From Anaerolinea sp. (GTDB taxonomy: Bacteria; Chloroflexota; Limnocylindria; Limnocylindrales; CSP1-4), in contig PNKK01000012.1 in assembly GCA_013822395.1 (NCBI GenBank), forward strand, positions 1-64,000: a stretch of 64,000 nt of DNA, read 5' to 3'. A program made the translations under genes and the position numbers. Shown here piece after piece: positions 1 to 64,000 of this stretch. The stretch's first letter is position 1. The number at the start of each line of letters is the position of its first letter. The notes under the pieces are model-generated. The model did no database searches and was not told where the DNA came from. It worked only from the letters and a program-made list of their open reading frames with translations.

Positions 1-3000
1 AAGAGCTACCTCGCGGCGGCACTCGCGCTCGCCGCGGGCGAGCGGATCGTGTGGATCGCCCGGGACGCGGAGATCGGCGATCGCGTGGCAGAGGAGCTGG
101 CCGCGTGGGTGGGGGATCCGGCTGCCGTTGCAGTCCTGGAGCCGCGTACCGCACTCGCCTACGAGCGGAGCGAGCTCGTCGCCGACGAGACCGCGGCGCG
201 GGTCGCGGCGCTGTCCGCGTGGCGGAGCGACCGCGCCCGGATCCTCGTCGCCAGCGTCCAGGCGCTCATCCAGCACACGATCGCCCCGGCGGACCTCCCC
301 AACGAGCCGCGCCGCCTTATGGCCGGGGCTCGCGCGACCCAGTCGGCCCTCCTCCGCGACCTGCTGTCGCTCGGCTACTCCCCGGTCCTCGAGGTCGCCG
401 GCAAGGGCGAGTTCGCCCGCCGCGGCGGGATCGTGGACGTCTTCCCGCCGTCGGGCAGCCTCCCGGTCCGGATCGAGCTCTTCGGCGACGAGGTCGAGTC
501 TCTGCGGGTCTTCGATCCCACCGACCAGCGGAGCGTGGGGACGGTGGCCGAGATCGCGCTCCTGCCGGCGTCCGAGTTCCTCCTTCCACACGACGGCGCC
601 GAGGGTCTCGTGGCCCGGCTCTCTACGTCGCTGTCGAAGCTCCCGGAGCGCCTGGCGGCCGACTTGGAGCGGCTGACTGAATCGGGCGGGGAGGGCCGGC
701 CCGGAATCCCCACCCGTGACGCCCGCGCCGCCGCGGTCGGCGACGCGGCCGAGATCTGGGCGCCGATCCTCGCCCCGAGCACCGCGCTCGATCATGTCGA
801 TCCAGGCGCGCTCCTCGTTCTCGACGAGCCGGGTGACATCGCCGAGGCCGGCGAGTTCCTCTGGCGCCAGGCCGACGAGCGACGCGCCGAGCTCATCGCG
901 GCCGGCAATCTCCCAAAGGCCTGGCCGCAGACGCTCCTGGGTCGTCGGGCCTGGAAGGCGCGGCTCGTGGCGGCGCGGACACTGGAGCTGACCTGGGAAT
1001 CGGAGGTCCCCGCCGACAGCGCGATTGCCGGCGGCGGGCTCAGCGCCGGCGACGCATTCGGGTGGCGCGAACCCACACTCCCGCCGGGCCGGGCATCACA
1101 GATCGGCGACGCCGTCGAACGATGGCGGGCGTCGGTCGGGGACGGCACCCAGCCACGGATCGTCGTCGCGTCTGACCAGGCCCCCCGGCTCGCCGAGCTC
1201 CTTGCCGAGGCCGGCTACCCGACCGGCGTCACCGGCAGCGTCGGCGGCGCGCCGCCGCCCGGGGCGGTCGTGCTCGTCGAGCGCAGCCTCAACGGCGGCT
1301 TCGCCGGCGGTCCGGACGGCCTGGTCTTCGTCACGGATCGCGAGCTGTTCGGCAACGTTCGCGTCCGAAGACCCAAGGCGATGCGGCGGGTGGTCCCCCG
1401 CGACATCCTCGAGCGCCTGACCCCCGGCGACCTCGTCGTCCACATCGACCACGGCGTCGCCCGCTACGAGCGGATGCTCCGCCGGAGCGCCGGCGAGGGC
1501 GACCAGCGCGACTACCTCGAGATCGGCTTCGCCGGAGGCGACCGGATCTACGTTCCGGTCGAGCAGATCGCCCGCGTCACCCGCTACTCGGGCGGCGAGC
1601 GCCCCCAGCTCTCGAAGCTGGGGGGCACGGAGTGGCTCCGGGCGAAGCTGCGGGTCCGGAAGGCCGTCGCCGACCTCGCCGAGGAGCTCCTCGCGCTGTA
1701 TGCCGCACGGGTCAGCGCGGCCGGCTACCCGTACTCGCCGGACTCGCCGTGGCAGGCCGAGATGGAGGCGAGCTTCCCGTATGAGGAGACCGTGGATCAG
1801 CTCCGCGCCGTCCTCGAGATGAAGCACGACATGGAGGCCGGCCGGCCGATGGACAGGCTCGTCGTGGGCGACGTCGGGTACGGCAAGACCGAGGTCGCGC
1901 TTCGCGGCGCGTTCAAGGCCACCCAAGATGGCAAGCAGGTCGCCGTCCTCGTCCCGACGACCGTTCTCGCGGCCCAGCACCACGAGACGTTCCGTGCCCG
2001 GTTCGCGGCGTTCCCGATCAAAGTCGGGATCCTGTCCCGGTTCGTCGGGTCGAAGGAGCAGGAGCGGACGCTCGCGGGGCTCGCCGATGGCAGCGTGGAC
2101 ATCATCATCGGGACCCACCGGCTCCTCTCGAAGGACGTCCGGTTCCGGGACATGGGCCTCCTCGTCGTCGACGAGGAGCAGCGGTTCGGGGTCGCCGCGA
2201 AGGAACGGCTCAAGCAGCTCCGGCGCGAGGTGGACGTCCTGACGCTGTCGGCGACGCCCATCCCGCGGACCCTGAACCTCGCCCTCGCCGGAATCCGCGA
2301 CATGAGTGTCATCGAAACGCCGCCTGAGGACCGCCTGCCGATCCAGACGCGCGTCGCCGAGGCCTCGGCCGGGCTGGTCCGCGACGCGATCCTGCGCGAG
2401 CTCGATCGCGGAGGCCAGGTCTTCTACGTCCACAACCGCGTCGAGACGATCGAGGCCCAGGCGGAGCAGCTCCGCCGGATGCTGCCCGATGTCCGGATCG
2501 TGGTGGGGCACGGCCAGATGCCGGAGGGCAGTCTTGAGAAGGTGATGCTCACGTTCGCATCGGGCGCGGCCGACATCCTCGTATGCACGACGATCATCGA
2601 GTCCGGCCTCGACATCCCGAACGCCAATACGATCATCATCGACCGGGCGGACACGCTCGGGCTCGCCCAGCTCTACCAGCTCCGGGGGCGGGTGGGGCGG
2701 TCGTCGCGGCGCGCCTACGCGTACCTGCTCTACCGGCGGCGCGAACGGATGAGCGAGGACGCCCGGAAGCGGCTCCAGGCGATCTTCAACGCCTCCGAGC
2801 TGGGCGCGGGGTTCCAGATCGCCCTGTCCGACCTCGAGATCCGGGGTGCCGGCAACATCCTCGGCGGGGAGCAGTCCGGCCACATGGCCGCCGTCGGCTT
2901 CGATCTCTACTCTCGGATGCTCGCCGAGGCGGTCGAGGAGGGGAAGGCGGCGCGCGAGGGGCGCGTGGCGGTCATCGAGCCGCCGTCCGCGGTCATTGAC

Positions 3001-3444
3001 CTCCCGCTCGAGGCGCACCTCCCCGACGACTACGTCCCCGACGAGGCCCAGAAGCTCGAGCTCTACCGGCGTCTCGCCCGGGCCCGCACGCCCGGCCACA
3101 TCGCCGCGTTCCGCCAGGAGGTCACGGACCGGTTCGGCCCAATGCCCCCGCCCGTGCTGCGACTCGTCGAGGTCGCCGATCTCCGCCTGGCCGCCGAGGC
3201 CGCCGGCGTCTCCTCGATCTCGCGCGAGGACGGCCAGCTCGTGGTCCGCTTCGGCGCCGGCCTGTCACGCGCCACCGCGATGCGCTTGCTGGGCCCGGGC
3301 GCCCTCCCGGGCCTCCGCCCATCCGAGGTCACGTTCGCCTCCAACCAGGTCCGGATCCGCCTCCCGAAAGACCCGCGAAAGAGCTGGGCGCTGACGCAGG
3401 CAGTCGTTGCGAGGCTGTCGACGGAGCTCGCCACGATCGAATGA
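1..3444 (+). CDS. mfd: Transcription-repair coupling factor Mfd, 5' end outside window
   Basis: Partial gene: the frame is open from base 1, and the residues before the first internal Met at 49 (KSYLAAALALAAGERIVW) look like the start of the UvrB-like module, so Met 49 is not the true start. Mfd displaces RNA polymerase stalled at DNA lesions and recruits UvrA. Visible parts, numbered from Met 49, are an N-terminal UvrB-like region (about 1-350), a CarD-like RNA polymerase interaction domain (about 460-530), a helicase core with Walker A GDVGYGKT (residue 607) and DEEQ box (residue 708), a second RecA-like domain, and the C-terminal TRCF domain (about 990-1090). The stop is TGA at 3442-3444. 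The family identification is secure; only the first residues are missing. Confidence 0.97.
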   Translation, partial: KSYLAAALALAAGERIVWIARDAEIGDRVAEELAAWVGDPAAVAVLEPRTALAYERSELVADETAARVAALSAWRSDRARILVASVQALIQHTIAPADLPNEPRRLMAGARATQSALLRDLLSLGYSPVLEVAGKGEFARRGGIVDVFPPSGSLPVRIELFGDEVESLRVFDPTDQRSVGTVAEIALLPASEFLLPHDGAEGLVARLSTSLSKLPERLAADLERLTESGGEGRPGIPTRDARAAAVGDAAEIWAPILAPSTALDHVDPGALLVLDEPGDIAEAGEFLWRQADERRAELIAAGNLPKAWPQTLLGRRAWKARLVAARTLELTWESEVPADSAIAGGGLSAGDAFGWREPTLPPGRASQIGDAVERWRASVGDGTQPRIVVASDQAPRLAELLAEAGYPTGVTGSVGGAPPPGAVVLVERSLNGGFAGGPDGLVFVTDRELFGNVRVRRPKAMRRVVPRDILERLTPGDLVVHIDHGVARYERMLRRSAGEGDQRDYLEIGFAGGDRIYVPVEQIARVTRYSGGERPQLSKLGGTEWLRAKLRVRKAVADLAEELLALYAARVSAAGYPYSPDSPWQAEMEASFPYEETVDQLRAVLEMKHDMEAGRPMDRLVVGDVGYGKTEVALRGAFKATQDGKQVAVLVPTTVLAAQHHETFRARFAAFPIKVGILSRFVGSKEQERTLAGLADGSVDIIIGTHRLLSKDVRFRDMGLLVVDEEQRFGVAAKERLKQLRREVDVLTLSATPIPRTLNLALAGIRDMSVIETPPEDRLPIQTRVAEASAGLVRDAILRELDRGGQVFYVHNRVETIEAQAEQLRRMLPDVRIVVGHGQMPEGSLEKVMLTFASGAADILVCTTIIESGLDIPNANTIIIDRADTLGLAQLYQLRGRVGRSSRRAYAYLLYRRRERMSEDARKRLQAIFNASELGAGFQIALSDLEIRGAGNILGGEQSGHMAAVGFDLYSRMLAEAVEEGKAAREGRVAVIEPPSAVIDLPLEAHLPDDYVPDEAQKLELYRRLARARTPGHIAAFRQEVTDRFGPMPPPVLRLVEVADLRLAAEAAGVSSISREDGQLVVRFGAGLSRATAMRLLGPGALPGLRPSEVTFASNQVRIRLPKDPRKSWALTQAVVARLSTELATIE

Positions 3445-3490
3445 AATCGACCGATGCCGAGCTGGATCGTCGACCCGAAGGCCAAACAAT

Positions 3491-3505
3491 CCCGCTGCGA
3501 GCGGG
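3491..3505 (+). terminator. Short hairpin downstream of mfd
   Basis: Perfect 6-bp stem CCCGCT / AGCGGG with a 3-nt loop, 47 bp after the mfd stop. There is no T-run after it, so it is only terminator-like. A second, bulged inverted repeat (CTATG-AAAG / CTTTC-A-CATAG) follows at about 3521-3549. The neighbouring PIN gene converges on mfd, so a terminator here makes sense. Confidence 0.35.
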
Positions 3506-3579
3506 CGTGCTATCTGCACTCTATGAAAGCCCCGATAGACCTTTCACATAGGGAGCGTGTTCTACGGCACCGCCGTGAG

Positions 3580-4026
3580 TCACCCGGAGCGTCCCTCTGA
3601 TCGCGGTGCCGGTCGTTCGATCACCAAGCCAAACTCGTCTCGGATGCGATCGAAGTCTCCGTCGTCAGTGGCGAGGGGGAGTGGGTCGGGCCGTGAGAGG
3701 GCGCACGCGGCGATCCAGAGGTCATTGTCACCAATCTGGGTGTGATATCGGGAGCGCAACTCCGCGAACTTCCGCGCGACGCCGATCGTTCCCGGGATCA
3801 CTGGCCACGAGGCAAGCCGGTCCTCCAGGGCTTGGCGCCTGTCGGCCCCCCATGGTCGGGCCCCATGGAGAATCTCGCCGACCGTGGCGAATGAGAGATA
3901 CAGCGTTCTCCCTGTGGCAAGACGGTCCCACTCGGGTCGAGGGGTCTTCGGATTCAGGAGCCAGGTGAGGACGTTCGTGTCGACCAGTAGCGGGCGCGCG
4001 GGCGGCTCAGCGGGATCGGAGGGCAT
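3580..4026 (-). CDS. PIN-domain toxin-like RNase (VapC family)
   Basis: 148-aa PIN-domain protein, probably a metal-dependent RNase toxin. The N-terminal beta-strand with the first acidic residue reads LLVDTNVLTWLL (Asp16), followed by a conserved Glu in VGEILHGAR and a late acidic cluster GDNDLWIAA and ATDDGDF, which matches the PIN active-site order. The start is ATG at 4026: upstream codons in the same frame read through the antitoxin-like gene and do not resemble PIN sequence. It overlaps the 3' end of the upstream gene by 20 bp, the usual translational coupling of a toxin behind its antitoxin. Confidence 0.85.
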   Translation of the reverse strand: MPSDPAEPPARPLLVDTNVLTWLLNPKTPRPEWDRLATGRTLYLSFATVGEILHGARPWGADRRQALEDRLASWPVIPGTIGVARKFAELRSRYHTQIGDNDLWIAACALSRPDPLPLATDDGDFDRIRDEFGLVIERPAPRSEGRSG

Positions 4027-4945
4027 CGTAAAGCTGCTCCCACTCCCCATCCGACGCCTCGGCAAAGTGGAGTTCGTCAGGATCGGCCACCGGGCGAGCA
4101 CCGGCCTGCTCCGCGAGCTCCGAGAGGCTCGGGTCACGCCAGAAGTCGATTCCCTCGAAGTCCATGCCCAACTGATCACCCGCCAGGATTTCCGTCACCC
4201 GAATCTCGCGCACGCGTCGAGTTGAAGCGTCGTACTCGACCTCGCCGCGCAGCGACGCGCGATCGCCGAGCAGCCGCTTGACCTCCGGTTCGAAATCGGC
4301 TTCAAACGTGACCTTCACGCTCTCCCCAGTCGGGGTCCGAAGGTGGGCCTCGTCCGATTCGATGTTGGCCTCGAAGATCCGGCCAGTGACCTGATCACGC
4401 CCAACGCCCGTCGCGTCGTGGCCGAGCGCCTCGAGTCGGTCGAGCGCGGCCTCGTCCAGCGGGATCTCGCGTTCGGGCCCATGGCGGCGGTCCAGGAAGA
4501 CCACGGACGCCCCCGGCCGTCGCGCCGCCATCCGTCGGGCGAATTGCCGGAGCGCAGGAGCGAGCTCAGCGTGTATGCGAGTGCCATCGACGGTCTCGAA
4601 GACGGCGTTGAGGCCGCGCTCGGAGAGGGTTTCGACATTCAGCCCGATAGACCCCGCGATCGGGGTGGGTGGGGCAGGTTGCAGTTCGGCCACAAGGCTC
4701 CCAGAGCGGAGGTTCACCAGCCTGACCTTCGCGGCTCCCTCGATAGGAGCTCCCCTCCGGCCTGGCAGCCCAATCGGACGCCCGAGGTCCGCGGCGGCTC
4801 CGTACGCCACGAGATCGACGATTCCGCGAAGGAACTCGATCACGTCTCCCACGGCGACTTCACCCAACCCTGGGCCGGGAAGCTTGATGGCGTACTGGCC
4901 GTCGGGCTGAGCAGTTCGCTCGATCGGCTCATCGGTCACCTTCAT
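4007..4945 (-). CDS. Large antitoxin-like partner of the PIN protein
   Basis: 312-aa protein of no certain family. The last 60 residues (FWRDPSLSELAEQAGARPV, DPDEL, then an acidic end) resemble the short antitoxins that precede VapC/PIN toxins, which typically read FW-x-SLEELA-x-x-QGV-x-PV. The preceding 250 residues have no DNA-binding motif I can name. They include a beta-rich stretch around residues 185-255 with the pattern VTGRIFEANI / EVKRLLGDRASLRGEVEYD, suggesting a small barrel. Antitoxins of this class are usually under 100 aa, so this looks like an antitoxin tail carried on a larger sensor-like protein. It overlaps the toxin by 20 bp. An ATG start at 4945 follows a GGGAGCAG ribosome-binding site. 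Confidence 0.6.
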   Translation of the reverse strand: MKVTDEPIERTAQPDGQYAIKLPGPGLGEVAVGDVIEFLRGIVDLVAYGAAADLGRPIGLPGRRGAPIEGAAKVRLVNLRSGSLVAELQPAPPTPIAGSIGLNVETLSERGLNAVFETVDGTRIHAELAPALRQFARRMAARRPGASVVFLDRRHGPEREIPLDEAALDRLEALGHDATGVGRDQVTGRIFEANIESDEAHLRTPTGESVKVTFEADFEPEVKRLLGDRASLRGEVEYDASTRRVREIRVTEILAGDQLGMDFEGIDFWRDPSLSELAEQAGARPVADPDELHFAEASDGEWEQLYDALRSR

Positions 4946-5344
4946 GTCGGACTGCTCCCTGCGCAGCTGTACCGGCCAATCATCCCATCGATCCCTGCCA
5001 GCTTGGGTGTCACAACGTTAGGGCATGGGGCCGAGCCGGACGCCAAGGGCTGCGGGTCTCCTCGTTCGCCTAGATTCTGAACCGGGCGTCCGCTCGCTCG
5101 AATGGAGAGCGGAACACCTGGCCCGTGATCAGCTCCTGGTAGCTGCTGTGGAGACGGATGATCCGCTGCAGCGGGTTCGGGTAGTAGCGGACTACGGACG
5201 GCTTGATGCTCATCGGGTCGGCCCGCGGGCGCGTGTACAGCCTCGAGCGCCACGACGTACGCGTATCCACCTCTTGCCGGGATTCCGCAGCTGGAACTCA
5301 CGCGTGTACCTATGGGCCGGCCTTGGCCGAGGGTGCGGTAGGGA
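4946..5344. other. Intergenic stretch without a recognised gene
   Basis: About 400 bp between the antitoxin-like gene (whose promoter must lie at its left edge, on the minus strand) and the transposase remnant. Minus-strand frames of 66 and 119 codons exist here but have no recognisable domain, and they may be remnants. No inverted repeat that would mark an IS end was found next to position 5344. Confidence 0.4.
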
Positions 5345-6166
5345 TCAGGTGGTCGCCGCGACTGGGGCAGGCGCGAGCTCGAAGAAGCGCGGCGGCTCGG
5401 CGACGGCGAGCGCCTTGAAGATGGCCGCCTGACGGGCGGTGATCTCGGTCCGCTGGCGGACCTCGCCGGACGGCCCGCTGAAGCGCCCGAGGTGGAGCTT
5501 GTCGAGCTCGGAGCGCAGCGCGCGCCAGCTCTCGCCGGTGGCGGTCTCGGCGATCCGGACGAGAAGCAGGGCCAGCCAGCAGAGGAGGACGTGGGCCCGG
5601 ATGCGCGCCGCCTTGCGGTGGTAGACCGGCCGCAGGTCGAGCGTCGTCTTCATGTCCCGCCAGGCGCGCTCGACCTCGAGCAGCTGCTTGTAGCCGACCG
5701 CCACCTCGGCCGCCGACAGGGTGGGGTCGGAGGTCCGCGGGAGGAACTTGCCATCGAGCCGGGCCTCGGCGGCCACCGCGGCGCGGTCGATCCGCAGCAA
5801 CCCCGTCTCGGTCAGCCGCAGGAAGCGCCGGTAGGCGGGCCGCTCGCGCAGGCGGCAGGCGAGCTCCTCGCGTGCCTCGGGTGACGCGTCATCGGAGCCG
5901 GCGATGGCGCCATCGAGCTGGCCCAGGAGCTGCTCGCGCACGAGGGCGTCGCGGGCCGCCTCGTCGGGATTGCGGCAGATGATGAACCGATCGCGCATCG
6001 TCCCCTCGTCGAGGACGACCTCCTTCACCTCCAGGTTGTCCGCCACCCGCCGGTAGCGGCCCTGACGGGCGAGGGCCGCCTGCGCCTCGGCCGAGTCTCC
6101 CCGCAGCTTCTCGCCGGTGATGTAGTGGCCGCCGGCGCGCTGGAGGTAGCGGCGGTTCTCCGCCGC
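5345..6166 (-). pseudogene. IS1634-type transposase, C-terminal remnant
   Basis: Open minus-strand frame from about 6166 to the stop at 5345 (about 273 codons) that matches the C-terminal half of IS1634/IS4-like DDE transposases. Diagnostic pieces are NRRYLQRAGGHYI-GEKLR, RDRFIICRNPDEAARDA, DGKFLPRTSDPTLSAAEVA, GYKQLLEVERAWRDMK and RIRAHVLLCWLALLLVRIAET. There is no proper start: the frame meets a stop at 6167-6169, exactly where sequence of a DNA methyltransferase on the other strand begins. The N-terminal half and the corresponding IS end are therefore missing. A GTG at 6046 could begin a 233-aa product, but it would lack most of the catalytic domain. Confidence 0.85.
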
Positions 6167-6591
6167 CTACCTGGTCGAGATGGCCGTCCGCCTGGTCGAG
6201 CTCCACCGGGTGTTGAAGCAGACTGGCTCGCTCTACCTCCACTGCGACCCGACGGCGAGCCACTACCTCAAGCTGCTGCTCGATGCCGTATTCGACGCCA
6301 GGAACTTCCGGAATGAGGTCATCTGGGAGCGGGCGACCGCAAAGAACGATCCAAAGCGATACGGCCGCACGCATGACGTCCTGCTCTTCTACTCGAGGAG
6401 TGCGGTCTTCACGTGGAATCCGATCTTCCAGCCACTCGGCCGCGACTTCGGCGATCTCCCGCCGCAGCTGAGCAAGAACTTACACGTACGTCGAACACGG
6501 GACAGGACGCCGCTACCGTCTGAGCGACCTCACCGCGAACAAGCCGGGCGGCGACACCGATTACGAATGGAAGGGCATTCGACCGGAGTAG
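6165..6591 (+). pseudogene. DNA methyltransferase (type III Mod-like), frameshifted internal fragment
   Basis: Starts abruptly at about 6165 in AYLVEMAVRLVELHRVLK and continues with TGSLYLHCDPTASHYLKLLLDA, the catalytic-region surroundings of N6-adenine methylases of the site-specific DNA-methyltransferase family. After FTWNPIFQPL the reading frame shifts by one near 6471-6483. Family sequence then resumes in frame 1 as TYVEHGTGRRYRLSDLTA and NKPGGDTDYEWKGIRP, and ends at TAG 6589-6591, where intact relatives continue. The N-terminus is cut at the transposase junction. Another piece of the same family lies at 7842-7968, beyond the Fic gene. Not functional as read. Confidence 0.85.
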
Positions 6592-6613
6592 GGAACGGGC
6601 CCGAGTCGCGGCG

Positions 6614-7786
6614 CTACTCACCGATCGTCCTGATGACCTGCGGTGCCCAGTACCGCCGCCCGTAACTGGCCACGTCGAAGGGCTCGACGATGCCCGCCTG
6701 GACGAGCTTCTCGATGTTCGCCTTGGCGGCCGGATACGTGACGCCTAGCAGATCCCTGACAGCCGGCACGGTGATGACCGGCGACCGGAACAGGTGATCG
6801 ACCAGCCGCAGCAGGAGAGCCGAGGACCGGGCGTGGGTCACCGCCTCGCGCCACGCTGTCTGCAGATCTTGCAGGCGCTTGGCGCGCGCGGTCGCGTCAC
6901 GGGACTGCTCGGCGACCCCTCTGAGGAAGAAGACGAGCCAGTCCGTCCAGGCACCGTGATCGCTCACAGCGTTGAGATGCGAGTAGTACGCGCTGCGCTC
7001 GCGCTCGAGATACGCGCTCAGGTAGAGGAGCGGCACCGGCAGAAGCCCCCAGTGAACCAGCAGGAGGCTTGTCAGCAAGCGGCCGATCCGGCCGTTGCCG
7101 TCGATGAACGGGTGGATCATCTCGAATTGGACGTGGATCAGGCCGAGCCGGATGAGCGGCGGATGTGGGTCCATCTCCCGATTGACGTACCGCTCGAACT
7201 CGGTGATCGTCTCATTCATCTCCGCGGGCGGCGGCGGGACATACGAGGCGTCGGCGAGAAGGCTCTCCGGGGCGCCGATCCAGTTCTGGCTTGTCCGAAA
7301 TTCGCCGGGGCTCCGCTCCTGTCCGCGCACGCCGGCCATCAGGCGCTCGTGCAGCTCTCGGATCAGGCGCGCGCTCATCGGCAGTTCATCGATCCGATCG
7401 AGGCCATATCGGAGAGCGGCAACGTAATTCATGACCTCGCGGAGGTCGCCCACCGCCTCGTGGGTGGGTCTTGGGATGCCGCGCGCCTCGAACATGTAGA
7501 TGTCAGTGAGGGTGGCCTGTGTCCCCTCGATCCTCGATGACAGCACCGCCTCCTTCCGGATGAACGGGTTGATCAGGAGATCCGGGTTGGACAGGGTGCG
7601 TCCGAGGCCGCTCAACTCCCCGAGGGCGCGATCGGCTTCGGACAGCGCCCGGAGAAGGTCGTAGCTGAGTTCGAGTCGCGGGGGCAGCGGAGCCGGTACA
7701 AACGCTTCATAGGCCAGCTCCCCGGATCCAACACGGACCGCCCGCCCGGCCTCGTTCTCCCGGATCGTTGGGTTATACCCAACCAT
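6614..7786 (-). CDS. Fic-domain protein (class II inhibitory helix) with C-terminal winged helix
   Basis: 390-aa Fic protein, probably transferring AMP or another phosphate-linked group to target proteins. The Fic motif HPFIDGNGRIGR is at residues 225-236. The N-terminal inhibitory helix motif SSRIEG (S-x3-E-G) at 83-88 marks a class II Fic, where the inhibitory helix precedes the catalytic domain. The last 60 residues (VPAVRDLLGVTYPAAKANIEKL) form a winged helix-turn-helix typical of Fic proteins that act as transcription regulators. The ATG at 7786 is chosen because a TATAAT box and GAGGCGAG lie just upstream, and family similarity begins with the MVGYNP region. It sits between two fragments of a methyltransferase on the opposite strand. 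Confidence 0.93.
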   Translation of the reverse strand: MVGYNPTIRENEAGRAVRVGSGELAYEAFVPAPLPPRLELSYDLLRALSEADRALGELSGLGRTLSNPDLLINPFIRKEAVLSSRIEGTQATLTDIYMFEARGIPRPTHEAVGDLREVMNYVAALRYGLDRIDELPMSARLIRELHERLMAGVRGQERSPGEFRTSQNWIGAPESLLADASYVPPPPAEMNETITEFERYVNREMDPHPPLIRLGLIHVQFEMIHPFIDGNGRIGRLLTSLLLVHWGLLPVPLLYLSAYLERERSAYYSHLNAVSDHGAWTDWLVFFLRGVAEQSRDATARAKRLQDLQTAWREAVTHARSSALLLRLVDHLFRSPVITVPAVRDLLGVTYPAAKANIEKLVQAGIVEPFDVASYGRRYWAPQVIRTIGE

Positions 7787-7802
7787 CAATCTCGCCTCGC
7801 TA

Positions 7803-7829
7803 TTATAGGAAAGCCACGCGATCCTATAA
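7803..7829 (-). promoter_or_regulatory. Operator and -10 region of the fic gene
   Basis: Perfect 8-bp inverted repeat TTATAGGA-N11-TCCTATAA. The arm nearer the gene carries TATAAT when read on the minus strand, so a -10 element would be covered by a repressor bound here, 17 bp from the ATG. A second dyad, GTTGGGT-ATA-ACCCAAC, falls inside the first codons of the gene. The C-terminal winged helix of the Fic protein makes autoregulation the simplest reading (inference). Confidence 0.6.
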
Positions 7830-7841
7830 CCCGGAGGCCGT

Positions 7842-7968
7842 GTCGTCAACGCCGCCGACAAGGGCATCGACGGCGTGATCAGCTTCTCGACCGGGCCACG
7901 CGGCGAGGTCGGTCGTGCGCTCGTCAGCGTCAAGAGCGGCACCGTGAAAACTGGATACCTGCCGGGGA
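7842..7968 (+). pseudogene. DNA methyltransferase C-terminal fragment (nuclease-like tail)
   Basis: Plus-strand frame reading VVNAADKGIDGVISFS, then RGEVGRALVSVKSG. This matches the PD-(D/E)xK-like tail (KGIDGVI ... V-x-VKSG) at the end of the same methyltransferase family found at 6165-6591. Similarity stops after VKSG, where relatives continue with DIRDL. There is no start codon or ribosome-binding site for this piece. With the fragment on the other side of fic, it shows that one methyltransferase gene was interrupted and decayed here. Confidence 0.7.
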
Positions 7969-8086
7969 TACCGGCCGTGGCGACATGGTCGCCCGGGGAT
8001 CGCCGGCCGCCCGGGTTGCCACGCCCGGTCACGCGCGGAGTAGCCTCTCGGTCGACGACCCGCTGCCTGTCGCACAGGAGGACAAG

Positions 8087-8452
8087 ATGTCAACGACCGC
8101 GCCGGAACCATGGCCGTGGCCTGAAGCTCTGGACGGCCCGCAGGCCGCAGCCGACAACCATCGGGTCCTGTTCGAGAACGACCGGGTCAGGGTTCTCGAG
8201 ACGGTGATCGGGCCCGGCGAGACCACGCCGCTCCACACCCATCGCTGTCCGACGGTCTCCCACGTCGTGTCGGGCTCCAGCATCATCCGGCGCGACGAGC
8301 ACGGCGCGGTCCTGCTCGACACGAGCAAGGTCGACCCGCCGTTCGTGATGCCCCGGGTGCTGTGGTCCGACTTCCTGCCCGCGCACACCCTCGAGAACAC
8401 GGGCCCGGACGACCTCGTGGTGATCGGCGTCGAGCTCAAGGACCGAGCTTGA
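8087..8452 (+). CDS. Small cupin-domain protein
   Basis: 121-aa single-cupin protein. The cupin core runs from RVLETVIGPGETTPLHTHRCPTV (metal-binding His pair HTH) through HVVSGSSIIRRDEHG to LENTGPDDLVVIGVELK. The ATG at 8087 is preceded by CAGGAGGAC with good spacing; upstream codons in the same frame have no cupin character. The substrate is unknown. It lies 19 bp before an MFS transporter in the same direction and may share its transcript. Confidence 0.8.
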   Translation: MSTTAPEPWPWPEALDGPQAAADNHRVLFENDRVRVLETVIGPGETTPLHTHRCPTVSHVVSGSSIIRRDEHGAVLLDTSKVDPPFVMPRVLWSDFLPAHTLENTGPDDLVVIGVELKDRA

Positions 8453-8471
8453 TGGCCGCCATGTCCCGCTC

Positions 8472-9926
8472 GTGACGCTCCGCGACCGAGCGGGAAGCAT
8501 CGCAGGACCTCGGCCGGACTCCCTCTGGTCGCCTGTCCGGCGGCCCCTGACCGTGGGGCTCGTCCTGACGATCACGCTCGTCGCATCGGAGGCGCTCGCG
8601 GTCGCCACCGCGATGCCGATCGTGGCTCGCGACCTCGGCGGGCTCGAGCTCTACGGCTGGGTCTTCACCGCGTTCTTCCTGGGTTCGCTCATCGGGATCG
8701 CGGTGGTCGGCGGGCTCGTCGATGAACGGGGTCTCGTGGTCCCGTTCGTCGGCGGGCTCATCCTCTTCGGGATCGGCCTCCTCATCTCCGGGCTCGCGCC
8801 GTCCATGGAGACGATCGTCGTGGGGCGGTTCATCCAGGGCCTGGGCGGTGGCGCCGTGCCGCCGGTTGCCTACGTCGCCATCGGCCGAAGTCTCCCGGAT
8901 CGACTCCGGCCGCCGATGTTCGCCACGCTCTCCGCGGCGTGGGTTCTGCCCGGTGTCGCGGGGCCGGCCGTGGCCGGGTTCGTCGCCGAGACCTGGCATT
9001 GGCGGCTGGTCTTCCTCGGCCTCCTGCCGCTCATCGCGGTCGCCGGATCCATCGCCTTTCGGGCGATGCGGGCGATCCCGGACCAGCCGACCCCGACCGG
9101 TGCGAGCAGACACGACCGCGGTGACGCGGCGGCTCGAGCGGATCGGTGGCGCCGGTACGGATGGGCCGTCGCGGTGAGCGTCGGCGCTGGGCTCATCACC
9201 ACGGCGCTCCTGAGCTCGGACCCGCGGATCATCATCGGCCTGAGCGCGGTCGGGATCGGCGTCACGCTGGTCGCCCTCGGCCGGCTGACGCCGGCCGGCA
9301 CGCTCCGGCTCGCGCGCGGGTATCCGTCCGCGGTGCTCCTCCGCGGACTCCTGACGTTCAGCTTCTTCTCCATCGATGCCTACGTTGCGCTCCTGCTCGT
9401 GGAGGTCCGAGGCTGGTCGGCAACGGCCGCCGGTCTGGCGCTGACCGGTGGGACCATCTCCTGGTCGGCCGGTGCGTGGATCCAGGCGCGGACGGTCGCC
9501 CGGGTGGGCGCGGAGGGGTTCGTGCGGATCGGGTTCCCGATCGTGGCCCTGGGGATGGTGGGTGTGGCGCTGGCGCTGCTCCCCGAGGTGCCTGCCTGGG
9601 TCGCCGTGCCGACGTTCGCGCTCTCCGGGCTGGGGATGGGCCTCGCCTACTCGCAGTTCGCGATCATCGTCCTGCGCGACGCGCCCCGCGACATCCAGGG
9701 CGCGGTCACGTCTGCCGTCTCGCTGTCCGATATGCTCGGTACCGCGCTCGGTACCGGGATCGCGGGCGCGATCGTCGCCGCGTCGGTGCGGGCGGGCAGT
9801 GGCGCCGGTCCAGGGCTCGGCGCATCGATCGTCATGGGCGTCGTGGTCGCGCTGCTCGGGTTTCTCCTCGCACCGAGGCTCCACCACCGGCCCGCGCTGT
9901 CCCAGGTGCGGGGTCGATCCAGCTGA
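8472..9926 (+). CDS. MFS transporter (drug/metabolite efflux type)
   Basis: 484-aa multi-spanning membrane protein of the major facilitator superfamily. TM1 covers about residues 27-50, with the family-typical MPIVARDLGG following it. TM segments then run through GWVFTAFFLGSLIGIAVVGG, the motif-A-like LVDERG loop, and the TM4-5 region RFIQGLGGGAVPPVAYVAIGR, as in multidrug exporters. The start is GTG at 8472; there is no clear ribosome-binding site, but no later start keeps TM1. The substrate cannot be deduced. Confidence 0.85.
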   Translation: MTLRDRAGSIAGPRPDSLWSPVRRPLTVGLVLTITLVASEALAVATAMPIVARDLGGLELYGWVFTAFFLGSLIGIAVVGGLVDERGLVVPFVGGLILFGIGLLISGLAPSMETIVVGRFIQGLGGGAVPPVAYVAIGRSLPDRLRPPMFATLSAAWVLPGVAGPAVAGFVAETWHWRLVFLGLLPLIAVAGSIAFRAMRAIPDQPTPTGASRHDRGDAAARADRWRRYGWAVAVSVGAGLITTALLSSDPRIIIGLSAVGIGVTLVALGRLTPAGTLRLARGYPSAVLLRGLLTFSFFSIDAYVALLLVEVRGWSATAAGLALTGGTISWSAGAWIQARTVARVGAEGFVRIGFPIVALGMVGVALALLPEVPAWVAVPTFALSGLGMGLAYSQFAIIVLRDAPRDIQGAVTSAVSLSDMLGTALGTGIAGAIVAASVRAGSGAGPGLGASIVMGVVVALLGFLLAPRLHHRPALSQVRGRSS

Positions 9927-10048
9927 CCCGGGTGGATGGCTCCATGCCCGATTGCTCCATGCCGGCAGCGGTTCACGCTAGACTCGACCGGTCGCGCCGA
10001 CGGCCCGACCCGGCTGCGCCGCGACCCACCAGGAGGTCCCTGCCATAC

Positions 10049-10570
10049 ATGTCCGCCGAGACGCTTCGCGCGAAGATCCGCGAGATCCCGGACTTCCCGA
10101 AGCCGGGGATCCTCTTCTACGACATCACGACGCTCCTCAAGGACGCGGCGGCGTACCGCGAGGCGATCTCGCTCATGCTCGACCCGTATCGCGGCGAGAG
10201 GATCGATGTCGTCGTCGGGATGGAGTCCCGCGGGTTCATCTTCAGTGCCCCGATGGCGGTCGAGATCGGCGCGGGCTTCGTCCCGGTCCGCAAGCTCGGC
10301 AAGCTGCCGGCCGAGACGCTCTCGGTCGAGTACGCCCTCGAGTACGGGTCGAACACACTGGAGATCCATCGCGACGCGATCCAGCCGGGCCAGAAGGTCC
10401 TCGTCGTGGACGACCTGCTCGCCACGGGCGGGACCGTGAAGGGAACGATCGAGCTCATCGAGCGCCTCAAGGGCGACATCGTGGGCCTCGCCTTCCTCGT
10501 GGAGCTGGACTTTCTCAACGGCCGCGAGCGGCTCGGCGGCCGTCGCGTCACGAGCGTCATCCGGTACTGA
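10049..10570 (+). CDS. apt: Adenine phosphoribosyltransferase
   Basis: 173 aa, standard length for Apt, which converts adenine and PRPP to AMP. The PRPP-binding loop VVDDLLATGGT is at residues 119-129, and the N-terminal IPDFPKPGILFYDIT and GMESRGFIF segments are typical. The ATG at 10049 follows AGGAGG at 10031-10036. It opens a block with mtnA, ahcY and metK. Adenine is released when methylthioadenosine and S-adenosylhomocysteine are salvaged, so the neighbourhood fits the function. Confidence 0.96.
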   Translation: MSAETLRAKIREIPDFPKPGILFYDITTLLKDAAAYREAISLMLDPYRGERIDVVVGMESRGFIFSAPMAVEIGAGFVPVRKLGKLPAETLSVEYALEYGSNTLEIHRDAIQPGQKVLVVDDLLATGGTVKGTIELIERLKGDIVGLAFLVELDFLNGRERLGGRRVTSVIRY

Positions 10571-10614
10571 CCGGCGCTCGACTGCGCGTCCATCGCAGCT
10601 GACGACCGACCCCG

Positions 10615-12045
10615 ATGAGCGGCTCGCCGCCCGATCCCTCCCGCCGCCGGTTCTTCCGGCAGTTCGCCGGCGAGGTCGTCACGAGTGCGGCGCAGGTCGT
10701 GGGGGCGGTGGCCGAGGTCCGCGATCGATCGGCGGCCGAGGCGCAGGCGCTGCTCGGCGGCGTCGAGCCGGTTGTCAGCGGCCCGGGGACCCCGGGCGCC
10801 AGGGCCGGCGCCCGGGGCATCCTCGAGCGGGCCGCCGGCGGGGCGGCCCCGAGCGGCTTCCGGACCCCGTTCCGCTTCGATGCAGCCGACACCCTCCTCG
10901 TCATCGACCAGCGGGCGCTCCCCGATGAGCTCATCGAGCTCCCCGTGCACAACGCGTACGACGGCGCGCGGGTCATCCGGGAGATGGCGGTCCGGGGCGC
11001 GCCGGCGATCGGCCAGGTGGCGGCGCTCAGCCTCGCGCTGAGCGGTTGGCTGGCTCGGAACGCGCCACCGCGGTCGCGTGACGCGATCGTCCGGGCCGCC
11101 GCGAAGCACCTCGCGGAGGCTCGCCCGACGGCGGTGAACCTCGGCTGGGCGGTCCGGCGGGTCATGGCCGCCTACGATGCGGCAGCGGCCGCCCACGACG
11201 CGGCAACGGCAGTGGCCGCCCACGACGCGGCAACGGCCGCCAAGGCCGGCGCGAGTGGCCCGGAGATCGCCGCGGCCATGCGTGCCGAGGCGGACCGGAT
11301 CGTGTTCGAGGCGACCGACGACCACGGCCGCCTCGCCGAGCACGGCTTCTCGGTGCTGCCCGACGTCGGCGACCGTGAGCTCCGCCTCCTGACCCATTGC
11401 AATACGGGACCGCTGGCGTGCGGCCAGTTCGGGACGGCGCTCGGGGTGATCCAGGTGGCCCACCACGCGGAGCGGCCGCTCCATGTCTGGGTGGACGAGA
11501 CGCGGCCGTACCTCCAGGGCGCACGGCTCACCGCGTGGGAGCTGGCCCAGGCCGGCGTGCCGCACACGCTCATTCCTGACGTCGCGGCGGCGTCGCTCAT
11601 GGCCGCGGGCCGGGTGGACGCGATCCTCGTCGGGGCGGATCGGGTGGCCGCCAACGGCGACGTCGCGAACAAGGTCGGTACGTATCCGCTCGCGGTCCTC
11701 GCGGCCAGGCACGGGATCCCGTTCTACGTCTGCGCGCCGATCTCGTCGGTGGACCTCGACACGGCCGATGGCGCCGCCATCCCCATCGAGGAACGAGCGC
11801 CGGACGAGGTCACCCAGGTCCGCGGTCGCCGGATCGCGCCGGACGGGACGGCTGTCTGGAACCCGGCCTTCGACGTGACGCCCGCCCAGCTGATCACCGT
11901 GATCGTCACCGAGGAGGGCGTCCTGCACCCGCCGTTCGAGCCGGCGCTCCGCGCGGCCGCCGATGCTCGGGCATCACGCCGCGGCCCGCACGCGGGCCCG
12001 CGCCCCGGCCCGCACCCGGGCGCGGTCGAGCCGGCGCCCGCCTGA
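10615..12045 (+). CDS. mtnA: S-methyl-5-thioribose-1-phosphate isomerase with N-terminal extension
   Basis: 476 aa, about 100 longer than usual MtnA, which isomerises methylthioribose-1-phosphate to methylthioribulose-1-phosphate in methionine salvage. Catalytic Cys262 (THCNTG) and Asp342 (LVGADRVAANGD) are present, with AVRGAPAIG near residue 125. The first 80 residues are extra: SRRRFFRQFAGEVVTSAAQVV resembles a twin-arginine leader but its core is only weakly hydrophobic. A second oddity is an Ala/Asp/His insertion at residues 186-210 encoded by a short tandem repeat (about 11176-11240). No later start would retain the conserved N-terminus. The stop shares its A with the next ATG (TGATG). 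Confidence 0.92.
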   Translation: MSGSPPDPSRRRFFRQFAGEVVTSAAQVVGAVAEVRDRSAAEAQALLGGVEPVVSGPGTPGARAGARGILERAAGGAAPSGFRTPFRFDAADTLLVIDQRALPDELIELPVHNAYDGARVIREMAVRGAPAIGQVAALSLALSGWLARNAPPRSRDAIVRAAAKHLAEARPTAVNLGWAVRRVMAAYDAAAAAHDAATAVAAHDAATAAKAGASGPEIAAAMRAEADRIVFEATDDHGRLAEHGFSVLPDVGDRELRLLTHCNTGPLACGQFGTALGVIQVAHHAERPLHVWVDETRPYLQGARLTAWELAQAGVPHTLIPDVAAASLMAAGRVDAILVGADRVAANGDVANKVGTYPLAVLAARHGIPFYVCAPISSVDLDTADGAAIPIEERAPDEVTQVRGRRIAPDGTAVWNPAFDVTPAQLITVIVTEEGVLHPPFEPALRAAADARASRRGPHAGPRPGPHPGAVEPAPA

Positions 12046-12920
12046 TGGCATCGGTCGCGATCTCCCGGCGCGAAGCGGCGATCACCGCGGCCGTCGCCTC
12101 GGACCGCGCCCTGCTGCGTGGCTTTCTCGAGCGCGACCGGCTGTACGCCGCGTACGCGATCTGCGACCTCGACGACCGTGAGTTCGGTCGAACCCGATGG
12201 GGCGCGGCGTGGAGCGGCGACGCCATCGTCGCGATCGTCATGGAGTACTCCGGGGCGTCGCCACAGCCGGTCTTCGCGATGGGCCGCGAGGACGGGATCG
12301 TCGCCGTCCTCCGGAACGTGATCCGCCCGCGCCTCGCGTTCATTGCTGCGCTGCCGTCTGCCGTTCCCGCCATCGGGGCCGTCTATCGCCTGGACGCCGG
12401 TCCGCAGATGGTCCGGATGTGGGTGGACCGGGCGCGTTTCCGGCCCGCCGACGATCCCGGCGTGGAGCGCCTCATCCCCTCGGATGCCGGCGAGCTCAAC
12501 CGGCTATATCAGCTCGGGTTCGGGGCGTGGCTCCCGCCCCAGGCCATCGCCGAAGGCGTCTATTACGGCCTTCGCGTCCGCGGCCGACTCGTCGCCGCGG
12601 CCGGCACTCACGTCGCCAGCCCGGCCGCGCGGCTGGCGGTCGTCGGGAACGTCCTCACCCACGGCGACTTTCGCGGCCGCGGGTACGCCACCGCGGTGAC
12701 CGGCGCCGTCACGGCCGAGCTCCTCAGGTCGTGCGACCATGTCGTCCTCAACGTCCGGGCGGACAACCCGCCGGCTATCAGTGCCTACCGCCACCTCGGC
12801 TATGCCGAGCACCTCCGCTTCGAGGAGCGGCTTGCGCATCGCCTCGGATCGCCCTGGTCCGAGCTCGCGGATGCGCTTCGTCGTCGCCTCGGCCCCAGGA
12901 AGGAGTCCTCGTTTCCATGA
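12045..12920 (+). CDS. GNAT-family N-acetyltransferase
   Basis: 291-aa protein whose C-terminal 150 residues carry the GNAT fold. The acetyl-CoA loop is [21 protein letters not shown], followed by [21 protein letters not shown], the usual motif B. The N-terminal half is a separate, weakly conserved domain seen in two-domain GNATs. The substrate is unknown. It is translationally coupled to mtnA (TGATG) and to ahcY (ATGA), so it belongs to the methyl-cycle operon, although no link to that pathway is evident. Confidence 0.85.
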
Positions 12921-14203
12921 CCGTTACCCAACGCCCGGGTGCGCTGCCCACGCACGACGTCACCGACCTCGGCCGCGCCGCCGAGGGCGTCAAGCGGATC
13001 GAATGGGCGGAGCGGGAGATGCCGGTCCTCCGGCTGATCCGGGAGCGGTTCGCCGCAGAGCGGCCCCTTGCGGGCCTGCGGATCGGTGCCTGCCTCCACG
13101 TGACCTCCGAGACGGCGAACCTGATGCGGACGCTCAGGGCGGCCGGCGCGGAGGTGATCCTCGCGGCGTCGAACCCCCTGTCCACGCAGGACGACGTCGC
13201 GGCAGCGCTCGTGGCGGAGTACGGCATCTCGACCTATGCCCGCCGGGGCGAGGATCGCGACACGTACTACCAGCACCTCAACGCGGTGGCGGACACGCTC
13301 CCGCAGCTGACGATGGACGACGGTTGCGACCTCGTCTCGCTGCTCCACCAGGAGCGCCCGGAGCAGGTGAAGATCGTCCTCGCCGGCACCGAGGAGACGA
13401 CCACCGGCGTGATCCGCCTGCGAGCGATGGCCGCCGACGGCGCCCTGGGCTACCCGGTCATCGCGGTCAACGAGGCCCTCACGAAGCACCTCTTCGACAA
13501 CCGCTACGGGACCGGCCAGTCGACGGTCGACGGCATCGTTCGGGCGACCAACCTGCTCATCGCCGGGCGGAACGTGGTCATCGCCGGCTATGGCTGGGTT
13601 GGCCGCGGGATCGCGTCGCGGATGCACGGCCACGGCGCGCATGTCGCGGTCATCGAGGTCGATCCGGTCCGGGCGCTCGAGGCGCTCATGGACGGCTACC
13701 AGGTGATGACCGTCGGGAGGGCGGCCGGCTGGGGAGACCTGTTCATCACGGCCACGGGGAATATCAACGTCTTCCGTCGCGAGCATTTCGAGGCGATGAA
13801 GGACGGCGCCGTCCTCGCGAACTCCGGCCATTTCGACGCCGAGCTGGACCTGGCCGCGCTTCGGGCGATGGCCGAGGGCCACGTCCGCGAGGTCCGCCCC
13901 AACGTCCAGGAGTTCGACATCGGGGGGAAGCGCCTCCATCTCGTGGCGGAGGGACGGCTCGTGAATCTCGGCGCCGCCGAGGGTCACCCGGCCGCGGTGA
14001 TGGACATGAGCTTCGCGAACCAGGCGCTCGCCGCCGAATACGCCGCGAAGCACCACGGCCAGCTGGAGCCGCAGGTCTACGTGGTCCCGGAGGCGATCGA
14101 TGCCGAGGTCGCTCGGCTCAAGCTCGCCGCGATGGGCATCACGCTCGATGCCATGACCCCCGAGCAGGCGGCCTACGTTGCCTCGTGGCGGCACGGAACC
14201 TAG
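12917..14203 (+). CDS. ahcY: Adenosylhomocysteinase
   Basis: 428 aa, the bacterial length. It hydrolyses S-adenosylhomocysteine to adenosine and homocysteine using tightly bound NAD. Visible are the substrate segment HVTSETANL (62-69), the Lys190/Asp194 region ([10 protein letters not shown]), the Rossmann loop GYGWVGRG (224-231), and the C-terminal [22 protein letters not shown]. The ATG at 12917 overlaps the previous stop. Together with metK, mtnA and apt it completes SAM by-product recycling. Confidence 0.97.
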
Positions 14204-14220
14204 GCGCGGCCGGCCACCCG

Positions 14221-16185
14221 ATGACAGAACCAGGGATCGCCCCGTACGGCAGCTGGGTCTCGCCGTTCCCGATCGAGCGCCTCACCGAGGGCGTCGTCTT
14301 CATCGGCGAGGTCCGTGGCGCCGGCGGCGTCCGCTGGTGGCTGGAGGGCCGGCCGGAGGAGCAGGGACGCCAGGTCCTGGTCCGCCGCGATCCGGACGGG
14401 ACCCTCACGCGCCTGACGCCGGAGGGCTTCAACGCGCGGACCCGCGTTCACGAGTACGGCGGCGCGGCGACGCTCGTTGCGGGCGATCTCGTGGTCGTGT
14501 CCGATTTCACCACCGGGCGACTCCACCGGGTGACCGCACCGGGAGAGCTCGTGCCGGTCACTCCCGAGGGGGCCTGGCGCTTCGCGGATATGGTCCACGA
14601 CGTCGAGCGCGGGCGTCTCTATGCGGTCCGGGAGGACCATGAGCCCGACGCCGTTGCCGCGCACGGTGAGTGGGTCAATGACCTCGTCACGATCGACCTC
14701 GCGACCGGTGACGTCGACGTCATCGCCTCGGGCGCCGATTTCTACGCCGCGCCCCGGCTCTCGCCGGACGGCCGGACGCTCGCCTGGCTCGAGTGGCACC
14801 ACCCGAACATGCCCTGGGACGGCACCGAGCTGAAGGTCGCCGTCGTCGGTGAGGGTGGGGATCTGGGTCCGTCGATCACCGTCGCCGGAAGCCCGGGGGA
14901 CTGGATCAGCCAGCCGCGCTGGTCGCCGGACGGGATCCTCCACTTCGTCGCCGAGCCTGACGGCTGGATGAACCTGTTCAGGTTCCACGACGGGCGCATC
15001 GAGCCGATCGCGCCGATGGCGGTCGAGTTCGGGTCGCCGGACTGGCTCTTCGGCAGCGCCGAGTACGGCTTCCTGCCCGACGGCGGGATCCTGGCCGTGG
15101 GCCGGAGTGACGGCCGGGACCGGCTCTACCGGATCGCCCCGGACGGATCGTGGACGATCCTCGACCTGCCGTACACGGAGATCCTGTCGATCTCGATCGA
15201 CGGCGACCTCGCCGTCCTGCGGGCGGTCTCGCCGTGGGAGCCGGCCGCCGTGGTCGAGCTGTCGCTCGCGACCGGCGAGTTGTCGGTACTTCGGCGTGCA
15301 ACGCCATTCATCGCCGACCGGGCAGATGTCTCGGCACCGCGCCACATCGAGTTTCCGACGACCGGCGGCCGGACCGCCTTCGGGAATTACTACGCGCCGC
15401 ACAATCGGCGCTTCCGGGCACCGGATGGGGAGTTGCCGCCGCTCATCGTCACCTCCCACGGCGGTCCCACCTCGGCCGCGTTCAGCGGCTGGGCGACCGG
15501 CATCCAGCTGTTCACGAGCCGCGGCTACGCGGTCCTCGATGTCGATTACGGTGGCTCGACCGGCTACGGTCGCGAGTACCGCCGGGCCCTCGAGGGCCAG
15601 TGGGGCATCGTGGACGTCGACGATTGCGTCGCCGGCGCCGAGTGGCTGGTGGGGCAGCGGTTGGCGGATCCTGCCCGGCTCGCGATCCGCGGCGGGTCCG
15701 CGAGCGGGTTCACGACGTTGGCAGCGCTCGCCTTCCGGCGGACGTTCGGAGCGGGGACGACCTACTTCGGGATCGGCGACCTCCGGGCGTTCGTCAAGGA
15801 CACCCACAAGTTCGAGTCGCGCTACCTGGAGCGGCTGGTCGGCCCATGGCCGGAGACCGAGCAGCGGTACCTGGACCGCTCACCCTCGCTCCACGCCGAT
15901 CGGATCGTCGCCCCCGTGCTCGTTGAGCAGGGCGCGGAGGATCGCGTGGTGCCGCCGTCCGAGGCGGAGCGGATCGTCGACGCGCTCTGGGAACGGCGGG
16001 TCCCGCACGCCTACCTGCTCTTCCCGGGGGAGGACCACGGCTTCCGCGGCCGTGACGCGATCATCCGCTCGTTCGGCGCCGAGCTGTCCTTCTACGGCCA
16101 GGTCTTCGGCTTCACCCCGGCCGACGAGATCGAGCCGATCGAGATCAGGTTTCTCGACGAGCTCCGAGGCCGCTCGCGCGACTGA
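14221..16185 (+). CDS. S9-family serine peptidase (prolyl oligopeptidase type)
   Basis: 654 aa: an N-terminal seven-bladed beta-propeller (about 1-390) with repeated WSPDG/LSPDGRTLAW blades, then an alpha/beta-hydrolase domain. The catalytic triad is Ser493 (RGGSASGF), Asp574 (QGAEDRVVP) and His606 (GEDHGF), and TSHGGPTSAA supplies the oxyanion segment. There is no signal peptide, so it is probably cytoplasmic and acts on short peptides. Its 3' end, including the stop codon, is duplicated as a 17-bp tandem repeat (16170-16203). Confidence 0.93.
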   Translation: MTEPGIAPYGSWVSPFPIERLTEGVVFIGEVRGAGGVRWWLEGRPEEQGRQVLVRRDPDGTLTRLTPEGFNARTRVHEYGGAATLVAGDLVVVSDFTTGRLHRVTAPGELVPVTPEGAWRFADMVHDVERGRLYAVREDHEPDAVAAHGEWVNDLVTIDLATGDVDVIASGADFYAAPRLSPDGRTLAWLEWHHPNMPWDGTELKVAVVGEGGDLGPSITVAGSPGDWISQPRWSPDGILHFVAEPDGWMNLFRFHDGRIEPIAPMAVEFGSPDWLFGSAEYGFLPDGGILAVGRSDGRDRLYRIAPDGSWTILDLPYTEILSISIDGDLAVLRAVSPWEPAAVVELSLATGELSVLRRATPFIADRADVSAPRHIEFPTTGGRTAFGNYYAPHNRRFRAPDGELPPLIVTSHGGPTSAAFSGWATGIQLFTSRGYAVLDVDYGGSTGYGREYRRALEGQWGIVDVDDCVAGAEWLVGQRLADPARLAIRGGSASGFTTLAALAFRRTFGAGTTYFGIGDLRAFVKDTHKFESRYLERLVGPWPETEQRYLDRSPSLHADRIVAPVLVEQGAEDRVVPPSEAERIVDALWERRVPHAYLLFPGEDHGFRGRDAIIRSFGAELSFYGQVFGFTPADEIEPIEIRFLDELRGRSRD

Positions 16186-16203
16186 GCCGCTCGCGCGACT
16201 GAG
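16170..16203. repeat. 17-bp tandem duplication spanning a stop codon
   Basis: Two perfect copies of ccgctcgcgcgactgag (16170-16186 and 16187-16203). The first copy contains the TGA that ends the S9 peptidase. Because the unit is not a multiple of three, the second TGA falls in another frame. Confidence 0.9.
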
Positions 16204-16274
16204 TTGAGTGTCGGACGCGGGGTCCCACGGCCGACCCCGTGATACTCTCGGGACCCGTCTGCAGCGAGGGCCCA

Positions 16275-17507
16275 GTGACCAGCATCGTCGACGCGCCGCA
16301 CTACCTGTTCACGTCCGAATCGGTGACCGAGGGTCACCCGGACAAGATGTGTGACCAGGTCAGCGACGCCATCCTCGATGCGATCCTGCGCGAGGATCCG
16401 GACGCCCGTGTCGCGTGCGAGGCCGCCACCACGACCGGCCTCGTCATCGTCCTCGGCGAGATCTCGACGACGACCTACGTCGATTTCCAGCAGGTGGTCC
16501 GCGAGACCGTCCGCGAGATCGGCTATACCCGCGCGGACTACGGCTTCGATTACGAGACCTGCGGGACCCTCGTCTCGATCAAAGAGCAGTCACCGGACAT
16601 CGCGCTCGGCGTGGACGCGGCCATCGAGGTCCGCGGCGAGAAGGTCCAGGTTCACGAGCTGGGTGCCGGCGACCAGGGGATGATGTTCGGGTTCGCCTGC
16701 CGCGAGACGCCGGAGCTCATGCCGCTCCCGATCGCGCTCGCCCACCGGATGGCCCGTCGCCTGGCCGAGGCACGCAAGTCCGGCCAGCTCCCGTACCTCC
16801 GCCCGGACGGCAAGACCCAGGTGACCGTCGAATACGCGAACGGCCGGCCGGCCCGGGTCCGGACGGTCGTCCTGTCCGCCCAGCACGATCCCGACGTTCG
16901 CATGGAGCGCCTCCGCGACGAGCTGGTCGAGTGCGTGATCCTGCCGACGATCCCGGCCGAGCTGCGCGGGGCAGATCCGGTCATGCACGTCAACCCGACC
17001 GGCCGCTTCGTCATCGGCGGCCCCATGGGCGACGCCGGGCTCACCGGCCGGAAGATCATCGTCGATTCGTACGGCGGGATGGCCCGCCATGGCGGCGGCG
17101 CGTTCTCGGGCAAGGACCCCACGAAGGTGGACCGGTCCGGCGCGTACGCCGCCCGCTGGGTGGCGAAGAACGTGGTTGCGGCAGGTCTCGCGGACCGGTT
17201 CGAGATCGAGGTCGCGTATGGGATCGGGATCGCCCATCCGCTCTCGGTGTCGATCGAGACGTTCGGGACGAACCACGTTCCGGACGCGACCATCGAGGGA
17301 CTCGTCGAGCGCCACTTCGACCTCCGACCGGCGGCGATCATCTCCGCCCTGGACCTGCGCCAGCCGATCTACCGACAGACCGCCGCGTACGGCCACTTCG
17401 GCCGGATCGATCTCGACCTCCCGTGGGAGCGCACGGACAAGGCCGCGCTCCTCGCGGTCGAGGCCGGTCTGCCGACCCCCGAGCCGCAGCCGGCGGCGGC
17501 CTGGTAG
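16275..17507 (+). CDS. metK: S-adenosylmethionine synthetase
   Basis: 410 aa. It makes SAM from methionine and ATP. The N-terminal [18 protein letters not shown] has the ATP-binding HPDK at residues 21-24. [10 protein letters not shown] and [16 protein letters not shown] are the two family signatures, and [11 protein letters not shown] is near the C-terminus. GTG 16275 is chosen because GAGGG lies 4-8 bp upstream and family similarity begins at once; an in-frame GTG at 16239 would add 12 unconserved residues. I found no SAM riboswitch in the 90-bp leader. Confidence 0.97.
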
Positions 17508-17557
17508 CCGTCTCCGCATCGCCCGGCGGGCGCCCGGGCCCGCTACGATCGCAGCGC

Positions 17558-18628
17558 ATGTATGTCGTGATCCTCGCGGGCGGTGGTGGGACGCGGCTCT
17601 GGCCGCTGAGCCGGCCCGAGGCGCCGAAGCCGTTCCTGCCGCTGCTCGGAGAGCGCTCGCTCCTCCAGCGCACCGTCGACCGCGTCGTCGGTCACGGAGA
17701 GCTGGCCGTGCACGAGTCCGACGTCACGGTCGTGACGGATCGGCGGTACGCGGCGCTCGTCCGCGAGCAGCTGTCCGGCATTCGCATCATCGGGGAGCCG
17801 GCCGGCCGGAACACCGCCGCCGCGATCGCGCTCGCGGCGATCCTCATCGATCGCCGCGACGACGAGGTGATGGTCGTCCTGCCGGCCGACCACCGGATCG
17901 AGCGGGAGGCCGTCTTCCGTGGCGTCCTTGCGGCCGCGGCGCGCCTCGCCGAGGGGGCGTTCGGGGTCGAGTCGCCGCTGGTCACGCTGGGGATCCAGGT
18001 GGACCGCGCTGCGACGGAATACGGCTACCTTCTCCCCGACCTCGACGCGGGTGCGGACCTCCCCGACCTCCGCGCGTATCCCCTCCGCGCCTTCGAGGAG
18101 AAGCCGACCCGCGAGCGCGCGGCCGCGCTCCAGGGGGAGCCGGGCGTGGCCTGGAACGCGGGCATCTTCCTGTGGCGCCGCCGCGCCATCCGCGCCGCGC
18201 TCGACCGCTCCACGGGCCTGACGACCCTGCTGGCGCCGGTCGCCTCGAGCGAGGGCGGGCTCGCGGCGGCATACGACCAGCTCCGCCCGATCTCGATCGA
18301 CCGCGCCGTGATGGAGGGCGCGGCGAGCGACCGGCGCGTCGTGATGGCCTCGATGGACGCCGGCTGGGACGACCTGGGCAGCTGGAGTGCGCTCCTCGCC
18401 GCGATCGGCGGGACGGGCACCGGCGCCGTGATCCAGGCGAACGAGTCCGCGGAGGCCGGTCCAGCCGACCTCATCGTGGAACGTACGCAGGGCCGCCTCA
18501 CCGTGACGGCCGGTCCGCGGGGTATCCTCGCCACCACGCCGACGGCGCTGCTCCTGGGGGCTGCCGCCGGACGACCGGCCGTCGAGGCGCTCATCGATCG
18601 TGTGACCCGCTGGGAGGACCGCCCGTGA
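17558..18628 (+). CDS. manC: Mannose-1-phosphate guanylyltransferase
   Basis: 356-aa nucleotidyltransferase that should form GDP-mannose from mannose-1-phosphate and GTP. The N-terminal signature ILAGGGGTRLWPLSRPEAPKPF holds the nucleotide-binding loop and the Lys of the PKPF box. Downstream are GEPAGRNTAAAIALAA, VVLPADHRI and WNAGIFLWR. It lacks the C-terminal isomerase domain of two-domain ManC enzymes; a separate cupin gene two positions downstream may replace it. The stop overlaps the next start (GTGA). Confidence 0.93.
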   Translation: MYVVILAGGGGTRLWPLSRPEAPKPFLPLLGERSLLQRTVDRVVGHGELAVHESDVTVVTDRRYAALVREQLSGIRIIGEPAGRNTAAAIALAAILIDRRDDEVMVVLPADHRIEREAVFRGVLAAAARLAEGAFGVESPLVTLGIQVDRAATEYGYLLPDLDAGADLPDLRAYPLRAFEEKPTRERAAALQGEPGVAWNAGIFLWRRRAIRAALDRSTGLTTLLAPVASSEGGLAAAYDQLRPISIDRAVMEGAASDRRVVMASMDAGWDDLGSWSALLAAIGGTGTGAVIQANESAEAGPADLIVERTQGRLTVTAGPRGILATTPTALLLGAAAGRPAVEALIDRVTRWEDRP

Positions 18629-20097
18629 CCGACGTCCACGCACCCACCCGGATCGTCTTCGGCACGGACGGCTGGCGCGCCCGGATCGCCGAGGATTTCA
18701 CGTTCGAGAACGTCCGTCGCTGCGCGGACGGCGTCGCGCGCTACGTCGTCGCCCGCGGGGAGCAGGCGAGGGGCGTCGTCGTTGCGTATGACCGGCGGTT
18801 CGCATCGGAGCACTTTGCCGCCGCCGCCGCCGAGGTCCTTCTGGCCAACGACATCCGGGTGATCTTCGCCGACCAGGCCGTGCCGACGCAGATGAGCTCC
18901 TACGAGGTGGTTGAGCGGGGAGCGTCGGCGGGCGTCGTCATCACCGCCAGCCACAACCCGTGGACGGACAACGGCTTCAAGGTGAAGTCGCCGACCGGCT
19001 CCGCGGCGGGTCCGGCGATGCTCAAGGTCATCGAGGCCGGGATCGCCGAGAACGGCGGGACGGAGATCGCCCGCCGGCCGTTCGCCGAGGCGGAGGCGGC
19101 CGGAGAGGTCGAGCGGTTCGACCCGTACGAGGGCTACGAGCGTTTCCTCCGGCGGACGCTGGACCTCGATGCGCTCAGGGCAGCCGACGCCCACGTCCTG
19201 GTGGAGCCGATGTGGGGGGCCGGTGCCGGCTGGCTCAGCCGGCTCCTCGCCGGCGGCCGGATTCGCGTGACCGAGATCCATCAGGAGCGGAACCCGTACT
19301 TCGGCGGCGTCAACCCGGAGCCCATCCGCCCGAACGTCGACGAGTCGCTCGGGATCCTCGCCGCGGGCGGGTACGACATGGGCCTGCTCCTCGACGGCGA
19401 CGCGGACCGCGCGGGCGCGGCCGACGAGCGTGGCACGTTCATCCATCAGCTCGAGGTGACCGGTCTCCTCATGTACTACCTCGCGGAGCACCGCGGGCTG
19501 CGCGACCCGGTGGTCGTCTCGGTGAATAACACCTCGATGGCGGGCCGCCTCGGGAAGCTGTACGGGATCGAGGTCCACGAGACGCCGGTCGGATTCAAGT
19601 ACATCGGCCCGAAGATGATCGAGACCGGCGCCATGATGGGCGGCGAGGAGTCCGGCGGCTTCGGGTTCGGGATGCATCTGCCGGAGCGCGACGGGATCTA
19701 CGCGGACCTGCTCCTTCTTGACCTCTTCCTTCGCGAGCGCGAGCGAGGTCGCTGGCCGGTGTCGCGGATTCTTGAGGCTTTCCACGAGATCGCCGGCCCG
19801 TCCTTCTACCGCCGTGTCGACATCCACTTCCAGCGAGCCGAGTACGACCGCGTGAAGCGCCACGTGCTCGTGGACCTGCTCGAGAAGGCGCCCACGTCGC
19901 TGGCCGGCCAGGACGTGACCGGGACCCAGCCGCTCGCGACGAACGACGGCTTCAAGTTCCTCGTCGCCGACGGCAGCTGGCTGCTCGTCCGGGCGTCGGG
20001 GACCGAACCGCTCATCCGCGTCTACACGGAGGCGACTTCGCCGGACGTCCGCGAGGCGATCATCGCCTCCGGCGAGCAGCTGGTTCGAGGCGGATGA
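18625..20097 (+). CDS. Phosphoglucomutase/phosphomannomutase
   Basis: 490-aa alpha-D-phosphohexomutase. It carries the phosphoserine loop TASHNP (Ser109), the metal loop DGDADRAG, the sugar-binding GEESGGFG, and the phosphate-binding RASGTEP near the C-terminus. Position in the operon between manC and a mannose-isomerase-like cupin argues for mannose-6-phosphate to mannose-1-phosphate conversion, but the sequence alone does not exclude glucose specificity. GTG start 18625 overlaps the preceding stop. Confidence 0.93.
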   Translation: MTDVHAPTRIVFGTDGWRARIAEDFTFENVRRCADGVARYVVARGEQARGVVVAYDRRFASEHFAAAAAEVLLANDIRVIFADQAVPTQMSSYEVVERGASAGVVITASHNPWTDNGFKVKSPTGSAAGPAMLKVIEAGIAENGGTEIARRPFAEAEAAGEVERFDPYEGYERFLRRTLDLDALRAADAHVLVEPMWGAGAGWLSRLLAGGRIRVTEIHQERNPYFGGVNPEPIRPNVDESLGILAAGGYDMGLLLDGDADRAGAADERGTFIHQLEVTGLLMYYLAEHRGLRDPVVVSVNNTSMAGRLGKLYGIEVHETPVGFKYIGPKMIETGAMMGGEESGGFGFGMHLPERDGIYADLLLLDLFLRERERGRWPVSRILEAFHEIAGPSFYRRVDIHFQRAEYDRVKRHVLVDLLEKAPTSLAGQDVTGTQPLATNDGFKFLVADGSWLLVRASGTEPLIRVYTEATSPDVREAIIASGEQLVRGG

Positions 20098-20522
20098 CGG
20101 AGCGCCGTGCGCCGAGTGACGGTCGGCAACCAGGCGTTGCCGGCGGCCCCGTCGATGCGACGCCGCCCCGGCGCGTGGACAAGCCGTGGGGCCACGAATT
20201 GATCTGGGCGCAGACCGATCGCTACGTCGGGAAGCTCCTGGTCATCGAGACCGGCAAGCGCCTCTCGCTCCAGTACCACGAGGTGAAGGACGAGTGGATC
20301 CGGGTCCTCTCGGGCCGCCTCCGACTCGTCCTCGAGACCGCCGACGGCGAGCTCTCCGAGCGGGTCCTCGAGCCGGGCGAGGGAGTCCACATCGCGCCCG
20401 GGCGACGCCACCGGTTTGAGGCCGTGGAGCGAGCCGAGCTGGTCGAGGTCTCCACGCCGGAGCTCGCCGACGTCGTTCGCCTGGCGGACGACTTCGGTCG
20501 TGAAGGCACGTCAGCTCCGTGA
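20094..20522 (+). CDS. Cupin, type II mannose-6-phosphate isomerase-like
   Basis: 142 aa with the single cupin typical of the isomerase half of bifunctional ManC/PMI proteins: VDKPWGHELIWAQTD, LSLQYHEVKDEWIRVLSGRLRL, and PGEGVHIAPGRRHRFEAVE with metal-binding His/Glu positions. The likely role is fructose-6-phosphate/mannose-6-phosphate isomerisation, supplying the two upstream enzymes. It overlaps the previous gene by 4 bp (ATGA). Confidence 0.88.
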   Translation: MTERRAPSDGRQPGVAGGPVDATPPRRVDKPWGHELIWAQTDRYVGKLLVIETGKRLSLQYHEVKDEWIRVLSGRLRLVLETADGELSERVLEPGEGVHIAPGRRHRFEAVERAELVEVSTPELADVVRLADDFGREGTSAP

Positions 20523-20690
20523 GTGTCGCCGGCACGAGCCGGATCACCGGCGACCTCCCTGACGATTGGCGGGTGCCGGATGCGGCCGACGGGTGGTAGG
20601 CTTCGCGGGCGACCGCCTCGCCCGGTCGGTGGTGCAGGATCGGACGGCGGCTCGCGAACTGCCCCTGCGGGGGCCGGAGGGTCTGGCCAG

Positions 20691-20969
20691 ATGCACAGCT
20701 CCCTGATCGGCAAGGTCGAGAAGGCGAATCGCTACGCTCGTGAGCTCGATCGAATCTCGATCGACCGCGTCTCGCTCACGTTCCGCGGCGACAACGACAC
20801 GCACCACGTCAGTCTCGACGCCGGTCAGTGGCACTGCACCTGCCACTATTTTGAGAGTTGGGGCGCCTGCGTCCACCTCCTGGCCCTCCAGAAAGTCTTC
20901 GGGGTCATGCTCCCCGAGGATGCCCAGGTATCGATCTTCGGCCAGGCGTCGGCGGTCCCCACCGCCTGA
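20691..20969 (+). CDS. Small SWIM-type zinc-finger protein
   Basis: 92-aa protein whose only recognisable motif is a SWIM-like zinc finger, C-x-C-x8-C-x-H (Cys49, Cys51, Cys60, His62), in QWHCTCHYFESWGACVH. SWIM modules bind DNA or protein, but here no other domain accompanies it. The ATG at 20691 follows GGAGG at 20676-20680; the frame is open further upstream but that part is low-complexity. It stands alone, before a bidirectional hairpin. Confidence 0.75.
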   Translation: MHSSLIGKVEKANRYARELDRISIDRVSLTFRGDNDTHHVSLDAGQWHCTCHYFESWGACVHLLALQKVFGVMLPEDAQVSIFGQASAVPTA

Positions 20970-21010
20970 GCGGGGTCGGGCCGAGTGCCTGGCCCGTCTG
21001 GCAGCTGATC

Positions 21011-21041
21011 GGGCGGCCCACCCCACCGAGGCGGGCCGCCC
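21011..21041. terminator. Bidirectional terminator-like hairpin
   Basis: Perfect 9-bp inverted repeat GGGCGGCCC / GGGCCGCCC around a 13-nt loop, placed between the ends of two convergent genes (SWIM protein and lipoprotein). There is no strong T-run on either strand, as is usual in GC-rich genomes. Confidence 0.65.
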
Positions 21042-21061
21042 TACCCGGTCACGGCGTCGGG

Positions 21062-21748
21062 TCATGGCGCCACCGAGACGCTCCAGTACGTGACGCCGCT
21101 GCCGCGGCCGTCCGCCCGCGAGAGCATGGCCGCCATGACCCAGCAGCCGGCCGGGAGCGGTTCCAGACGGATCAAGTCGATCGGCGGAAGATCGTTCTCG
21201 CGATAGCCATGTCCGATGAGCTCGAGCCCGGCCCGGTCGTTCGCGTCGGCGAGCGAGACGGACCACCCGCCGATCGCTGAGCCGTCCCCGAACCCGATCG
21301 TCACGGGCTCGCCCGGGGGAATCGAAACCGTTCGCCCGGCTGCAAACGGAAGCCACGGGCTGTCGCTCCCACTACCGTCAAAGGTGAAGCTGCCAAGGAC
21401 ACCGGGCGTTCCAGTGGTCCCGAGGAACCTGAGGAGCCCGGTGATCCGAGGATCGTCGGTCGGCCTCGGGGTTGCGATCGGGCGCGGGCCGTCGCACGGC
21501 GACGGTGGCTCGGGCGTCGGCGATGGCTCGGGCGTCGGGGTGGGCTCCGGGGCTGGTGGCGCCGTGACTCCCGTCGCGATGTCGCTCGGCGGTGGCGCCT
21601 CCGGCGATGCCCCGGATCCGCCGCCGCAACCGGCGACGGCGAACCAGAGGACGATGACGACGGTCGTCAGGATGGGGCCTCCGGGCCCGGCGATCCTGTC
21701 TGGGCGCCGGGTCCGGAGGCTGCGCTGATCCGTTCTGTTCACGTCCAT
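21062..21748 (-). CDS. Predicted lipoprotein
   Basis: 228 aa. A signal segment TTVVIVLWFAVAGC ends in a lipobox (AVAGC, Cys about 41), followed by a Pro/Thr/Glu linker (PEPTPTPEPSPTPEP) and a compact beta-rich domain of about 130 residues ending in GVTYWSVSVAP. No family is recognised. It lies downstream of two other exported-protein genes on the same strand, separated by 28 bp, and probably shares their transcript. Confidence 0.8.
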   Translation of the reverse strand: MDVNRTDQRSLRTRRPDRIAGPGGPILTTVVIVLWFAVAGCGGGSGASPEAPPPSDIATGVTAPPAPEPTPTPEPSPTPEPPSPCDGPRPIATPRPTDDPRITGLLRFLGTTGTPGVLGSFTFDGSGSDSPWLPFAAGRTVSIPPGEPVTIGFGDGSAIGGWSVSLADANDRAGLELIGHGYRENDLPPIDLIRLEPLPAGCWVMAAMLSRADGRGSGVTYWSVSVAP

Positions 21749-21776
21749 ATATCACTCTTGGACAGGTGCGGCACGG

Positions 21777-22775
21777 TCAGCGACTCACCGTCACCTTGAT
21801 CACGGTGGAGGCCGATCCGATCAGGCCCTCGTTCGTCGGCGTGAGGAACCTGGAGCGCCACTCGTACGTTGCGGTTGGAGTGATCGTCGTCGCGTAGCTG
21901 CCGGGGATCGTGGAGCTCGGCGTCATCGTCGCGATCGTGGCCCAGGTGGCGGACCCGGGGGTGCGCCGCTCGAGGAGCACCGGTCGGGCAGAGATCGCGT
22001 CGCCGGCGAGCGCTCGGTTGACGGAGAGATTCGCGGCCCGGAGCGTGGCTGTGAAGCGAACCGAGCCTCCGGCCGCGATGGTCGTTGCACTGGCGGTGAG
22101 CGTCGTTGTCGTCGTGATCGCCAGGCAGGTGCTGAACGGAAAGGCCGCCCCGATGCGTTCGTATTCGAGCTGAAGACGGGCAACGTCGCACCGCCCGTAG
22201 GCATGGGCGTTCCAGCCGGCGGCCGGGTAGGCACGGGCCTTTTCCTGGACGACCGCGTCGAGGTAGTCGGTGTCACCCGTGAGGTTCCCGTGGTGGTTGA
22301 GGATCTGGACGTGGCCGAATTCGTCCAACGCGACGTTCTCGATGTCGAAGCAGCCGTTGGCGATGGTCGTCAGGCCCTGACACCAGCGGAGCTTGCCCCA
22401 GTCAAACGCATAGTTCTGTGCCCGGAACCACATCTTGAAGCTCGTGGGGGCGCCCGCTCGCGAGAAGCAGGCGATGCCAATGGCCGAGCATCCCGTCGGC
22501 TCGCCGTAGGCGATCTGGCTGGTCGGGTTCGCCCCGCGCAGGAACCGCGCCGAGCGCGAGGCGCGCGACACGTTGGAATCAGCGGCCCCCGCGTCGATCG
22601 GGCCCGTCGCCCAGGCGGGCGGGACCTGGTCCTTCTTCCATTCGTACGAGACGACCTGGTCCTGCGCCCAGAGGGTCCCGCCGACCATCGGGTCCGGCGC
22701 GCGTGCCGCGACCGGGACCACGGAGGCGGCAAGGATGGCGACGGCGACGATCGCCGGAAGCAGGCGACGAGTCAT
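21777..22775 (-). CDS. Exported protein with degenerate matrixin-like zinc motif and Ig-like domain
   Basis: 332 aa. A signal peptide (MTRRLLPAIVAVAILAASVVPVAA) is followed by a domain of about 190 residues containing NVALDEFGHVQILNHHGN and DYLDAVVQ. This looks like the H-E-x-x-H-x5-H zinc site of secreted metallopeptidases with the first His replaced by Asp. The C-terminal 100 residues (LTASATTIAAGGSVRFTATL) resemble a bacterial Ig-like repeat. Cysteine pairs in the first domain suggest disulfides. It overlaps the upstream gene by 4 bp (ATGA). Peptidase activity is doubtful without the first His. Confidence 0.72.
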   Translation of the reverse strand: MTRRLLPAIVAVAILAASVVPVAARAPDPMVGGTLWAQDQVVSYEWKKDQVPPAWATGPIDAGAADSNVSRASRSARFLRGANPTSQIAYGEPTGCSAIGIACFSRAGAPTSFKMWFRAQNYAFDWGKLRWCQGLTTIANGCFDIENVALDEFGHVQILNHHGNLTGDTDYLDAVVQEKARAYPAAGWNAHAYGRCDVARLQLEYERIGAAFPFSTCLAITTTTTLTASATTIAAGGSVRFTATLRAANLSVNRALAGDAISARPVLLERRTPGSATWATIATMTPSSTIPGSYATTITPTATYEWRSRFLTPTNEGLIGSASTVIKVTVSR

Positions 22776-23923
22776 GGCAGCACCTCTCGATCCGGCGAGG
22801 TGGAGACGGCGGCGGAGCCGTCCAGGGGCAGGAGCACCGGTACACGCCCGGCATTGCCGATCGCGACGCCCGCCCCGGCGATCTCGAGGCCGGCGACCGC
22901 GCCGGCTCCGCCCGACAGCGGGACGGCGTCCGCGCCGCCTGGGCCGAGCGACCGGGCCGCACCGGACCGCACATCGATCGCCGCGAGCTCGCGATCGTTG
23001 CCTCGTCCGGCTCGCACGACAACGACCTGCCGGCCGTCCGCGGTGAGCGCCGCGCCGGTGGCGTCGAGGGCGAGCGTGCGGTTCGATCCGTCGATGAAGC
23101 TCCAGGCGAGGACGGGGCAGGGGAGGCCGTGGCAGGCCGCCCAGGTGACGAGCTGTTGGTCCGAGAATCCGACGATGGACCCCTGTCCCTCGGCGGCGAG
23201 GACGGCGAGGTCGCCGGTCACGAGATCCGCGATGCGCGTGACGCACGCGTCCGGGTTGCACGACTGGACGGCGAGCTGTCGTCCGGTCGCGTCGAGGCGA
23301 AGGTCGGTGGCCCACACTCGATCCATGCCCGCGGCCTCCCGGAGAGCGTCCGGCAGCGGCTCGAGGACACGCTCGGCGATCCGGCCGTCCGCTCCTACCC
23401 GCCAGACGCCGAGGTCACGGCGCGACCCGGGCTCGAGCAGGTGGGCGAGAACGCCGTCGCCGGTGGGATCCGCCACGGCACGCCGGGCGATCCGGCCCTC
23501 GAGGTCGATCTCCGTGGCACAGCCCTGGATCGCGTCGACGATCCTGACCACCGATCCCGTTTCGCCGGTGTCTGCCTCCGACGCGACGACGACGCGCCCG
23601 GCGATCGGTCCGGTCACAGTGCTCGCGGCCGGTAGGGCAAGCGCGGCGTCACGAACCCCGGGCGCCCCGACTCGGAGCGTCCAGCCGCCCAGCGAGCCGG
23701 CGGCATCGAGCGAGGGCTCGGTCTGCCACCAGGCTCCCGGGACCGCGACCGGCCCGCCGTCCGGCGCGCTCGTGGCGGCTGGCAGACAGGCCGCGATCAA
23801 CCGGGGCGGGAGGAGCGGCGTGGCGCCCGCGCGGAGAGGAATCCGCCCGGACAGCACGGGAACGGCGGCGACGGCGATGAGCAACGGCGGGCCCAGGAGC
23901 ACGATCCAGCGACGCCTCGACAT
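22772..23923 (-). CDS. Membrane-anchored or exported protein, possible beta-propeller
   Basis: 383 aa. The N-terminus MSRRRWIVLLGPPLLIAVAAVPVL is a signal anchor. The rest shows repeated short beta-strands with blade-like endings (DLRLDATGRQLAVQSC, LALDATGAALTADGRQVVVV), as in PQQ/WD-like propellers, and several Cys pairs. No catalytic motif is visible. ATG 23923 follows GGAGGTACTGCTC. It is the first gene of a three-gene minus-strand unit with the degenerate metallopeptidase and the lipoprotein. Confidence 0.7.
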   Translation of the reverse strand: MSRRRWIVLLGPPLLIAVAAVPVLSGRIPLRAGATPLLPPRLIAACLPAATSAPDGGPVAVPGAWWQTEPSLDAAGSLGGWTLRVGAPGVRDAALALPAASTVTGPIAGRVVVASEADTGETGSVVRIVDAIQGCATEIDLEGRIARRAVADPTGDGVLAHLLEPGSRRDLGVWRVGADGRIAERVLEPLPDALREAAGMDRVWATDLRLDATGRQLAVQSCNPDACVTRIADLVTGDLAVLAAEGQGSIVGFSDQQLVTWAACHGLPCPVLAWSFIDGSNRTLALDATGAALTADGRQVVVVRAGRGNDRELAAIDVRSGAARSLGPGGADAVPLSGGAGAVAGLEIAGAGVAIGNAGRVPVLLPLDGSAAVSTSPDREVLP

Positions 23924-24004
23924 GAGCAGTACCTCCTCCGGCGGGCGGCGGGAGGAGGGCGGAGACCCGCAGTCTCGCAGGCGTCGCTCACCTGCGGCTT
24001 ATCC

Positions 24005-24140
24005 CGGGTGATACCCTTCCGGTGTTCGATCCCGAACAACGCCGCGTTGTCGCGAAGCCGGTGCAATTCCGGCACAGTCCCGCTACGGTGAACCGTCGCC
24101 CAGCGACGGAAGTCCGGTCGCCGACCCGCGGTGGATGCAA
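24005..24140 (+). ncRNA. Cobalamin riboswitch
   Basis: Leader with the conserved core of the adenosylcobalamin riboswitch: GCGAAGCCGGTGCAATTCC, then GGCACAGTCCCGCTACGGTGA (compare the usual GTCCCGCCACTGTGA), then a variable stem and GGAAGTCCGGTCGCCGACCC, the counterpart of the B12-box region. It lies about 115 bp before btuF, so it should control the whole B12 transport operon. The boundaries are approximate. Confidence 0.88.
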
Positions 24141-24254
24141 GACCTTCGAGAGAGAGGCAGGCACCGCGATGCACCCGACCGATTGACCGCAGCCGTCCCC
24201 GTCGTTCCCGGGACCGCCCTCGGTCCCCAATCCCCTCGGTCGGAGACCCCACCC

Positions 24255-25289
24255 ATGGCTGCGCCATTCCGCAAGCGCGCGCGTCGCGCGCTTTCCCCCA
24301 CCCGTTCCCCGTTCCTCGCCGCCCTGCTCGTCCCGCTCCTCGCGGTCCTTGCCGCATGCGGCACGTCGGCCGTCGTCCCGACGGTGCCGCCCAATGCCAC
24401 CGCCTCCACCGTCCCCGCCGCGACGGCCACCCCTCCCGCGCCCACCGCGACCCCGGCGCCCACCTTCCCGCTGACCCTCACCGACGATGAGGGTACGGCG
24501 GTCGCGATCCCATCGGAGCCGCAGAAGATCGTCTCGCTTACCCCGGCCGGCACCGAGACGCTCTTCGCGATCGGGGCCGGGGACCGCGTCGTCGCGAAGG
24601 TCGAGGACATCGCCGCGTATCCGCCCGAGGCGGACGGCCTCCCGGTCGTCGCCACGTTCCAGGGCGTCGATGTCGAGAAGGTGGTCGCCCTCGAGGCGGA
24701 CCTGGTGATCGCGGGTGGCAACTTCTTCACGCCGCCGGACGCGATCGCCCAGATCCGCGGTCTGGGCATTCCCGTCGTCGTCCTCTACGCCGAGAGCGTC
24801 GAGGAGGCACTCGCCGGTATCCTGCTCGTGGGCGTCGCCGTCGGGGCATCCGACGCCGCGGCGGATCTCGTCGCCGCGATGCGCGCCGACTTCGACCAGC
24901 TCGCCGCGGCGACCGCCGGGCTCGCGAAGCCGAAGACGTTCTACGAGATCGACGCGACGTCGAAGATCTACACGGTGCCCGCGGGTTCCCTCTACGCCGA
25001 GATGCTGGTGCTTGCCGGCGCGGACCCGATCACGACCGACGACAGCTACGAGATCTCGCTCGAGGAGCTCATCGCCGCCGATCCCGAGGTGATCCTCCTT
25101 GGCGACGACGCGGGTTACACCACGGCGGCCGACGTGGCCGCCCGGCCGGGTTGGAGCGACATCCGGGCCGTGCGCGACGGGAAGGTTCTGCCGGTCGCCG
25201 ACTACGTCCTCGTCACCCGTCCCGGGCCACGGCTCGCCGATGGGCTCCGGGCACTCATCCGGGCCCTCCATCCCGAGGCTCTCGGCTGA
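24255..25289 (+). CDS. btuF: Cobalamin ABC transporter substrate-binding lipoprotein
   Basis: 344 aa. The lipoprotein signal FLAALLVPLLAVLAAC has its lipobox Cys at about residue 35. A Thr/Pro/Ala linker follows, then a BtuF/FhuD-type periplasmic-binding fold (LTDDEGTAVAIP, KIVSLTPAGTETLFAIGAGDRVV, VVALEADLVIAGG). The ATG at 24255 fits the signal peptide; earlier starts would put it inside the leader RNA. The cobalamin riboswitch upstream and btuC/btuD downstream identify the ligand as a corrinoid. Confidence 0.92.
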   Translation: MAAPFRKRARRALSPTRSPFLAALLVPLLAVLAACGTSAVVPTVPPNATASTVPAATATPPAPTATPAPTFPLTLTDDEGTAVAIPSEPQKIVSLTPAGTETLFAIGAGDRVVAKVEDIAAYPPEADGLPVVATFQGVDVEKVVALEADLVIAGGNFFTPPDAIAQIRGLGIPVVVLYAESVEEALAGILLVGVAVGASDAAADLVAAMRADFDQLAAATAGLAKPKTFYEIDATSKIYTVPAGSLYAEMLVLAGADPITTDDSYEISLEELIAADPEVILLGDDAGYTTAADVAARPGWSDIRAVRDGKVLPVADYVLVTRPGPRLADGLRALIRALHPEALG

Positions 25290-25291
25290 CC

Positions 25292-26371
25292 GTGTCGCCC
25301 CGCTCGGCGATCCTCGCGGCGCGCGCCGGCTCGGGCCGCCGGGCCGACCTGGCCCGGCGGCCGGTCGCGGTCGCGGCCGTCGGGCTGGTCCTGCTCGCCG
25401 TCGCGCTCGTGGCGGGGATCGCCGCCGGGACGGTCGCGATCCCGCCTGGCGACACGATCGGAATCCTGGGCCGCCGCCTGCTCGGGCTGGACATCGCCCC
25501 CACCTGGGCGGCCGCCGCCGAGACGATCGTGATCGATCTCCGGCTGCCCCGCGTCCTCACCGCGATGGTCGTCGGCGGGGGTCTGGCCGTTGCCGGCGCG
25601 GCGTTCCAGGGGCTCCTCCGGAACCCGCTCGCGGACCCGTACGTGCTCGGCACCGCGTCCGGGGCCGCGCTCGGGGCGGCCCTCGCGGTCCTGATCCCCG
25701 TCCGGGTGCTCGTCCTCGAGTTCGGGCTGCTCCACGGCCTCGCGTTCGTGGGGGCGCTCGGTGCCGTCCTCGCCGTCTACAGGCTGTCGCGGGTCGGCGC
25801 GAACTCGCCGATGACGAGCCTTCTCCTGACGGGGTACGCGGTGAGCTCGCTGCTCGCCGCCGGCCTGGCGATGGCGATGTACCTGTCCGGGGCGGGGCTG
25901 CGCCAGATCTTCGCGTACCTCCTCGGCGGGTTCGACGCATCGTCGTGGGGCCGGCTCGCCGTGGCTGCACTGCTCATCGTGCTGGCGTCGCTCGGGATCC
26001 TGCTCCGGGCGCGGTCGCTCAACGGGATGCTCCTCGGCGAGGAGGCCGCAACGCACCTCGGCGTCGACGTCCGTCGCGAGCGGGCCATCCTTCTGGCCCT
26101 CGCGTCGCTGGCCACGGCGGCGGCGGTGGCGGTCTCGGGCCTGATCGGGTTCGTTGGACTCGTCGCGCCGCACGTCATCCGGCTCATCGTCGGCCCGAAC
26201 GCGCGGCTGGTCCTCCCACTCGCCGCGCTCCTCGGGGCGAGCCTGATGGTGGGCGCCGACCTCGCGGCGCGGCTCCTGGGCGAGATCCCGGTGGGGGTCG
26301 TCACCGCGATGATCGGGGCGCCCTTCTTCCTCGCGCTGCTCCGCCGCACGCGGACGGGATACGAGCTGTGA
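25292..26371 (+). CDS. btuC: Cobalamin ABC transporter permease
   Basis: 359-aa FecCD/BtuC-type permease with about ten membrane helices. Typical segments are LRLPRVLTAMVVGGGLAVAGAAFQGLLRNPLADPYVLG, near residue 90, and the C-terminal GFVGLVAPHVIRLIVG. The GTG at 25292 lies 3 bp after the btuF stop. The frame is open further upstream, but that part only mirrors btuF. Confidence 0.94.
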   Translation: MSPRSAILAARAGSGRRADLARRPVAVAAVGLVLLAVALVAGIAAGTVAIPPGDTIGILGRRLLGLDIAPTWAAAAETIVIDLRLPRVLTAMVVGGGLAVAGAAFQGLLRNPLADPYVLGTASGAALGAALAVLIPVRVLVLEFGLLHGLAFVGALGAVLAVYRLSRVGANSPMTSLLLTGYAVSSLLAAGLAMAMYLSGAGLRQIFAYLLGGFDASSWGRLAVAALLIVLASLGILLRARSLNGMLLGEEAATHLGVDVRRERAILLALASLATAAAVAVSGLIGFVGLVAPHVIRLIVGPNARLVLPLAALLGASLMVGADLAARLLGEIPVGVVTAMIGAPFFLALLRRTRTGYEL

Positions 26372-27108
26372 TCCGGCTCGACGGCGTGACGGTCCTCTAC
26401 CGCGAGCGCGCGGCCCTTCGCGACATCAGCCTGCAGATCGAGGCGGGCGAGCGGGTAGCGATCATCGGACCGAACGGCGCAGGGAAGTCGACGCTCCTGC
26501 GTGTCGTCGCCGGTCTCCTGCGGCCGGTTGCCGGGACGGTCGACCTGGCGGGCTCGCGGATCGACCGGCTGGACAGGCTCGCGATCGCGCGGCGGCTTGC
26601 GGTCGTGCCGCAGCTGCCGACGCTGCCGTTCGCGACGACGGTCGAGGAGGTGGTGGCGCTCGGCCGCCTCCCCCACGAGCACCCGGTCCGCGGCATGCGG
26701 CCGGGGGACCGGGCGGCCGTCGCGGCTGCCGTGGACCGTGTGGGGCTGGGGCATCTCCTCGGTCGGGACGCCCGCGAGCTGTCGCTCGGCGAGCGGCAGC
26801 TGGTCCTCCTTGCAATGGCGGTTGCCCAGCAGGCCCCGGTCCTCGTTCTCGACGAGCCGACGGTCCACCTGGACCTCCGGCACCAGGTCGAGGTCATGGA
26901 GCTCGTGGGCGACCTCAACGCGCGCGACGAGACGACGATCGTGGCCGTCCTCCACGACGTGGGACTCGCCGCCCACTTCTTCCCGCGGCTCGTCCTTCTG
27001 GACAAGGGTCGGATCGTCGCCGACGGGCCACCGGCGGAGGTCCTCGCCCCGGATCGTATCCGCGAGGTCTTCGGGGTGGACCCGGCACTGGTCCGCCTGG
27101 GCGCCTGA
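26368..27108 (+). CDS. btuD: Cobalamin ABC transporter ATPase
   Basis: 246-aa ABC ATPase with Walker A GPNGAGKST (34-42), signature LSLGERQLV, Walker B VLVLDEPTVHLD and the H-loop VLHDVG. It uses a GTG start overlapping the btuC stop (GTGA). It powers import through BtuC. This is the last gene of the riboswitch-controlled operon. Confidence 0.95.
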   Translation: MIRLDGVTVLYRERAALRDISLQIEAGERVAIIGPNGAGKSTLLRVVAGLLRPVAGTVDLAGSRIDRLDRLAIARRLAVVPQLPTLPFATTVEEVVALGRLPHEHPVRGMRPGDRAAVAAAVDRVGLGHLLGRDARELSLGERQLVLLAMAVAQQAPVLVLDEPTVHLDLRHQVEVMELVGDLNARDETTIVAVLHDVGLAAHFFPRLVLLDKGRIVADGPPAEVLAPDRIREVFGVDPALVRLGA

Positions 27109-27364
27109 GGCGGCACGTGGCGAACCGTTCCTCCCGTTGTCCGTCCCACCTTCGTTCGCATGACCGTCGGCGTAGTGCGAAATGACGCTCCCATCGATCG
27201 CTTCATATGACGTCGACGGGCATACGGAGCGAGGGGCGCCGCGAGCGCCGATCCAGTCATACGAACCGGCCACGACCTCAATCGACCCCCCGGGTGCGCC
27301 GGACGCCGCCGGATGCCGCCGGAATGAGCTCGGCCCACCGGTCCGCTCGTGCTACGCTCGGGCC

Positions 27365-28054
27365 GTGATCCGAGCGCGTGCGGGCCGAGCGGATTCACGC
27401 CTGGCCCGGTTCCTTCTCTCGATGCTTGCTGGGGCGGCGCTCCTGGCAGCCTGCGATGCCAGCCCGTCGACGGGTCCGACCACGCGGCCGGAACAGACCA
27501 CGTTCCCGACAGCCTCCGAGTCGCCGGCCGGCTCGGAGGAACCCACCGCGACCGCGGTCGGCAGCCTGAACCCGACCATCGGCCCGGGCCTCACGCCGCC
27601 GCCGGAGGCCCCGACGACTTCGCCCGGCCCCCCGTCCGAGGCATGCGGCAGCACCGATGAGCATCGTGCGTTCTTCCGGCAGGCGGCCGCCTCGATGAGC
27701 TGGCCCGTGTACTGTGCCGTCCTTCCCGACGGCTGGTTCCTGGAGGCCGGGACGTACCGGCTCGCCGACGGCGGACGCCTCGAGGTCACGTACCGTGGCC
27801 CGGATGACGCCCGGCTTTCACTCGTCGAGGGCAACGTGTGCGCGGGCACGGACGTGGAGGTCTGCGCGCCCCGCGACGCGATCATCGGGCCGGCGGCGTT
27901 TGGGGATCGCGAGGGCGAGTTGGGTCGGCTCTCCAACGGCCTCGTCCTCGATGTCGATCGAGGGGCGATGCCGTCGTGGCGGGCGACCGCCCTCGGGCTC
28001 TCGGAGGACGAGTTCCGCGCGCTCACCGCGGCGTTCCTCGTCGCCTCGGGCTGA
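27365..28054 (+). CDS. Predicted lipoprotein
   Basis: 229 aa. A signal segment ARFLLSMLAGAALLAAC has its lipobox Cys at about residue 29, followed by a Thr/Pro/Ser-rich linker (about 30-95) and a C-terminal domain of about 130 residues with two Cys pairs (YCAVLP, CAGTDVEVCAP). No family is recognised. The start is GTG 27365, since upstream codons do not contribute to the signal peptide; a TACGCT box at 27352-27357 could be its -10. The stop codon lies in the first unit of a 19-bp tandem repeat. Confidence 0.7.
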   Translation: MIRARAGRADSRLARFLLSMLAGAALLAACDASPSTGPTTRPEQTTFPTASESPAGSEEPTATAVGSLNPTIGPGLTPPPEAPTTSPGPPSEACGSTDEHRAFFRQAAASMSWPVYCAVLPDGWFLEAGTYRLADGGRLEVTYRGPDDARLSLVEGNVCAGTDVEVCAPRDAIIGPAAFGDREGELGRLSNGLVLDVDRGAMPSWRATALGLSEDEFRALTAAFLVASG

Positions 28055-28167
28055 CACGGAGCGCCCGAGCTGACCCGGAGCGCCCGGGCTGACACGGAGC
28101 GCCCGAGCTGACGGGCTGACACGGAGCGCCCGAGCTGACACGGAGCGCCCGAGCTGACCCGGCGCCC
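28050..28167. repeat. 19-bp tandem repeat spanning a stop codon
   Basis: Five near-perfect copies of gctgacacggagcgcccga (28050-28068, 28069-28087, 28088-28106, 28115-28133, 28134-28152) plus partial units at 28107-28113 and 28153-28167. The first copy contains the TGA of the lipoprotein gene. At 19 bp per unit, successive TGA triplets fall in all three frames. Confidence 0.92.
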
Positions 28168-28289
28168 ACGCGCGCGACCGCGAAGAGTCCGGCCCTCTGA
28201 TCGCTATGGGCGATCAACCGTCGGGTGGGCACGCTCGTCATGTCGCCCGGATCGACGAATTCGGCGTCGTGACGAGCACGGTGACGGCC

Positions 28290-28530
28290 TCGCTGATCGA
28301 TCGGGTCGATCAGCGCCTCGCCGTGACCTCGGCGCGCGGGAGCATCTGGCCTCGCTGATCGATCAGCGCCTCGCCACCGGACCGAGCGCGGCCTCCGCGA
28401 GCGCCGCCACCGCGCCCGCCGTCCGCGCGGGAGCATCTGGCCTCGCTGGTCGATCGGGTCGATCAGTGCCTCGCCACCGGACCGAGCCCAGCTTCCGCGA
28501 GGGCCGCCACCGCGCCCGCCGTCCGCGCGG
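28290..28530. repeat. Duplicated 3' end of the arginase-family gene
   Basis: A segment of about 90 bp that encodes the last ~22 residues of the arginase-family protein (minus strand, ...TAGAVAALAEAGLGPVAR then stop) is repeated. The in-gene copy is about 28430-28530, a diverged copy lies at about 28340-28428, and a shorter third piece is at about 28290-28340 (shared words gatcgatcgggtcgatcag and gcatctggcctcgct). The copies differ at several bases, so the duplication is not recent. The rest of the 28168-28290 stretch holds nothing recognised. Confidence 0.75.
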
Positions 28531-29389
28531 GGTCACCGCCGCGCCCGATGAGGATGGCCGTAGCCCCGAACCCTGCGACCGGCCCGGCGCACGCGATCGT
28601 GCGCACGGCGAGGATGGCCGTCTCGAGCGAGAGCCCATCCGGCTCGGGCATCGCCAGCGCCCAGTTGCCGGCCGCGTCGAGGGCGTCCATATCGAACGCG
28701 ACGTAGAACGCGTCGACGCGGGTCGCGACCACGCGCGCCCAGGCCCCGAGGGCAGCCAGGCCGGCCTCTGTCTCGAGCATCCCCGCTCCGAAGTGGGCGA
28801 CCGGGCTCGCCGCGAGCATCCGTGACTCCGCCTCGTCGAGCACCTGGCCGCCCAGCAGCGCGGCATCGGCGGGGTCGGCGGTCGGTGCGTCGCAGGCCGC
28901 CAACAGGTCCGGGTCGCCCCGTCCCACGATCATCGCGAACGGCATGCCCCAGACGTTGCCGGACGGCGTGGTGTCGGGTGTGTTGAAGTCCCCATGGGCA
29001 TCGAACCAGGCGATCGCGAGCCTTGCCCCCGGCCTGGCCCGCCGGAGGCCGGTCATCGCCCCGGCGTGGGACGTGCAGTCGCCCCCCAGGAGGAGCAGCC
29101 GCGCGCCCGGTCCGGCCGCCGCCAAGGCCTCGTGCACGTGCGTCGCGAGCCGCGGGAGGTAGGCACAGATCCGCGCCCGGTTCTTCGCCCGCGGATCGGG
29201 ATCAGGCGCCCAGCCCGGATCGTTGTGCGCGTCACCGGAATCGATGAGGACCGCGTCCGACAGACCCGGCCGTGCCCGAAGACCATCCACGATCCCGAGG
29301 GCACGGAGCTCGGCCGGCGTCCGCTCCATGCCGCCGAAGTGCCCGCCGAGGGCGGTCGGGGAGCCCGCGATGACGATCGGTCCCTGCAT
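28463..29389 (-). CDS. Arginase/agmatinase-family hydrolase
   Basis: 308-aa ureohydrolase-like protein. The metal-binding motifs are in order: GGDCTSH (102-108), AWFDAHGDFNTP (Asp130, His132, Asp134) and AFDMDALDA. The first motif is GGDC where arginases have GGDH, so one manganese ligand is Cys instead of His. The substrate could be arginine, agmatine, formiminoglutamate or another guanidino compound. It is divergent from an aminotransferase with a shared 60-bp intergenic region, suggesting joint control of an amino-acid degradation step. Its 3' end is duplicated downstream. Confidence 0.85.
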   Translation of the reverse strand: MQGPIVIAGSPTALGGHFGGMERTPAELRALGIVDGLRARPGLSDAVLIDSGDAHNDPGWAPDPDPRAKNRARICAYLPRLATHVHEALAAAGPGARLLLLGGDCTSHAGAMTGLRRARPGARLAIAWFDAHGDFNTPDTTPSGNVWGMPFAMIVGRGDPDLLAACDAPTADPADAALLGGQVLDEAESRMLAASPVAHFGAGMLETEAGLAALGAWARVVATRVDAFYVAFDMDALDAAGNWALAMPEPDGLSLETAILAVRTIACAGPVAGFGATAILIGRGGDPARTAGAVAALAEAGLGPVARH

Positions 29390-29449
29390 TCGCCCGAGGA
29401 TACGGCGCGGTGCATGTCGCCGCCGCGTGGAACCGGGCATGATGCGCGG

Positions 29450-30574
29450 ATGCGCATCGCCGATTTCGAGCTCGAGCGCTACTTCGCCCGCTGGGAGTTC
29501 GCCGTCCGGCACCTGCTCTGTGCCAGCGATGTGGAGGGCTGGCCGATGGGCGAGCTCCTCGCGCTCGCGGACGAGGAGGGCGCAGCCCTCTGGCGCGATC
29601 TCCGGCTCGGCTACACGGAATCGCCCGGGCACCCGCTCCTCCGCCGTGAGATCGCCGGTCTCTACGAGGGGGTGGACTCGGACGACGTCCTCGTCCTGTC
29701 CGGCGCGGAGGAGGGGATCTTTGCGCTGGTCAACGTGCTCCTCGACGTGGGCGACCACGCGATCGTGACCTGGCCCGGCTACCAGAGCCTGTACGAGGTC
29801 GCCCGCGCGTGTGGCGCGGACGTCACCCTCCACGAGCTGCGCGAGATGGACGGCTGGGCGATCGACGTCGACGCGCTGCGCCGCCAGGTCACCCCGCGGA
29901 CGCGGCTGATCGTCGTCAACGCCCCGCACAACCCGACCGGGATGCTCCCGGACCGCGGCACGTTCGACGCCATCGTCGCGCTTGCCGCCGAGGCCGGCGC
30001 GCGCCTCCTCGTCGATGAGGTCTACCGGTATCTCGAATTCGACGATGCGGACCGGCTGCCGGCCGGGGTCGACGCAGGGCGCCACGTCGTCTCGCTCGGG
30101 GTGATGTCGAAGTCCTTCGCGATGGCCGGGCTCCGGATCGGCTGGCTCGCCACGCGGGACCGCGACCTTCTGGCGCGGGTGGCTGCGTTCAAGGATTACA
30201 CGACGATCTGCGCGTCGGCGCCGTCGGAGATCCTGGCCCTGATCGGCCTTCGGGCGCGGGAGCGCGTCCTGGCCCGCTCGCGGACGATCGTCGGCGACAA
30301 CCTATTCCGGCTCGACGGCCTGTTCGAGCGCTGGCCCGGGACACTCTCCTGGGTCCGGCCGCGCGGCGGCTCGATCGGCTTCCCGCGGCTCCGTGCGGAC
30401 ATCGACATCGATCGGTTCGCCGCGGAGCTCATCGAGGCCGAGGGCGTCCTGCTCCTGCCCGGCTCGCGGTTCGGACACCCGGGGAATCACTTCCGGATCG
30501 GGTTCGGACGAGCGGACCTCCCCTCGGCAGTCGAGGGCCTGGAGCGTGGCCTCAGGCGGCTCGCCGGCCCCTGA
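29450..30574 (+). CDS. PLP-dependent aminotransferase, class I/II
   Basis: 374-aa fold-type I aminotransferase. The PLP Lys221 is in VMSKSFAMAGLRIGW, preceded by NAPHNPTGMLP (159-167) and DEVYRYLEF. The start ATG 29450 is 60 bp from the divergent arginase-like gene. The amino donor cannot be read from the sequence. Family members next to ureohydrolases often act on arginine- or ornithine-derived compounds, which is inference here. Confidence 0.9.
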   Translation: MRIADFELERYFARWEFAVRHLLCASDVEGWPMGELLALADEEGAALWRDLRLGYTESPGHPLLRREIAGLYEGVDSDDVLVLSGAEEGIFALVNVLLDVGDHAIVTWPGYQSLYEVARACGADVTLHELREMDGWAIDVDALRRQVTPRTRLIVVNAPHNPTGMLPDRGTFDAIVALAAEAGARLLVDEVYRYLEFDDADRLPAGVDAGRHVVSLGVMSKSFAMAGLRIGWLATRDRDLLARVAAFKDYTTICASAPSEILALIGLRARERVLARSRTIVGDNLFRLDGLFERWPGTLSWVRPRGGSIGFPRLRADIDIDRFAAELIEAEGVLLLPGSRFGHPGNHFRIGFGRADLPSAVEGLERGLRRLAGP

Positions 30575-30595
30575 ATCGCGTCCGAGTTCTCATAT

Positions 30596-30610
30596 CGACA
30601 CACTGTGTCG
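30596..30610 (+). terminator. Inverted repeat after the aminotransferase
   Basis: Perfect 7-bp dyad CGACACA-C-TGTGTCG 21 bp after the aminotransferase stop. The one-base centre is too tight for a good RNA hairpin, so a protein-binding site is as likely as a terminator. The rest of 30611-30798 holds a 26-bp motif (30731-30756) that recurs at 39210-39235. Confidence 0.35.
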
Positions 30611-30798
30611 GTTGGACCGGCGCTCGACGCCTGGGACGGCTGATTCCTCGCCTGGATCAGGACCCACGAGGCGGCTTCGAGCGTGGGATCGGCCGACGCC
30701 TCCGAACCGATCGGCGGATCCGGAATCCAACCGTCACCGGATGTCGATCTGAGAAGAGATAGGCCGATCGGTCGACCGCGCCGACGACCGCGTCGACC

Positions 30799-31032
30799 GT
30801 GACCGACCACGCGCTCGCCGAAGCTCGCGTCCTCGCCGCGGCCCTGGCCGGCCGAACGCCCGTGGACGTGACCCCCGAGGAACTCCTCGAGTCGCCCCAC
30901 ATCTTCATCGGGTCGATCTCGGCGCTGACCGACAAGTTCGTGCGCCAGCGCGAGGAGCTCGGGATCAGCTCGATCATGGTTGGCGAGCTCGGCCCGCTCG
31001 ACCCCGGCGTGGAGCGCATGTCGGGCACCTGA
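30799..31032 (+). pseudogene. C-terminal remnant of an LLM-class flavin-dependent oxidoreductase
   Basis: 77 codons from GTG 30799. EELLESPHIFIGSISALTDK and REELGISSIMVGELGPLDP match the extreme C-terminus of F420/FMN-dependent luciferase-like monooxygenases, which are normally about 300 aa. The catalytic barrel is absent upstream. The piece has retained an open frame but no function can be expected from it. Confidence 0.75.
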
Positions 31033-31060
31033 GGCCAAGATCGCGTGGCGTACGCGAATG

Positions 31061-31516
31061 TCACCCGATCGACTTGTCCCTTGCCTCGAACCGACCCCCG
31101 AGCGACCGCGCGAGCGTTTCCTCCAGGACGTCGTAGCCGCCATCGATTCGCAGCCAAATGAACTTCTCGCGGCTGCCGTTCCGAAGGTCGAGGTGGAGCG
31201 AGTGGTCGAGTACACCTCGCTTGAGGATCGCGTGCGAGATCTCCCCCCAGGTGACCCATCGATTCCGTCGGCCGGCGGCGAGGATATGGACGATCTCGCC
31301 GAGCCTGAAGGCCCGCGTTGGACGGTTGGTCGGATCGACAGACCGCCGGTTCGAATGTCGAATGGTCGCCCAGAGACCCAAGGATCGACGCAGAAGTCCA
31401 GCGGGGCAGAGCCAGAGCTCGCCGTGGATCCAGTCGAACCAGCTGGTCGTGCAACTTGCGGAGATCAGCACGCAGACGTCGGTCCGTTCGTCGAGGTCAG
31501 GCTTCATCGATGTCAT
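31061..31516 (-). CDS. Hypothetical protein, PH-like character
   Basis: 151 aa, codon use like its neighbours. The pattern GELWLCPAGLLRRSLGLWATIRH followed by RAFRLGEIVHILAA, WVTWGEISHAILKRGVLDHSLHLDL and EKFIWLRIDGGYDVLEETL resembles bacterial PH-like single-domain proteins, though I cannot name a family. ATG 31516, with GAGG nine bases upstream. It lies 42 bp after the GcvT-like gene in the same direction and may be cotranscribed with it. Confidence 0.65.
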   Translation of the reverse strand: MTSMKPDLDERTDVCVLISASCTTSWFDWIHGELWLCPAGLLRRSLGLWATIRHSNRRSVDPTNRPTRAFRLGEIVHILAAGRRNRWVTWGEISHAILKRGVLDHSLHLDLRNGSREKFIWLRIDGGYDVLEETLARSLGGRFEARDKSIG

Positions 31517-31558
31517 GAGTCAGCCTCGCTTGGTGTGCTCCCACCCGGTCCGCACGCC

Positions 31559-32752
31559 TCAGGCGCGCTTGCGGTCCAGGTCCAAGAATGGAAGTGGCAC
31601 CACGGTGGCGTCCACGCGGCCGCGGCGGCCTTCGACGGTCCACTCCACCTGGAGCTTCGAGCCGGCCGGTTCGTAGGCGGCGGGCACGGACGCCAGGCCG
31701 ATCGCCTGCTTGAGGATCGGGCTCCAGCCGTGGCTCGTCAGCTTTCCGATCTGGCCGCCGCGCGGCGCGAAGACCGGCACCGCTGATCGGTCCACGTTCG
31801 CCGAGATCGCCGGCGGGAGATCCTGCGCGGAGTAGAGACCCTCGATCCCGTACCAGTCGAGGGCGATGCCGACCAGCCGGCGCGCCGGGCCGCCCTTCTC
31901 GGCCTCGCGCCGCAGCGCCAGCTTCCCCACGAAATCGGCCGCCTCGAGGTCCACGAGCCGCCCGAGGCCGATCTCGGCGGGCGAGTAGCTCTGCTCCGGG
32001 TTCAGCGCGTGGCGGGCGGACGTGTAGTCCACCTCGAGGAGGATGAGCCCGGCCTCCAGGCGGACGACGTCAAGGGCGAGCATCCCGGCCGGCCGAATCC
32101 CGTAGTCGCCACCGGCGGCCATGAGCGCGTCCCACGCCTCGACCGCCCGGTCGGCCGGGATCCAGACCTCATAGCCGAGGTCGCCGGTGTAGCCGGTCCG
32201 CGAGACGTCGACGTCGACGTCCCCGAGCGTCGCCGCGCGCCGCCGGAAGTAGCGGAGGTCCGCGAACGACTCGCCGGTCGCGGCTTCCAGCACCGCCCGC
32301 GAGAACGGACCCTGGAGCGCGACCGCGGCGATCGCCTCGGTCTCGTCCTCCACGTGGACGTCCAGGCCGCGGGCGTTCATCGTCAGCCAGCGGTACTGGG
32401 GATCGGCAGCTGTCCAGCGGTACTCGGTCTCGCCGAGCCGGTGGACGGTGCCGTCGTCGATGACCTTGCCGTGCTCGTCGCACCAGGGCGTGTAGAAGAC
32501 CCCCCCGACCCTGAGCTTCGTCGCGTCGCGCGTGATGACCCGGTCCACGAGCCGTGGCGCATCCGGGCCGGTCACCCGGTACTTGTAGAGCGGCGAGACG
32601 TCGATGAGCGCGGCCGCCTCGCGGACGGCGTTGTACTCGATGTCATGGGCATCGGCGTAGACGGACGAGGCGTAGTAGCCGGACCATTCCCGCCACTGCA
32701 TCTTCCGATTGAGGGGCGCGGTCCGGGGGTGGAACGCGGTGCCGACGCTCAC
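31559..32752 (-). CDS. GcvT-family aminomethyltransferase-like protein
   Basis: 397-aa folate-binding aminomethyltransferase fold. ALIDVSPLYKYRVTGPDAPRLVDRVITRD, VALQGPFSRAVLEAATG, TGYTGDLGYEVWIP and IRPAGMLALDVVRLEAGLILLEVDY are typical of the T-protein and of dimethylglycine-type demethylases. GTG 32752 is chosen because AGGAGG lies 6 bp before it and the conserved FHPRTAPLN follows directly. No glycine cleavage gcvH or gcvP is nearby, so a stand-alone demethylase role is possible. A dyad site (32787-32803) lies upstream. Confidence 0.85.
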   Translation of the reverse strand: MSVGTAFHPRTAPLNRKMQWREWSGYYASSVYADAHDIEYNAVREAAALIDVSPLYKYRVTGPDAPRLVDRVITRDATKLRVGGVFYTPWCDEHGKVIDDGTVHRLGETEYRWTAADPQYRWLTMNARGLDVHVEDETEAIAAVALQGPFSRAVLEAATGESFADLRYFRRRAATLGDVDVDVSRTGYTGDLGYEVWIPADRAVEAWDALMAAGGDYGIRPAGMLALDVVRLEAGLILLEVDYTSARHALNPEQSYSPAEIGLGRLVDLEAADFVGKLALRREAEKGGPARRLVGIALDWYGIEGLYSAQDLPPAISANVDRSAVPVFAPRGGQIGKLTSHGWSPILKQAIGLASVPAAYEPAGSKLQVEWTVEGRRGRVDATVVPLPFLDLDRKRA

Positions 32753-32786
32753 GGAGGACCTCCTGCTGCTTCTGACCCCGGGAGTA

Positions 32787-32803
32787 TGCATCGTTCCTAT
32801 GCA
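32787..32803 (-). promoter_or_regulatory. Dyad site B upstream of the GcvT-like gene
   Basis: TGCAT-N7-ATGCA, 34 bp upstream of the GTG start. It closely matches site A at 35684-35702: 20 of 25 aligned bases agree, including the shared CTATGCAGGCTG arm. It is a candidate binding site for a common regulator of this gene and the oxidoreductase pair. Confidence 0.55.
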
Positions 32804-32896
32804 GGCTGAATGCCGGCCCGCTCCGACGGGCGGCGCGGGTGGCTTCCGGAGGGTGGGCTTCGGGCGGCGCGGGCGGCTTCCGGACGGTGGCCGGGG

Positions 32897-32960
32897 CGGT
32901 TACAGGAGGGTCGCCGGCTTCCGGAGGGCGGCCGGCGGTTACAGGAGGGTCGCCGGCTTC
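32897..32960. repeat. 25-bp direct repeat spanning the stop of the GHKL gene
   Basis: Two perfect 25-bp copies starting at 32897 and 32936 (39-bp period), each containing TTACAGGAGGGTCGCC. In the second copy the TTA is the minus-strand stop codon (TAA) of the GHKL ATPase. Degenerate GGCTTCCGGA(G/C)GGTGG units continue upstream to about 32826, filling the gap to the GcvT-like gene. Confidence 0.88.
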
Positions 32961-34528
32961 GAAGCCGCCCGGCGCGGGCGCCGTCTCCGCCGCTCGGCCA
33001 GTCCCAGCGAAAGGAGCATCAGCTCATTCACCCGGCGTTCGAACTCGGGGACCGTGGCCTCGGGGATCGTGACGCAGACCTCTCGGAGCGCGGTCTCGAG
33101 CTGGTACCACAGATCGCCCTTGCGGACCTCGTAGAGCGGGTACCGCGAGTTGATGACGACGCGCCGGACGCCATCCTCGACCTCCATCGCGCTGCGCAAC
33201 CGCGGATCGAGCGACCGGATCACGACCTCGCCGACACCGGAGCGCCGACCCGGTCCGGTTCCCCCGTGCCGCGGATTCGGCGGCTCCGGCGTTCTGCCGT
33301 CGTCCTCGACGGGCGCCTCGTCGGGCGAGCCGGCGAGGGGCCCGGGACCCTCCGCCGCCGGACGCGTCGGTGAATCCAGCGTCAGCTGCCCGCCGGGCCC
33401 CGGGCCAACGCCGAGCTCGCTCTCGAACAGGGCTCCCGACTCGAGGAGTCGGAGCGCCCGAGCGAGGATCCTGCGGACCTGTTCCGCGGTCCGCAACGCG
33501 CTCAGGCTGGGCGCGGCCTCGGCCGTTCGCGTGAGTCGCCGGACGACCGGTGAGAGGAGTCGATGCAGCCTCGCCTCCAGGTGAGCCCAGTCGTCGCCTC
33601 CGCGGTCCACGTCGCTCTTGTTCATCGTGACCGAGATGTGGGGCAGCTCCACCTCGCCGACGAGCCGGTTGAGGGCCGGGTGCTGGGCCGGCCCGGGGTG
33701 CCCGAACCACTCAGGCACACCGACGAGTCGCCCGAGGTGGTAGAGCCGGATTCCGGCCTCCGGCGCGGAGCCGGGGGTGGGATCGCCGAGCAGGCCCCAC
33801 CAGCCCTTGACGAGGCGTCCGCCGGCCCGGACCGAGAACGAGTGGCGCTCCTCCACCGGCCATTCGGGCGGCACGACCGGCGCGCGGTCCAGGCGGATCG
33901 CCACGCCGCCGCTCTCGAGCAGCGGCCGGTACGCCTCGCCCAGCCGGGCGCGGAGCCTCCGCGCGTCGAGCTTGCGGTCGATCGACCCCACCTCGAGGCG
34001 GATGTAGCCGAGCTCGGCGGCCACCGGCTTCGGTCGCTCGACGAGCTGGTAGGTCCGGAGCCGGCTCCGGTCCCGGTATGCCTCATCGGCGAACTCGTGG
34101 GCCGTCGTCTCGCCCGCTCGGGCCGCGACGATCGTGAACCGGGCGCCGAGGTGTCCGATGGCCGCCTTGCCACCCTGCCCGTAGCGGCCGATCGAGTCGC
34201 CGGCGCGCTTGCGCGATGCGCCCCAGCGCAGGTACTCGCGCTCGAGCTCCCTCGGACCCATGCCCGTGCCGCCGACCACGGTGAGCACGAGCGCCCCGGG
34301 CCGGAGCGCAAGGTCGATCTCAAGTGGCCGCCCGTCCACCCGCGAGTCCACCGCGTTGTCCACCAGCTCCAGCACGGCATCGGCGGGCGTCCGGTAGTTC
34401 GCGAACAGCGCCGCGGTCAGCCGCGGATCGATCCGCTCACGGACGACGCGACCGGTCGTGCCCGGCCGCTTGGCCCGGGGAGGAGCCGGCGCCGGCACCG
34501 GTGGGCGGGGGGCGGGGCTGTTTGGCAT
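32939..34528 (-). CDS. GHKL (HSP90/MORC-like) ATPase
   Basis: 529 aa. The N-terminal ATPase has the N-box ELVDNAVDS (Asn58) and the lid loop GRYGQGGKAAIGHLG, followed by a transducer-like domain (about 180-330), a Pro/Gly-rich linker (about 385-430) and a C-terminal module of about 90 residues ending in a basic RRRRRPRR tail. The G1 box reads VVGGTGMG and lacks the usual acidic residue of D-x-G-x-G, so ATP hydrolysis may be atypical. Some MORC-like bacterial ATPases take part in phage defence or DNA repair; nothing here decides the role. It stands alone, near the VapBC pair. Confidence 0.8.
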   Translation of the reverse strand: MPNSPAPRPPVPAPAPPRAKRPGTTGRVVRERIDPRLTAALFANYRTPADAVLELVDNAVDSRVDGRPLEIDLALRPGALVLTVVGGTGMGPRELEREYLRWGASRKRAGDSIGRYGQGGKAAIGHLGARFTIVAARAGETTAHEFADEAYRDRSRLRTYQLVERPKPVAAELGYIRLEVGSIDRKLDARRLRARLGEAYRPLLESGGVAIRLDRAPVVPPEWPVEERHSFSVRAGGRLVKGWWGLLGDPTPGSAPEAGIRLYHLGRLVGVPEWFGHPGPAQHPALNRLVGEVELPHISVTMNKSDVDRGGDDWAHLEARLHRLLSPVVRRLTRTAEAAPSLSALRTAEQVRRILARALRLLESGALFESELGVGPGPGGQLTLDSPTRPAAEGPGPLAGSPDEAPVEDDGRTPEPPNPRHGGTGPGRRSGVGEVVIRSLDPRLRSAMEVEDGVRRVVINSRYPLYEVRKGDLWYQLETALREVCVTIPEATVPEFERRVNELMLLSLGLAERRRRRPRRAASKPATLL

Positions 34529-34575
34529 CGCCCCGTAGGGTAGCGCCCTTCCGAACCGACGAGTCAGCCGTCGAA

Positions 34576-34956
34576 TCAGCCGTAGCCGAGGACCCTCACG
34601 CCCTGGACCTCGAAGTCCTGCGGGTTGCGCGTGACGACCACCGCGTCATGAAACCAGGCGACGCCGGCGATGAGCGCGTCGCCGAGGCGTCGCGGGCTGG
34701 TCCGGCCGAGCCGGCGCCGCGACTCGCCCGCCCATCGTGCAGCATCGGGATGCGTCGCGACGTACTCCAGTGCCGCGATCAACGCACCGATCGCCTTGAT
34801 CTCCGCGTCCCCGCCTTTCGAGAGCGCCTCGGCGACGGCGGCGTCGCAGACGAGCAGGTCATTTGGCTCGCTGAACAGCTCCCTCACGACCTCGGTCGCC
34901 TCCGGCCACCCGATTGCGTGGTCGATCAGGACGGTCGTGTCCAGGAGATACCGCAT
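34576..34956 (-). CDS. vapC: VapC-type PIN toxin
   Basis: 126-aa PIN domain: MRYLLDTTVLIDH with the first Asp at residue 6, the conserved CDAAVAEALSKGG, and the acidic RRLGDALIAGVAW / VVVTRNPQDFEV. It probably cleaves specific RNAs. ATG 34956 starts the PIN fold directly. It overlaps the antitoxin frame by 98 bp, more than the usual few bases. Confidence 0.88.
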   Translation of the reverse strand: MRYLLDTTVLIDHAIGWPEATEVVRELFSEPNDLLVCDAAVAEALSKGGDAEIKAIGALIAALEYVATHPDAARWAGESRRRLGRTSPRRLGDALIAGVAWFHDAVVVTRNPQDFEVQGVRVLGYG

Positions 34957-35236
34957 CCTGCCCCTCCTCGTATGGGCCCCAGATTTTCCGCTCGCGCTCG
35001 GTGTCATCACGGAGTTCCCGGAGGATCTCGAGTGTCTCTTCCGGCGTGCGGCCCCAGACATCGGAGTCCTTGAGCGCTCCTGCGTACTTCTCCCAGACCA
35101 GCCGGGCGTTGTCGCGTCGGACCTGCTTCGCGACGAGATCGGCGATGTACCGGCTTCGACCGCGCGGGCCCGCGACGGCATCGACGAGGGCGAGCGTCTC
35201 CTCTGGCAGGGTGATGTTCGTGCGAACGAGGCCCAT
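34859..35236 (-). CDS. vapB: Ribbon-helix-helix antitoxin (VapB-like)
   Basis: 125 aa. The N-terminus MGLVRTNITLPEETLALVDAV followed by GRSRYIADLVAKQV is a CopG/RHH DNA-binding fold, and the middle (TPEETLEILRELRDDTERERKIW) is a helical toxin-binding segment. ATG 35236 is chosen at the start of the RHH; codons before it are not conserved. The last 33 codons run over the toxin start in another frame, so either the overlap is real or the antitoxin lost its original stop. GTGTG/CACAC-rich sequence upstream (35250-35280) may hold its operator. Confidence 0.82.
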   Translation of the reverse strand: MGLVRTNITLPEETLALVDAVAGPRGRSRYIADLVAKQVRRDNARLVWEKYAGALKDSDVWGRTPEETLEILRELRDDTERERKIWGPYEEGQDAVSPGHDRPDRPRNRVAGGDRGREGAVQRAK

Positions 35237-35353
35237 CGTGTGGCTCCAAGTGTGACGTGTCAACACACACGATAGCACACGAGCCGTCCCATGGATCATC
35301 CCGCCGGGATGCGGCGCCTCCGAAGCGCCCCCTGCCGCCGACAGCCCCGGTCA

Positions 35354-35557
35354 TCCTGGCTAATGACCACCACCGGAACACTATGCGGGTCGCCGGTCGC
35401 GGACGGCAGCCGCGGAGCCACGATCCGGAGAACTCCCCTGGTTTTGGTGCGGGCGTCGAGCGTGGCCGTGGATCGGTTCGGCGCCCGCCGGGCGGCCGAG
35501 AGGGCCCGACCATCTCCAGGACCCGCACAGCGTTCCCCGGACGCGCATTAGCCAGGA
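35354..35557. mobile_element. 204-bp element with inverted terminal repeats, copy 1
   Basis: Ends are perfect 12-bp inverted repeats TCCTGGCTAATG / CATTAGCCAGGA. Inside each end is a second conserved block: GGAACACTATGCGGGT on the left, and on the right the complement of GGGGAACGCTGTGCGGGT. The same ends, in the same inverted arrangement and nearly the same spacing, occur at 61578-61773. The interior has no convincing gene. No target-site duplication is evident. It may be a non-autonomous mobile element (MITE-like) or a paired recognition site. Confidence 0.65.
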
Positions 35558-35564
35558 AAACCGG

Positions 35565-35612
35565 GTCGACCCTTGCCGGGGAGGGGTAGTCGACCCTTGC
35601 CGGGGAGGGGCA
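35565..35612. repeat. 24-bp tandem duplication
   Basis: Two copies of a 22-bp word containing GTCGACCCTTGCCGGG, 24 bp apart, directly after the right end of the 204-bp element and about 135 bp before the oxidoreductase start. Confidence 0.85.
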
Positions 35613-35683
35613 TTGGAGACCGGCATCGGGCGGCCTCCCGCCGTGCGCCACGCCCGGCGCGGCGGACGCGACGACCCGGTAGA

Positions 35684-35702
35684 CTGCATGGAGTCTATGC
35701 AG
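35684..35702 (+). promoter_or_regulatory. Dyad site A upstream of the oxidoreductase pair
   Basis: CTGCAT-N7-ATGCAG, 44 bp before the GTG start at 35747, with GGCTGGAT adjoining on the right. It matches site B at 32787-32803 in arm sequence, spacing and one flank. Confidence 0.55.
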
Positions 35703-35746
35703 GCTGGATAGGCGGCGCGGGTCCCGGCGCCGGAGCGAGGAGACGC

Positions 35747-37381
35747 GTGGCGCAGCGCTACGACGCGGTGATCATCGGCGGTGGCCACAACGGCCTCATC
35801 TCGGCCGCCTACCTCGCCCGGGCCGGGCTGAGGACGCTGGTGCTGGAGCGCCGGCACGTCCTCGGCGGCGCAGCCGTCACGGAAGAGATCTTCCCCGGTT
35901 TTCGTTTCTCGATCTTCAGCTACGTCGTCTCGCTCCTCCGGCCCGAGATCATTCGCGAGCTGAACCTGCCGGCCCACGGCCTGGACATCCTGCCCCTCGA
36001 TGGCACGTTCACCCCGCTTCGGCCGGGCGAAGGCCCGAAGGGGCCCGACGGCTCGTCCACCGGCGACTATCTGTGGCTGGTCAACGACCACGGACGGACG
36101 ATCCGCGAGCTCCGCCGCTGGTCGAAGAGCGACGCTGAGGCGTACGAGGAATACGGCCAGCTGATGGTCGACATGGCCCGCTTCATCAAGCCGATCCTGT
36201 CGATGGTCCCGCCCGATCCGGCGTCCAACGACCCGCGGCCGTTCATGCCGCTCGGCGGCCTCCTGCGAAGCTTCCAGAAGCTGACCGAACGCCAGCAGGC
36301 GGTGTTCGTCCAGCTGATGACGATGTCGGCGTCCGACTTCCTCGACCAGTGGTTCGAGACGATCCCGCTCAAGGCGACGATGTCCGCGTCGGGGATCATC
36401 GGCACGTACCAGGGGATCAAGAGCCCCGGCACCGCCTACGTCCTCCTCCACCACTACATGGGCGAGATCGACGGCGCCTTCCGCGCGTGGGGCATCCCGA
36501 AGGGCGGGACGGGCGGCATCTCTGAGGCCATCGGCCGCGCGGCGCTCGCACAGGGCGCGGAGATCCGGATGGAGGCCCCCGTGGCGAGGATCCTCGTCCG
36601 CGAGGGGAAGGCGACCGGCGTGGTTCTCGAGTCCGGCGAGGAGATCCTGGCCGACGCCGTCCTGTCGTCCGTCGACAGCCGGCGGACCTTCATCGACCTC
36701 CTGGAGCCCGGCACCCTCGACGCCGACTTCGAGGCCGAGGTGCGCCGGTTCAAGTTCCGCGGCTCTTCGGGCAAGGTGAACATGGCCCTCGACGGCCTGC
36801 CGAGCTTCACGGCCCTGCCCGGTTCCGGGGAGCACCTCCGCGGCGCGATCTCGATCAGCCCGTCGATCGACGAGATGGAGCAGGCCTACGACGACGCGAA
36901 GTACGGGCACTGGAGCCGCCGGCCGTACATCGACATCATCATCCCGACGCTCGTTGATCCGGGGATGGCGCCGCCCGGCAAGCACGTCATGAGCTGCTTC
37001 GTGCAGTACGCGCCGTACCATCTCCACCCGTCGCTCGGCAGCTGGGACGACAACCGTGAGGCGTTCGGCGACGCGGTCGTGGACCGGATCTCGGAGTTTG
37101 CCCCGGACCTCAAGTCGAAGATCCTCCATCGGAACGTCCAGACGCCGCTCGACATCGAGCGGACGACCGGTCTCAGCGAGGGCAACATCTTCCAGGGCGA
37201 GCTGTCGCTCGAGCAGCTGTTCTTCAGCCGGCCGGTGCCGGGCTGGGCCCGCTTCCGGACCCCCGTCCGCGACCTCTGGTTGTGCGGGTCGGCGACGCAC
37301 CCGGGCGGCGGGATCATGGGTGCCAACGGGCGGATCGCCGCGATGGAGCTGCTCCGCGCCGGCGGCAGGAGGGTGGCGTGA
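35747..37381 (+). CDS. Phytoene-dehydrogenase-like FAD oxidoreductase, paralogue 1
   Basis: 544-aa flavoprotein of the carotenoid-desaturase/NAD(P)-FAD oxidoreductase family. The N-terminal dinucleotide-binding motif is AVIIGGGHNGLISAAYLARAG, followed by LVLERRHVLGGAA, the GG doublet region (GGTGGISEAIGRAAL), and the C-terminal FAD-contacting LCGSATHPGGGIMGANGRIAAME. GTG 35747 follows GCGAGGAG. No other carotenoid genes are present, so the substrate is open. The stop overlaps the next start (TGATG); the two genes are tandem paralogues. Confidence 0.88.
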   Translation: MAQRYDAVIIGGGHNGLISAAYLARAGLRTLVLERRHVLGGAAVTEEIFPGFRFSIFSYVVSLLRPEIIRELNLPAHGLDILPLDGTFTPLRPGEGPKGPDGSSTGDYLWLVNDHGRTIRELRRWSKSDAEAYEEYGQLMVDMARFIKPILSMVPPDPASNDPRPFMPLGGLLRSFQKLTERQQAVFVQLMTMSASDFLDQWFETIPLKATMSASGIIGTYQGIKSPGTAYVLLHHYMGEIDGAFRAWGIPKGGTGGISEAIGRAALAQGAEIRMEAPVARILVREGKATGVVLESGEEILADAVLSSVDSRRTFIDLLEPGTLDADFEAEVRRFKFRGSSGKVNMALDGLPSFTALPGSGEHLRGAISISPSIDEMEQAYDDAKYGHWSRRPYIDIIIPTLVDPGMAPPGKHVMSCFVQYAPYHLHPSLGSWDDNREAFGDAVVDRISEFAPDLKSKILHRNVQTPLDIERTTGLSEGNIFQGELSLEQLFFSRPVPGWARFRTPVRDLWLCGSATHPGGGIMGANGRIAAMELLRAGGRRVA

Positions 37382-39012
37382 TGGCCGGGACCTCGACGAT
37401 CTCGACCGCGCAGCCCTGGGACGCCGTCGTCGTCGGCGGCGGCCACAACGCGCTCGTCACCGCCGCGTACCTGGCGAGGGGCGGTCTCCGAACGCTCCTG
37501 CTGGAGCGGCGCGAGCGGGTCGGCGGCGCGGCCGACACGACCGAGCTCGGCCCCGGCCTCCGCGTGCCGGCGCTCGCCCACACCGTCGGGCGGCTCCGGC
37601 CATCCGTGCACCGGGACCTGGCCCTGCGGCGCCACGGTCTCGCCCTCCTGGCCCCGGACGTGCGCGTCTTCGCCCCGAGCGCCGACGGGCCGGCCGTGAC
37701 GCTCTGGGGCGACGTCGCCCGGACGGCGGACGGGCTGCGGGCGATCTCCGCGCGCGATGCCGACGCGTATCCCGCGTTCGACCGGCTCGTCCGATCGCTC
37801 GGGCGATTCCTCGATGAGCTCGGCCGGTCGACACCGCCGGACGTCAAGTCACCCGGAATCGGCGATGCGCTCACCGGCCTGAAGCTCGGGCGCACGTTCC
37901 GGGGGCTCGGCAGGAGCGACTCGCGGACAATCCTCCGGGTCCTGCCGATGGCCGTCGCGGATTTCGTGGCCGAGGCGTTCGAGACGGACGCGCTCCGGGC
38001 GGCCATCGCCTGGCGCGGCGTCCGCTACTGCTCGGTCGGGCCGTGGTCGGCCGGCACGGCGGCGATCCTGCTGCTCGAGTCGGCCGGCAATGATGGCGGC
38101 GCCAGCGGCGACTCGGTGTTCGTTCGGGGCGGGCCCGGCGCGTTGTCGGCGGCGCTGGCCTCCGCCGCCCGGGCAGCTGGTGCGGAGGTCCGGACCGACG
38201 CGGAGGTCGCGGCGATCACGTCACGAGATGGGCGAGCGACCGGCGTCGTCCTCGCGTCCGGCGAGGAGATCGCGGCCCGCGCCGTCGTCTCCGGACTCGA
38301 TCCGAAGCGGACGCTGGTCGGACTCGTGGATCCCGTCGCCCTGGGACCGAGCCTCGGCTGGCGCGCCGGCAACATCAGGACGCCGGGCGTCGTGGCCAAG
38401 GTGAACCTCGCCCTGAGGAAGCTCCCGAAGTTCGCCGCCGCCGGCGATGATGGCGAGCGACTCCTTCGCGGGCGGATCGTCGTCGCACCCGGGATCGACG
38501 CCATGGAGCGCGCGTTCGACGCCTCGAAATACGGCCGGGCGAGCGAAACGCCGATCCTCGAGGCGACGATCCCATCCCTCGTGGATCCCTCGCTCGTCGA
38601 GGGCGCGAAGCCAGGCTCGCACGTCATGAGCGTCATCGCCCAGTACGCGCCGTACCGGCTCCGGGACGGTGACTGGGCAAGCGGTGCCGAGGCCTTCGGC
38701 GACGTGGTCGTCCGGACGCTCGAGACCGTGGCGCCCGGCATCGAGAAGCTGGTGACGCACCGCCAGGTGATCACGCCGCTGGACCTGGAGCGCGACTTCG
38801 GGCTGACCGGCGGCCATCCGCTCCATGCCGAGCCGGGCCTGGACCAGTTCTACGCGTGGCGCCCGCTCCTGGGGCACGCCCGCTACCGCATCGGCGGCCT
38901 CCAAGGGCTGTATCTCTGTGGCTCCGGCGCACATCCCGGCGGCGGGATCACCGGCGGCCCCGGCCAGAACGCCGCCCGCGAGATCCTCGCCGACGCGAAG
39001 AAGCGGCGGTAG
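37381..39012 (+). CDS. Phytoene-dehydrogenase-like FAD oxidoreductase, paralogue 2
   Basis: 543 aa, homologous along its length to the preceding gene. It has AVVVGGGHNALVTAAYLARGG and LLLERRERVGGAA at the N-terminus, GGPGALSAALASAARAAGAEV in the middle, and LCGSGAHPGGGITGGPGQNAARE at the C-terminus. Shared internal landmarks (SHVMSVIAQYAPY versus KHVMSCFVQYAPY) show an old tandem duplication. The one-base overlap with paralogue 1 suggests coupled synthesis and perhaps a heteromer. Confidence 0.87.
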   Translation: MAGTSTISTAQPWDAVVVGGGHNALVTAAYLARGGLRTLLLERRERVGGAADTTELGPGLRVPALAHTVGRLRPSVHRDLALRRHGLALLAPDVRVFAPSADGPAVTLWGDVARTADGLRAISARDADAYPAFDRLVRSLGRFLDELGRSTPPDVKSPGIGDALTGLKLGRTFRGLGRSDSRTILRVLPMAVADFVAEAFETDALRAAIAWRGVRYCSVGPWSAGTAAILLLESAGNDGGASGDSVFVRGGPGALSAALASAARAAGAEVRTDAEVAAITSRDGRATGVVLASGEEIAARAVVSGLDPKRTLVGLVDPVALGPSLGWRAGNIRTPGVVAKVNLALRKLPKFAAAGDDGERLLRGRIVVAPGIDAMERAFDASKYGRASETPILEATIPSLVDPSLVEGAKPGSHVMSVIAQYAPYRLRDGDWASGAEAFGDVVVRTLETVAPGIEKLVTHRQVITPLDLERDFGLTGGHPLHAEPGLDQFYAWRPLLGHARYRIGGLQGLYLCGSGAHPGGGITGGPGQNAAREILADAKKRR

Positions 39013-39262
39013 CGGGCCGGTCTCGCGGTCGGTTGCCGCACGCCTCACTCGCCGCAGGCCCCCGGATGCGGCGTCATGTGGTCGAATCCCTCAGATCGTC
39101 ACCTGGTGACGACTCGACGCGGTTTCGCGAGGTTCACCCCGAATCGGAGCTCGGCTTCACACTCGGCCCGGTCCGCGATCGCCGCCGATACGGGTGAGCT
39201 CGTCTCGAGCCGTCACGCCATGTCGATCTGAGAAGGCCCAGTGCCGGGATCGCGTCCGCGTA
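39013..39262. other. Convergent intergenic region with palindrome and 26-bp repeated motif
   Basis: Between two convergent gene ends. It contains a perfect palindrome CGTCACC-T-GGTGACG (39097-39111) and the second copy of a motif CCGTCAC-N3-ATGTCGATCTGAGAAG (39210-39235), whose other copy is at 30731-30756. No coding signal was found. Confidence 0.5.
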
Positions 39263-40489
39263 TCAGACGGAGGGATCGGTGCGGGCGCCCGACTCGGACT
39301 GGCCCGCGACATCGACTTCCACGTCCGCATCGGTCGCCGGATCAGGCTCGCGCGGAACCCGGACCGGACGGCCCTCGCGCCGGCCCAAACGCTCCGCGGC
39401 GCGCGCGGCGACCGGCGACGTGTCCACGTTCCGGCCGAGCGAGTGGAGGAAGAACGCGGACAGCACCGCGGCGATCGGTATCCCGAAGATCGCGCCGCCG
39501 ATCCCGGCGATCTTGCCGCCGACGAGGACGGAGCCCAGGACGATGATCGGGTGAATCCGGAGCGCCTGGGCCATCAGGCGCGGCTGGAGCGCGTTCATGA
39601 CGACGAGCCACCCGGCGGCCATCACGATGAGCGTGCCCAGCGTCGCGTCCGGTTTTGCGACCAGCGCGACGAGGACCGGCGGCGCCCAGGCGAGGAACGG
39701 CCCGAAGAACGGGATCGCCATCAGCAGCCCGGCCGCGGCCGCGGTCCCGGCGAGGTAGTCCAGCCCGAAGACCGCGCTCGCGATGACCGCGACGGCCGCA
39801 TACACGATCCCCAGGATGGCCTGGCCACGGAGGAACCCGCCGAACGACCGCGCGACGCTCGTCTCGAGGAGCCGGGCCTCCTCCTTGTACTGCGGTGGGA
39901 CGAGCCGGAAGACCGAGGCGAGGAGCCGATCGCGGTCGGCGACCATGTAGAGCGACAGGATCACGATGAGCAGCAGGTTCGCAATGGCGCCGAGGCTCGC
40001 GACGGCGACCTGCTGGAGCGGACCTGCGAGCTGCGTGGCGTAGCGGTTCAGGTTGTCGAGAAAGGTCGATGCCTGGGCCGCGAGGTCGACGTCGATGAAG
40101 CCGAGGCTGTCGAGCCGCCGCTGCCAGGGGGCCAGGGTCCGCGGCAGGTCGTCGCGAAGGGTCGGGACGCTCGCGATGAAGTCTGCGACCGAGGTCGCCA
40201 GCGCGCCCGCAACGGCGACCGCGAGGATCACGAGACCGCCGAACAGGAGGATGTAGACGACGAAGACCGCCCCGGCGCGGGACAGGAACGGGATCGTCGC
40301 CACCCGCGCCACGAGCGGTGTGAGGATGAAGGCGAGGAGCCAGGCGAGGAAGAAGATGAGGATGAGGTCGCCGAACGCGGCGAGGAGGTTCGCGAGGTAG
40401 CCCAGGACGACGAACAGCAGGGCGACGGCCGTGAGGAAGAGGATGGCGTCCAGCCAGCGACGCTCGCGCGGCGTCAGCTCGAAGCCCAT
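39263..40489 (-). CDS. AI-2E family transporter (PerM/TqsA type)
   Basis: 408-aa integral membrane protein of the AI-2 exporter superfamily. Paired N-terminal helices (AILFLTAVALLFVVLGYLANLL, LILIFFLAWLLAFILTPLV), a long central soluble segment (about 95-160), and the diagnostic C-terminal helices IPFFGPFLAWAPPVLVAL and GSVLVGGKIAGIGGAIFGIPIAAVL are all visible. The C-terminal tail of about 55 residues is polar. The substrate is unknown; the family name does not prove autoinducer transport. Confidence 0.88.
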   Translation of the reverse strand: MGFELTPRERRWLDAILFLTAVALLFVVLGYLANLLAAFGDLILIFFLAWLLAFILTPLVARVATIPFLSRAGAVFVVYILLFGGLVILAVAVAGALATSVADFIASVPTLRDDLPRTLAPWQRRLDSLGFIDVDLAAQASTFLDNLNRYATQLAGPLQQVAVASLGAIANLLLIVILSLYMVADRDRLLASVFRLVPPQYKEEARLLETSVARSFGGFLRGQAILGIVYAAVAVIASAVFGLDYLAGTAAAAGLLMAIPFFGPFLAWAPPVLVALVAKPDATLGTLIVMAAGWLVVMNALQPRLMAQALRIHPIIVLGSVLVGGKIAGIGGAIFGIPIAAVLSAFFLHSLGRNVDTSPVAARAAERLGRREGRPVRVPREPDPATDADVEVDVAGQSESGARTDPSV

Positions 40490-40518
40490 CTCGCGCGCCC
40501 TCCTCGTTCGCGTCCGGC

Positions 40519-41532
40519 CTACCGGAGCCCCATCTTCTCGCGGACCTCGGCCATCGTCGCCGCCGCGATCGGCCGGAGGCGGTCCGCCCCGGCCTCGAGG
40601 ATCCCCTCGACACGATCCGGGTGGCCCGTGAGCTCGGCGTAGCGCTCCCGGGCCGGAGCGTAGTGGCGGATGATCCGGTCGGCAAGGAGCCGTTTCGTGT
40701 CGACGCAGCCGGTCCGAGCGGTCCGCTCGCCGTCCTGGATCTCGAGGTAGTCCTCGCCGAAGAACCGGTGGAGCTGGCAGACGTTGCAGACCTCGGGGCG
40801 GCCGGGGTCGGTCCGTTTGATCCGTTGCGTGTCGGTCACCATCGACATCACCTGCTGCCGGATCACGTCCGGCGCCGCGAGGATGTCGATCGTGTTGCCG
40901 ATCGACTTGCTCATCCGGCGCAGCCCGTCGGTGCCCATGACGACGGGCGTTTCAGTGTGGACCTCGCGGGGCTCCGGAAACGTCTCGCCGTAGCGCCGGT
41001 TGAACGCGCGGACGATCTCGCGGGACAGCTCGAGGTGGGCGGACTGGTCGCCGCCGACGGGCACGATCGAGGCCTTGTACATCGCGATATCGGCCGCTTG
41101 GAGGACCGGGTACGTGAGCAGCGCGTGGTTGATGTCGTCGGGCCGGGCCTCCCGCTTCTCCTTGAAGCTGGGCGTCCGCTCGACCCAGCTGACCGGCGTG
41201 ACGGTCGCGAGCAGCCAGGCGAGCTCCGTGTGCTCGGGGCGATGGCTCTGGACGAACAGCGTGCAGCGGTCCGGATCGAGGCCGAGGGCGAGCAGTGAGG
41301 CCGCCATCTCGAAGGTCCGCTGGCGGAGGACCTCGCCTTCGTGGACGGTCGTCAGGGCGTGGTAGTCGACGATGCAGTAGATCGCCTCGTATTCGTCCTG
41401 GAGCCGGACGTAGTTGCGGATCGCCCCGAGGTCGTTGCCGATGTGGGGCGCGCCCGACGGCTGGATGCCGCTGAAGGTCCGGAGGGGCGCCGCCGCGGCG
41501 CGCGCGGGAAAGGCGGTCATGGGGCTCGTCAT
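40519..41532 (-). CDS. trpS: Tryptophanyl-tRNA synthetase
   Basis: 337-aa class I aminoacyl-tRNA synthetase. The HIGH-type motif is SGAPHIGND and the KMSKS-type motif is RRMSKSIGN; SGIQPSG at the N-terminus, YPVLQAADI and VGGDQSAHLELSREI are specific for TrpRS. The ATG at 41532 is chosen at the start of conserved sequence. Divergent from hom, with 119 bp between; no T-box was recognised. Confidence 0.95.
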   Translation of the reverse strand: MTSPMTAFPARAAAAPLRTFSGIQPSGAPHIGNDLGAIRNYVRLQDEYEAIYCIVDYHALTTVHEGEVLRQRTFEMAASLLALGLDPDRCTLFVQSHRPEHTELAWLLATVTPVSWVERTPSFKEKREARPDDINHALLTYPVLQAADIAMYKASIVPVGGDQSAHLELSREIVRAFNRRYGETFPEPREVHTETPVVMGTDGLRRMSKSIGNTIDILAAPDVIRQQVMSMVTDTQRIKRTDPGRPEVCNVCQLHRFFGEDYLEIQDGERTARTGCVDTKRLLADRIIRHYAPARERYAELTGHPDRVEGILEAGADRLRPIAAATMAEVREKMGLR

Positions 41533-41651
41533 GGTCAGCCGAGTGTAGCCGAGGCGCCGGACGCCGCGACGATCCGTCCGGGAGACCTCGTACCATTCCC
41601 CGCGATGACGCCTGCTCCCGCGATGGTGCCTTCGATCCCTTCGGTCCGACC

Positions 41652-42767
41652 ATGACCGCGCCCCTCCGCGTCGCGGTCCTCGGCGCCGGGACGGTGGGCC
41701 GTGAGGTGATCCGCGCGCTGCTCGATCGGCCGGGATCACTCCGCTCCGCGGACGGGGCGCGGCTCGAGCTCGGCGGCGTCGCCGTTCGCGACATCGCCCG
41801 GGCGGTGGCCGCCGGCATCCCGGAGGCGCTGCTCACCGACGCGCCGGCCCACCTCGTTGCGACACCGGAGACCGACGTCGTGGTGGAGTTGATGGGCGGA
41901 GATGAGCCAGCCCGGACCCTCATCGCCGCAGCCCTGACGGCGGGCAAGGCGGTCGTCACCGCGAACAAGCACGTCCTCGCCCGCCATGGGCCGGAGCTCG
42001 AGGCCATCGCCCGGCGAACGGGCGCGGCCCTCCGGTTCGAGGCCGCCGTCGGCGGCGGGATCCCCGTCCTGGGGCCGCTGGCCCTGGACCTCGCGGCCAA
42101 CCGGTTCGAAGCCGTCCGCGGGATCGTCAACGGGACGACGAACTTCATCCTCACCGCGATGGCATCGGAGGGCCGAGCGTACGCGGACGTCCTCGCCGAC
42201 GCCCAGCGCGCCGGGTTCGCGGAAGCCGATCCACGCGGCGACGTCGAGGGCGTTGACGCGGCGAACAAGCTGGTCGTGCTCGCCCGGCAGGCGTTCGGGC
42301 GATGGCTGGAGGTCGGGTCGGTCGCACGGATGCCGGAGCTGGTCGCGGGTGGCCTGGGAGCCCCCGGCATCACCGGCGTGACGATGGAGGACATCGCCGC
42401 CGCCGCCGCGCGCGGCCTCGCGATCAAGCTCGTCGTGTCCGCGGTCTGGTCGGACGATGGCGTCATCTCCGCGGCCGCCCTGCCGTCGGCGGTCCCGCTC
42501 GACACGCCGCTCGGACGGGCGGACGGGGTCCTCAACCGGATCGAGGTGGACGGCGTCCCGGTGGGTCGCGTGGCCTTCGCCGGACCGGGAGCCGGCGGCC
42601 CGGCGACGTCGTCGGCCGTGCTCGGCGACCTGATGGCCGTCGCGCGGGGCGCGGGCAGCACCTGGGCCGGCCTGGCCGCGGCCGCCGGATCCTTCATCGC
42701 GAACCGCCCCACGGCCAGCGAGACCTTCGATGCGCCGTCCGGAGCCCGCTACCCGGTGCTCAGGTGA
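41652..42767 (+). CDS. hom: Homoserine dehydrogenase (no ACT domain)
   Basis: 371 aa. It reduces aspartate semialdehyde to homoserine. The N-terminal NAD(P) loop is [13 protein letters not shown], the catalytic segment is [12 protein letters not shown], and [16 protein letters not shown] plus [18 protein letters not shown] are family signatures. The C-terminal regulatory ACT domain of the longer enzymes is missing, so feedback control must act elsewhere, probably on LysC. First gene of hom-thrC-thrB; the stop overlaps thrC (GTGA). Confidence 0.95.
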
Positions 42768-43843
42768 CGACCACAGGGTCGGGTCCTCGCCCGCGGCTGA
42801 TGGACCGCTACCGCCCGTGGCTGCCGGTCTCGGACGCCACCCCGGCGCTCTCGCTCGGGGAGGGCGCGACGCCCCTCGTCCACCTCCGCCGCCTCGGCGG
42901 GCAGCTTGGTCTCACCAACCTCCACGTCAAGATCGAGGGGATGAACCCGACCGGCTCCTTCAAGGACCGCGGGATGGTCGTCGCGGTCGCCAAGGCTCTC
43001 GAGGCCGGGGCCCGGTCCATCATCTGTGCCTCCACCGGCAACACGTCAGCGTCGGCGGCGGCCTACGGCGCGGCGGCCGGCCTGGAGGTCGTCGTCGTCC
43101 TGCCGAAGGGCGCGATCGCGATCGGCAAGCTCCTCCAGGCACTCGTCGCCAGCGCCCGGGTCGTGGCCATCGACGGCAACTTCGACCAGGCGCTGGCGGT
43201 CGTCCGCGAGCTGGCGGCCCGCGACGACCACCCGATCACGCTCGTGAACTCGGTCAACCCGCACCGGCTCGCCGGGCAAAAGACCGCGGCGTTCGAGATC
43301 TGCGACGACCTGGGTCGGGCCCCGGACATCCTCGCGATCCCGGTCGGCAACGCCGGGAACATCAGCGCCTACTGGGCCGGCTTCACCGACTATGTGATGG
43401 CCGGGATCGTCGAGCGCCGCCCGCGGATGCTCGGCTTCCAGGCGGCCGGCGCGGCGCCGATCGTGCTGGGCCACCCGGTCGAGCAGCCGGATACGATCGC
43501 GACGGCGATCCGGATCGGCAACCCGGCGTCGTGGACGCTCGCGACGGAGGCCCGCGACGAGTCGGGGGGGCGGATCGAGGCGGTCACGGACGAGGAGATC
43601 CTCGCCGCCTACCGTGATGTCGTCCGGCTGGAGGGGATCTTCTGCGAGCCGTCCTCGGCGGCGAGCCTCGCCGGCGTCGCGAAGCTGGCAAGGGCGGGCG
43701 AGCTGGACCAGGATGCCCTGATCGTCGCCGTCCTGACCGGGAACGGCCTGAAGGACCCACATACGGCCGAGGCGCACGCGGGCGCTAGCATCCTGGACGC
43801 GGCGCCGACGGTGGACGCGGTTCGGGCGGTGCTCGAATGGTGA
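42764..43843 (+). CDS. thrC: Threonine synthase
   Basis: 359-aa PLP enzyme converting phosphohomoserine to threonine. The PLP Lys67 is in PTGSFKDRG, with [13 protein letters not shown] and the glycine-rich [12 protein letters not shown] phosphate loop. GTG 42764 overlaps the hom stop; an in-frame ATG at 42800 (MDRYRPW) is a possible alternative start. It is the short thrC type without the N-terminal extension. Confidence 0.95.
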
Positions 43844-43880
43844 ACGGCGGGCCCCCGCGGCCGCGTGGGAACCGCGCCCG

Positions 43881-44843
43881 ATGGTGACCAGCTGGCTGGC
43901 CGAGCTCGACGGTCGCCGGGTCGCGGTCGAGGTGCCGGCGACGACGGCGAACCTCGGCGCGGGCTACGACTGCCTCGGCATGGCGCTCGAGCTGACGAAC
44001 CGCGTCGGCCTGGAAGTCAGGAGCTGGAGCCGCAGCGGCATCGAGCTGTCGGTGGACGGGGAGGGGGCTGGTGAGCTGCCGGCGGATCGCCGCAACCGCT
44101 TCGTCGAGGGAGTCGAGACGGCGATCCGGGAGGCGCGCGGAGCGCTGCCCGAGGGCGCCAGCTGGCGGATCGAGATGATCAACCGGATCCCGCTCGCGCG
44201 CGGGCTCGGGTCCAGCGCGGCCGCGACCGTGGGCGGCCTCCTCGCCGCGAACGCGCTCCTCGGCAACGTCCTCGCGCCCGCGGAACTGCTCCGGCTCGCG
44301 ACGGCGATCGAGGGGCATCCGGACAACGCCGCCGCCGCGCTTCTCGGCGGGTTCGTCGTGTCCGCGGCGATCGGCGAGGGGGTCGAGGGGATCCGATTCG
44401 ACGTCCCGCGCGGCATCCGTGCCGTCATCTTCGTCCCGGACCTCCGGCTCGCCACGAACGAGATGCGTCGCGTCCTCCCGGTCAGGGTGCCCCGCGCGGA
44501 CGCGGTCGCGAACCTTGGACGCGTAGCGATCGGCGTCGCGGGGATCGCCACGGGCCGGCGGGACGCCCTCCGCCTGCTGACCGAGGACCGGCTCCACGAG
44601 CCGTATCGGGCGACCGTCTATCCGCAGCTCCCCCGGATGGTCGGGGATGCGCGCGCCGCGGGGGCGCTCGGGGCATGCCTGAGCGGGGCTGGGTCCGCGA
44701 TCATCGCCTTCACGGACACCGTGGCCGGCGTCGCGCGGATCGAGGCGGCATTCCGCGCGGCCGCGGCGGACACGGACCTGCCGGGCCGGGTCGAGGTCGT
44801 GGCGCCGCGCAACGCCGGCGCGAGAGTGATCGCCGAGCCCTGA
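43881..44843 (+). CDS. thrB: Homoserine kinase
   Basis: 320-aa GHMP kinase with the N-terminal PATTANLGAGYDCLGMAL, the ATP loop PLARGLGSSAAATVGG and the C-terminal GACLSGAGSAIIAF. It phosphorylates homoserine for ThrC. ATG 43881 is 37 bp after the thrC stop. The stop codon lies within the first copy of a 35-bp direct repeat. Confidence 0.95.
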   Translation: MVTSWLAELDGRRVAVEVPATTANLGAGYDCLGMALELTNRVGLEVRSWSRSGIELSVDGEGAGELPADRRNRFVEGVETAIREARGALPEGASWRIEMINRIPLARGLGSSAAATVGGLLAANALLGNVLAPAELLRLATAIEGHPDNAAAALLGGFVVSAAIGEGVEGIRFDVPRGIRAVIFVPDLRLATNEMRRVLPVRVPRADAVANLGRVAIGVAGIATGRRDALRLLTEDRLHEPYRATVYPQLPRMVGDARAAGALGACLSGAGSAIIAFTDTVAGVARIEAAFRAAAADTDLPGRVEVVAPRNAGARVIAEP

Positions 44844-44947
44844 ACGGCGGCCCTTCGGGGTCGATCGGTTGACGGCGGGGCCCGAACGGCTCCCGAGACG
44901 CGGTCTCCGATCTGAACGGCGGCCCTTCGGGATCGATCGGTTGACGG
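44841..44947. repeat. 35-bp direct repeat spanning the thrB stop
   Basis: Copies at 44841-44875 and 44913-44947 differ at one base. Both begin TGAACGGCGGCCCTTCGGG, and the first TGA is the thrB stop codon. The spacing between copies is 72 bp. Confidence 0.9.
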
Positions 44948-44965
44948 ACCTCGGACACTGGGTCC

Positions 44966-45160
44966 GTGGACGCAGCCGGGGATCTCCTGCGAACCATGGC
45001 GGATGGCATCGTCGGACTCTTCGGTGCCGGAGTCCGGGCGTTCGGAGCGGCCATCCAGGCCGTCTTCGGCAACCTGCAATCGCTCCTGCCCGGACTGTGG
45101 CTGCCGATCGTCGTGTTCGTGGTGCTGATCGTGGTCGCCTGGAACCTCGCCAGGCGCTGA
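44966..45160 (+). CDS. Small single-span membrane protein
   Basis: 64 aa. An amphipathic Gly/Ala-rich N-terminal half (MADGIVGLFGAGVRAFGAAI) is followed by one hydrophobic helix LWLPIVVFVVLIVVAWNLARR that ends in positive residues. The function is unknown. The start is GTG 44966. The hydrophobic composition and a good hairpin directly after it support a real small gene, but there is no domain evidence. Confidence 0.55.
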   Translation: MDAAGDLLRTMADGIVGLFGAGVRAFGAAIQAVFGNLQSLLPGLWLPIVVFVVLIVVAWNLARR

Positions 45161-45168
45161 CCTGACGG

Positions 45169-45187
45169 CGCCCGGCGAGGCCGGGCG
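45169..45187 (+). terminator. Hairpin at a convergent gene boundary
   Basis: Perfect 8-bp stem CGCCCGGC / GCCGGGCG with a 3-nt loop, 9 bp after the small membrane protein and at the point where the dienelactone hydrolase homology on the other strand ends. There is no T-run. Confidence 0.5.
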
Positions 45188-45189
45188 GA

Positions 45190-45852
45190 GATGGAGCGAT
45201 GCTCCACGCCGGCCCCATCAAGCGCCATCTCGAACTCCGCGACGGTCGAGGCCGGGATCCCCTGGTCCGCGCCGCCCCAGATGGCGAGGATCGGCGACGC
45301 GATGGCCGACGCCAGGTCGGCGGGTGCCGGGGTGCCATTGCGCGACAGGCCCGTCGGCCAGCCGTAGAAGCCGATGAGCCCGGCAAGGCCCAGGCCCAGG
45401 GTCCCCGACAGGAACGTCAGCCGGCCGCCCATGCAGAAGCCGGTGGTGAAGAGGCTCGCAGGGGCGCGGCCATCCGCCCAGCTCGGCGATCGCAGCATCG
45501 CGACACCGGTCCGGATGTCCGCGGCGAGGGTCTGCCAGGTCGTCTGCGGCACGTGCGGGGCGTAGTCGAAGTCCGGCCCACGCCGGCCCTGCTCGGCGGT
45601 TCGGGCGAAGTAGTCGATGGCGAGCGCATCGATGCCGTGTTCGGCAAACCGCAGGGCGAGTTCCTCGTAGTAGGCGTGCAGCCCGTGGACATCGGGCAGG
45701 ATGAGGATGCCGGCGCCTGTCGGCCTGGCGGCAACCGCACGGAAGGCGGTGAACTCGGTGCCGTCCTCCGATGTCAGCGTGACCAGCCCCGCGTCGAGGG
45801 CGCCACCCGCGATCGGTGGGATCGGCGGGCGGCTGTCAGCGTCGAAGCACAT
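45190..45852 (-). pseudogene. Dienelactone hydrolase, 3'-truncated
   Basis: The start ATG 45852 (MCFDADSRPPIPPIAGG) and about 220 residues match the dienelactone hydrolase family: ILILPDVHGLHAYYEELALRFAEHGIDALAIDYF, the nucleophile elbow GFCMGGR, and the Asp loop WGGADQGIP. Homology stops at about GAGVEHRS (45190), just before the segment that carries the catalytic His (usually PHSFFDR). The frame continues to 44710, antisense to thrB, as unrelated low-complexity sequence. The catalytic triad is incomplete, so it is probably inactive unless used for another purpose. Confidence 0.8.
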
Positions 45853-45929
45853 GGCATGACCTCCTTGTGAGGTTCCCTGCGGACCGGCCCGCGCGCTCCC
45901 GGACCGGGACCCGGCAGTACGTTGATTCC

Positions 45930-46149
45930 TTGCATCACGCGCAAGACGACGACCGCGCGTTGCGCCCGATGCAACCAAAGCGCAGCCCCGGGTTCCATGG
46001 TGGCGTGTCGTTGCATCGCACGCAACGGACCGCCCCGACTTGGCCATACCTCGATCCGTTCGGGTCGATTCCATGCAGCCTATGCAAAGAGTCGATCATT
46101 TGACCGGCCGACAGCTCCGCGTACTGGAAGTTGTTTGCGTCTGCTGCAA
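45930..46149. promoter_or_regulatory. Array of five dyad sites upstream of lysC
   Basis: Four exact TTGC-N7-GCAA sites (45930-45944, 45960-45974, 46011-46025, 46135-46149) and one with ATGC as left arm (46073-46087). The last has 6-bp arms GTTTGC / GCAAAC. Centre spacings are 30, 51, 62 and 62 bp, each near a whole number of helical turns. The array fills the 384-bp gap between the divergent dienelactone hydrolase remnant and lysC. It looks like a multi-site operator; the regulator is unknown. Confidence 0.6.
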
Positions 46150-46236
46150 ACGCTGAGGCTCACTCGACGCCCGCGGTCGGAGCCTTCAGACGATTCCCTC
46201 GGAGCCATCGAACGCGTCGGGTAGAATCCGCGCCCG

Positions 46237-47511
46237 ATGCATCGCCCCCTCGTCGTCCAGAAGTTCGGTGGCTCGTCCGTGGCCAACGCGGATCGGATTC
46301 GCCGAGTCGCGCGCCGGATCGCCCGCGAGCGGTCGGCCGGCTCTGACCTCGTCATCGTGGTCTCCGCGATGGGCGATACGACGGACGAGCTGCTCACCCT
46401 CGCCCACGCGATCACAGACGAGCCAGACGCGCGAGAGCTGGACATGCTTCTCGCGACCGGCGAGCACCAGAGCGCGACGCTCGTCTCGATGGCCCTCCAC
46501 GCCCTCGGCGTGGACGCGATCTCCCTTACCGGGCCGCAGGCCGGGATCACGACCGACGGCCGCTACGGCCGGGCTCGGATCGCCAACGTGGAGCCCCGCC
46601 GGATCCGCGCCGAGATTGAGCGTGGGAACGTCGTCATCGTGGCCGGCTTCCAGGGCCAGAGCGCCGCCGACGCCGATCGGGCCGAGATCACGACCCTGGG
46701 CCGCGGCGGCAGCGACACGACCGCGGTGGCCCTGGCCGCCGCCCTTCGAGCCGACCGCTGCCAGATCTTCACCGACGTCAGGGGCATCTACACCGCCGAC
46801 CCGCGCCTCGTGCCGGCCGCCCGGCAGCTGCCGGTCATCGGCTACGAGGAGATGCTCGAGCTCGCCCACCAGGGTGCCCAGGTCATGCAGGTCCGGGCGG
46901 TCGAGCTCGGCTGGGTCAACGACGTCGTCATCGAGGTCCTCAGCTCGTTCGAGGACGCGCCCGGCACGCTCATCAGGGAGGATCCGTTCGTGGAGCAGCG
47001 GAACAAGGTCCGGGGCCTCGCCCACGACCGGAACGTGGCCAAGGTCACCCTCGTCGACGTGCCGGATCGGCCGGGAGTCGCCCGGGCGGTCTTCGAGCCG
47101 CTCGCCGAGGCTGGGATCAACGTGGACATGATCGTCCAGAACGTGGGCCACGGCGGCGCCACGGACATGTCGTTCACGGTCCCCCGGGCGGAGCTCGGGA
47201 AGGCGAAGAAGGTCCTCGAGTCCCTCGTCCGGGAGCTCGGGGCCCGCGAGCTGACCACCGATGCCTCCGTCGCGAAGGTCTCGATCGTGGGGGCCGGGCT
47301 TCACAACGCGCCGGGCTACGCGGCGCGGATGTTCGGGGCACTCGCCGACGCGGGCGTGAACATCGAGATGATCTCGACGTCGGAGGTCCGGATCACCTGC
47401 ATGATCGCGGAGGACGAGCTGTCGACCGCGCTGGCGGCGCTCCACGGCGCGTTCGAGCTGACCCGCCCGGACCCTGTCGACGTCACCGCGACCGGCCTGT
47501 CCGCCGGGTGA
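46237..47511 (+). CDS. lysC: Aspartate kinase
   Basis: 424 aa. It phosphorylates aspartate, the first step to lysine, threonine and methionine. VVQKFGGSSVANADRIR opens the kinase domain, with TTLGRGGSDTTAVALAAAL and FTDVRGIYTADPRLV following. Two ACT domains occupy about residues 265-410 (VTLVDVPDRPGVARAVFEPLA and VSIVGAGLHNAPGYAARMF), the usual site of lysine/threonine feedback. GTGA overlap with birA downstream. Confidence 0.96.
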   Translation: MHRPLVVQKFGGSSVANADRIRRVARRIARERSAGSDLVIVVSAMGDTTDELLTLAHAITDEPDARELDMLLATGEHQSATLVSMALHALGVDAISLTGPQAGITTDGRYGRARIANVEPRRIRAEIERGNVVIVAGFQGQSAADADRAEITTLGRGGSDTTAVALAAALRADRCQIFTDVRGIYTADPRLVPAARQLPVIGYEEMLELAHQGAQVMQVRAVELGWVNDVVIEVLSSFEDAPGTLIREDPFVEQRNKVRGLAHDRNVAKVTLVDVPDRPGVARAVFEPLAEAGINVDMIVQNVGHGGATDMSFTVPRAELGKAKKVLESLVRELGARELTTDASVAKVSIVGAGLHNAPGYAARMFGALADAGVNIEMISTSEVRITCMIAEDELSTALAALHGAFELTRPDPVDVTATGLSAG

Positions 47512-48365
47512 CGACGGACCCCGGCCCGATGCCGACGGGGGCGCCGCCGTTCCTCTCGCGCCTCGAGCGCCTCGAGCGAGTCGGGTCGACGAACGACGTC
47601 GTCCGCGGGTGGCTTTCGGAAGGGGTGGAGGAGGTGGCCGTCGCGGTCGCCGGCGAGCAGACCGCGGGGCGCGGCCGAGACGGCCGGACCTGGACGGCAC
47701 CGCCGGGCGCGGCGCTCCTGCTGTCCGCCGGCTTCCGGCCCGCCTGGCTCGCGCCGGAGCGGGCCTGGCGGCTCGCCGCGATCGTCGCGCTGGCGATGGC
47801 CGACGCGGCCGAGGATGCCGCCGGCCTCGGGACCGGCACGATCCGCCTGAAATGGCCGAATGACCTTGTCGTCATCACGGCCGGACCAGGGGCGGCGCCC
47901 GAGATCCGCAAGCTCGCCGGCATCCTCGGCGAGACCGACGGCCTGGGCACGGCCGATCCCAGCGCGATCATCGGGATCGGGGTGAACGCCGACTGGCCGG
48001 GGACCACCTTCCCGGCCGAGCTTGCCGACTCCATGACCTCGCTGCGCGAGGCCTCCGGCGGCCGGCCGATCGACCGTGAGGCGCTCCTCGACGGGTTCCT
48101 CGACCGCCTGGAGACACGGCTCGACGCGCTCCGCGGCGGCCGCTTCGACGTCGCGGGCTGGGCCGAGCGGCAGGTGACGACGGGCCAGATCGTCCGGCTC
48201 GAGAGCCGGGACGGCACACCGGAGCTGCTCCGGGCGGTCGGGGTGGACGGCGCGTCCGGGGCGCTGCTCGTGGAGGATCTGGACGGCGGCGGTGCGGGCC
48301 ACGAGCGCGCAGTGCTGGCAGGCGAGATCACCCACCTGCGGCTCCCATCCGCGAGCTCGGTGTAA
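47508..48365 (+). CDS. birA: Biotin--[acetyl-CoA-carboxylase] ligase
   Basis: 285-aa biotin protein ligase without the N-terminal DNA-binding domain of E. coli BirA. RVGSTNDVVRGWL, the biotinyl-AMP loop AGRGRDGRTWTAPPG, IRLKWPNDLVV and the C-terminal beta-barrel (TGQIVRLESRDG) are present. It should attach biotin to the carrier protein of acetyl-CoA carboxylase, whose genes follow 1.2 kb downstream. Confidence 0.94.
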   Translation: MTTDPGPMPTGAPPFLSRLERLERVGSTNDVVRGWLSEGVEEVAVAVAGEQTAGRGRDGRTWTAPPGAALLLSAGFRPAWLAPERAWRLAAIVALAMADAAEDAAGLGTGTIRLKWPNDLVVITAGPGAAPEIRKLAGILGETDGLGTADPSAIIGIGVNADWPGTTFPAELADSMTSLREASGGRPIDREALLDGFLDRLETRLDALRGGRFDVAGWAERQVTTGQIVRLESRDGTPELLRAVGVDGASGALLVEDLDGGGAGHERAVLAGEITHLRLPSASSV

Positions 48366-48369
48366 CGCG

Positions 48370-49008
48370 ATGGCCCGTCCGGTGTTCTGGAGATCGGGAG
48401 CGGTCGAGAATGCCGCGCCCCGGATCGCCCACCTGGATCGCGACCGGCCCCTCGTCGAGGCGGCCCGGCGGGACCCGGAGCGGTTCGAGGCCCTCTATCG
48501 ACGGTACCTCGCCCCGGTGTACAGCTTCGCCTACTACGAGCTCGGCGACCACCATGCCGCGGAGGACGCGACCGAGCGAACGTTCCTCGCCGCGCTCGCG
48601 AACCTCGGTCGGTTCGACGAGCGGGCGCGTCCGGCGGACGGCGAGGGCGCGTCCACGTTCAGGGTCTGGCTCTTCCGGATCGCCCGGAACGTCATCGCCA
48701 ACGAACGGCGCTCCGCCCGTCGCCATCCGGCCGCTGTGCTGGACGAGGCGACCGAGGCCATCGTCGCGGATCCCCTCGACGTGGAGGGCGATGCGGTCCG
48801 CCGGGACGAGGCAGCCGCCGCTTGGCGCGCGGTGGGGCGGCTGCCGGGGGATCGTCGCCGCGCGGTCGTCCTGCGCTTCGTGGATGAGCTGAGCACCGCG
48901 GAGATCGCCGGCATCCTCGGGCGGTCCGAGGGCGCGGTCCGCGTCCTCATCCATCGGGCGCTCCGGACCGTCGCCCGTGAGCTCGGCGGGCGGGACGGGC
49001 ACGGATGA
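48370..49008 (+). CDS. ECF-type RNA polymerase sigma factor
   Basis: 212 aa. Sigma region 2 lies about 35-105 (DPERFEALYRRYLAPVYSFAYYELGDHHAAEDATERTF, then FRVWLFRIARNVIANERR), and region 4 about 155-205 (LPGDRRRAVVLRFVDELSTAEIAGILGRSEGAVRVLIHRAL). ATG 48370 starts 4 bp after the birA stop. The stop overlaps the next gene (ATGA), whose membrane-anchored product may be its anti-sigma factor. Confidence 0.93.
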   Translation: MARPVFWRSGAVENAAPRIAHLDRDRPLVEAARRDPERFEALYRRYLAPVYSFAYYELGDHHAAEDATERTFLAALANLGRFDERARPADGEGASTFRVWLFRIARNVIANERRSARRHPAAVLDEATEAIVADPLDVEGDAVRRDEAAAAWRAVGRLPGDRRRAVVLRFVDELSTAEIAGILGRSEGAVRVLIHRALRTVARELGGRDGHG

Positions 49009-49562
49009 CCCTCCTCGGTCGCGACGTCGCCGAGGTGGAAGCGCTCGTCACCGACCGCTACCTCGACGCGCTCCTCGCGTCCGCCGAGCTCGCCGTGCTG
49101 GCCGGAGACGAGCGCGATGACGCAGCCACGCGCGGCGGTCATCGGCCCGGTCCGTCGCTCGATGCGGCAGTCCGCCTCGCCTCGGCCCGGCTGACGCGTG
49201 ACCTGCCGCGCTTCCACCCGTCGTTCCGGTTCGAGGAGCGTCTCGCCGTGCATCTCGCCGAGGCCGCCGTGGCGATGCGCCTGCCGGCCGCCGCCGGCGC
49301 TGAAGGCACCGTGACCGCCTTCCCGAACCGCCCGGCCATCCTGCCCGACGGCTTCGACCCGCTGGCCGATCCGGATCCGGACGGCGACGCCGACGTCGGC
49401 GAGATGGACGTCCGCCGGCCCCTGCTCATCCGCGGCGCCGTGGCCGCCTCCGCGCTCAGCCTCGCCGGCGCCGCCTGGGTCGCGTGGCGGCGCTCCCGCG
49501 GCGGCTCCCCGATGGGCCGGGCGGCCCGTGCCGGGCACGCGATGCGCGGCCGGCCGGCGTAG
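49005..49562 (+). CDS. Putative anti-sigma or sigma-associated membrane protein
   Basis: 185 aa, no named domain. The N-terminal 110 residues are helical and soluble, and a single membrane helix lies near the end (LLIRGAVAASALSLAGAAWVAW, about residues 145-166) followed by a basic tail. Translational coupling to an ECF sigma factor plus one TM segment is the usual arrangement of an anti-sigma pair, but the zinc-binding ZAS motif is absent, so the role is inference. Confidence 0.6.
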   Translation: MTLLGRDVAEVEALVTDRYLDALLASAELAVLAGDERDDAATRGGHRPGPSLDAAVRLASARLTRDLPRFHPSFRFEERLAVHLAEAAVAMRLPAAAGAEGTVTAFPNRPAILPDGFDPLADPDPDGDADVGEMDVRRPLLIRGAVAASALSLAGAAWVAWRRSRGGSPMGRAARAGHAMRGRPA

Positions 49563-49573
49563 GGGAGGAGACG

Positions 49574-50668
49574 ATGCCGATCAAGCTGCCGTCGTTCCGG
49601 CCGCGAAAGGACGCCTACCCGCCCGACCTCTGGACGAAGTGCCCGTCCTGCTCGGAGATGCTGTTCAACAAGCAGCTCGACAAGGCGGATCGGGTCTGCC
49701 CGACCTGCGGCCACCACTTCCGGCTGTCGGCCGGGGCGCGGCTGGACGGCCTCTTGGACCATGGCAGCTTCCGCGAGCTCGATGCCGGCCTCCAGAGCGT
49801 GGATCCCCTCGGGTTCGTGGACCAGAAGCCGTACCCGGACCGGGTGGCGGCGGCGCAGGTCGCGACGGGCCTGCGCGACGCGGCGGTCCGCGGCATCGGG
49901 ACGATCGAGGGCCGGCGTGTCTCGATCTGCGTCATGGACTTCGGGTTCATGGGCGGCTCGATGGGCGCGGTCGTCGGCGAGAAGGTGACGCGCGCCGCCG
50001 AGCAGGCGCTCGCCGAGCGGATCCCGCTGATCGTCGTCTCCGCCTCGGGCGGGGCGCGGATGCAGGAGGGCACGCTGGCGCTCATGCAGCTCGCGAAGAC
50101 GTGCGGCGCGCTCGAGCGGCTCCGGGCCGCCCGCGTCCCGTACCTCTCGATCATGAGCGACCCGACCACCGGCGGCGTCTTCGCCTCATACGCCGTCCTC
50201 GGTGACGTCAACCTCGCCGAGCCAAACGCGCTCATCGGCTTCGCCGGCGCCCGGGTGACCGCGGGGACGATCTCCCAGGAGCTGCCGCCGGGCTTTCAGC
50301 GGGCCGAGTTTCTGTTCGAGCATGGGTTCGTGGATCGTGTGGTCCACCGCCGGGAGCTCCGTCACGAAGTCGCGCGCCTGCTCCGCTACCTCGTCCCGGC
50401 CCCTGTCCCCGGCAACGGCGGCCCGACCGAGAGCCGGCCGGCGTTCGACCCGATCGGCTTCCTCTCCTCCCTTGCGGACAGGGTGGTCCAGGACCTGGGG
50501 CCCAGTGAGCCCGAGCCCGGCCGGACCCACGAGCCGGCGTCGTCGCGCAGGCCCGAGTCGGCGAGTGTCCGAGAGCCGGCGAGTGCCCGAGAGCCGGCGA
50601 GTGCCCGAGAGCCGGCGAGTGCCCGAGAGCCGGTCCGCCCCGCGGCCCGGCAGGCGTCCGATGGTTGA
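49574..50668 (+). CDS. accD: Acetyl-CoA carboxylase carboxyltransferase beta subunit
   Basis: 364 aa. The N-terminal zinc ribbon has Cys23, Cys26, Cys42 and Cys45 (WTKCPSC ... VCPTCGHHFR), followed by the crotonase-like carboxyltransferase core (SASGGARMQEGTLALMQLAKT, SDPTTGGVFASYA). The C-terminal 60 residues are extra, with a four-fold EPASAR repeat encoded by an 18-bp tandem repeat (50570-50635). ATG 49574 follows GGGGAGGAG. It overlaps accA by 8 bp. Confidence 0.96.
   Translation: MPIKLPSFRPRKDAYPPDLWTKCPSCSEMLFNKQLDKADRVCPTCGHHFRLSAGARLDGLLDHGSFRELDAGLQSVDPLGFVDQKPYPDRVAAAQVATGLRDAAVRGIGTIEGRRVSICVMDFGFMGGSMGAVVGEKVTRAAEQALAERIPLIVVSASGGARMQEGTLALMQLAKTCGALERLRAARVPYLSIMSDPTTGGVFASYAVLGDVNLAEPNALIGFAGARVTAGTISQELPPGFQRAEFLFEHGFVDRVVHRRELRHEVARLLRYLVPAPVPGNGGPTESRPAFDPIGFLSSLADRVVQDLGPSEPEPGRTHEPASSRRPESASVREPASAREPASAREPASAREPVRPAARQASDG
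50570..50635 (+). repeat. 18-bp tandem repeat at the accD 3' end
   Basis: Three full copies of cgagagccggcgagtgcc and a partial fourth, preceded by a degenerate unit. In frame, it encodes (REPASA)n just before the stop. It appears to be a slippage-prone extension of accD. Confidence 0.9.
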
Positions 50669-51662
50669 CCGCCTCCTCGGCCGGACGAGGGACGGCGCCG
50701 CGGAGGCCCCGATCGACGCGAAGAGCGCCGTGTGGAACCGCGTCCAGCTGGCCCGCAATCTCCGCCGCCCGAGGACGCTCGAGCTTCTCGGCGAGATGGC
50801 CGACGAGATCGTGGAGCTCCACGGTGACCGGGCCTTCGGCGACGACGCCGCGATGGTCACCGGATTCGCCCGGATCGACGGTCGCCGGATCGCGTTCGTC
50901 GGGCAGCAGAAGGGCGCCGATACGGACGAGAACATCCGCCGGAACTTCGGGATGCCACACCCGGAGGGCTACCGAAAGGCGATCCGGGTGATGGAGCTCG
51001 CCGAGCGGCTCGGGCTTCCGATCGTCACCTTCGTCGACGTCCCCGGTGCCCACCCGGGACCGGAATCCGAGGAGCGCGGCATCGCCGAGGCGATCGCCCG
51101 CTCGATCGCGCTGATGACCCGCCTCCGCACGCCGATCATCGCGATCATCACCGGCGAGGGCGGCTCTGGCGGAGCGATCGCGATCGCCGTTGGGGACGTC
51201 GTGGTGGCTCTCGAGAACGCCGTCTACGGGGTCATCAGCCCGGAGGGCTGCGCGTCCATCCTGTGGCGGACCTCGGACGAGGCGGCGACCGCGGCGCTGG
51301 CAATGAAGATGACCGCCGACGACCAACTCACGCTCGGGGTCGTGGACCTCGTCGTTCCCGAGCCGGGCGAGGGCGCCCACGCGGACCCGGCGGAGACCGC
51401 CCGGCGACTGCGGGCGGTCGTCCTGACCCAGCTGGAGCGCCTGGAACGGGTGCCCCCGGACGAGCTCGTCGAGGCGCGCTACCGGCGCTATCGGTCGCTT
51501 GGCGCCTACACTGAGGTCACCGCGCCGGCGATCGCGCCACCCCCGAGCCGGGGCCTGGGCGATCGGCTGCGCGACCTGCTCGATCCGACCCGCTGGTCGG
51601 TCGGGAACCCGACCCCGGGGCCGTCGCGCCGCGACGAGCCGCCCGCCCTCGAGGAGGTCTGA
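50661..51662 (+). CDS. accA: Acetyl-CoA carboxylase carboxyltransferase alpha subunit
   Basis: 333 aa, standard length. WNRVQLARNLRRPRTLELL, ELHGDRAFGDDAAMVTG, NFGMPHPEGYRKAIRVMELAE, VDVPGAHPGPESEERG and GEGGSGGAIAIAVGD are family signatures. It pairs with AccD to transfer the carboxyl group to acetyl-CoA. ATG 50661 lies inside the end of accD. Confidence 0.97.
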   Translation: MVDRLLGRTRDGAAEAPIDAKSAVWNRVQLARNLRRPRTLELLGEMADEIVELHGDRAFGDDAAMVTGFARIDGRRIAFVGQQKGADTDENIRRNFGMPHPEGYRKAIRVMELAERLGLPIVTFVDVPGAHPGPESEERGIAEAIARSIALMTRLRTPIIAIITGEGGSGGAIAIAVGDVVVALENAVYGVISPEGCASILWRTSDEAATAALAMKMTADDQLTLGVVDLVVPEPGEGAHADPAETARRLRAVVLTQLERLERVPPDELVEARYRRYRSLGAYTEVTAPAIAPPPSRGLGDRLRDLLDPTRWSVGNPTPGPSRRDEPPALEEV

Positions 51663-51665
51663 CGC

Positions 51666-52316
51666 GTGCCGGACGCCCGCGACGCCGCCGCCCGCTCCGC
51701 CGACCACGCGGGCATCCACCGCCTGGTGGACGCACTCGTGCCGGCGCTCATCGCCAAGCTCGGCACGCTGAACGTCGGCGAGCTGGAGGTCCGCGAGGGC
51801 GACTGGCGGATCCGCCTCCGCCGCCCCGCCGGTGCCGGCCCCACCTACGGCCGCCGGGCCACGGACCGGCCGTCCCGGGCACACCCCGGCCACGAGCAGC
51901 ACGGCCACGCGCCGGGCGCCCCCGAGCCGCACCGCACTGTGCGAGCCTCTCATGCCGCCGGGACTCCCGGGGACCAGTCCACGAACGGCAGCAGCGGGCC
52001 GTCGCTCGCGCCGGTCGGACCAGGCCGCTCCGGCGACGCCGGCCCTGACAGGGAAGCGCCTGAAGGGGGCGCCCTCACCCGGATCGCAACCTCGCCGGCG
52101 GTCGGCGTCTTCCAGCCCGGCCCCAGGGCCGTCGGGGGGACCCGCGTCCGCGCCGGTGACCCGCTCGGCGTCGTGGACATGCTCGGCGTGCCCCAGGAGG
52201 TCGTGTCCCCGGTCGACGGGATCGTGGTCGGCGTGATCGTGGACGCCGGCACGGCCGTCGAGTACGGCCAGGAGCTCGTCCACCTCGAGATCGCGACCCT
52301 GGTGGAGGGCCGCTGA
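51666..52316 (+). CDS. AccB-like protein lacking the biotinyl lysine
   Basis: 216 aa in the AccB position of the acc operon. An N-terminal helical segment (about 15-55) and a long Pro/Gly/His-rich linker (57-140) lead to a C-terminal biotinyl-type hammerhead (about 145-212). Aligned with the canonical carrier at 56378-57016, GLIEAMKLFNEI corresponds to GVVDMLGVPQEV, so the biotin-accepting Lys is Gly174. The rest of the fold (VSPVDGIVVGVIVDAGTAVEYGQELVHLEI) is intact. It cannot be biotinylated at the normal site. It may be structural, or bind another group; the cause is unknown. GTG start 51666, 3 bp after accA. Confidence 0.85.
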   Translation: MPDARDAAARSADHAGIHRLVDALVPALIAKLGTLNVGELEVREGDWRIRLRRPAGAGPTYGRRATDRPSRAHPGHEQHGHAPGAPEPHRTVRASHAAGTPGDQSTNGSSGPSLAPVGPGRSGDAGPDREAPEGGALTRIATSPAVGVFQPGPRAVGGTRVRAGDPLGVVDMLGVPQEVVSPVDGIVVGVIVDAGTAVEYGQELVHLEIATLVEGR

Positions 52317-52319
52317 GCC

Positions 52320-53690
52320 ATGTTCCGCAAGATCCTCATCGCGAACCGCGGCGAGATCGCCCTCCGGATCCTCCGAGCGTGCCGGACGCTCGACGTCGAG
52401 GCGGTCGTGGCCTACAGCGAGGCGGACCGCGACAGCCTGCCCGTGCAGCTGGCCGACGAGGCGATCTGCATCGGGCCGGCGGACGCCCGGCGGTCGTACC
52501 TGTCGGCCCCCGCGGTCATCTCCGCCGCGGTCGTCACCGGCTGCGATGCGGTCCACCCCGGCTACGGCTTCCTGTCCGAGGACGAGACCTTCGCCGAGGT
52601 CGTCCGCGCCCACGACCTGACGTTCATCGGCCCGCCGCCCGAGGTCCTCGACCGATTCGCCAGCAAGGAGGGCACGCGCCGGCTCCTGGGCGGCTACGGC
52701 CTGCCCACGATCCCCGGCTCGGACGGCATGCTCCGCGACGACGAGCACGCCCTCCACGAGGCGGAGCGGATCGGCTATCCGGTCCTCATCAAGCCGTCGG
52801 CCGGCGGCGGCGGCAAGGGGATGCGGATGGTCCGCACCCCGCGCGAGCTCGAGTCCGCGATCAAGGTCTGCCGGTCCGAGGCCCGCTCGGCGTTCGGTGA
52901 CGACTCCCTTTACCTCGAGAAGTGGCTGGAGGACAATCGCCACGTGGAGGTCCAGGTGGCGGTGGACCGCTACGGCCACGGCGTCCACCTCGGCGAGCGC
53001 GACTGCTCCGTCCAGCGCCGCCACCAGAAGATCCTCGAGGAGGCCCCGGCCCCGACCCTCTCCCCGGCCGCCCGCGCCGACCTCTGCGAACGGGCGATCC
53101 GGGCGGTCGTCGCGGCGGGCTACGAGAACGTGGGAACCCTCGAGTTCCTCGTCGATGCCAGGAGTGACTTCTACTTCATCGAGATCAACTGCCGGATCCA
53201 GGTGGAACACCCGGTCACGGAGATGCTCACCGGGATCGACCTCGTCGCGACCCAGATCCGGATCGCGGCCGGCGAGCCGCTCGGGTTCAGCCAGGCGGAC
53301 GTCCAGTCCCGCGGCCACGCGATCGAGCTCCGGATCAATGCCGAGGACCCGGCCAACGACTTCCGGCCCGGGGCCGGCGTCGTGGAGGCATACCAGGCGC
53401 CCGGCGGCCCCGGCATCCGGATGGACTCACACCTCTACCCTGGCTACGAGGTCCCGCCCTACTACGACTCGCTCCTCGGCAAGCTCATCGCCTGGGGACC
53501 GGACCGCCCCACCGCGATCGCGCGGGGCAGAGCCGCCCTGGACGAGCTCGTGGTGGATGGCCTGACGACGAACGTGGAGATCCATAAGGCGCTCCTCGCG
53601 AGCGAGACGTTCCTCGACGGCCGGATGACCACGAACCTCCTCGACCGGATCGGGAGCGCCGCCTTCCTGGCGGCCGCCGCCCGGTCCTGA
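52320..53690 (+). CDS. accC: Biotin carboxylase
   Basis: 456 aa, usual length. It carboxylates the biotin of the carrier protein using ATP and bicarbonate. FRKILIANRGEIALRILRACR opens it, followed by HPGYGFLSEDETFAEV, the ATP-grasp glycine-rich loop PSAGGGGKGMRMV, RDCSVQRRHQK, and the catalytic INCRIQVEHPVTEMLTG. ATG 52320 is 3 bp after the preceding stop. Confidence 0.97.
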   Translation: MFRKILIANRGEIALRILRACRTLDVEAVVAYSEADRDSLPVQLADEAICIGPADARRSYLSAPAVISAAVVTGCDAVHPGYGFLSEDETFAEVVRAHDLTFIGPPPEVLDRFASKEGTRRLLGGYGLPTIPGSDGMLRDDEHALHEAERIGYPVLIKPSAGGGGKGMRMVRTPRELESAIKVCRSEARSAFGDDSLYLEKWLEDNRHVEVQVAVDRYGHGVHLGERDCSVQRRHQKILEEAPAPTLSPAARADLCERAIRAVVAAGYENVGTLEFLVDARSDFYFIEINCRIQVEHPVTEMLTGIDLVATQIRIAAGEPLGFSQADVQSRGHAIELRINAEDPANDFRPGAGVVEAYQAPGGPGIRMDSHLYPGYEVPPYYDSLLGKLIAWGPDRPTAIARGRAALDELVVDGLTTNVEIHKALLASETFLDGRMTTNLLDRIGSAAFLAAAARS

Positions 53691-53730
53691 CCCTGATCAC
53701 CCCGACCAACCCCCGAACCGGAGCCTGCCC

Positions 53731-54186
53731 GTGACCGAGACCATCCACACGGCCCGCGAGATCGAGGCGCTCATCCCGCACCGCTGGCCGATCCTCCTCG
53801 TCGACCGGATCGTCGAGTACGACCCCGAGACGAAGCGGATCGTCGCGATCAAGGGCGTGACGGCGACCGAGTGGTTCTTCCAGGGCCACTTCCCGGGCCT
53901 GCCGGTGATGCCCGGTGTCTTCCAGGTGGAGGCACTCGCCCAGACGATGGCCGTCTACGTCGCGAAGCAGCCCGGGTTCGGGGACCGGATCGGTCTGTTC
54001 GCCGGGATCGACGAGTGTCGGTTCAAGCGGGTTGTGGTGCCGGGCGACACGCTCCGCCTGGAGGTCACCATGGACAGGCTCGGCAGCCGATTCGGACGGG
54101 GCCGCGGCGTGGCCAGCGTCGACGGTGAGACGGCCTGCGAAGCGATCTTGAGCTTCATCATCCCGCCGGAAGGGGTCCTGCGATGA
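53731..54186 (+). CDS. fabZ: 3-hydroxyacyl-ACP dehydratase
   Basis: 151-aa hot-dog-fold dehydratase of fatty acid elongation. IPHRWPILLVDRI and GHFPGLPVMPGVFQVEALAQT carry the conserved catalytic His, and the catalytic Glu lies in the helix after it. GTG 53731 is 40 bp after accC. It fits between the carboxylase and condensing-enzyme genes. Confidence 0.96.
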   Translation: MTETIHTAREIEALIPHRWPILLVDRIVEYDPETKRIVAIKGVTATEWFFQGHFPGLPVMPGVFQVEALAQTMAVYVAKQPGFGDRIGLFAGIDECRFKRVVVPGDTLRLEVTMDRLGSRFGRGRGVASVDGETACEAILSFIIPPEGVLR

Positions 54187-54211
54187 GGCGGCTCGCCGCT
54201 GGGTCCGGCTC

Positions 54212-54958
54212 ATGACGGCGCGGATCGCGGTCTTCTCCGACGTCCACGGCAATGTCGTGGCGCTCGAGGCTGTGCGGAAGGCGATCAAGAAGGAGAAGCC
54301 GGACGCGATCCTCGTCGCCGGTGACCACGCCCTGAACGGCCCCGACCCCGCCGCCACGATCGACGCGCTCCGGGCGATGGAGGCCGATGGCGCCGTCGTC
54401 GTCCAGGGCAACACGGACATCGCGGTCGCCGACTTCGACTATGCGGCCGCCTTCCCGTGGATGGCGGACGGTGTGCCGGACGCGATGCAGATCGCCGCCG
54501 AGTGGGCCCACGACGCCCTCGACGACGCCCAGCTGGACTGGCTCCGCCGGCTGCCGTCCGAGCGCCGGATCCGGCTCGAGGAGACGCTCGTCCTCGTCAC
54601 CCACGCGTCGCCCGGTTCCCAGACCGCCGGGTTCGACCGGGACCTCGACGCCGGCGTCACCCTGGAGCGACTGTCGCGAACCGACGCCCGGATCATCTGC
54701 TGCGGTCACACCCACCTCCCCGAGATCCGCGACTTCGGCTGGAAGCAGATCGTCAACGACGGCAGCGCGGGCTACGTCTTCGACGGCGACCCGACCGCGT
54801 CGTGGGCGCTCGTGACCCTCGACGGCGAGACGGTCACTGCGGAGGTCCGCCGGACTGAGTTCGACGCCCTGGCCGTTGCCAACGCGATCTCGGCCCGGGG
54901 CCTGCCCGGTGACGTCTACCGCGCCGCCACCGTCCGCACGGGGAAGCTCGTCCGGTGA
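54212..54958 (+). CDS. Calcineurin-like metallophosphoesterase
   Basis: 248 aa of the YfcE/MJ0936-like class. The metal motifs appear in order: FSDVHGNVVALEAV, VAGDHALNGPDP, VVQGNTDIAV (GNxD variant GNTD), LVTHASPGS and CCGHTHLPEI. It probably hydrolyses a small phosphodiester or phosphomonoester. It lies inside the fatty-acid gene series without an obvious tie to it. Confidence 0.9.
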   Translation: MTARIAVFSDVHGNVVALEAVRKAIKKEKPDAILVAGDHALNGPDPAATIDALRAMEADGAVVVQGNTDIAVADFDYAAAFPWMADGVPDAMQIAAEWAHDALDDAQLDWLRRLPSERRIRLEETLVLVTHASPGSQTAGFDRDLDAGVTLERLSRTDARIICCGHTHLPEIRDFGWKQIVNDGSAGYVFDGDPTASWALVTLDGETVTAEVRRTEFDALAVANAISARGLPGDVYRAATVRTGKLVR

Positions 54959-55124
54959 GCCGGGCCGCCATGCCGGCGCATCGCCGCGTTGTCATCCTCG
55001 GACCGATGGCTCGCAGGGGCGACGCCTCGGTCCTCGGAGAGTCCCGTTCGGCCAGAGTGCGCTCGCTCGCGTGCTCGGCTTCGCTTTGCGCTGCATCCGG
55101 CCTCGCGGTCCGTAGGGTCGCGGC

Positions 55125-56381
55125 ATGAATGGCGCGCCGCGCGTCGTCGTGACCGGCATGGGCGCGCTGTCCGCGCTCGGCAACGACGTGGCATCCACCT
55201 GGGACGGCCTCGTCGCCGGGCGGTCCGGGATCCGGACGATCGAGCGCTTCGATCCCTCGCGGCTCGCCTCGAGGATGGCCGGCGAGGTCCGCGACTTCGA
55301 TCCGAGCCACGTCCTCGACCGGAAGGACATGCGACGGACGGACCGGTACATCCAGTTCGGGCTCGTCGTCGCCCGCGAGGCGCTGGACCAGGCCGGGCTC
55401 CCGGAGCGCCTCGAGGGCGAGCTCGCGGAGCGGACCGGCGTGATCCTGGGGTCCGGGCTCGGCGGGGTCACGACCCTCTTCGACAACGTCCTCCTGATGG
55501 CCGAGCGCGGCCCCGACCGGATCAGCCCCTTCTTCATCCCAATGGGCATTGCGAACGTCGGCGCGGGCCAGGTCGCGATCGCGTTCGGGCCGCTGGGCCC
55601 CAACTTCGCCACCGTCTCCGCGTGCGCCACCGGCGCCCACGCAATCGGCGAGGCGTGGGAGACCATCCGGCGCGGCGACGCGGACGTCATGCTCGCCGGT
55701 GGCGTTGAGGCGGGGATCCACGAGGCGGTGATCGGCGGGTTTGCCTCGATGAAGGCGCTGTCCACCCGGAACGACGACCCGGAGCGTGCCTCGCGCCCGT
55801 TCGACGAGGAGCGGGACGGCTTCGTCATCGGCGAGGGTGCCGGGATGCTCATCCTCGAGACGCTCGAGCATGCCGAGGGGCGCGGCGCCGAGCCGCTCGC
55901 CGAGCTCGTCGGCTACGGCGCGACCGCCGATGCCTCGCACATCACGCTGCCGGCCCCGGGCGGGATCGGCGCGGTCCGCGCCGCACGCCGGGCGCTCGAG
56001 AAGGCCGACCTCACACCGTCCGACGTGGATCACGTCAATGCCCATGCGACCTCCACGCCCGAGGGCGACCGGGCCGAGCTCCAGGCGCTCCGGACGATCT
56101 TCGGCGAGGGTGCCGGGCGGGTCGCGGTGACGGCGAGCAAGTCCATGCTGGGGCACACGCTCGGCGCGGCCGGCGCGCTCGAGTCGATCGCGGTCATCCA
56201 GGCGCTCCGGACCGGGACGGTCCCGCCGACGATCAACCTGGAGCGGCCGGATCCGGCGGGGGAGGGGATGGACCTCACCCCGAACCGGGCGACGCGGCGC
56301 GACCTCCGGATCGGGTTGAGCAACTCGTTCGGGTTCGGCGGCCAGAACGCCGCCCTCGTCTTCCGGCGGTGGGACGGATGA
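55125..56381 (+). CDS. fabF: Beta-ketoacyl-ACP synthase II
   Basis: 418-aa elongating condensing enzyme. RVVVTGMGALSALGNDV at the start, active-site Cys167 in VSACATGAHAIG, and the two His in VNAHATSTPEGD and KSMLGHTLGAAGALE. ATG 55125 follows 166 bp without recognised genes. The stop overlaps the downstream accB (ATGA). Confidence 0.97.
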   Translation: MNGAPRVVVTGMGALSALGNDVASTWDGLVAGRSGIRTIERFDPSRLASRMAGEVRDFDPSHVLDRKDMRRTDRYIQFGLVVAREALDQAGLPERLEGELAERTGVILGSGLGGVTTLFDNVLLMAERGPDRISPFFIPMGIANVGAGQVAIAFGPLGPNFATVSACATGAHAIGEAWETIRRGDADVMLAGGVEAGIHEAVIGGFASMKALSTRNDDPERASRPFDEERDGFVIGEGAGMLILETLEHAEGRGAEPLAELVGYGATADASHITLPAPGGIGAVRAARRALEKADLTPSDVDHVNAHATSTPEGDRAELQALRTIFGEGAGRVAVTASKSMLGHTLGAAGALESIAVIQALRTGTVPPTINLERPDPAGEGMDLTPNRATRRDLRIGLSNSFGFGGQNAALVFRRWDG

Positions 56382-57016
56382 CCGACGGCGTGGAGCCCCG
56401 CGACCCGATGGCTCCCGAGCCGGTGCCCGCCTCGGAGTCCGTGTCTGCCTCGGAGTCCGTGCCCGCCTCGGAGCCGGCCGTGGCGCCGGCCGACGACCTG
56501 CCCGCACCGCCCACCGACCCCGGCGACGTGGCGCTCCTCGGGCTCATCGACCGCCTCGCGGCGCTGCTCGATCGCTCCGAGCTCACCGAGCTGGAGATCC
56601 AGGCCGGTGGGACGGGACTCGTCCTCCGCAAGCCCGTCGCCGTCGTGCCCCCGGTCGCCGTCTCGGGTGCCGTCTCGGGTGCCGCCTCTCCCGCCGCGGT
56701 GGCCCATGGCGCGCCCGGCACTCCCGCCGCCCCCGGCGGGGACGTGTCCGCGGCGACGGCCCTCACGGCGCCGTCGCCGCCCTCGGTGAAGGCGCCGCTG
56801 ACCGGGATCTGGTACAGCTCGCCCTCGCCGGGCACCGTCCCGTACGTGACCGTCGGCGGGGAGGTCGTCGCCGGCCAGGTCATCGGGCTCATCGAGGCGA
56901 TGAAGCTGTTCAACGAGATCAAGAGTGACCTCTCCGGCCGGGTCGTCCGGATCCACGCCGAGAGCGGCAAGCTCGTGAAGGCCAGACAGCCGCTCATCGA
57001 GGTGGACCCGCTGTGA
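56378..57016 (+). CDS. accB: Biotin carboxyl carrier protein
   Basis: 212 aa. The C-terminal biotinyl domain has the canonical IEAMKLFNEI with Lys176 as biotin acceptor, followed by DLSGRVVRIHAESGKLVKARQPLIEVD. An N-terminal helical segment (about 50-85, VALLGLIDRLAALLDRSELTELEI) and Ala/Pro/Ser-rich linkers precede it. The start is ATG 56378, coupled to fabF; a GTG nine bases earlier is less likely. This, not the gene in the acc operon, should be the working carrier. Confidence 0.94.
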   Translation: MTDGVEPRDPMAPEPVPASESVSASESVPASEPAVAPADDLPAPPTDPGDVALLGLIDRLAALLDRSELTELEIQAGGTGLVLRKPVAVVPPVAVSGAVSGAASPAAVAHGAPGTPAAPGGDVSAATALTAPSPPSVKAPLTGIWYSSPSPGTVPYVTVGGEVVAGQVIGLIEAMKLFNEIKSDLSGRVVRIHAESGKLVKARQPLIEVDPL

Positions 57017-58209
57017 CCAACGAGAGCGCGCCGGTTCGCCGCGCGCACGTGACCGGGTGGGGCAGGTATGTTCCCGAGCAGATCCTCACGAACGCCGACC
57101 TCGAGAAGATGGTCGACACGAACGACGAGTGGATCGTGACCCGGACGGGAATCCGCGAACGCCGCGTGGCGGCTGCCCATGAGACGACCGCCTCCATGGC
57201 GGCGGTCGCGGGACTGCGGGCCATCCGGACGTCCGGCCTGGACCCGGACGACATCGACCTCATCGTCCTCGCGACCCTCACCCCGGACTACTGGATGCCG
57301 TCCACGGCTGCCCTCGTCAAGGAGGCCATCGGCAACACCCGGGCGGCCGCGATGGACGTCTCCGCCGCGTGCTCGGGCTTCGTGTACGCCTTCTCGACCG
57401 CGCAGGCGTACGTGACCGCCGGGCTCGCGAGGCACGTCCTGGTCATCGGCGCGGAGCTGCTCACCCGGTTCCTCGACTACACGGATCGCGGCACCTGCAT
57501 CCTGTTCGGTGACGGGGCGGGCGCCGTCGTGGTCTCCGGCTCGGACGAGCCGGGCGGTTCGCTCGGGATCTCGCTGACCACGGAGCCGCAGGGCGCCTAC
57601 ATGATCTGGCTGCCGGCCGGCGGCGCGAAGAGCCCGCCGTCGCGCGAGACCGTCGCCCGCGGCGAGCACTACATCCGGATGGAGGGTCGCGAGACGTACC
57701 GGTTCGCGACCCGGACGCTGGCTTCCACCGCTCTCGAGTCGATCCGGCGGGCGGGCTTGGAACCGGGCGACGTCTCGCTGTTCATCCCGCACCAGGCGAA
57801 CATCCGGATCATCGAGGCGGTCGCGAAGGGTCTGAGCCTGCCGATGAACCGGATGTTCGTCAACCTCGACCGCTACGGCAATACCTCGGCCGCGTCCGTG
57901 CCGATCGCTCTCGCCGAAGCGGTGAACGAGGGCCGCGTCGCCGTCGGCGACCGGATCTGCATGGTCGCCTTCGGGGCCGGGTTCACGTCCGGCGCGGTGA
58001 CGATCGAGTGGACCGCCGACCCGGCCCGCGGGACCGCCGGTGACGCCGCGGTCCGCCCGGGCGACGTCAACGTGCGGCTGCCGGTCGACTGGGACTCGGT
58101 GGACCCCATTCCGCCCGCCCTCGCCGCCCTGATGTCCCGCCCGGACCCTCTCCACATCCCGCTCGACGACGTCGTGCCGGGCGACCCGGAGCCCGCTTCG
58201 GTCACCTGA
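57013..58209 (+). CDS. fabH: Beta-ketoacyl-ACP synthase III
   Basis: 398 aa, about 70 longer than E. coli FabH. It starts fatty acid synthesis by condensing an acyl-CoA with malonyl-ACP. Catalytic Cys120 is in DVSAACSGFVYA, His in FIPHQANIRIIEAV and Asn in YGNTSAASVPIAL. The extra length is a C-terminal tail (after GAVTIEWTADPARG) of about 60 residues with no known motif. GTG 57013 overlaps the accB stop. Confidence 0.95.
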   Translation: MTNESAPVRRAHVTGWGRYVPEQILTNADLEKMVDTNDEWIVTRTGIRERRVAAAHETTASMAAVAGLRAIRTSGLDPDDIDLIVLATLTPDYWMPSTAALVKEAIGNTRAAAMDVSAACSGFVYAFSTAQAYVTAGLARHVLVIGAELLTRFLDYTDRGTCILFGDGAGAVVVSGSDEPGGSLGISLTTEPQGAYMIWLPAGGAKSPPSRETVARGEHYIRMEGRETYRFATRTLASTALESIRRAGLEPGDVSLFIPHQANIRIIEAVAKGLSLPMNRMFVNLDRYGNTSAASVPIALAEAVNEGRVAVGDRICMVAFGAGFTSGAVTIEWTADPARGTAGDAAVRPGDVNVRLPVDWDSVDPIPPALAALMSRPDPLHIPLDDVVPGDPEPASVT

Positions 58210-58287
58210 CTCGTCGCAGGCCCGGATGCGGTGAGCCCGGGACTCGCGATCCAGTCCGACCACGGCGCTGAAGGCTTTCCACGCGCG

Positions 58288-58395
58288 TCGGCCGGGCTCC
58301 AATCGCCCGTGTTCGCCACGGGTCGGCCAGGCTCCAACCTGCCCGTGTTCGCCACGGGTCGGCCGGGCTCCAACCTGCCCGTGTTCGCCACGGGC
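58288..58395. repeat. 36-bp tandem repeat downstream of fabH
   Basis: Full units at 58309-58344 and 58345-58380, each starting gtgttcgccacgggtcggcc, with a partial unit before (58288-58308) and after (58381-58395). Units are contiguous with no spacers. Confidence 0.9.
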
Positions 58396-58636
58396 GGACC
58401 AAATCGCCGAATCGTCGGGCGAAAATGGGCCGGAGGCGCGACGACCGGCGCTCGGACCGGGTCGTCGTGGGCAAGACGAGCGTGGGCTGATCCTCGACGG
58501 CTGCCACCAGACCGCCGGCGAGCTCGACATCCGGCCTCCGCTCGCCGGTCCCGGCTCGAAACGCACGATTGGTCCGCCACCAGAGAACACCCAACCCTGA
58601 GGTCCAGGTCGAAGGCGAACGCTCGGCGGATCCCGT

Positions 58637-58680
58637 GGCGAGCGGCGAGCGGCGAGCGGCGAGCGGCGAGGGGCGAGCGG
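58637..58680. repeat. 7-bp microsatellite (ggcgagc)n
   Basis: Five tandem ggcgagc units and a degenerate sixth. Contiguous heptamers of this kind are prone to slippage. Confidence 0.9.
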
Positions 58681-58827
58681 TCTGGCCGGAGTCTACCCGT
58701 GGGAATCGCCTCAGAGATCACCCGGCGCTGGACCGGTGGCCGGGAGAGATCCATCCGGCCGGCAGCTTCCTCGCGCCGCCGGCCGGATCTCAGGAGTGCT
58801 GGCTCTGGGCGGGTTGGCCGAGAGCGC

Positions 58828-59727
58828 CTACCTGCCCTTGATCGTCAGGGTAGCCGCTCGCGTGCGCAGGACGCTCGCCGTGCCGCTCGTGGCCGAGACC
58901 CAGAAGCGCTGGGCGCCGGCCTGAACGGCGATCTTCACCGTGCCCGTGCCGTTGCCCAGCGCGTCGGTGACGACCGCAGCGGTCTTCGTGGCCGCCCCCA
59001 GCGGGCAGGCGCCGGGATCCTGGTTCACCCAGACGTCGTAGGTCGCATTCGGCAGCGCGCCCTTCAGGACGACGGTGACGTTGAGCATCCGCTTTCCGGT
59101 GGTATTGAGGATCGCGAAGCCGAACGTGCCGGCGCCCGTGGCCGGCTGCGCGCCGGTCGCGCACGAGAAGATCGCCGGATTGTCGAAGAACCCGACCTTG
59201 CGCGCCCCGTGGCCCTTGCCGCGGTCAGCGTCCCGGCCGCCCCCGTCACCGGGCGTCTTCAGCTTGGCCACGACCAGCGAGGTCGACGGCACGGTCCAGC
59301 TCAGGACGACGTCGCCTTTCGCTCCGCTGGTCGTCGTCCTGACCGTCGGGGCCGAGAAGGCGATCGTGCTGTTGGTGCCCGCGGTGCCGCTCACCGCGAA
59401 GGATGCCGTGGTTCCGCCGAGCGTGATGGCGCCGTCGGTGACCGCGAGCGACCCGCCTGACTCGGTCGTCCCGATCGTTCCGCTGGCCGCCCACGTGAAC
59501 CCCGCCGGCAGCTTGAGCGTCAGCGTGGCCGCGGCGATGTCGGCCGGTGCGCCGATCGTGACCGTCGCGAGCGGCATCGAGGTGGGCGTTCCGTTGGCCG
59601 GCACGGTCGTGGTCGTTGGCGTCGCGGAGGCCGCGCCGAGCGCCGTCCCCGTGAGGCCGGTCGCGAGCAGCGCGGCAGTGAGCGAAGCGACGAGGCCGCG
59701 GGCTGCGACCCTTCTCAGGTGCGTCAT
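58828..59727 (-). CDS. Exported Ser/Thr/Ala-rich beta protein
   Basis: 299 aa with a signal peptide (RGLVASLTAALLATGLTGTALGAASA). Two beta-rich domains follow: about 35-165 (TVTIGAPADIAAATLTLKLPAGFTW, with an Ig-like look) and about 185-299, the latter with two Cys (FSCATG, GACPLG). A charged GGGRDADRGKGHGARK linker separates them. The function is unknown; surface or adhesion roles are common for this layout. ATG 59727 follows CCAGGAGG. Confidence 0.72.
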   Translation of the reverse strand: MTHLRRVAARGLVASLTAALLATGLTGTALGAASATPTTTTVPANGTPTSMPLATVTIGAPADIAAATLTLKLPAGFTWAASGTIGTTESGGSLAVTDGAITLGGTTASFAVSGTAGTNSTIAFSAPTVRTTTSGAKGDVVLSWTVPSTSLVVAKLKTPGDGGGRDADRGKGHGARKVGFFDNPAIFSCATGAQPATGAGTFGFAILNTTGKRMLNVTVVLKGALPNATYDVWVNQDPGACPLGAATKTAAVVTDALGNGTGTVKIAVQAGAQRFWVSATSGTASVLRTRAATLTIKGR

Positions 59728-59879
59728 CGGGAACCTCCTGGCCCACCGGGCGATCATGCGCCGCCGGGCGAGTGTCTCATGGCGTGATCGTTGCGCATGT
59801 GCGCTGTCTCTGGAAGAACGATCCGGCGCCGGCAGCGTTAGGACTTGCCGTGGTGGCCGCGCGGTCGCGTGCTCGATCC

Positions 59880-59920
59880 TTGACAACTTCGCCATATTCG
59901 CTATCGTCCCGAATAGCGAA
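59880..59920 (+). promoter_or_regulatory. Promoter and operator of the HTH/toxin-like/fabG operon
   Basis: TTGACA at 59880-59885 and TATCGT at 59902-59907 with 16-bp spacing form a sigma-70-like promoter. A perfect dyad TTCGCTAT-N8-ATAGCGAA (59897-59920) overlaps the -10, and a weaker outer dyad AACTTCGC...GCGAAGTT surrounds it. The ATG of the HTH gene is 17 bp downstream. The layout suggests autorepression by the first gene product. Confidence 0.65.
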
Positions 59921-59936
59921 GTTGGAGGCTCAGGCC

Positions 59937-60197
59937 ATGGAGCTCACGAAGTCGTTCTACTCGCCCGCGGAGGTGGCCGAGATGGCCGGCCTTCACCGGT
60001 CGACCATCCTCAACTACATCCGCTCTGGGCGGCTGCACGCCATCAAGATCTCTGCGCGGACCTATCGCATCCCGAACAAGTCCGTCATCAAGCTCCTGGC
60101 CCCCGAGCTGGCCAACCCGCCCGTCTTCATCGAGCGACCGGACGAGGAGATCGACCCGCACATGCTCGATGACGACTCGGAGTGGACCGCCGGGTGA
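59937..60197 (+). CDS. Excisionase/MerR-like helix-turn-helix protein
   Basis: 86 aa. Residues 6-54 (SFYSPAEVAEMAGLHRSTILNYIRSGRLHAIKI, then TYRIPNKSVIKLL) are a winged HTH of the excisionase/MerR N-terminal type. The C-terminus is acidic (DEEIDPHMLDDDSEW), which could neutralise a partner. ATG 59937 follows TTGGAGG. The stop overlaps the next gene (GTGA). In this position it is the probable antitoxin or regulator of the pair. Confidence 0.8.
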   Translation: MELTKSFYSPAEVAEMAGLHRSTILNYIRSGRLHAIKISARTYRIPNKSVIKLLAPELANPPVFIERPDEEIDPHMLDDDSEWTAG

Positions 60198-60673
60198 GGC
60201 TGCGCGACGACCACGCGTTCGAGCAGCGGAAGGCGACCATCATCGCGATTCTCGATGACGACGGCGACGTGACCATCCACGACACCGGGAGGGTCGCTCC
60301 CGAGCGTGCCATCCGGTTCGAGCTCGACGCGCCGGAGCACGGCCTCGCCGCGACCGGACGATTTCGCTACGGCGAGGTATTCCGGCGCGACGGCGACGGC
60401 TGGATCCTGGAGTCGTACACGTACGACTACATCGACCTCGAGCGAGGGGGACGCAGGGCGTATCACCGGCACGACCTGCCCGGTCGGTCGAGCGTGTTCC
60501 ATGAGCACTGCCGGCCTCCCGGTGGTCGCCCGTCCATCTCGCACTTTCGCTCGTACGATGTCGATCTGATCGAGGCCCACGAGGAGTTCGCGATGTCCTA
60601 TGCGTCCGAGACCGCCATCGACTGCACCGGCCTCCGGCCGCTTCGAAACCCGAGCGAGGAGGATGGGTCGTGA
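60194..60673 (+). CDS. Uncharacterised partner of the HTH gene, possible TumE-like toxin
   Basis: 159 aa, no confident family. The pattern of a short N-terminal beta strand (KATIIAILDDDGDVTIHD), an aromatic middle (SYTYDYIDLERGGRRAYHRHD), a His-rich stretch (SVFHEHCRPP, SISHFRSYD) and an acidic end (DLIEAHEEF) is reminiscent of DUF6516/TumE-type toxins. This is a resemblance only. GTG 60194 overlaps the HTH stop, and its own stop overlaps fabG (GTGA), so three genes are translationally chained. Confidence 0.5.
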   Translation: MRLRDDHAFEQRKATIIAILDDDGDVTIHDTGRVAPERAIRFELDAPEHGLAATGRFRYGEVFRRDGDGWILESYTYDYIDLERGGRRAYHRHDLPGRSSVFHEHCRPPGGRPSISHFRSYDVDLIEAHEEFAMSYASETAIDCTGLRPLRNPSEEDGS

Positions 60674-61419
60674 TCGATCTGACGGGCAAGAGCGCCGTCG
60701 TCACCGGGGGGTCGCGGGGGATCGGGCGCGCCATCGCCCTGCGCCTTGCGACGCAGGGCGCCGACGTCGCGTTCAGCTACCGCGGCAACGCGGCCGCGGC
60801 CGAGGAGACCGCCGCGGCGATCCGCGCGTTGGGCCGGCGCGTCCTCCCGTTCCAGGGTGACGTCACGGACCCGGAGACCGCCGACGGGCTCGTCAAGGCG
60901 ACGCTCGAGGCGTTCGGCAAGGTGGACATCCTCGTCAACAACGCCGGGATCACCCGCGACGACCTGATCATGCGGATGTCGCTCGATGCCTGGCGTGACG
61001 TGCTCGAGACGAACCTGTTCGGCGCGTTCTACGCGATCAAGGCCGTGACCCGCCCGATGCTCAAGGTCCGCGCCGGCCGGATCATCAACATCACCTCGGT
61101 CTCCGGCCAGGCCGGCCAGACCGGCCAGGCGAACTACTCGGCCGCAAAGGCCGGGTTGATCGGCTTGACCAAGGCGACCGCCCGCGAGCTGGCGTCCCGT
61201 GGCATCACCTGCAACGCGGTCGCGCCCGGTTTCGTGCTCACGGAGCTGACGCAGGACCTGCCGCAGCCGCTCCAGGACGAGATCACCGCCCGGACCCCGC
61301 TCGGGCGCTTCGGGACCACCGACGAAATCGCGAGCGCTGTGGCCTTCCTCGCCTCGGACGAAGCGGCGTTCATTACCGGGCAGGTGCTGGCCGTCGACGG
61401 CGGCCTCGTGATGATGTAG
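60670..61419 (+). CDS. fabG: 3-oxoacyl-ACP reductase
   Basis: 249-aa short-chain dehydrogenase, the FAS-II keto-reductase. The NADP loop is VVTGGSRGIGRAIALRL, with NNAGITRDDLIMRM and the catalytic Ser in ITSVSGQAGQTGQ. Tyr156 and Lys160 form the YxxxK pair, and the C-terminal ITGQVLAVDGGLVM is typical. The GTG start at 60670 lies inside the end of the toxin-like gene. It is about 2.5 kb from the other fab genes, behind an HTH pair instead of inside the fab cluster. Confidence 0.94.
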   Translation: MIDLTGKSAVVTGGSRGIGRAIALRLATQGADVAFSYRGNAAAAEETAAAIRALGRRVLPFQGDVTDPETADGLVKATLEAFGKVDILVNNAGITRDDLIMRMSLDAWRDVLETNLFGAFYAIKAVTRPMLKVRAGRIINITSVSGQAGQTGQANYSAAKAGLIGLTKATARELASRGITCNAVAPGFVLTELTQDLPQPLQDEITARTPLGRFGTTDEIASAVAFLASDEAAFITGQVLAVDGGLVMM

Positions 61420-61475
61420 TGCCCGGGGCGCCTTCGGGCGCACCCGACTCGCACCCTCGGGCGCACATTCCCCCG

Positions 61476-61572
61476 CCTGCGCCCCGACCCTGCGCCCCGA
61501 CCCTGCGCCCCGACCCTGCGCCCCGCCACTGCACCGTGCGACCTGACCCGCCTGCGCCCCGACCCTGCGCCC
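61476..61572. repeat. 13-bp tandem repeats downstream of fabG
   Basis: Three contiguous cctgcgccccgac units (61476-61514) with a partial fourth, and another 1.5 units at about 61552-61572. The intervening sequence is the same C-rich composition. No gene was seen between 61420 and 61606. Confidence 0.85.
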
Positions 61573-61577
61573 GGGCC

Positions 61578-61773
61578 TTTCCTGGCTTTCGTTCCCCAGC
61601 GGAACACTATGCGGGTTGCCCGGCGCTCGGCGCGCCATCTTCCTGGCTACCGCCCCGCCCCCGAGCATTGGCTACGGTCTTCGGGCCTCTCCTCCCCCGA
61701 ATCCACCGCGAGACCCGTCTCGTGGGCGCGGCTTTCCGCATAGTGTTCCCCGGCCGGTCATCAGCCATGAAAG
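61578..61773. mobile_element. About 196-bp element with inverted terminal repeats, copy 2
   Basis: The left end reads TTTCCTGGCT ... GGAACACTATGCGGGT. The right end is the complement of TTTCATGGCTGATGACC ... GGGGAACACTATGCGG. These match the ends of the element at 35354-35557 in sequence, order, inversion and spacing. The interior differs. The right end supplies the C-terminal codons of the XRE-nuclease gene, so it inserted into, or evolved at, that gene's 3' end. Confidence 0.65.
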
Positions 61774-62419
61774 AGAGCGCCGCGACCGCACCGGACGGCC
61801 CACGGAGCCACGTTCGCATCGTCCGGCCCTCCATCGGGAAGCGGTTGCGGAGCATGGTGCGGTGCCTCGCCAGGCGCCGCCGGTTCATCGATGAATCGGC
61901 CACGATCACCCACACGCTGACCGACGCTGGCAGCCACCCTCGGTCCCGGACGATCCCTGCGGCGAGGCGTCGGTATCGATCCACCTGCGCCACGAGCCCC
62001 GCGGGATCCGTGATCTCCGTCTTGAGCTCCACGATCAGCAGCACGCGGCGGTCCGGATGCCACGCGAGCAGATCGATCGAGCCCCGTTCGCCAAACGACG
62101 AGAAGGTCACCTCTGCGTCGCACACCCAGGACGGCAGTGACGCGAACATCGAGGCCAGCCGCTCATGCATCAGGCTGTGCCGCTCGTTCACGACACGATC
62201 CGCCTCGCCGCCCCGCCACGACGCGGCGAACGGCAGCCGGATCTCGAGCGCTTCGCCGATCGAACGCAGCTCCCGCACGCGAAACTCGTCGAGGTGACCT
62301 CCCTCGGCACGCGAGACCTGGGACCTCGAGATGCCCGCCGCCGCGGCGACGTCCTCCTGGCGCCAGCCTCGGCGCACCCTGACCGTTCGGATCAAGGCGC
62401 CGACACGAAGATCGTCCAC
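61607..62419 (-). CDS. XRE helix-turn-helix fused to a PD-(D/E)xK nuclease-like domain
   Basis: 270 aa. Residues 5-45 (GALIRTVRVRRGWRQEDVAAAAGISRSQVSRAE) are an XRE-type HTH. Residues 95-180 show a restriction-nuclease-like core, ERGSIDLLAWHPDRRVLLIVELKTEI, with Asp116, Glu131 and Lys133 as D...E-x-K. From about residue 218 (FMADDRPGNTMRK) the reading frame runs into the inverted-repeat element and the tail is Arg-rich and unconserved, so the original C-terminus is probably altered. A perfect dyad lies upstream. The DNA target and role are unknown. Confidence 0.8.
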   Translation of the reverse strand: MDDLRVGALIRTVRVRRGWRQEDVAAAAGISRSQVSRAEGGHLDEFRVRELRSIGEALEIRLPFAASWRGGEADRVVNERHSLMHERLASMFASLPSWVCDAEVTFSSFGERGSIDLLAWHPDRRVLLIVELKTEITDPAGLVAQVDRYRRLAAGIVRDRGWLPASVSVWVIVADSSMNRRRLARHRTMLRNRFPMEGRTMRTWLRGPSGAVAALSFMADDRPGNTMRKAAPTRRVSRWIRGRRGPKTVANARGRGGSQEDGAPSAGQPA

Positions 62420-62447
62420 CCAACCGAGTCTGACGCCGCCCGCTTAC

Positions 62448-62465
62448 CGGCCACTCACGTGGCCG
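62448..62465 (-). promoter_or_regulatory. Dyad upstream of the XRE-nuclease gene
   Basis: Perfect 7-bp inverted repeat CGGCCAC-TCAC-GTGGCCG, 29 bp upstream of the ATG at 62419. It is a candidate operator for the XRE domain; it could also form an RNA hairpin terminating transcription from the gene upstream (stop at 62593). Confidence 0.45.
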
Positions 62466-62592
62466 TCCGTGCCTCTTCTGTCCCGTTCCGGCCTCCGGGC
62501 GCGGTGGGCGCCTCCGACAAGCGCGGTGGCCTCATCCGGGCGCGGCGGGGCGGCCTGGACCGGCGCAGCCGGACGCCCTGGGCTGGCGAGTC

Positions 62593-63675
62593 TCAGCCGC
62601 CGCCGATCGGGGCGTCCTCGTCGAATGGCGCCGGCACGGCGGTCCGACGCACGAGCCGGCGGGTGACCGGGGAGATCGCCGACGACTCCGATCCGACGGC
62701 CGCCGACGCGGCCGGGGACGGGCCGCCGGGCGTCGATGTGCCTGCGTCGCCCGAGCCCCCGGAGCCCCCCGAAGCTCCGTCGCCCGAGCCCCCCGAAGCT
62801 CCCGAGCCCCCGGAGCCCCCCGAAGCTCCCGAGCCCCCCGAAGCTCCGTCGCCCGAGCCCCCCGAAGCTCCCGAGCCCCCCGAAGCTCCCGAGCCCCCCG
62901 AAGCTCCCGAGCCCCCGGAGCCACCGGCCCCTCCCGCACCACCCCATGGACCGCCGAATGGCAGGCCGGGTCGGTCCCTCCGAAGCGCTTGGACGCCAAT
63001 CCAGGCGAGAAACAGGAGGACAGCCAGCAGGAGCCCGATCACGATGCTGCCGAGGTCAAACGACACGCCGCTGGAACCGGAACCGTCACCGACGGATCCG
63101 CCGGGCGCGGTAGTCGAGCCGTCCCCGGGTGATTCAGAGCCCGTCACTCCCGGAGCGGGCGATGGCGTTGCTGGAGCGACCGTCGCCACGAACGTCGGCT
63201 CGACCGTTACCACGGGCGTCGCGGCGGGAGCCGCGGTCGGCCTGGCCGTCGGCTTCGGCGTGACCCGGGGCGTCGGTCTCGGGGTCGGCTTCGGCGTCGG
63301 TTTCGGGGTGGCCTTGGGAGCCGCCGTGACGACGATCGTGCCTCTGATGATGGAGTTGAACCCGTCCCGGTAGTTGAAGGTGCCGGCCTTTGAGAACTTG
63401 ACCGAGTATGTCTCGCCGGTCTTGAGGAGCCTGGAGCTCGGGAACGCGCCGGTGTCGGAGACGATCTGGTGCTCGGTCGGGTCCTTGTTGACCCAGGTCA
63501 CGGTGGTGCCGGCCACGATCGTCAGCGGAGAAGGGGTGAAGACGTAGTTCTTGATGGTGATGGTCACGCTCGCGGCCTGCGTGACCCCCGTCGCCAGCAT
63601 CGTCGCGAGCAGCACGCCGACCAGTCCGAGCGCCGCCGATGGTCGCGTTGACCTCGCGGCCCGAAGACCGTTCAT
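62593..63675 (-). CDS. Cupredoxin-like exported protein with membrane anchor and Gly/Ser repeats
   Basis: 360 aa. A signal peptide (ALGLVGVLLATMLATGVTQA) precedes a plastocyanin-like domain (about 35-115: VTITIKNYVFTPSPLTIVAGTTVTWVNKD, EHQIVSD, SVKFSKAGTFNYRDG). Only the first His is present; the C-terminal C-x-x-H-x-x-M ligand loop is replaced by FNYRDGFNS, so type 1 copper binding is unlikely. A TPKPTPRPTP linker, one TM helix (DLGSIVIGLLLAVLLFLAWIGV) and a (GGSGASGGSG)n segment encoded by a repeat at about 62745-62930 follow. ATG 63675 follows GGGGTG; a GTG two codons earlier is possible. Confidence 0.8.
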   Translation of the reverse strand: MNGLRAARSTRPSAALGLVGVLLATMLATGVTQAASVTITIKNYVFTPSPLTIVAGTTVTWVNKDPTEHQIVSDTGAFPSSRLLKTGETYSVKFSKAGTFNYRDGFNSIIRGTIVVTAAPKATPKPTPKPTPRPTPRVTPKPTARPTAAPAATPVVTVEPTFVATVAPATPSPAPGVTGSESPGDGSTTAPGGSVGDGSGSSGVSFDLGSIVIGLLLAVLLFLAWIGVQALRRDRPGLPFGGPWGGAGGAGGSGGSGASGGSGASGGSGASGGSGDGASGGSGASGGSGGSGASGGSGDGASGGSGGSGDAGTSTPGGPSPAASAAVGSESSAISPVTRRLVRRTAVPAPFDEDAPIGGG

Positions 63676-63681
63676 ATTCAC

Positions 63682-63971
63682 CCCATCCCTCTTCGTGCCT
63701 GCGGCAGTGGATCCGCCGCGCGACGCTCGCGCAGCGGGGCGACGCGGGAAATCCCCCGATCGTCCTGTGGTGGGCTGACCTCCTGCCCGCGATGGTACGC
63801 GGACGGAACAAGTCCACCTGGACGGCCGTCAATGGCAATGCGCCGCGCGGGTGTGGCAGACTGGCGTCGGCGCCCCCACGGGAGGTGTCGAGTCGGCGGA
63901 TCTGCGCGGGGCTCCGCACGGCAGGCGAGTTGCGGCCCTTCTCGCCCGCGGATGGATCGACCGGAGGTGTG
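63682..63971. other. Intergenic region, probably divergent promoters
   Basis: About 290 bp between the start of the minus-strand cupredoxin-like gene and a likely plus-strand start at 63972. No repeat, RNA or clear promoter hexamer could be supported. Confidence 0.4.
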
Positions 63972-64000
63972 GTGACACAGTGGCGGCTGGACGAGGTCGA
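63972..64000 (+). CDS. Possible start of a gene cut by the window end
   Basis: GTG at 63972 with GGAGG at 63963-63967 begins VTQWRLDEV and stays open to the last base. Too short to identify. Confidence 0.35.

Follow-up and report, generated by a model that had tools for sequence, protein, structure and literature searches.

BIME/REP clusters of enterobacteria are groups of intergenic palindromes that occur in any gene orientation; to our knowledge they have neither a ladder of fixed helical-turn spacings nor a cognate gene encoding a helix-turn-helix (HTH) nuclease. RAYTs are Y1 (HUH) transposases which act on single-stranded DNA hairpins of two inverted REPs. REPIN-RAYT systems comprise a dispersed population of extragenic palindromic sequences and a cognate gene whose loci are stable and whose flanks contain the repeat, each gene lineage having its own repeat type (PMC3116915, PMC8049555). 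The array described here shares with BIME/REP clusters the intergenic palindromes in any gene orientation, and differs from them by its helical-turn ladder and by an HTH-nuclease-like gene. It resembles REPIN-RAYT in its dispersed extragenic repeats, in a stable-locus gene flanked by the repeat and in a lineage-specific repeat type. However, the protein combines an XRE-type HTH with a PD-(D/E)XK-like domain and is unrelated to RAYT, and the repeat consists of four to six helically phased double-strand dyads instead of a hairpin of an inverted REP doublet. The array is one of about 11 dispersed copies in its genome, and we consider it probable that it is a cognate site of this XRE/PD-(D/E)XK-like protein, which is encoded on contig C32.

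The window, the whole 64,000-nucleotide stretch analysed, is part of contig C12 of a 2.93-Mb draft genome from an uncultured member of the Chloroflexota (G000; 194 contigs, about 70% complete). It contains five 15-bp dyads at the positions given in a preliminary description: D1 (TTGCATCACGCGCAA, 45930..45944), D2 (TTGCGCCCGATGCAA, 45960..45974), D3 (TTGCATCGCACGCAA, 46011..46025) and D5 (TTGCGTCTGCTGCAA, 46135..46149) are exact TTGC-N7-GCAA sites, and D4 (ATGCAGCCTATGCAA, 46073..46087) reads ATGC-N7-GCAA. The distances reported there were borne out as well, at 30, 51, 62 and 62 bp from start to start. The whole element extends over 45924..46155 on the plus strand according to a profile from the genome's copies (covariance-model match 173 bits, E 1e-45). 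Dyad arms reach up to 6 bp (TTGCAY-N3-RTGCAA) and are accompanied by boxes that recur in other copies: GATTC-N before a dyad, here at 45924-45928 for D1 and 46067-46071 for D4 (GATTC), N-CAACT after D2, and AGTTG-N before D5. AGTTG precedes D5 at 46129-46133, as in every other full copy, whereas D2 is followed here by CCAAAG in place of the N-CAACT of other copies. The boxes after D2 and before D5 give the element a rough inverted symmetry. A single motif is common enough, with 10 sites in the window at no more than one mismatch versus 7.8 expected, but five dyads within 230 bp are far beyond chance, the maximum in 200 simulated windows being two sites. The phasing of the window array alone was moderately significant, since about 1.6% of random spacings equalled or beat its value. 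Judged from the sequence, the array most likely serves one dimeric DNA-binding protein.

The genome-wide search that the preliminary description had called for found the array, spaced 30-51-62/73-62 bp, at about 11 intergenic sites of G000: ten full copies (the window copy and those on C1, C2, C4, C13, C14, C17, C32, C38 and C79) and one that runs into a contig end (C78). With a profile derived from nine copies, all ten full ones were detected at E below 1e-40, and no further clear match turned up in this genome. All were classed as intergenic by a simple codon-usage gene finder, the C13 copy overlapping the end of a predicted ORF. The D1-D2 (30 bp) and D2-D3 (51 bp) spacings were invariant, and D4-D5 was 61-62 bp wherever both sites were recognisable. 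D3-D4 measured 62 bp in the window versus 71-74 bp in most copies, which is about one helical turn more. Identity of the copies to the C32 copy is now 0.51-0.71, and mean pairwise identity was 0.83 in the dyad arms versus 0.51 in the spacers. This implies that selection kept the dyads and their spacing while the copies diverged. Comparison of the G000 copies with each other revealed no target-site duplication, clean element ends or terminal inverted repeats.

The array lies in the divergent promoter region between a dienelactone hydrolase (DLH) gene (45187..45852, minus strand) and the aspartate kinase gene lysC (46237..47511, plus strand), a position that speaks for the first proposal, an operator array through which a transcription factor controls lysC or DLH specifically. 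We regard this proposal as very improbable. About ten other copies lie at intergenic sites near unrelated genes in tandem, convergent and divergent orientation, many of them at 3' ends. A -10-like box of lysC, TAGAAT (46222..46227, plus strand), located 9 bp before the ATG, falls outside the element and is conserved in relatives whether the array is present or absent. Moreover, DLH and lysC are adjacent throughout the genus, but the array is not conserved before related lysC genes: the gap has no array in the close relatives G005 (63 bp), G007 (110 bp) and G012 (92 bp), and it holds arrays of unrelated sequence, dispersed in those genomes too, in G008 and G014. The latter two occurrences exceed random placement and would favour a link to lysC. 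The DLH-lysC gap is the only array location common to several species, a count that is biased because these families were spotted by looking there. A promoter-regulon reading in general was rejected on the mixed orientation of neighbouring genes, the 28 classified arrays being 16 tandem, 7 convergent and 5 divergent without promoter bias. If the reading of a dispersed element is right, a striking array that resembles an operator upstream of a biosynthetic gene may be a copy of such an element and not the control of that gene. The truncation of DLH noted previously is real: the gene is 3'-truncated with 222 of about 258 aa left, the APHSFFDR stretch is gone, and the relatives are intact. Just past the truncated end lies a 36-bp direct repeat (97% identical, at about 44840-44875 and 44912-44947).

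The preliminary description had seen no matching regulator gene beside the array. This holds at the window locus but not for the genome as a whole, where rpoD, the main sigma-factor gene, flanks the C32 copy on one side and a small XRE HTH gene, which ends 73 bp from it, on the other. In another genome (G017, C328) the XRE homologue ends 14 bp from an array. Of the 107 genomes of the family, 75 had a homologue; among 400 sampled genomes of the phylum, homologues were found only within this class. About 70 loci were examined; in 22 of them the gene adjoins rpoD, mostly convergently, and two more syntenic loci were found. Many rpoD-XRE gaps contain an array with a different dyad and the same 10.4-bp spacing ladder, for example TTCCG (G005), TACGC (G011), TCATAC (G004), TGCCC (G015) and GTGCA (G091). 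De novo dyad clusters with a score of at least 9 and ladder spacings occurred in 13 of 138 XRE flanks versus 4 of 285 controls; automatic detection yields a convincing array at only about a tenth of the flanks, and several more were called by eye. All 22 rpoD-linked genes fall into one group of 39 in the tree and the loci are strongly clustered, which points to largely vertical inheritance of the gene. Spread by phage or plasmid was rejected, as phage and plasmid records held no homologue of the XRE protein.

The connection between gene and array was put to a prediction set beforehand: the dyad beside the XRE gene of G005 (contig C61), TTCCG-N5-CGGAA, was counted genome-wide. It occurred 27 times in G005 versus 2 for a control pattern, and 0-3 times in each of 14 sister species of the genus. 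Eight dispersed G005 regions, picked regardless of spacing, had neighbour distances of 30, 40-41, 51, 60-63, 71-72 and 112 bp, and their phase concentration was 0.94 at 10.35 bp, the highest null value being 0.69. A constant phase at varying turn number is not readily explained if all were copied from one master, and it fits binding on one face. Furthermore, among 14 gene-array pairs with hand-curated half-sites, dyad similarity tracked recognition-helix similarity (Mantel p 0.004), also when overall relatedness was taken into account (partial Mantel p 0.018). Arrays were weak in the sister family f5.

Phasing was overwhelming across 26 arrays from related genomes, whose spacings fell on 30, 41, 51, 61-62, 72-73 and 82 bp with a resultant of 0.92 at 10.5-10.6 bp versus a 99.9% point of 0.44 under the null. 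Together with the window array, this supports the helically phased, same-face arrangement proposed earlier. Two dyads 30 bp apart, searched for in 177 genomes of the class, occurred at 15 places, all in five genomes of a single family, versus 0 for the reversed control; G000 itself has 7 such pairs. In a scan of named genomes, four of the seven stretches found (Clostridia twice, Reyranella, Bacteroidetes) were isolated dyad pairs without an array and were dismissed as chance. The arrays of G008 are built on ATCGAC-N7-GTCGAT and those of G014 on TGCTCG-N5-CGAGCA. Copies in G014 (L121-L131) are three-dyad arrays flanked by TTCCCTCGA and spaced 51+51, 51+41 or 61+41 bp, including one upstream of lysC, and copies in G008 (L164-L168, L172) are elements of about 170 bp with near-perfect terminal inverted repeats (TTTGTTTCAGATCGAC) and terminal dyads 125-137 bp apart. 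None of the XRE genes fetched matched the G008 or G014 family; some families are therefore orphaned or have another partner. G013 carries another dispersed palindrome, ATAGTGCTCCCCCCACGAGCAT (L134-L140), in about 20 copies with conserved flanks that are not obviously arrayed. In G042 (L103, C224) a pair of IS3-type transposase genes is separated by 10 bp from an array and may have inserted into it.

Like MITEs, the arrays are short dispersed non-coding elements, and they could be no more than MITEs mobilised by a conventional transposase, with the XRE gene just a frequent neighbour. The terminal inverted repeats of the G008 copies (TTTGTTTCAGATCGAC) and the IS3-type transposase gene beside one G042 array are consistent with this explanation. 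However, ends of this kind were seen in G008 copies only, G000 copies showed none, and no target duplication was seen in copies of either genome, nor did a parental transposon turn up. The arrays likewise differ from MITEs in that their internal dyads and spacing are under selection, and a dyad taken from beside the XRE gene predicted a genome-wide family in G005. Moreover, a search for the Y1 (HUH) transposase domain PF01797 was negative in 17 of 17 genomes with positive controls, G000 being about 70% complete. We therefore consider conventional MITEs improbable. The same search led us to reject a RAYT as partner of the arrays. We set the arrays apart from REPIN-RAYT on negative results such as this one; a cautious reading would count them as a variant of the REP type.

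A structured RNA element or hairpin attenuator is the least likely of the explanations weighed and can practically be dismissed. The dyads are palindromic and single copies fold stably, but a search of Rfam gave no match, the covariation term was about zero with pairs that are invariant or ambiguous, and helical phasing would be meaningless for RNA. The RNA or riboswitch reading was rejected on the missing Rfam match and covariation. With respect to REPIN-RAYT, the inverted boxes at D2 and D5 constitute a partial likeness, while the array has no conserved RNA-type fold.

The XRE protein comprises about 217-230 aa with an HTH_31 domain and a C-terminal domain for which Pfam, NCBIfam and PADLOC gave no match. 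In 27 homologues E114, D127, E140-x-E142, Q149 and K158 are invariant. The structural model (pLDDT 92-93) shows the order alpha-beta-beta-beta-alpha-beta known from PD-(D/E)XK nucleases and places the conserved residues in the strands and helix expected for this fold. A fold search with the lone domain returned mostly PD-(D/E)XK nucleases as top matches, at weak E-values (best 0.011, probability 0.98), including OkrAI, R.BspD6I, the XisH family, Bax1 and an archaeal Holliday junction resolvase. By prediction, the C-terminal domain thus folds like a PD-(D/E)XK nuclease. Its likeness to OkrAI/BamHI-type restriction enzymes, the XisH family and Holliday junction resolvases lies in the predicted alpha-beta3-alpha-beta core with E, D and ExE in the usual strands; unlike in these enzymes, the domain is fused to an XRE HTH.

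The gene-array linkage, the G005 prediction and the phased dispersed arrays led us to the reading of a dispersed array with a cognate protein. The array, its dispersal and phasing, its linkage to the gene and the lineage-specific dyads are features of the genomes themselves, accompanied by a predicted nuclease-like fold; from these we infer that the protein binds the dyads and that it does so cooperatively. A dimer of the XRE protein would bind each 15-bp dyad. With whole numbers of helical turns (3, 5, 6, 6-7) from one dyad to the next, four to six dimers would sit on one DNA face and join cooperatively in a single looped or wrapped complex. The XRE gene would stay at stable chromosomal loci, chiefly by rpoD, while copies of the array arise at other intergenic sites; in each lineage the recognition helix and the dyad would change together, as in REPIN-RAYT. 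The putative nuclease domain might spread the arrays by a nick or cut followed by repair or strand transfer, a speculative step to which we give rather less than even credence.

The main alternative for why arrays are kept is an in-place role in chromosome folding. The XRE protein would then be a nucleoid or regulatory protein of a genome-wide regulon or architecture, its nuclease domain being secondary or without activity, and the arrays would be functional sites maintained where they lie by selection, their dispersal being old. Dyads and spacing preserved across spacers diverged to about 50%, unlike in dead mobile copies, and the strict same-face phasing at variable turn number speak for such a role. 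Conversely, array positions differ between species except for the DLH-lysC gap, promoters are not favoured, and the catalytic-type E, D and ExE are invariant in the 27 homologues. On balance we judge this alternative unlikely.

Returning to a dispersed array with a cognate protein, we tentatively suggest, as a possibility falling somewhat short of an even chance, a second and independently evolved symbiosis of the REPIN-RAYT kind, with a genome and a population of short DNA sequences as partners, in which the rpoD-side XRE-HTH/PD-(D/E)XK protein copies, maintains or polices the arrays and recognition and dyads turn over between species. The open-access literature yielded nothing describing such a combination of array and HTH-nuclease-like protein. 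If true, this would be a second bacterial system of a dispersed repeat with a dedicated enzyme, unrelated to RAYTs. It would also offer dozens of HTH proteins as a natural series, many of them next to their own predicted binding array, and would thereby make both the coevolution of protein-DNA specificity and the persistence of such sequence populations in bacterial genomes directly testable.

Downstream of an XRE gene in G097 (L199, C124), a TCGACC-N3 dyad recurs in a 34/19-bp tandem pattern that is not a helical ladder. In G000, a second, decayed XRE paralogue with an internal TGA (L225, C39) has GGTCGAT-N3-TCGACC arrays on both sides, and the same motif is found in G013 (L222) beside the orthologue of this decayed paralogue.
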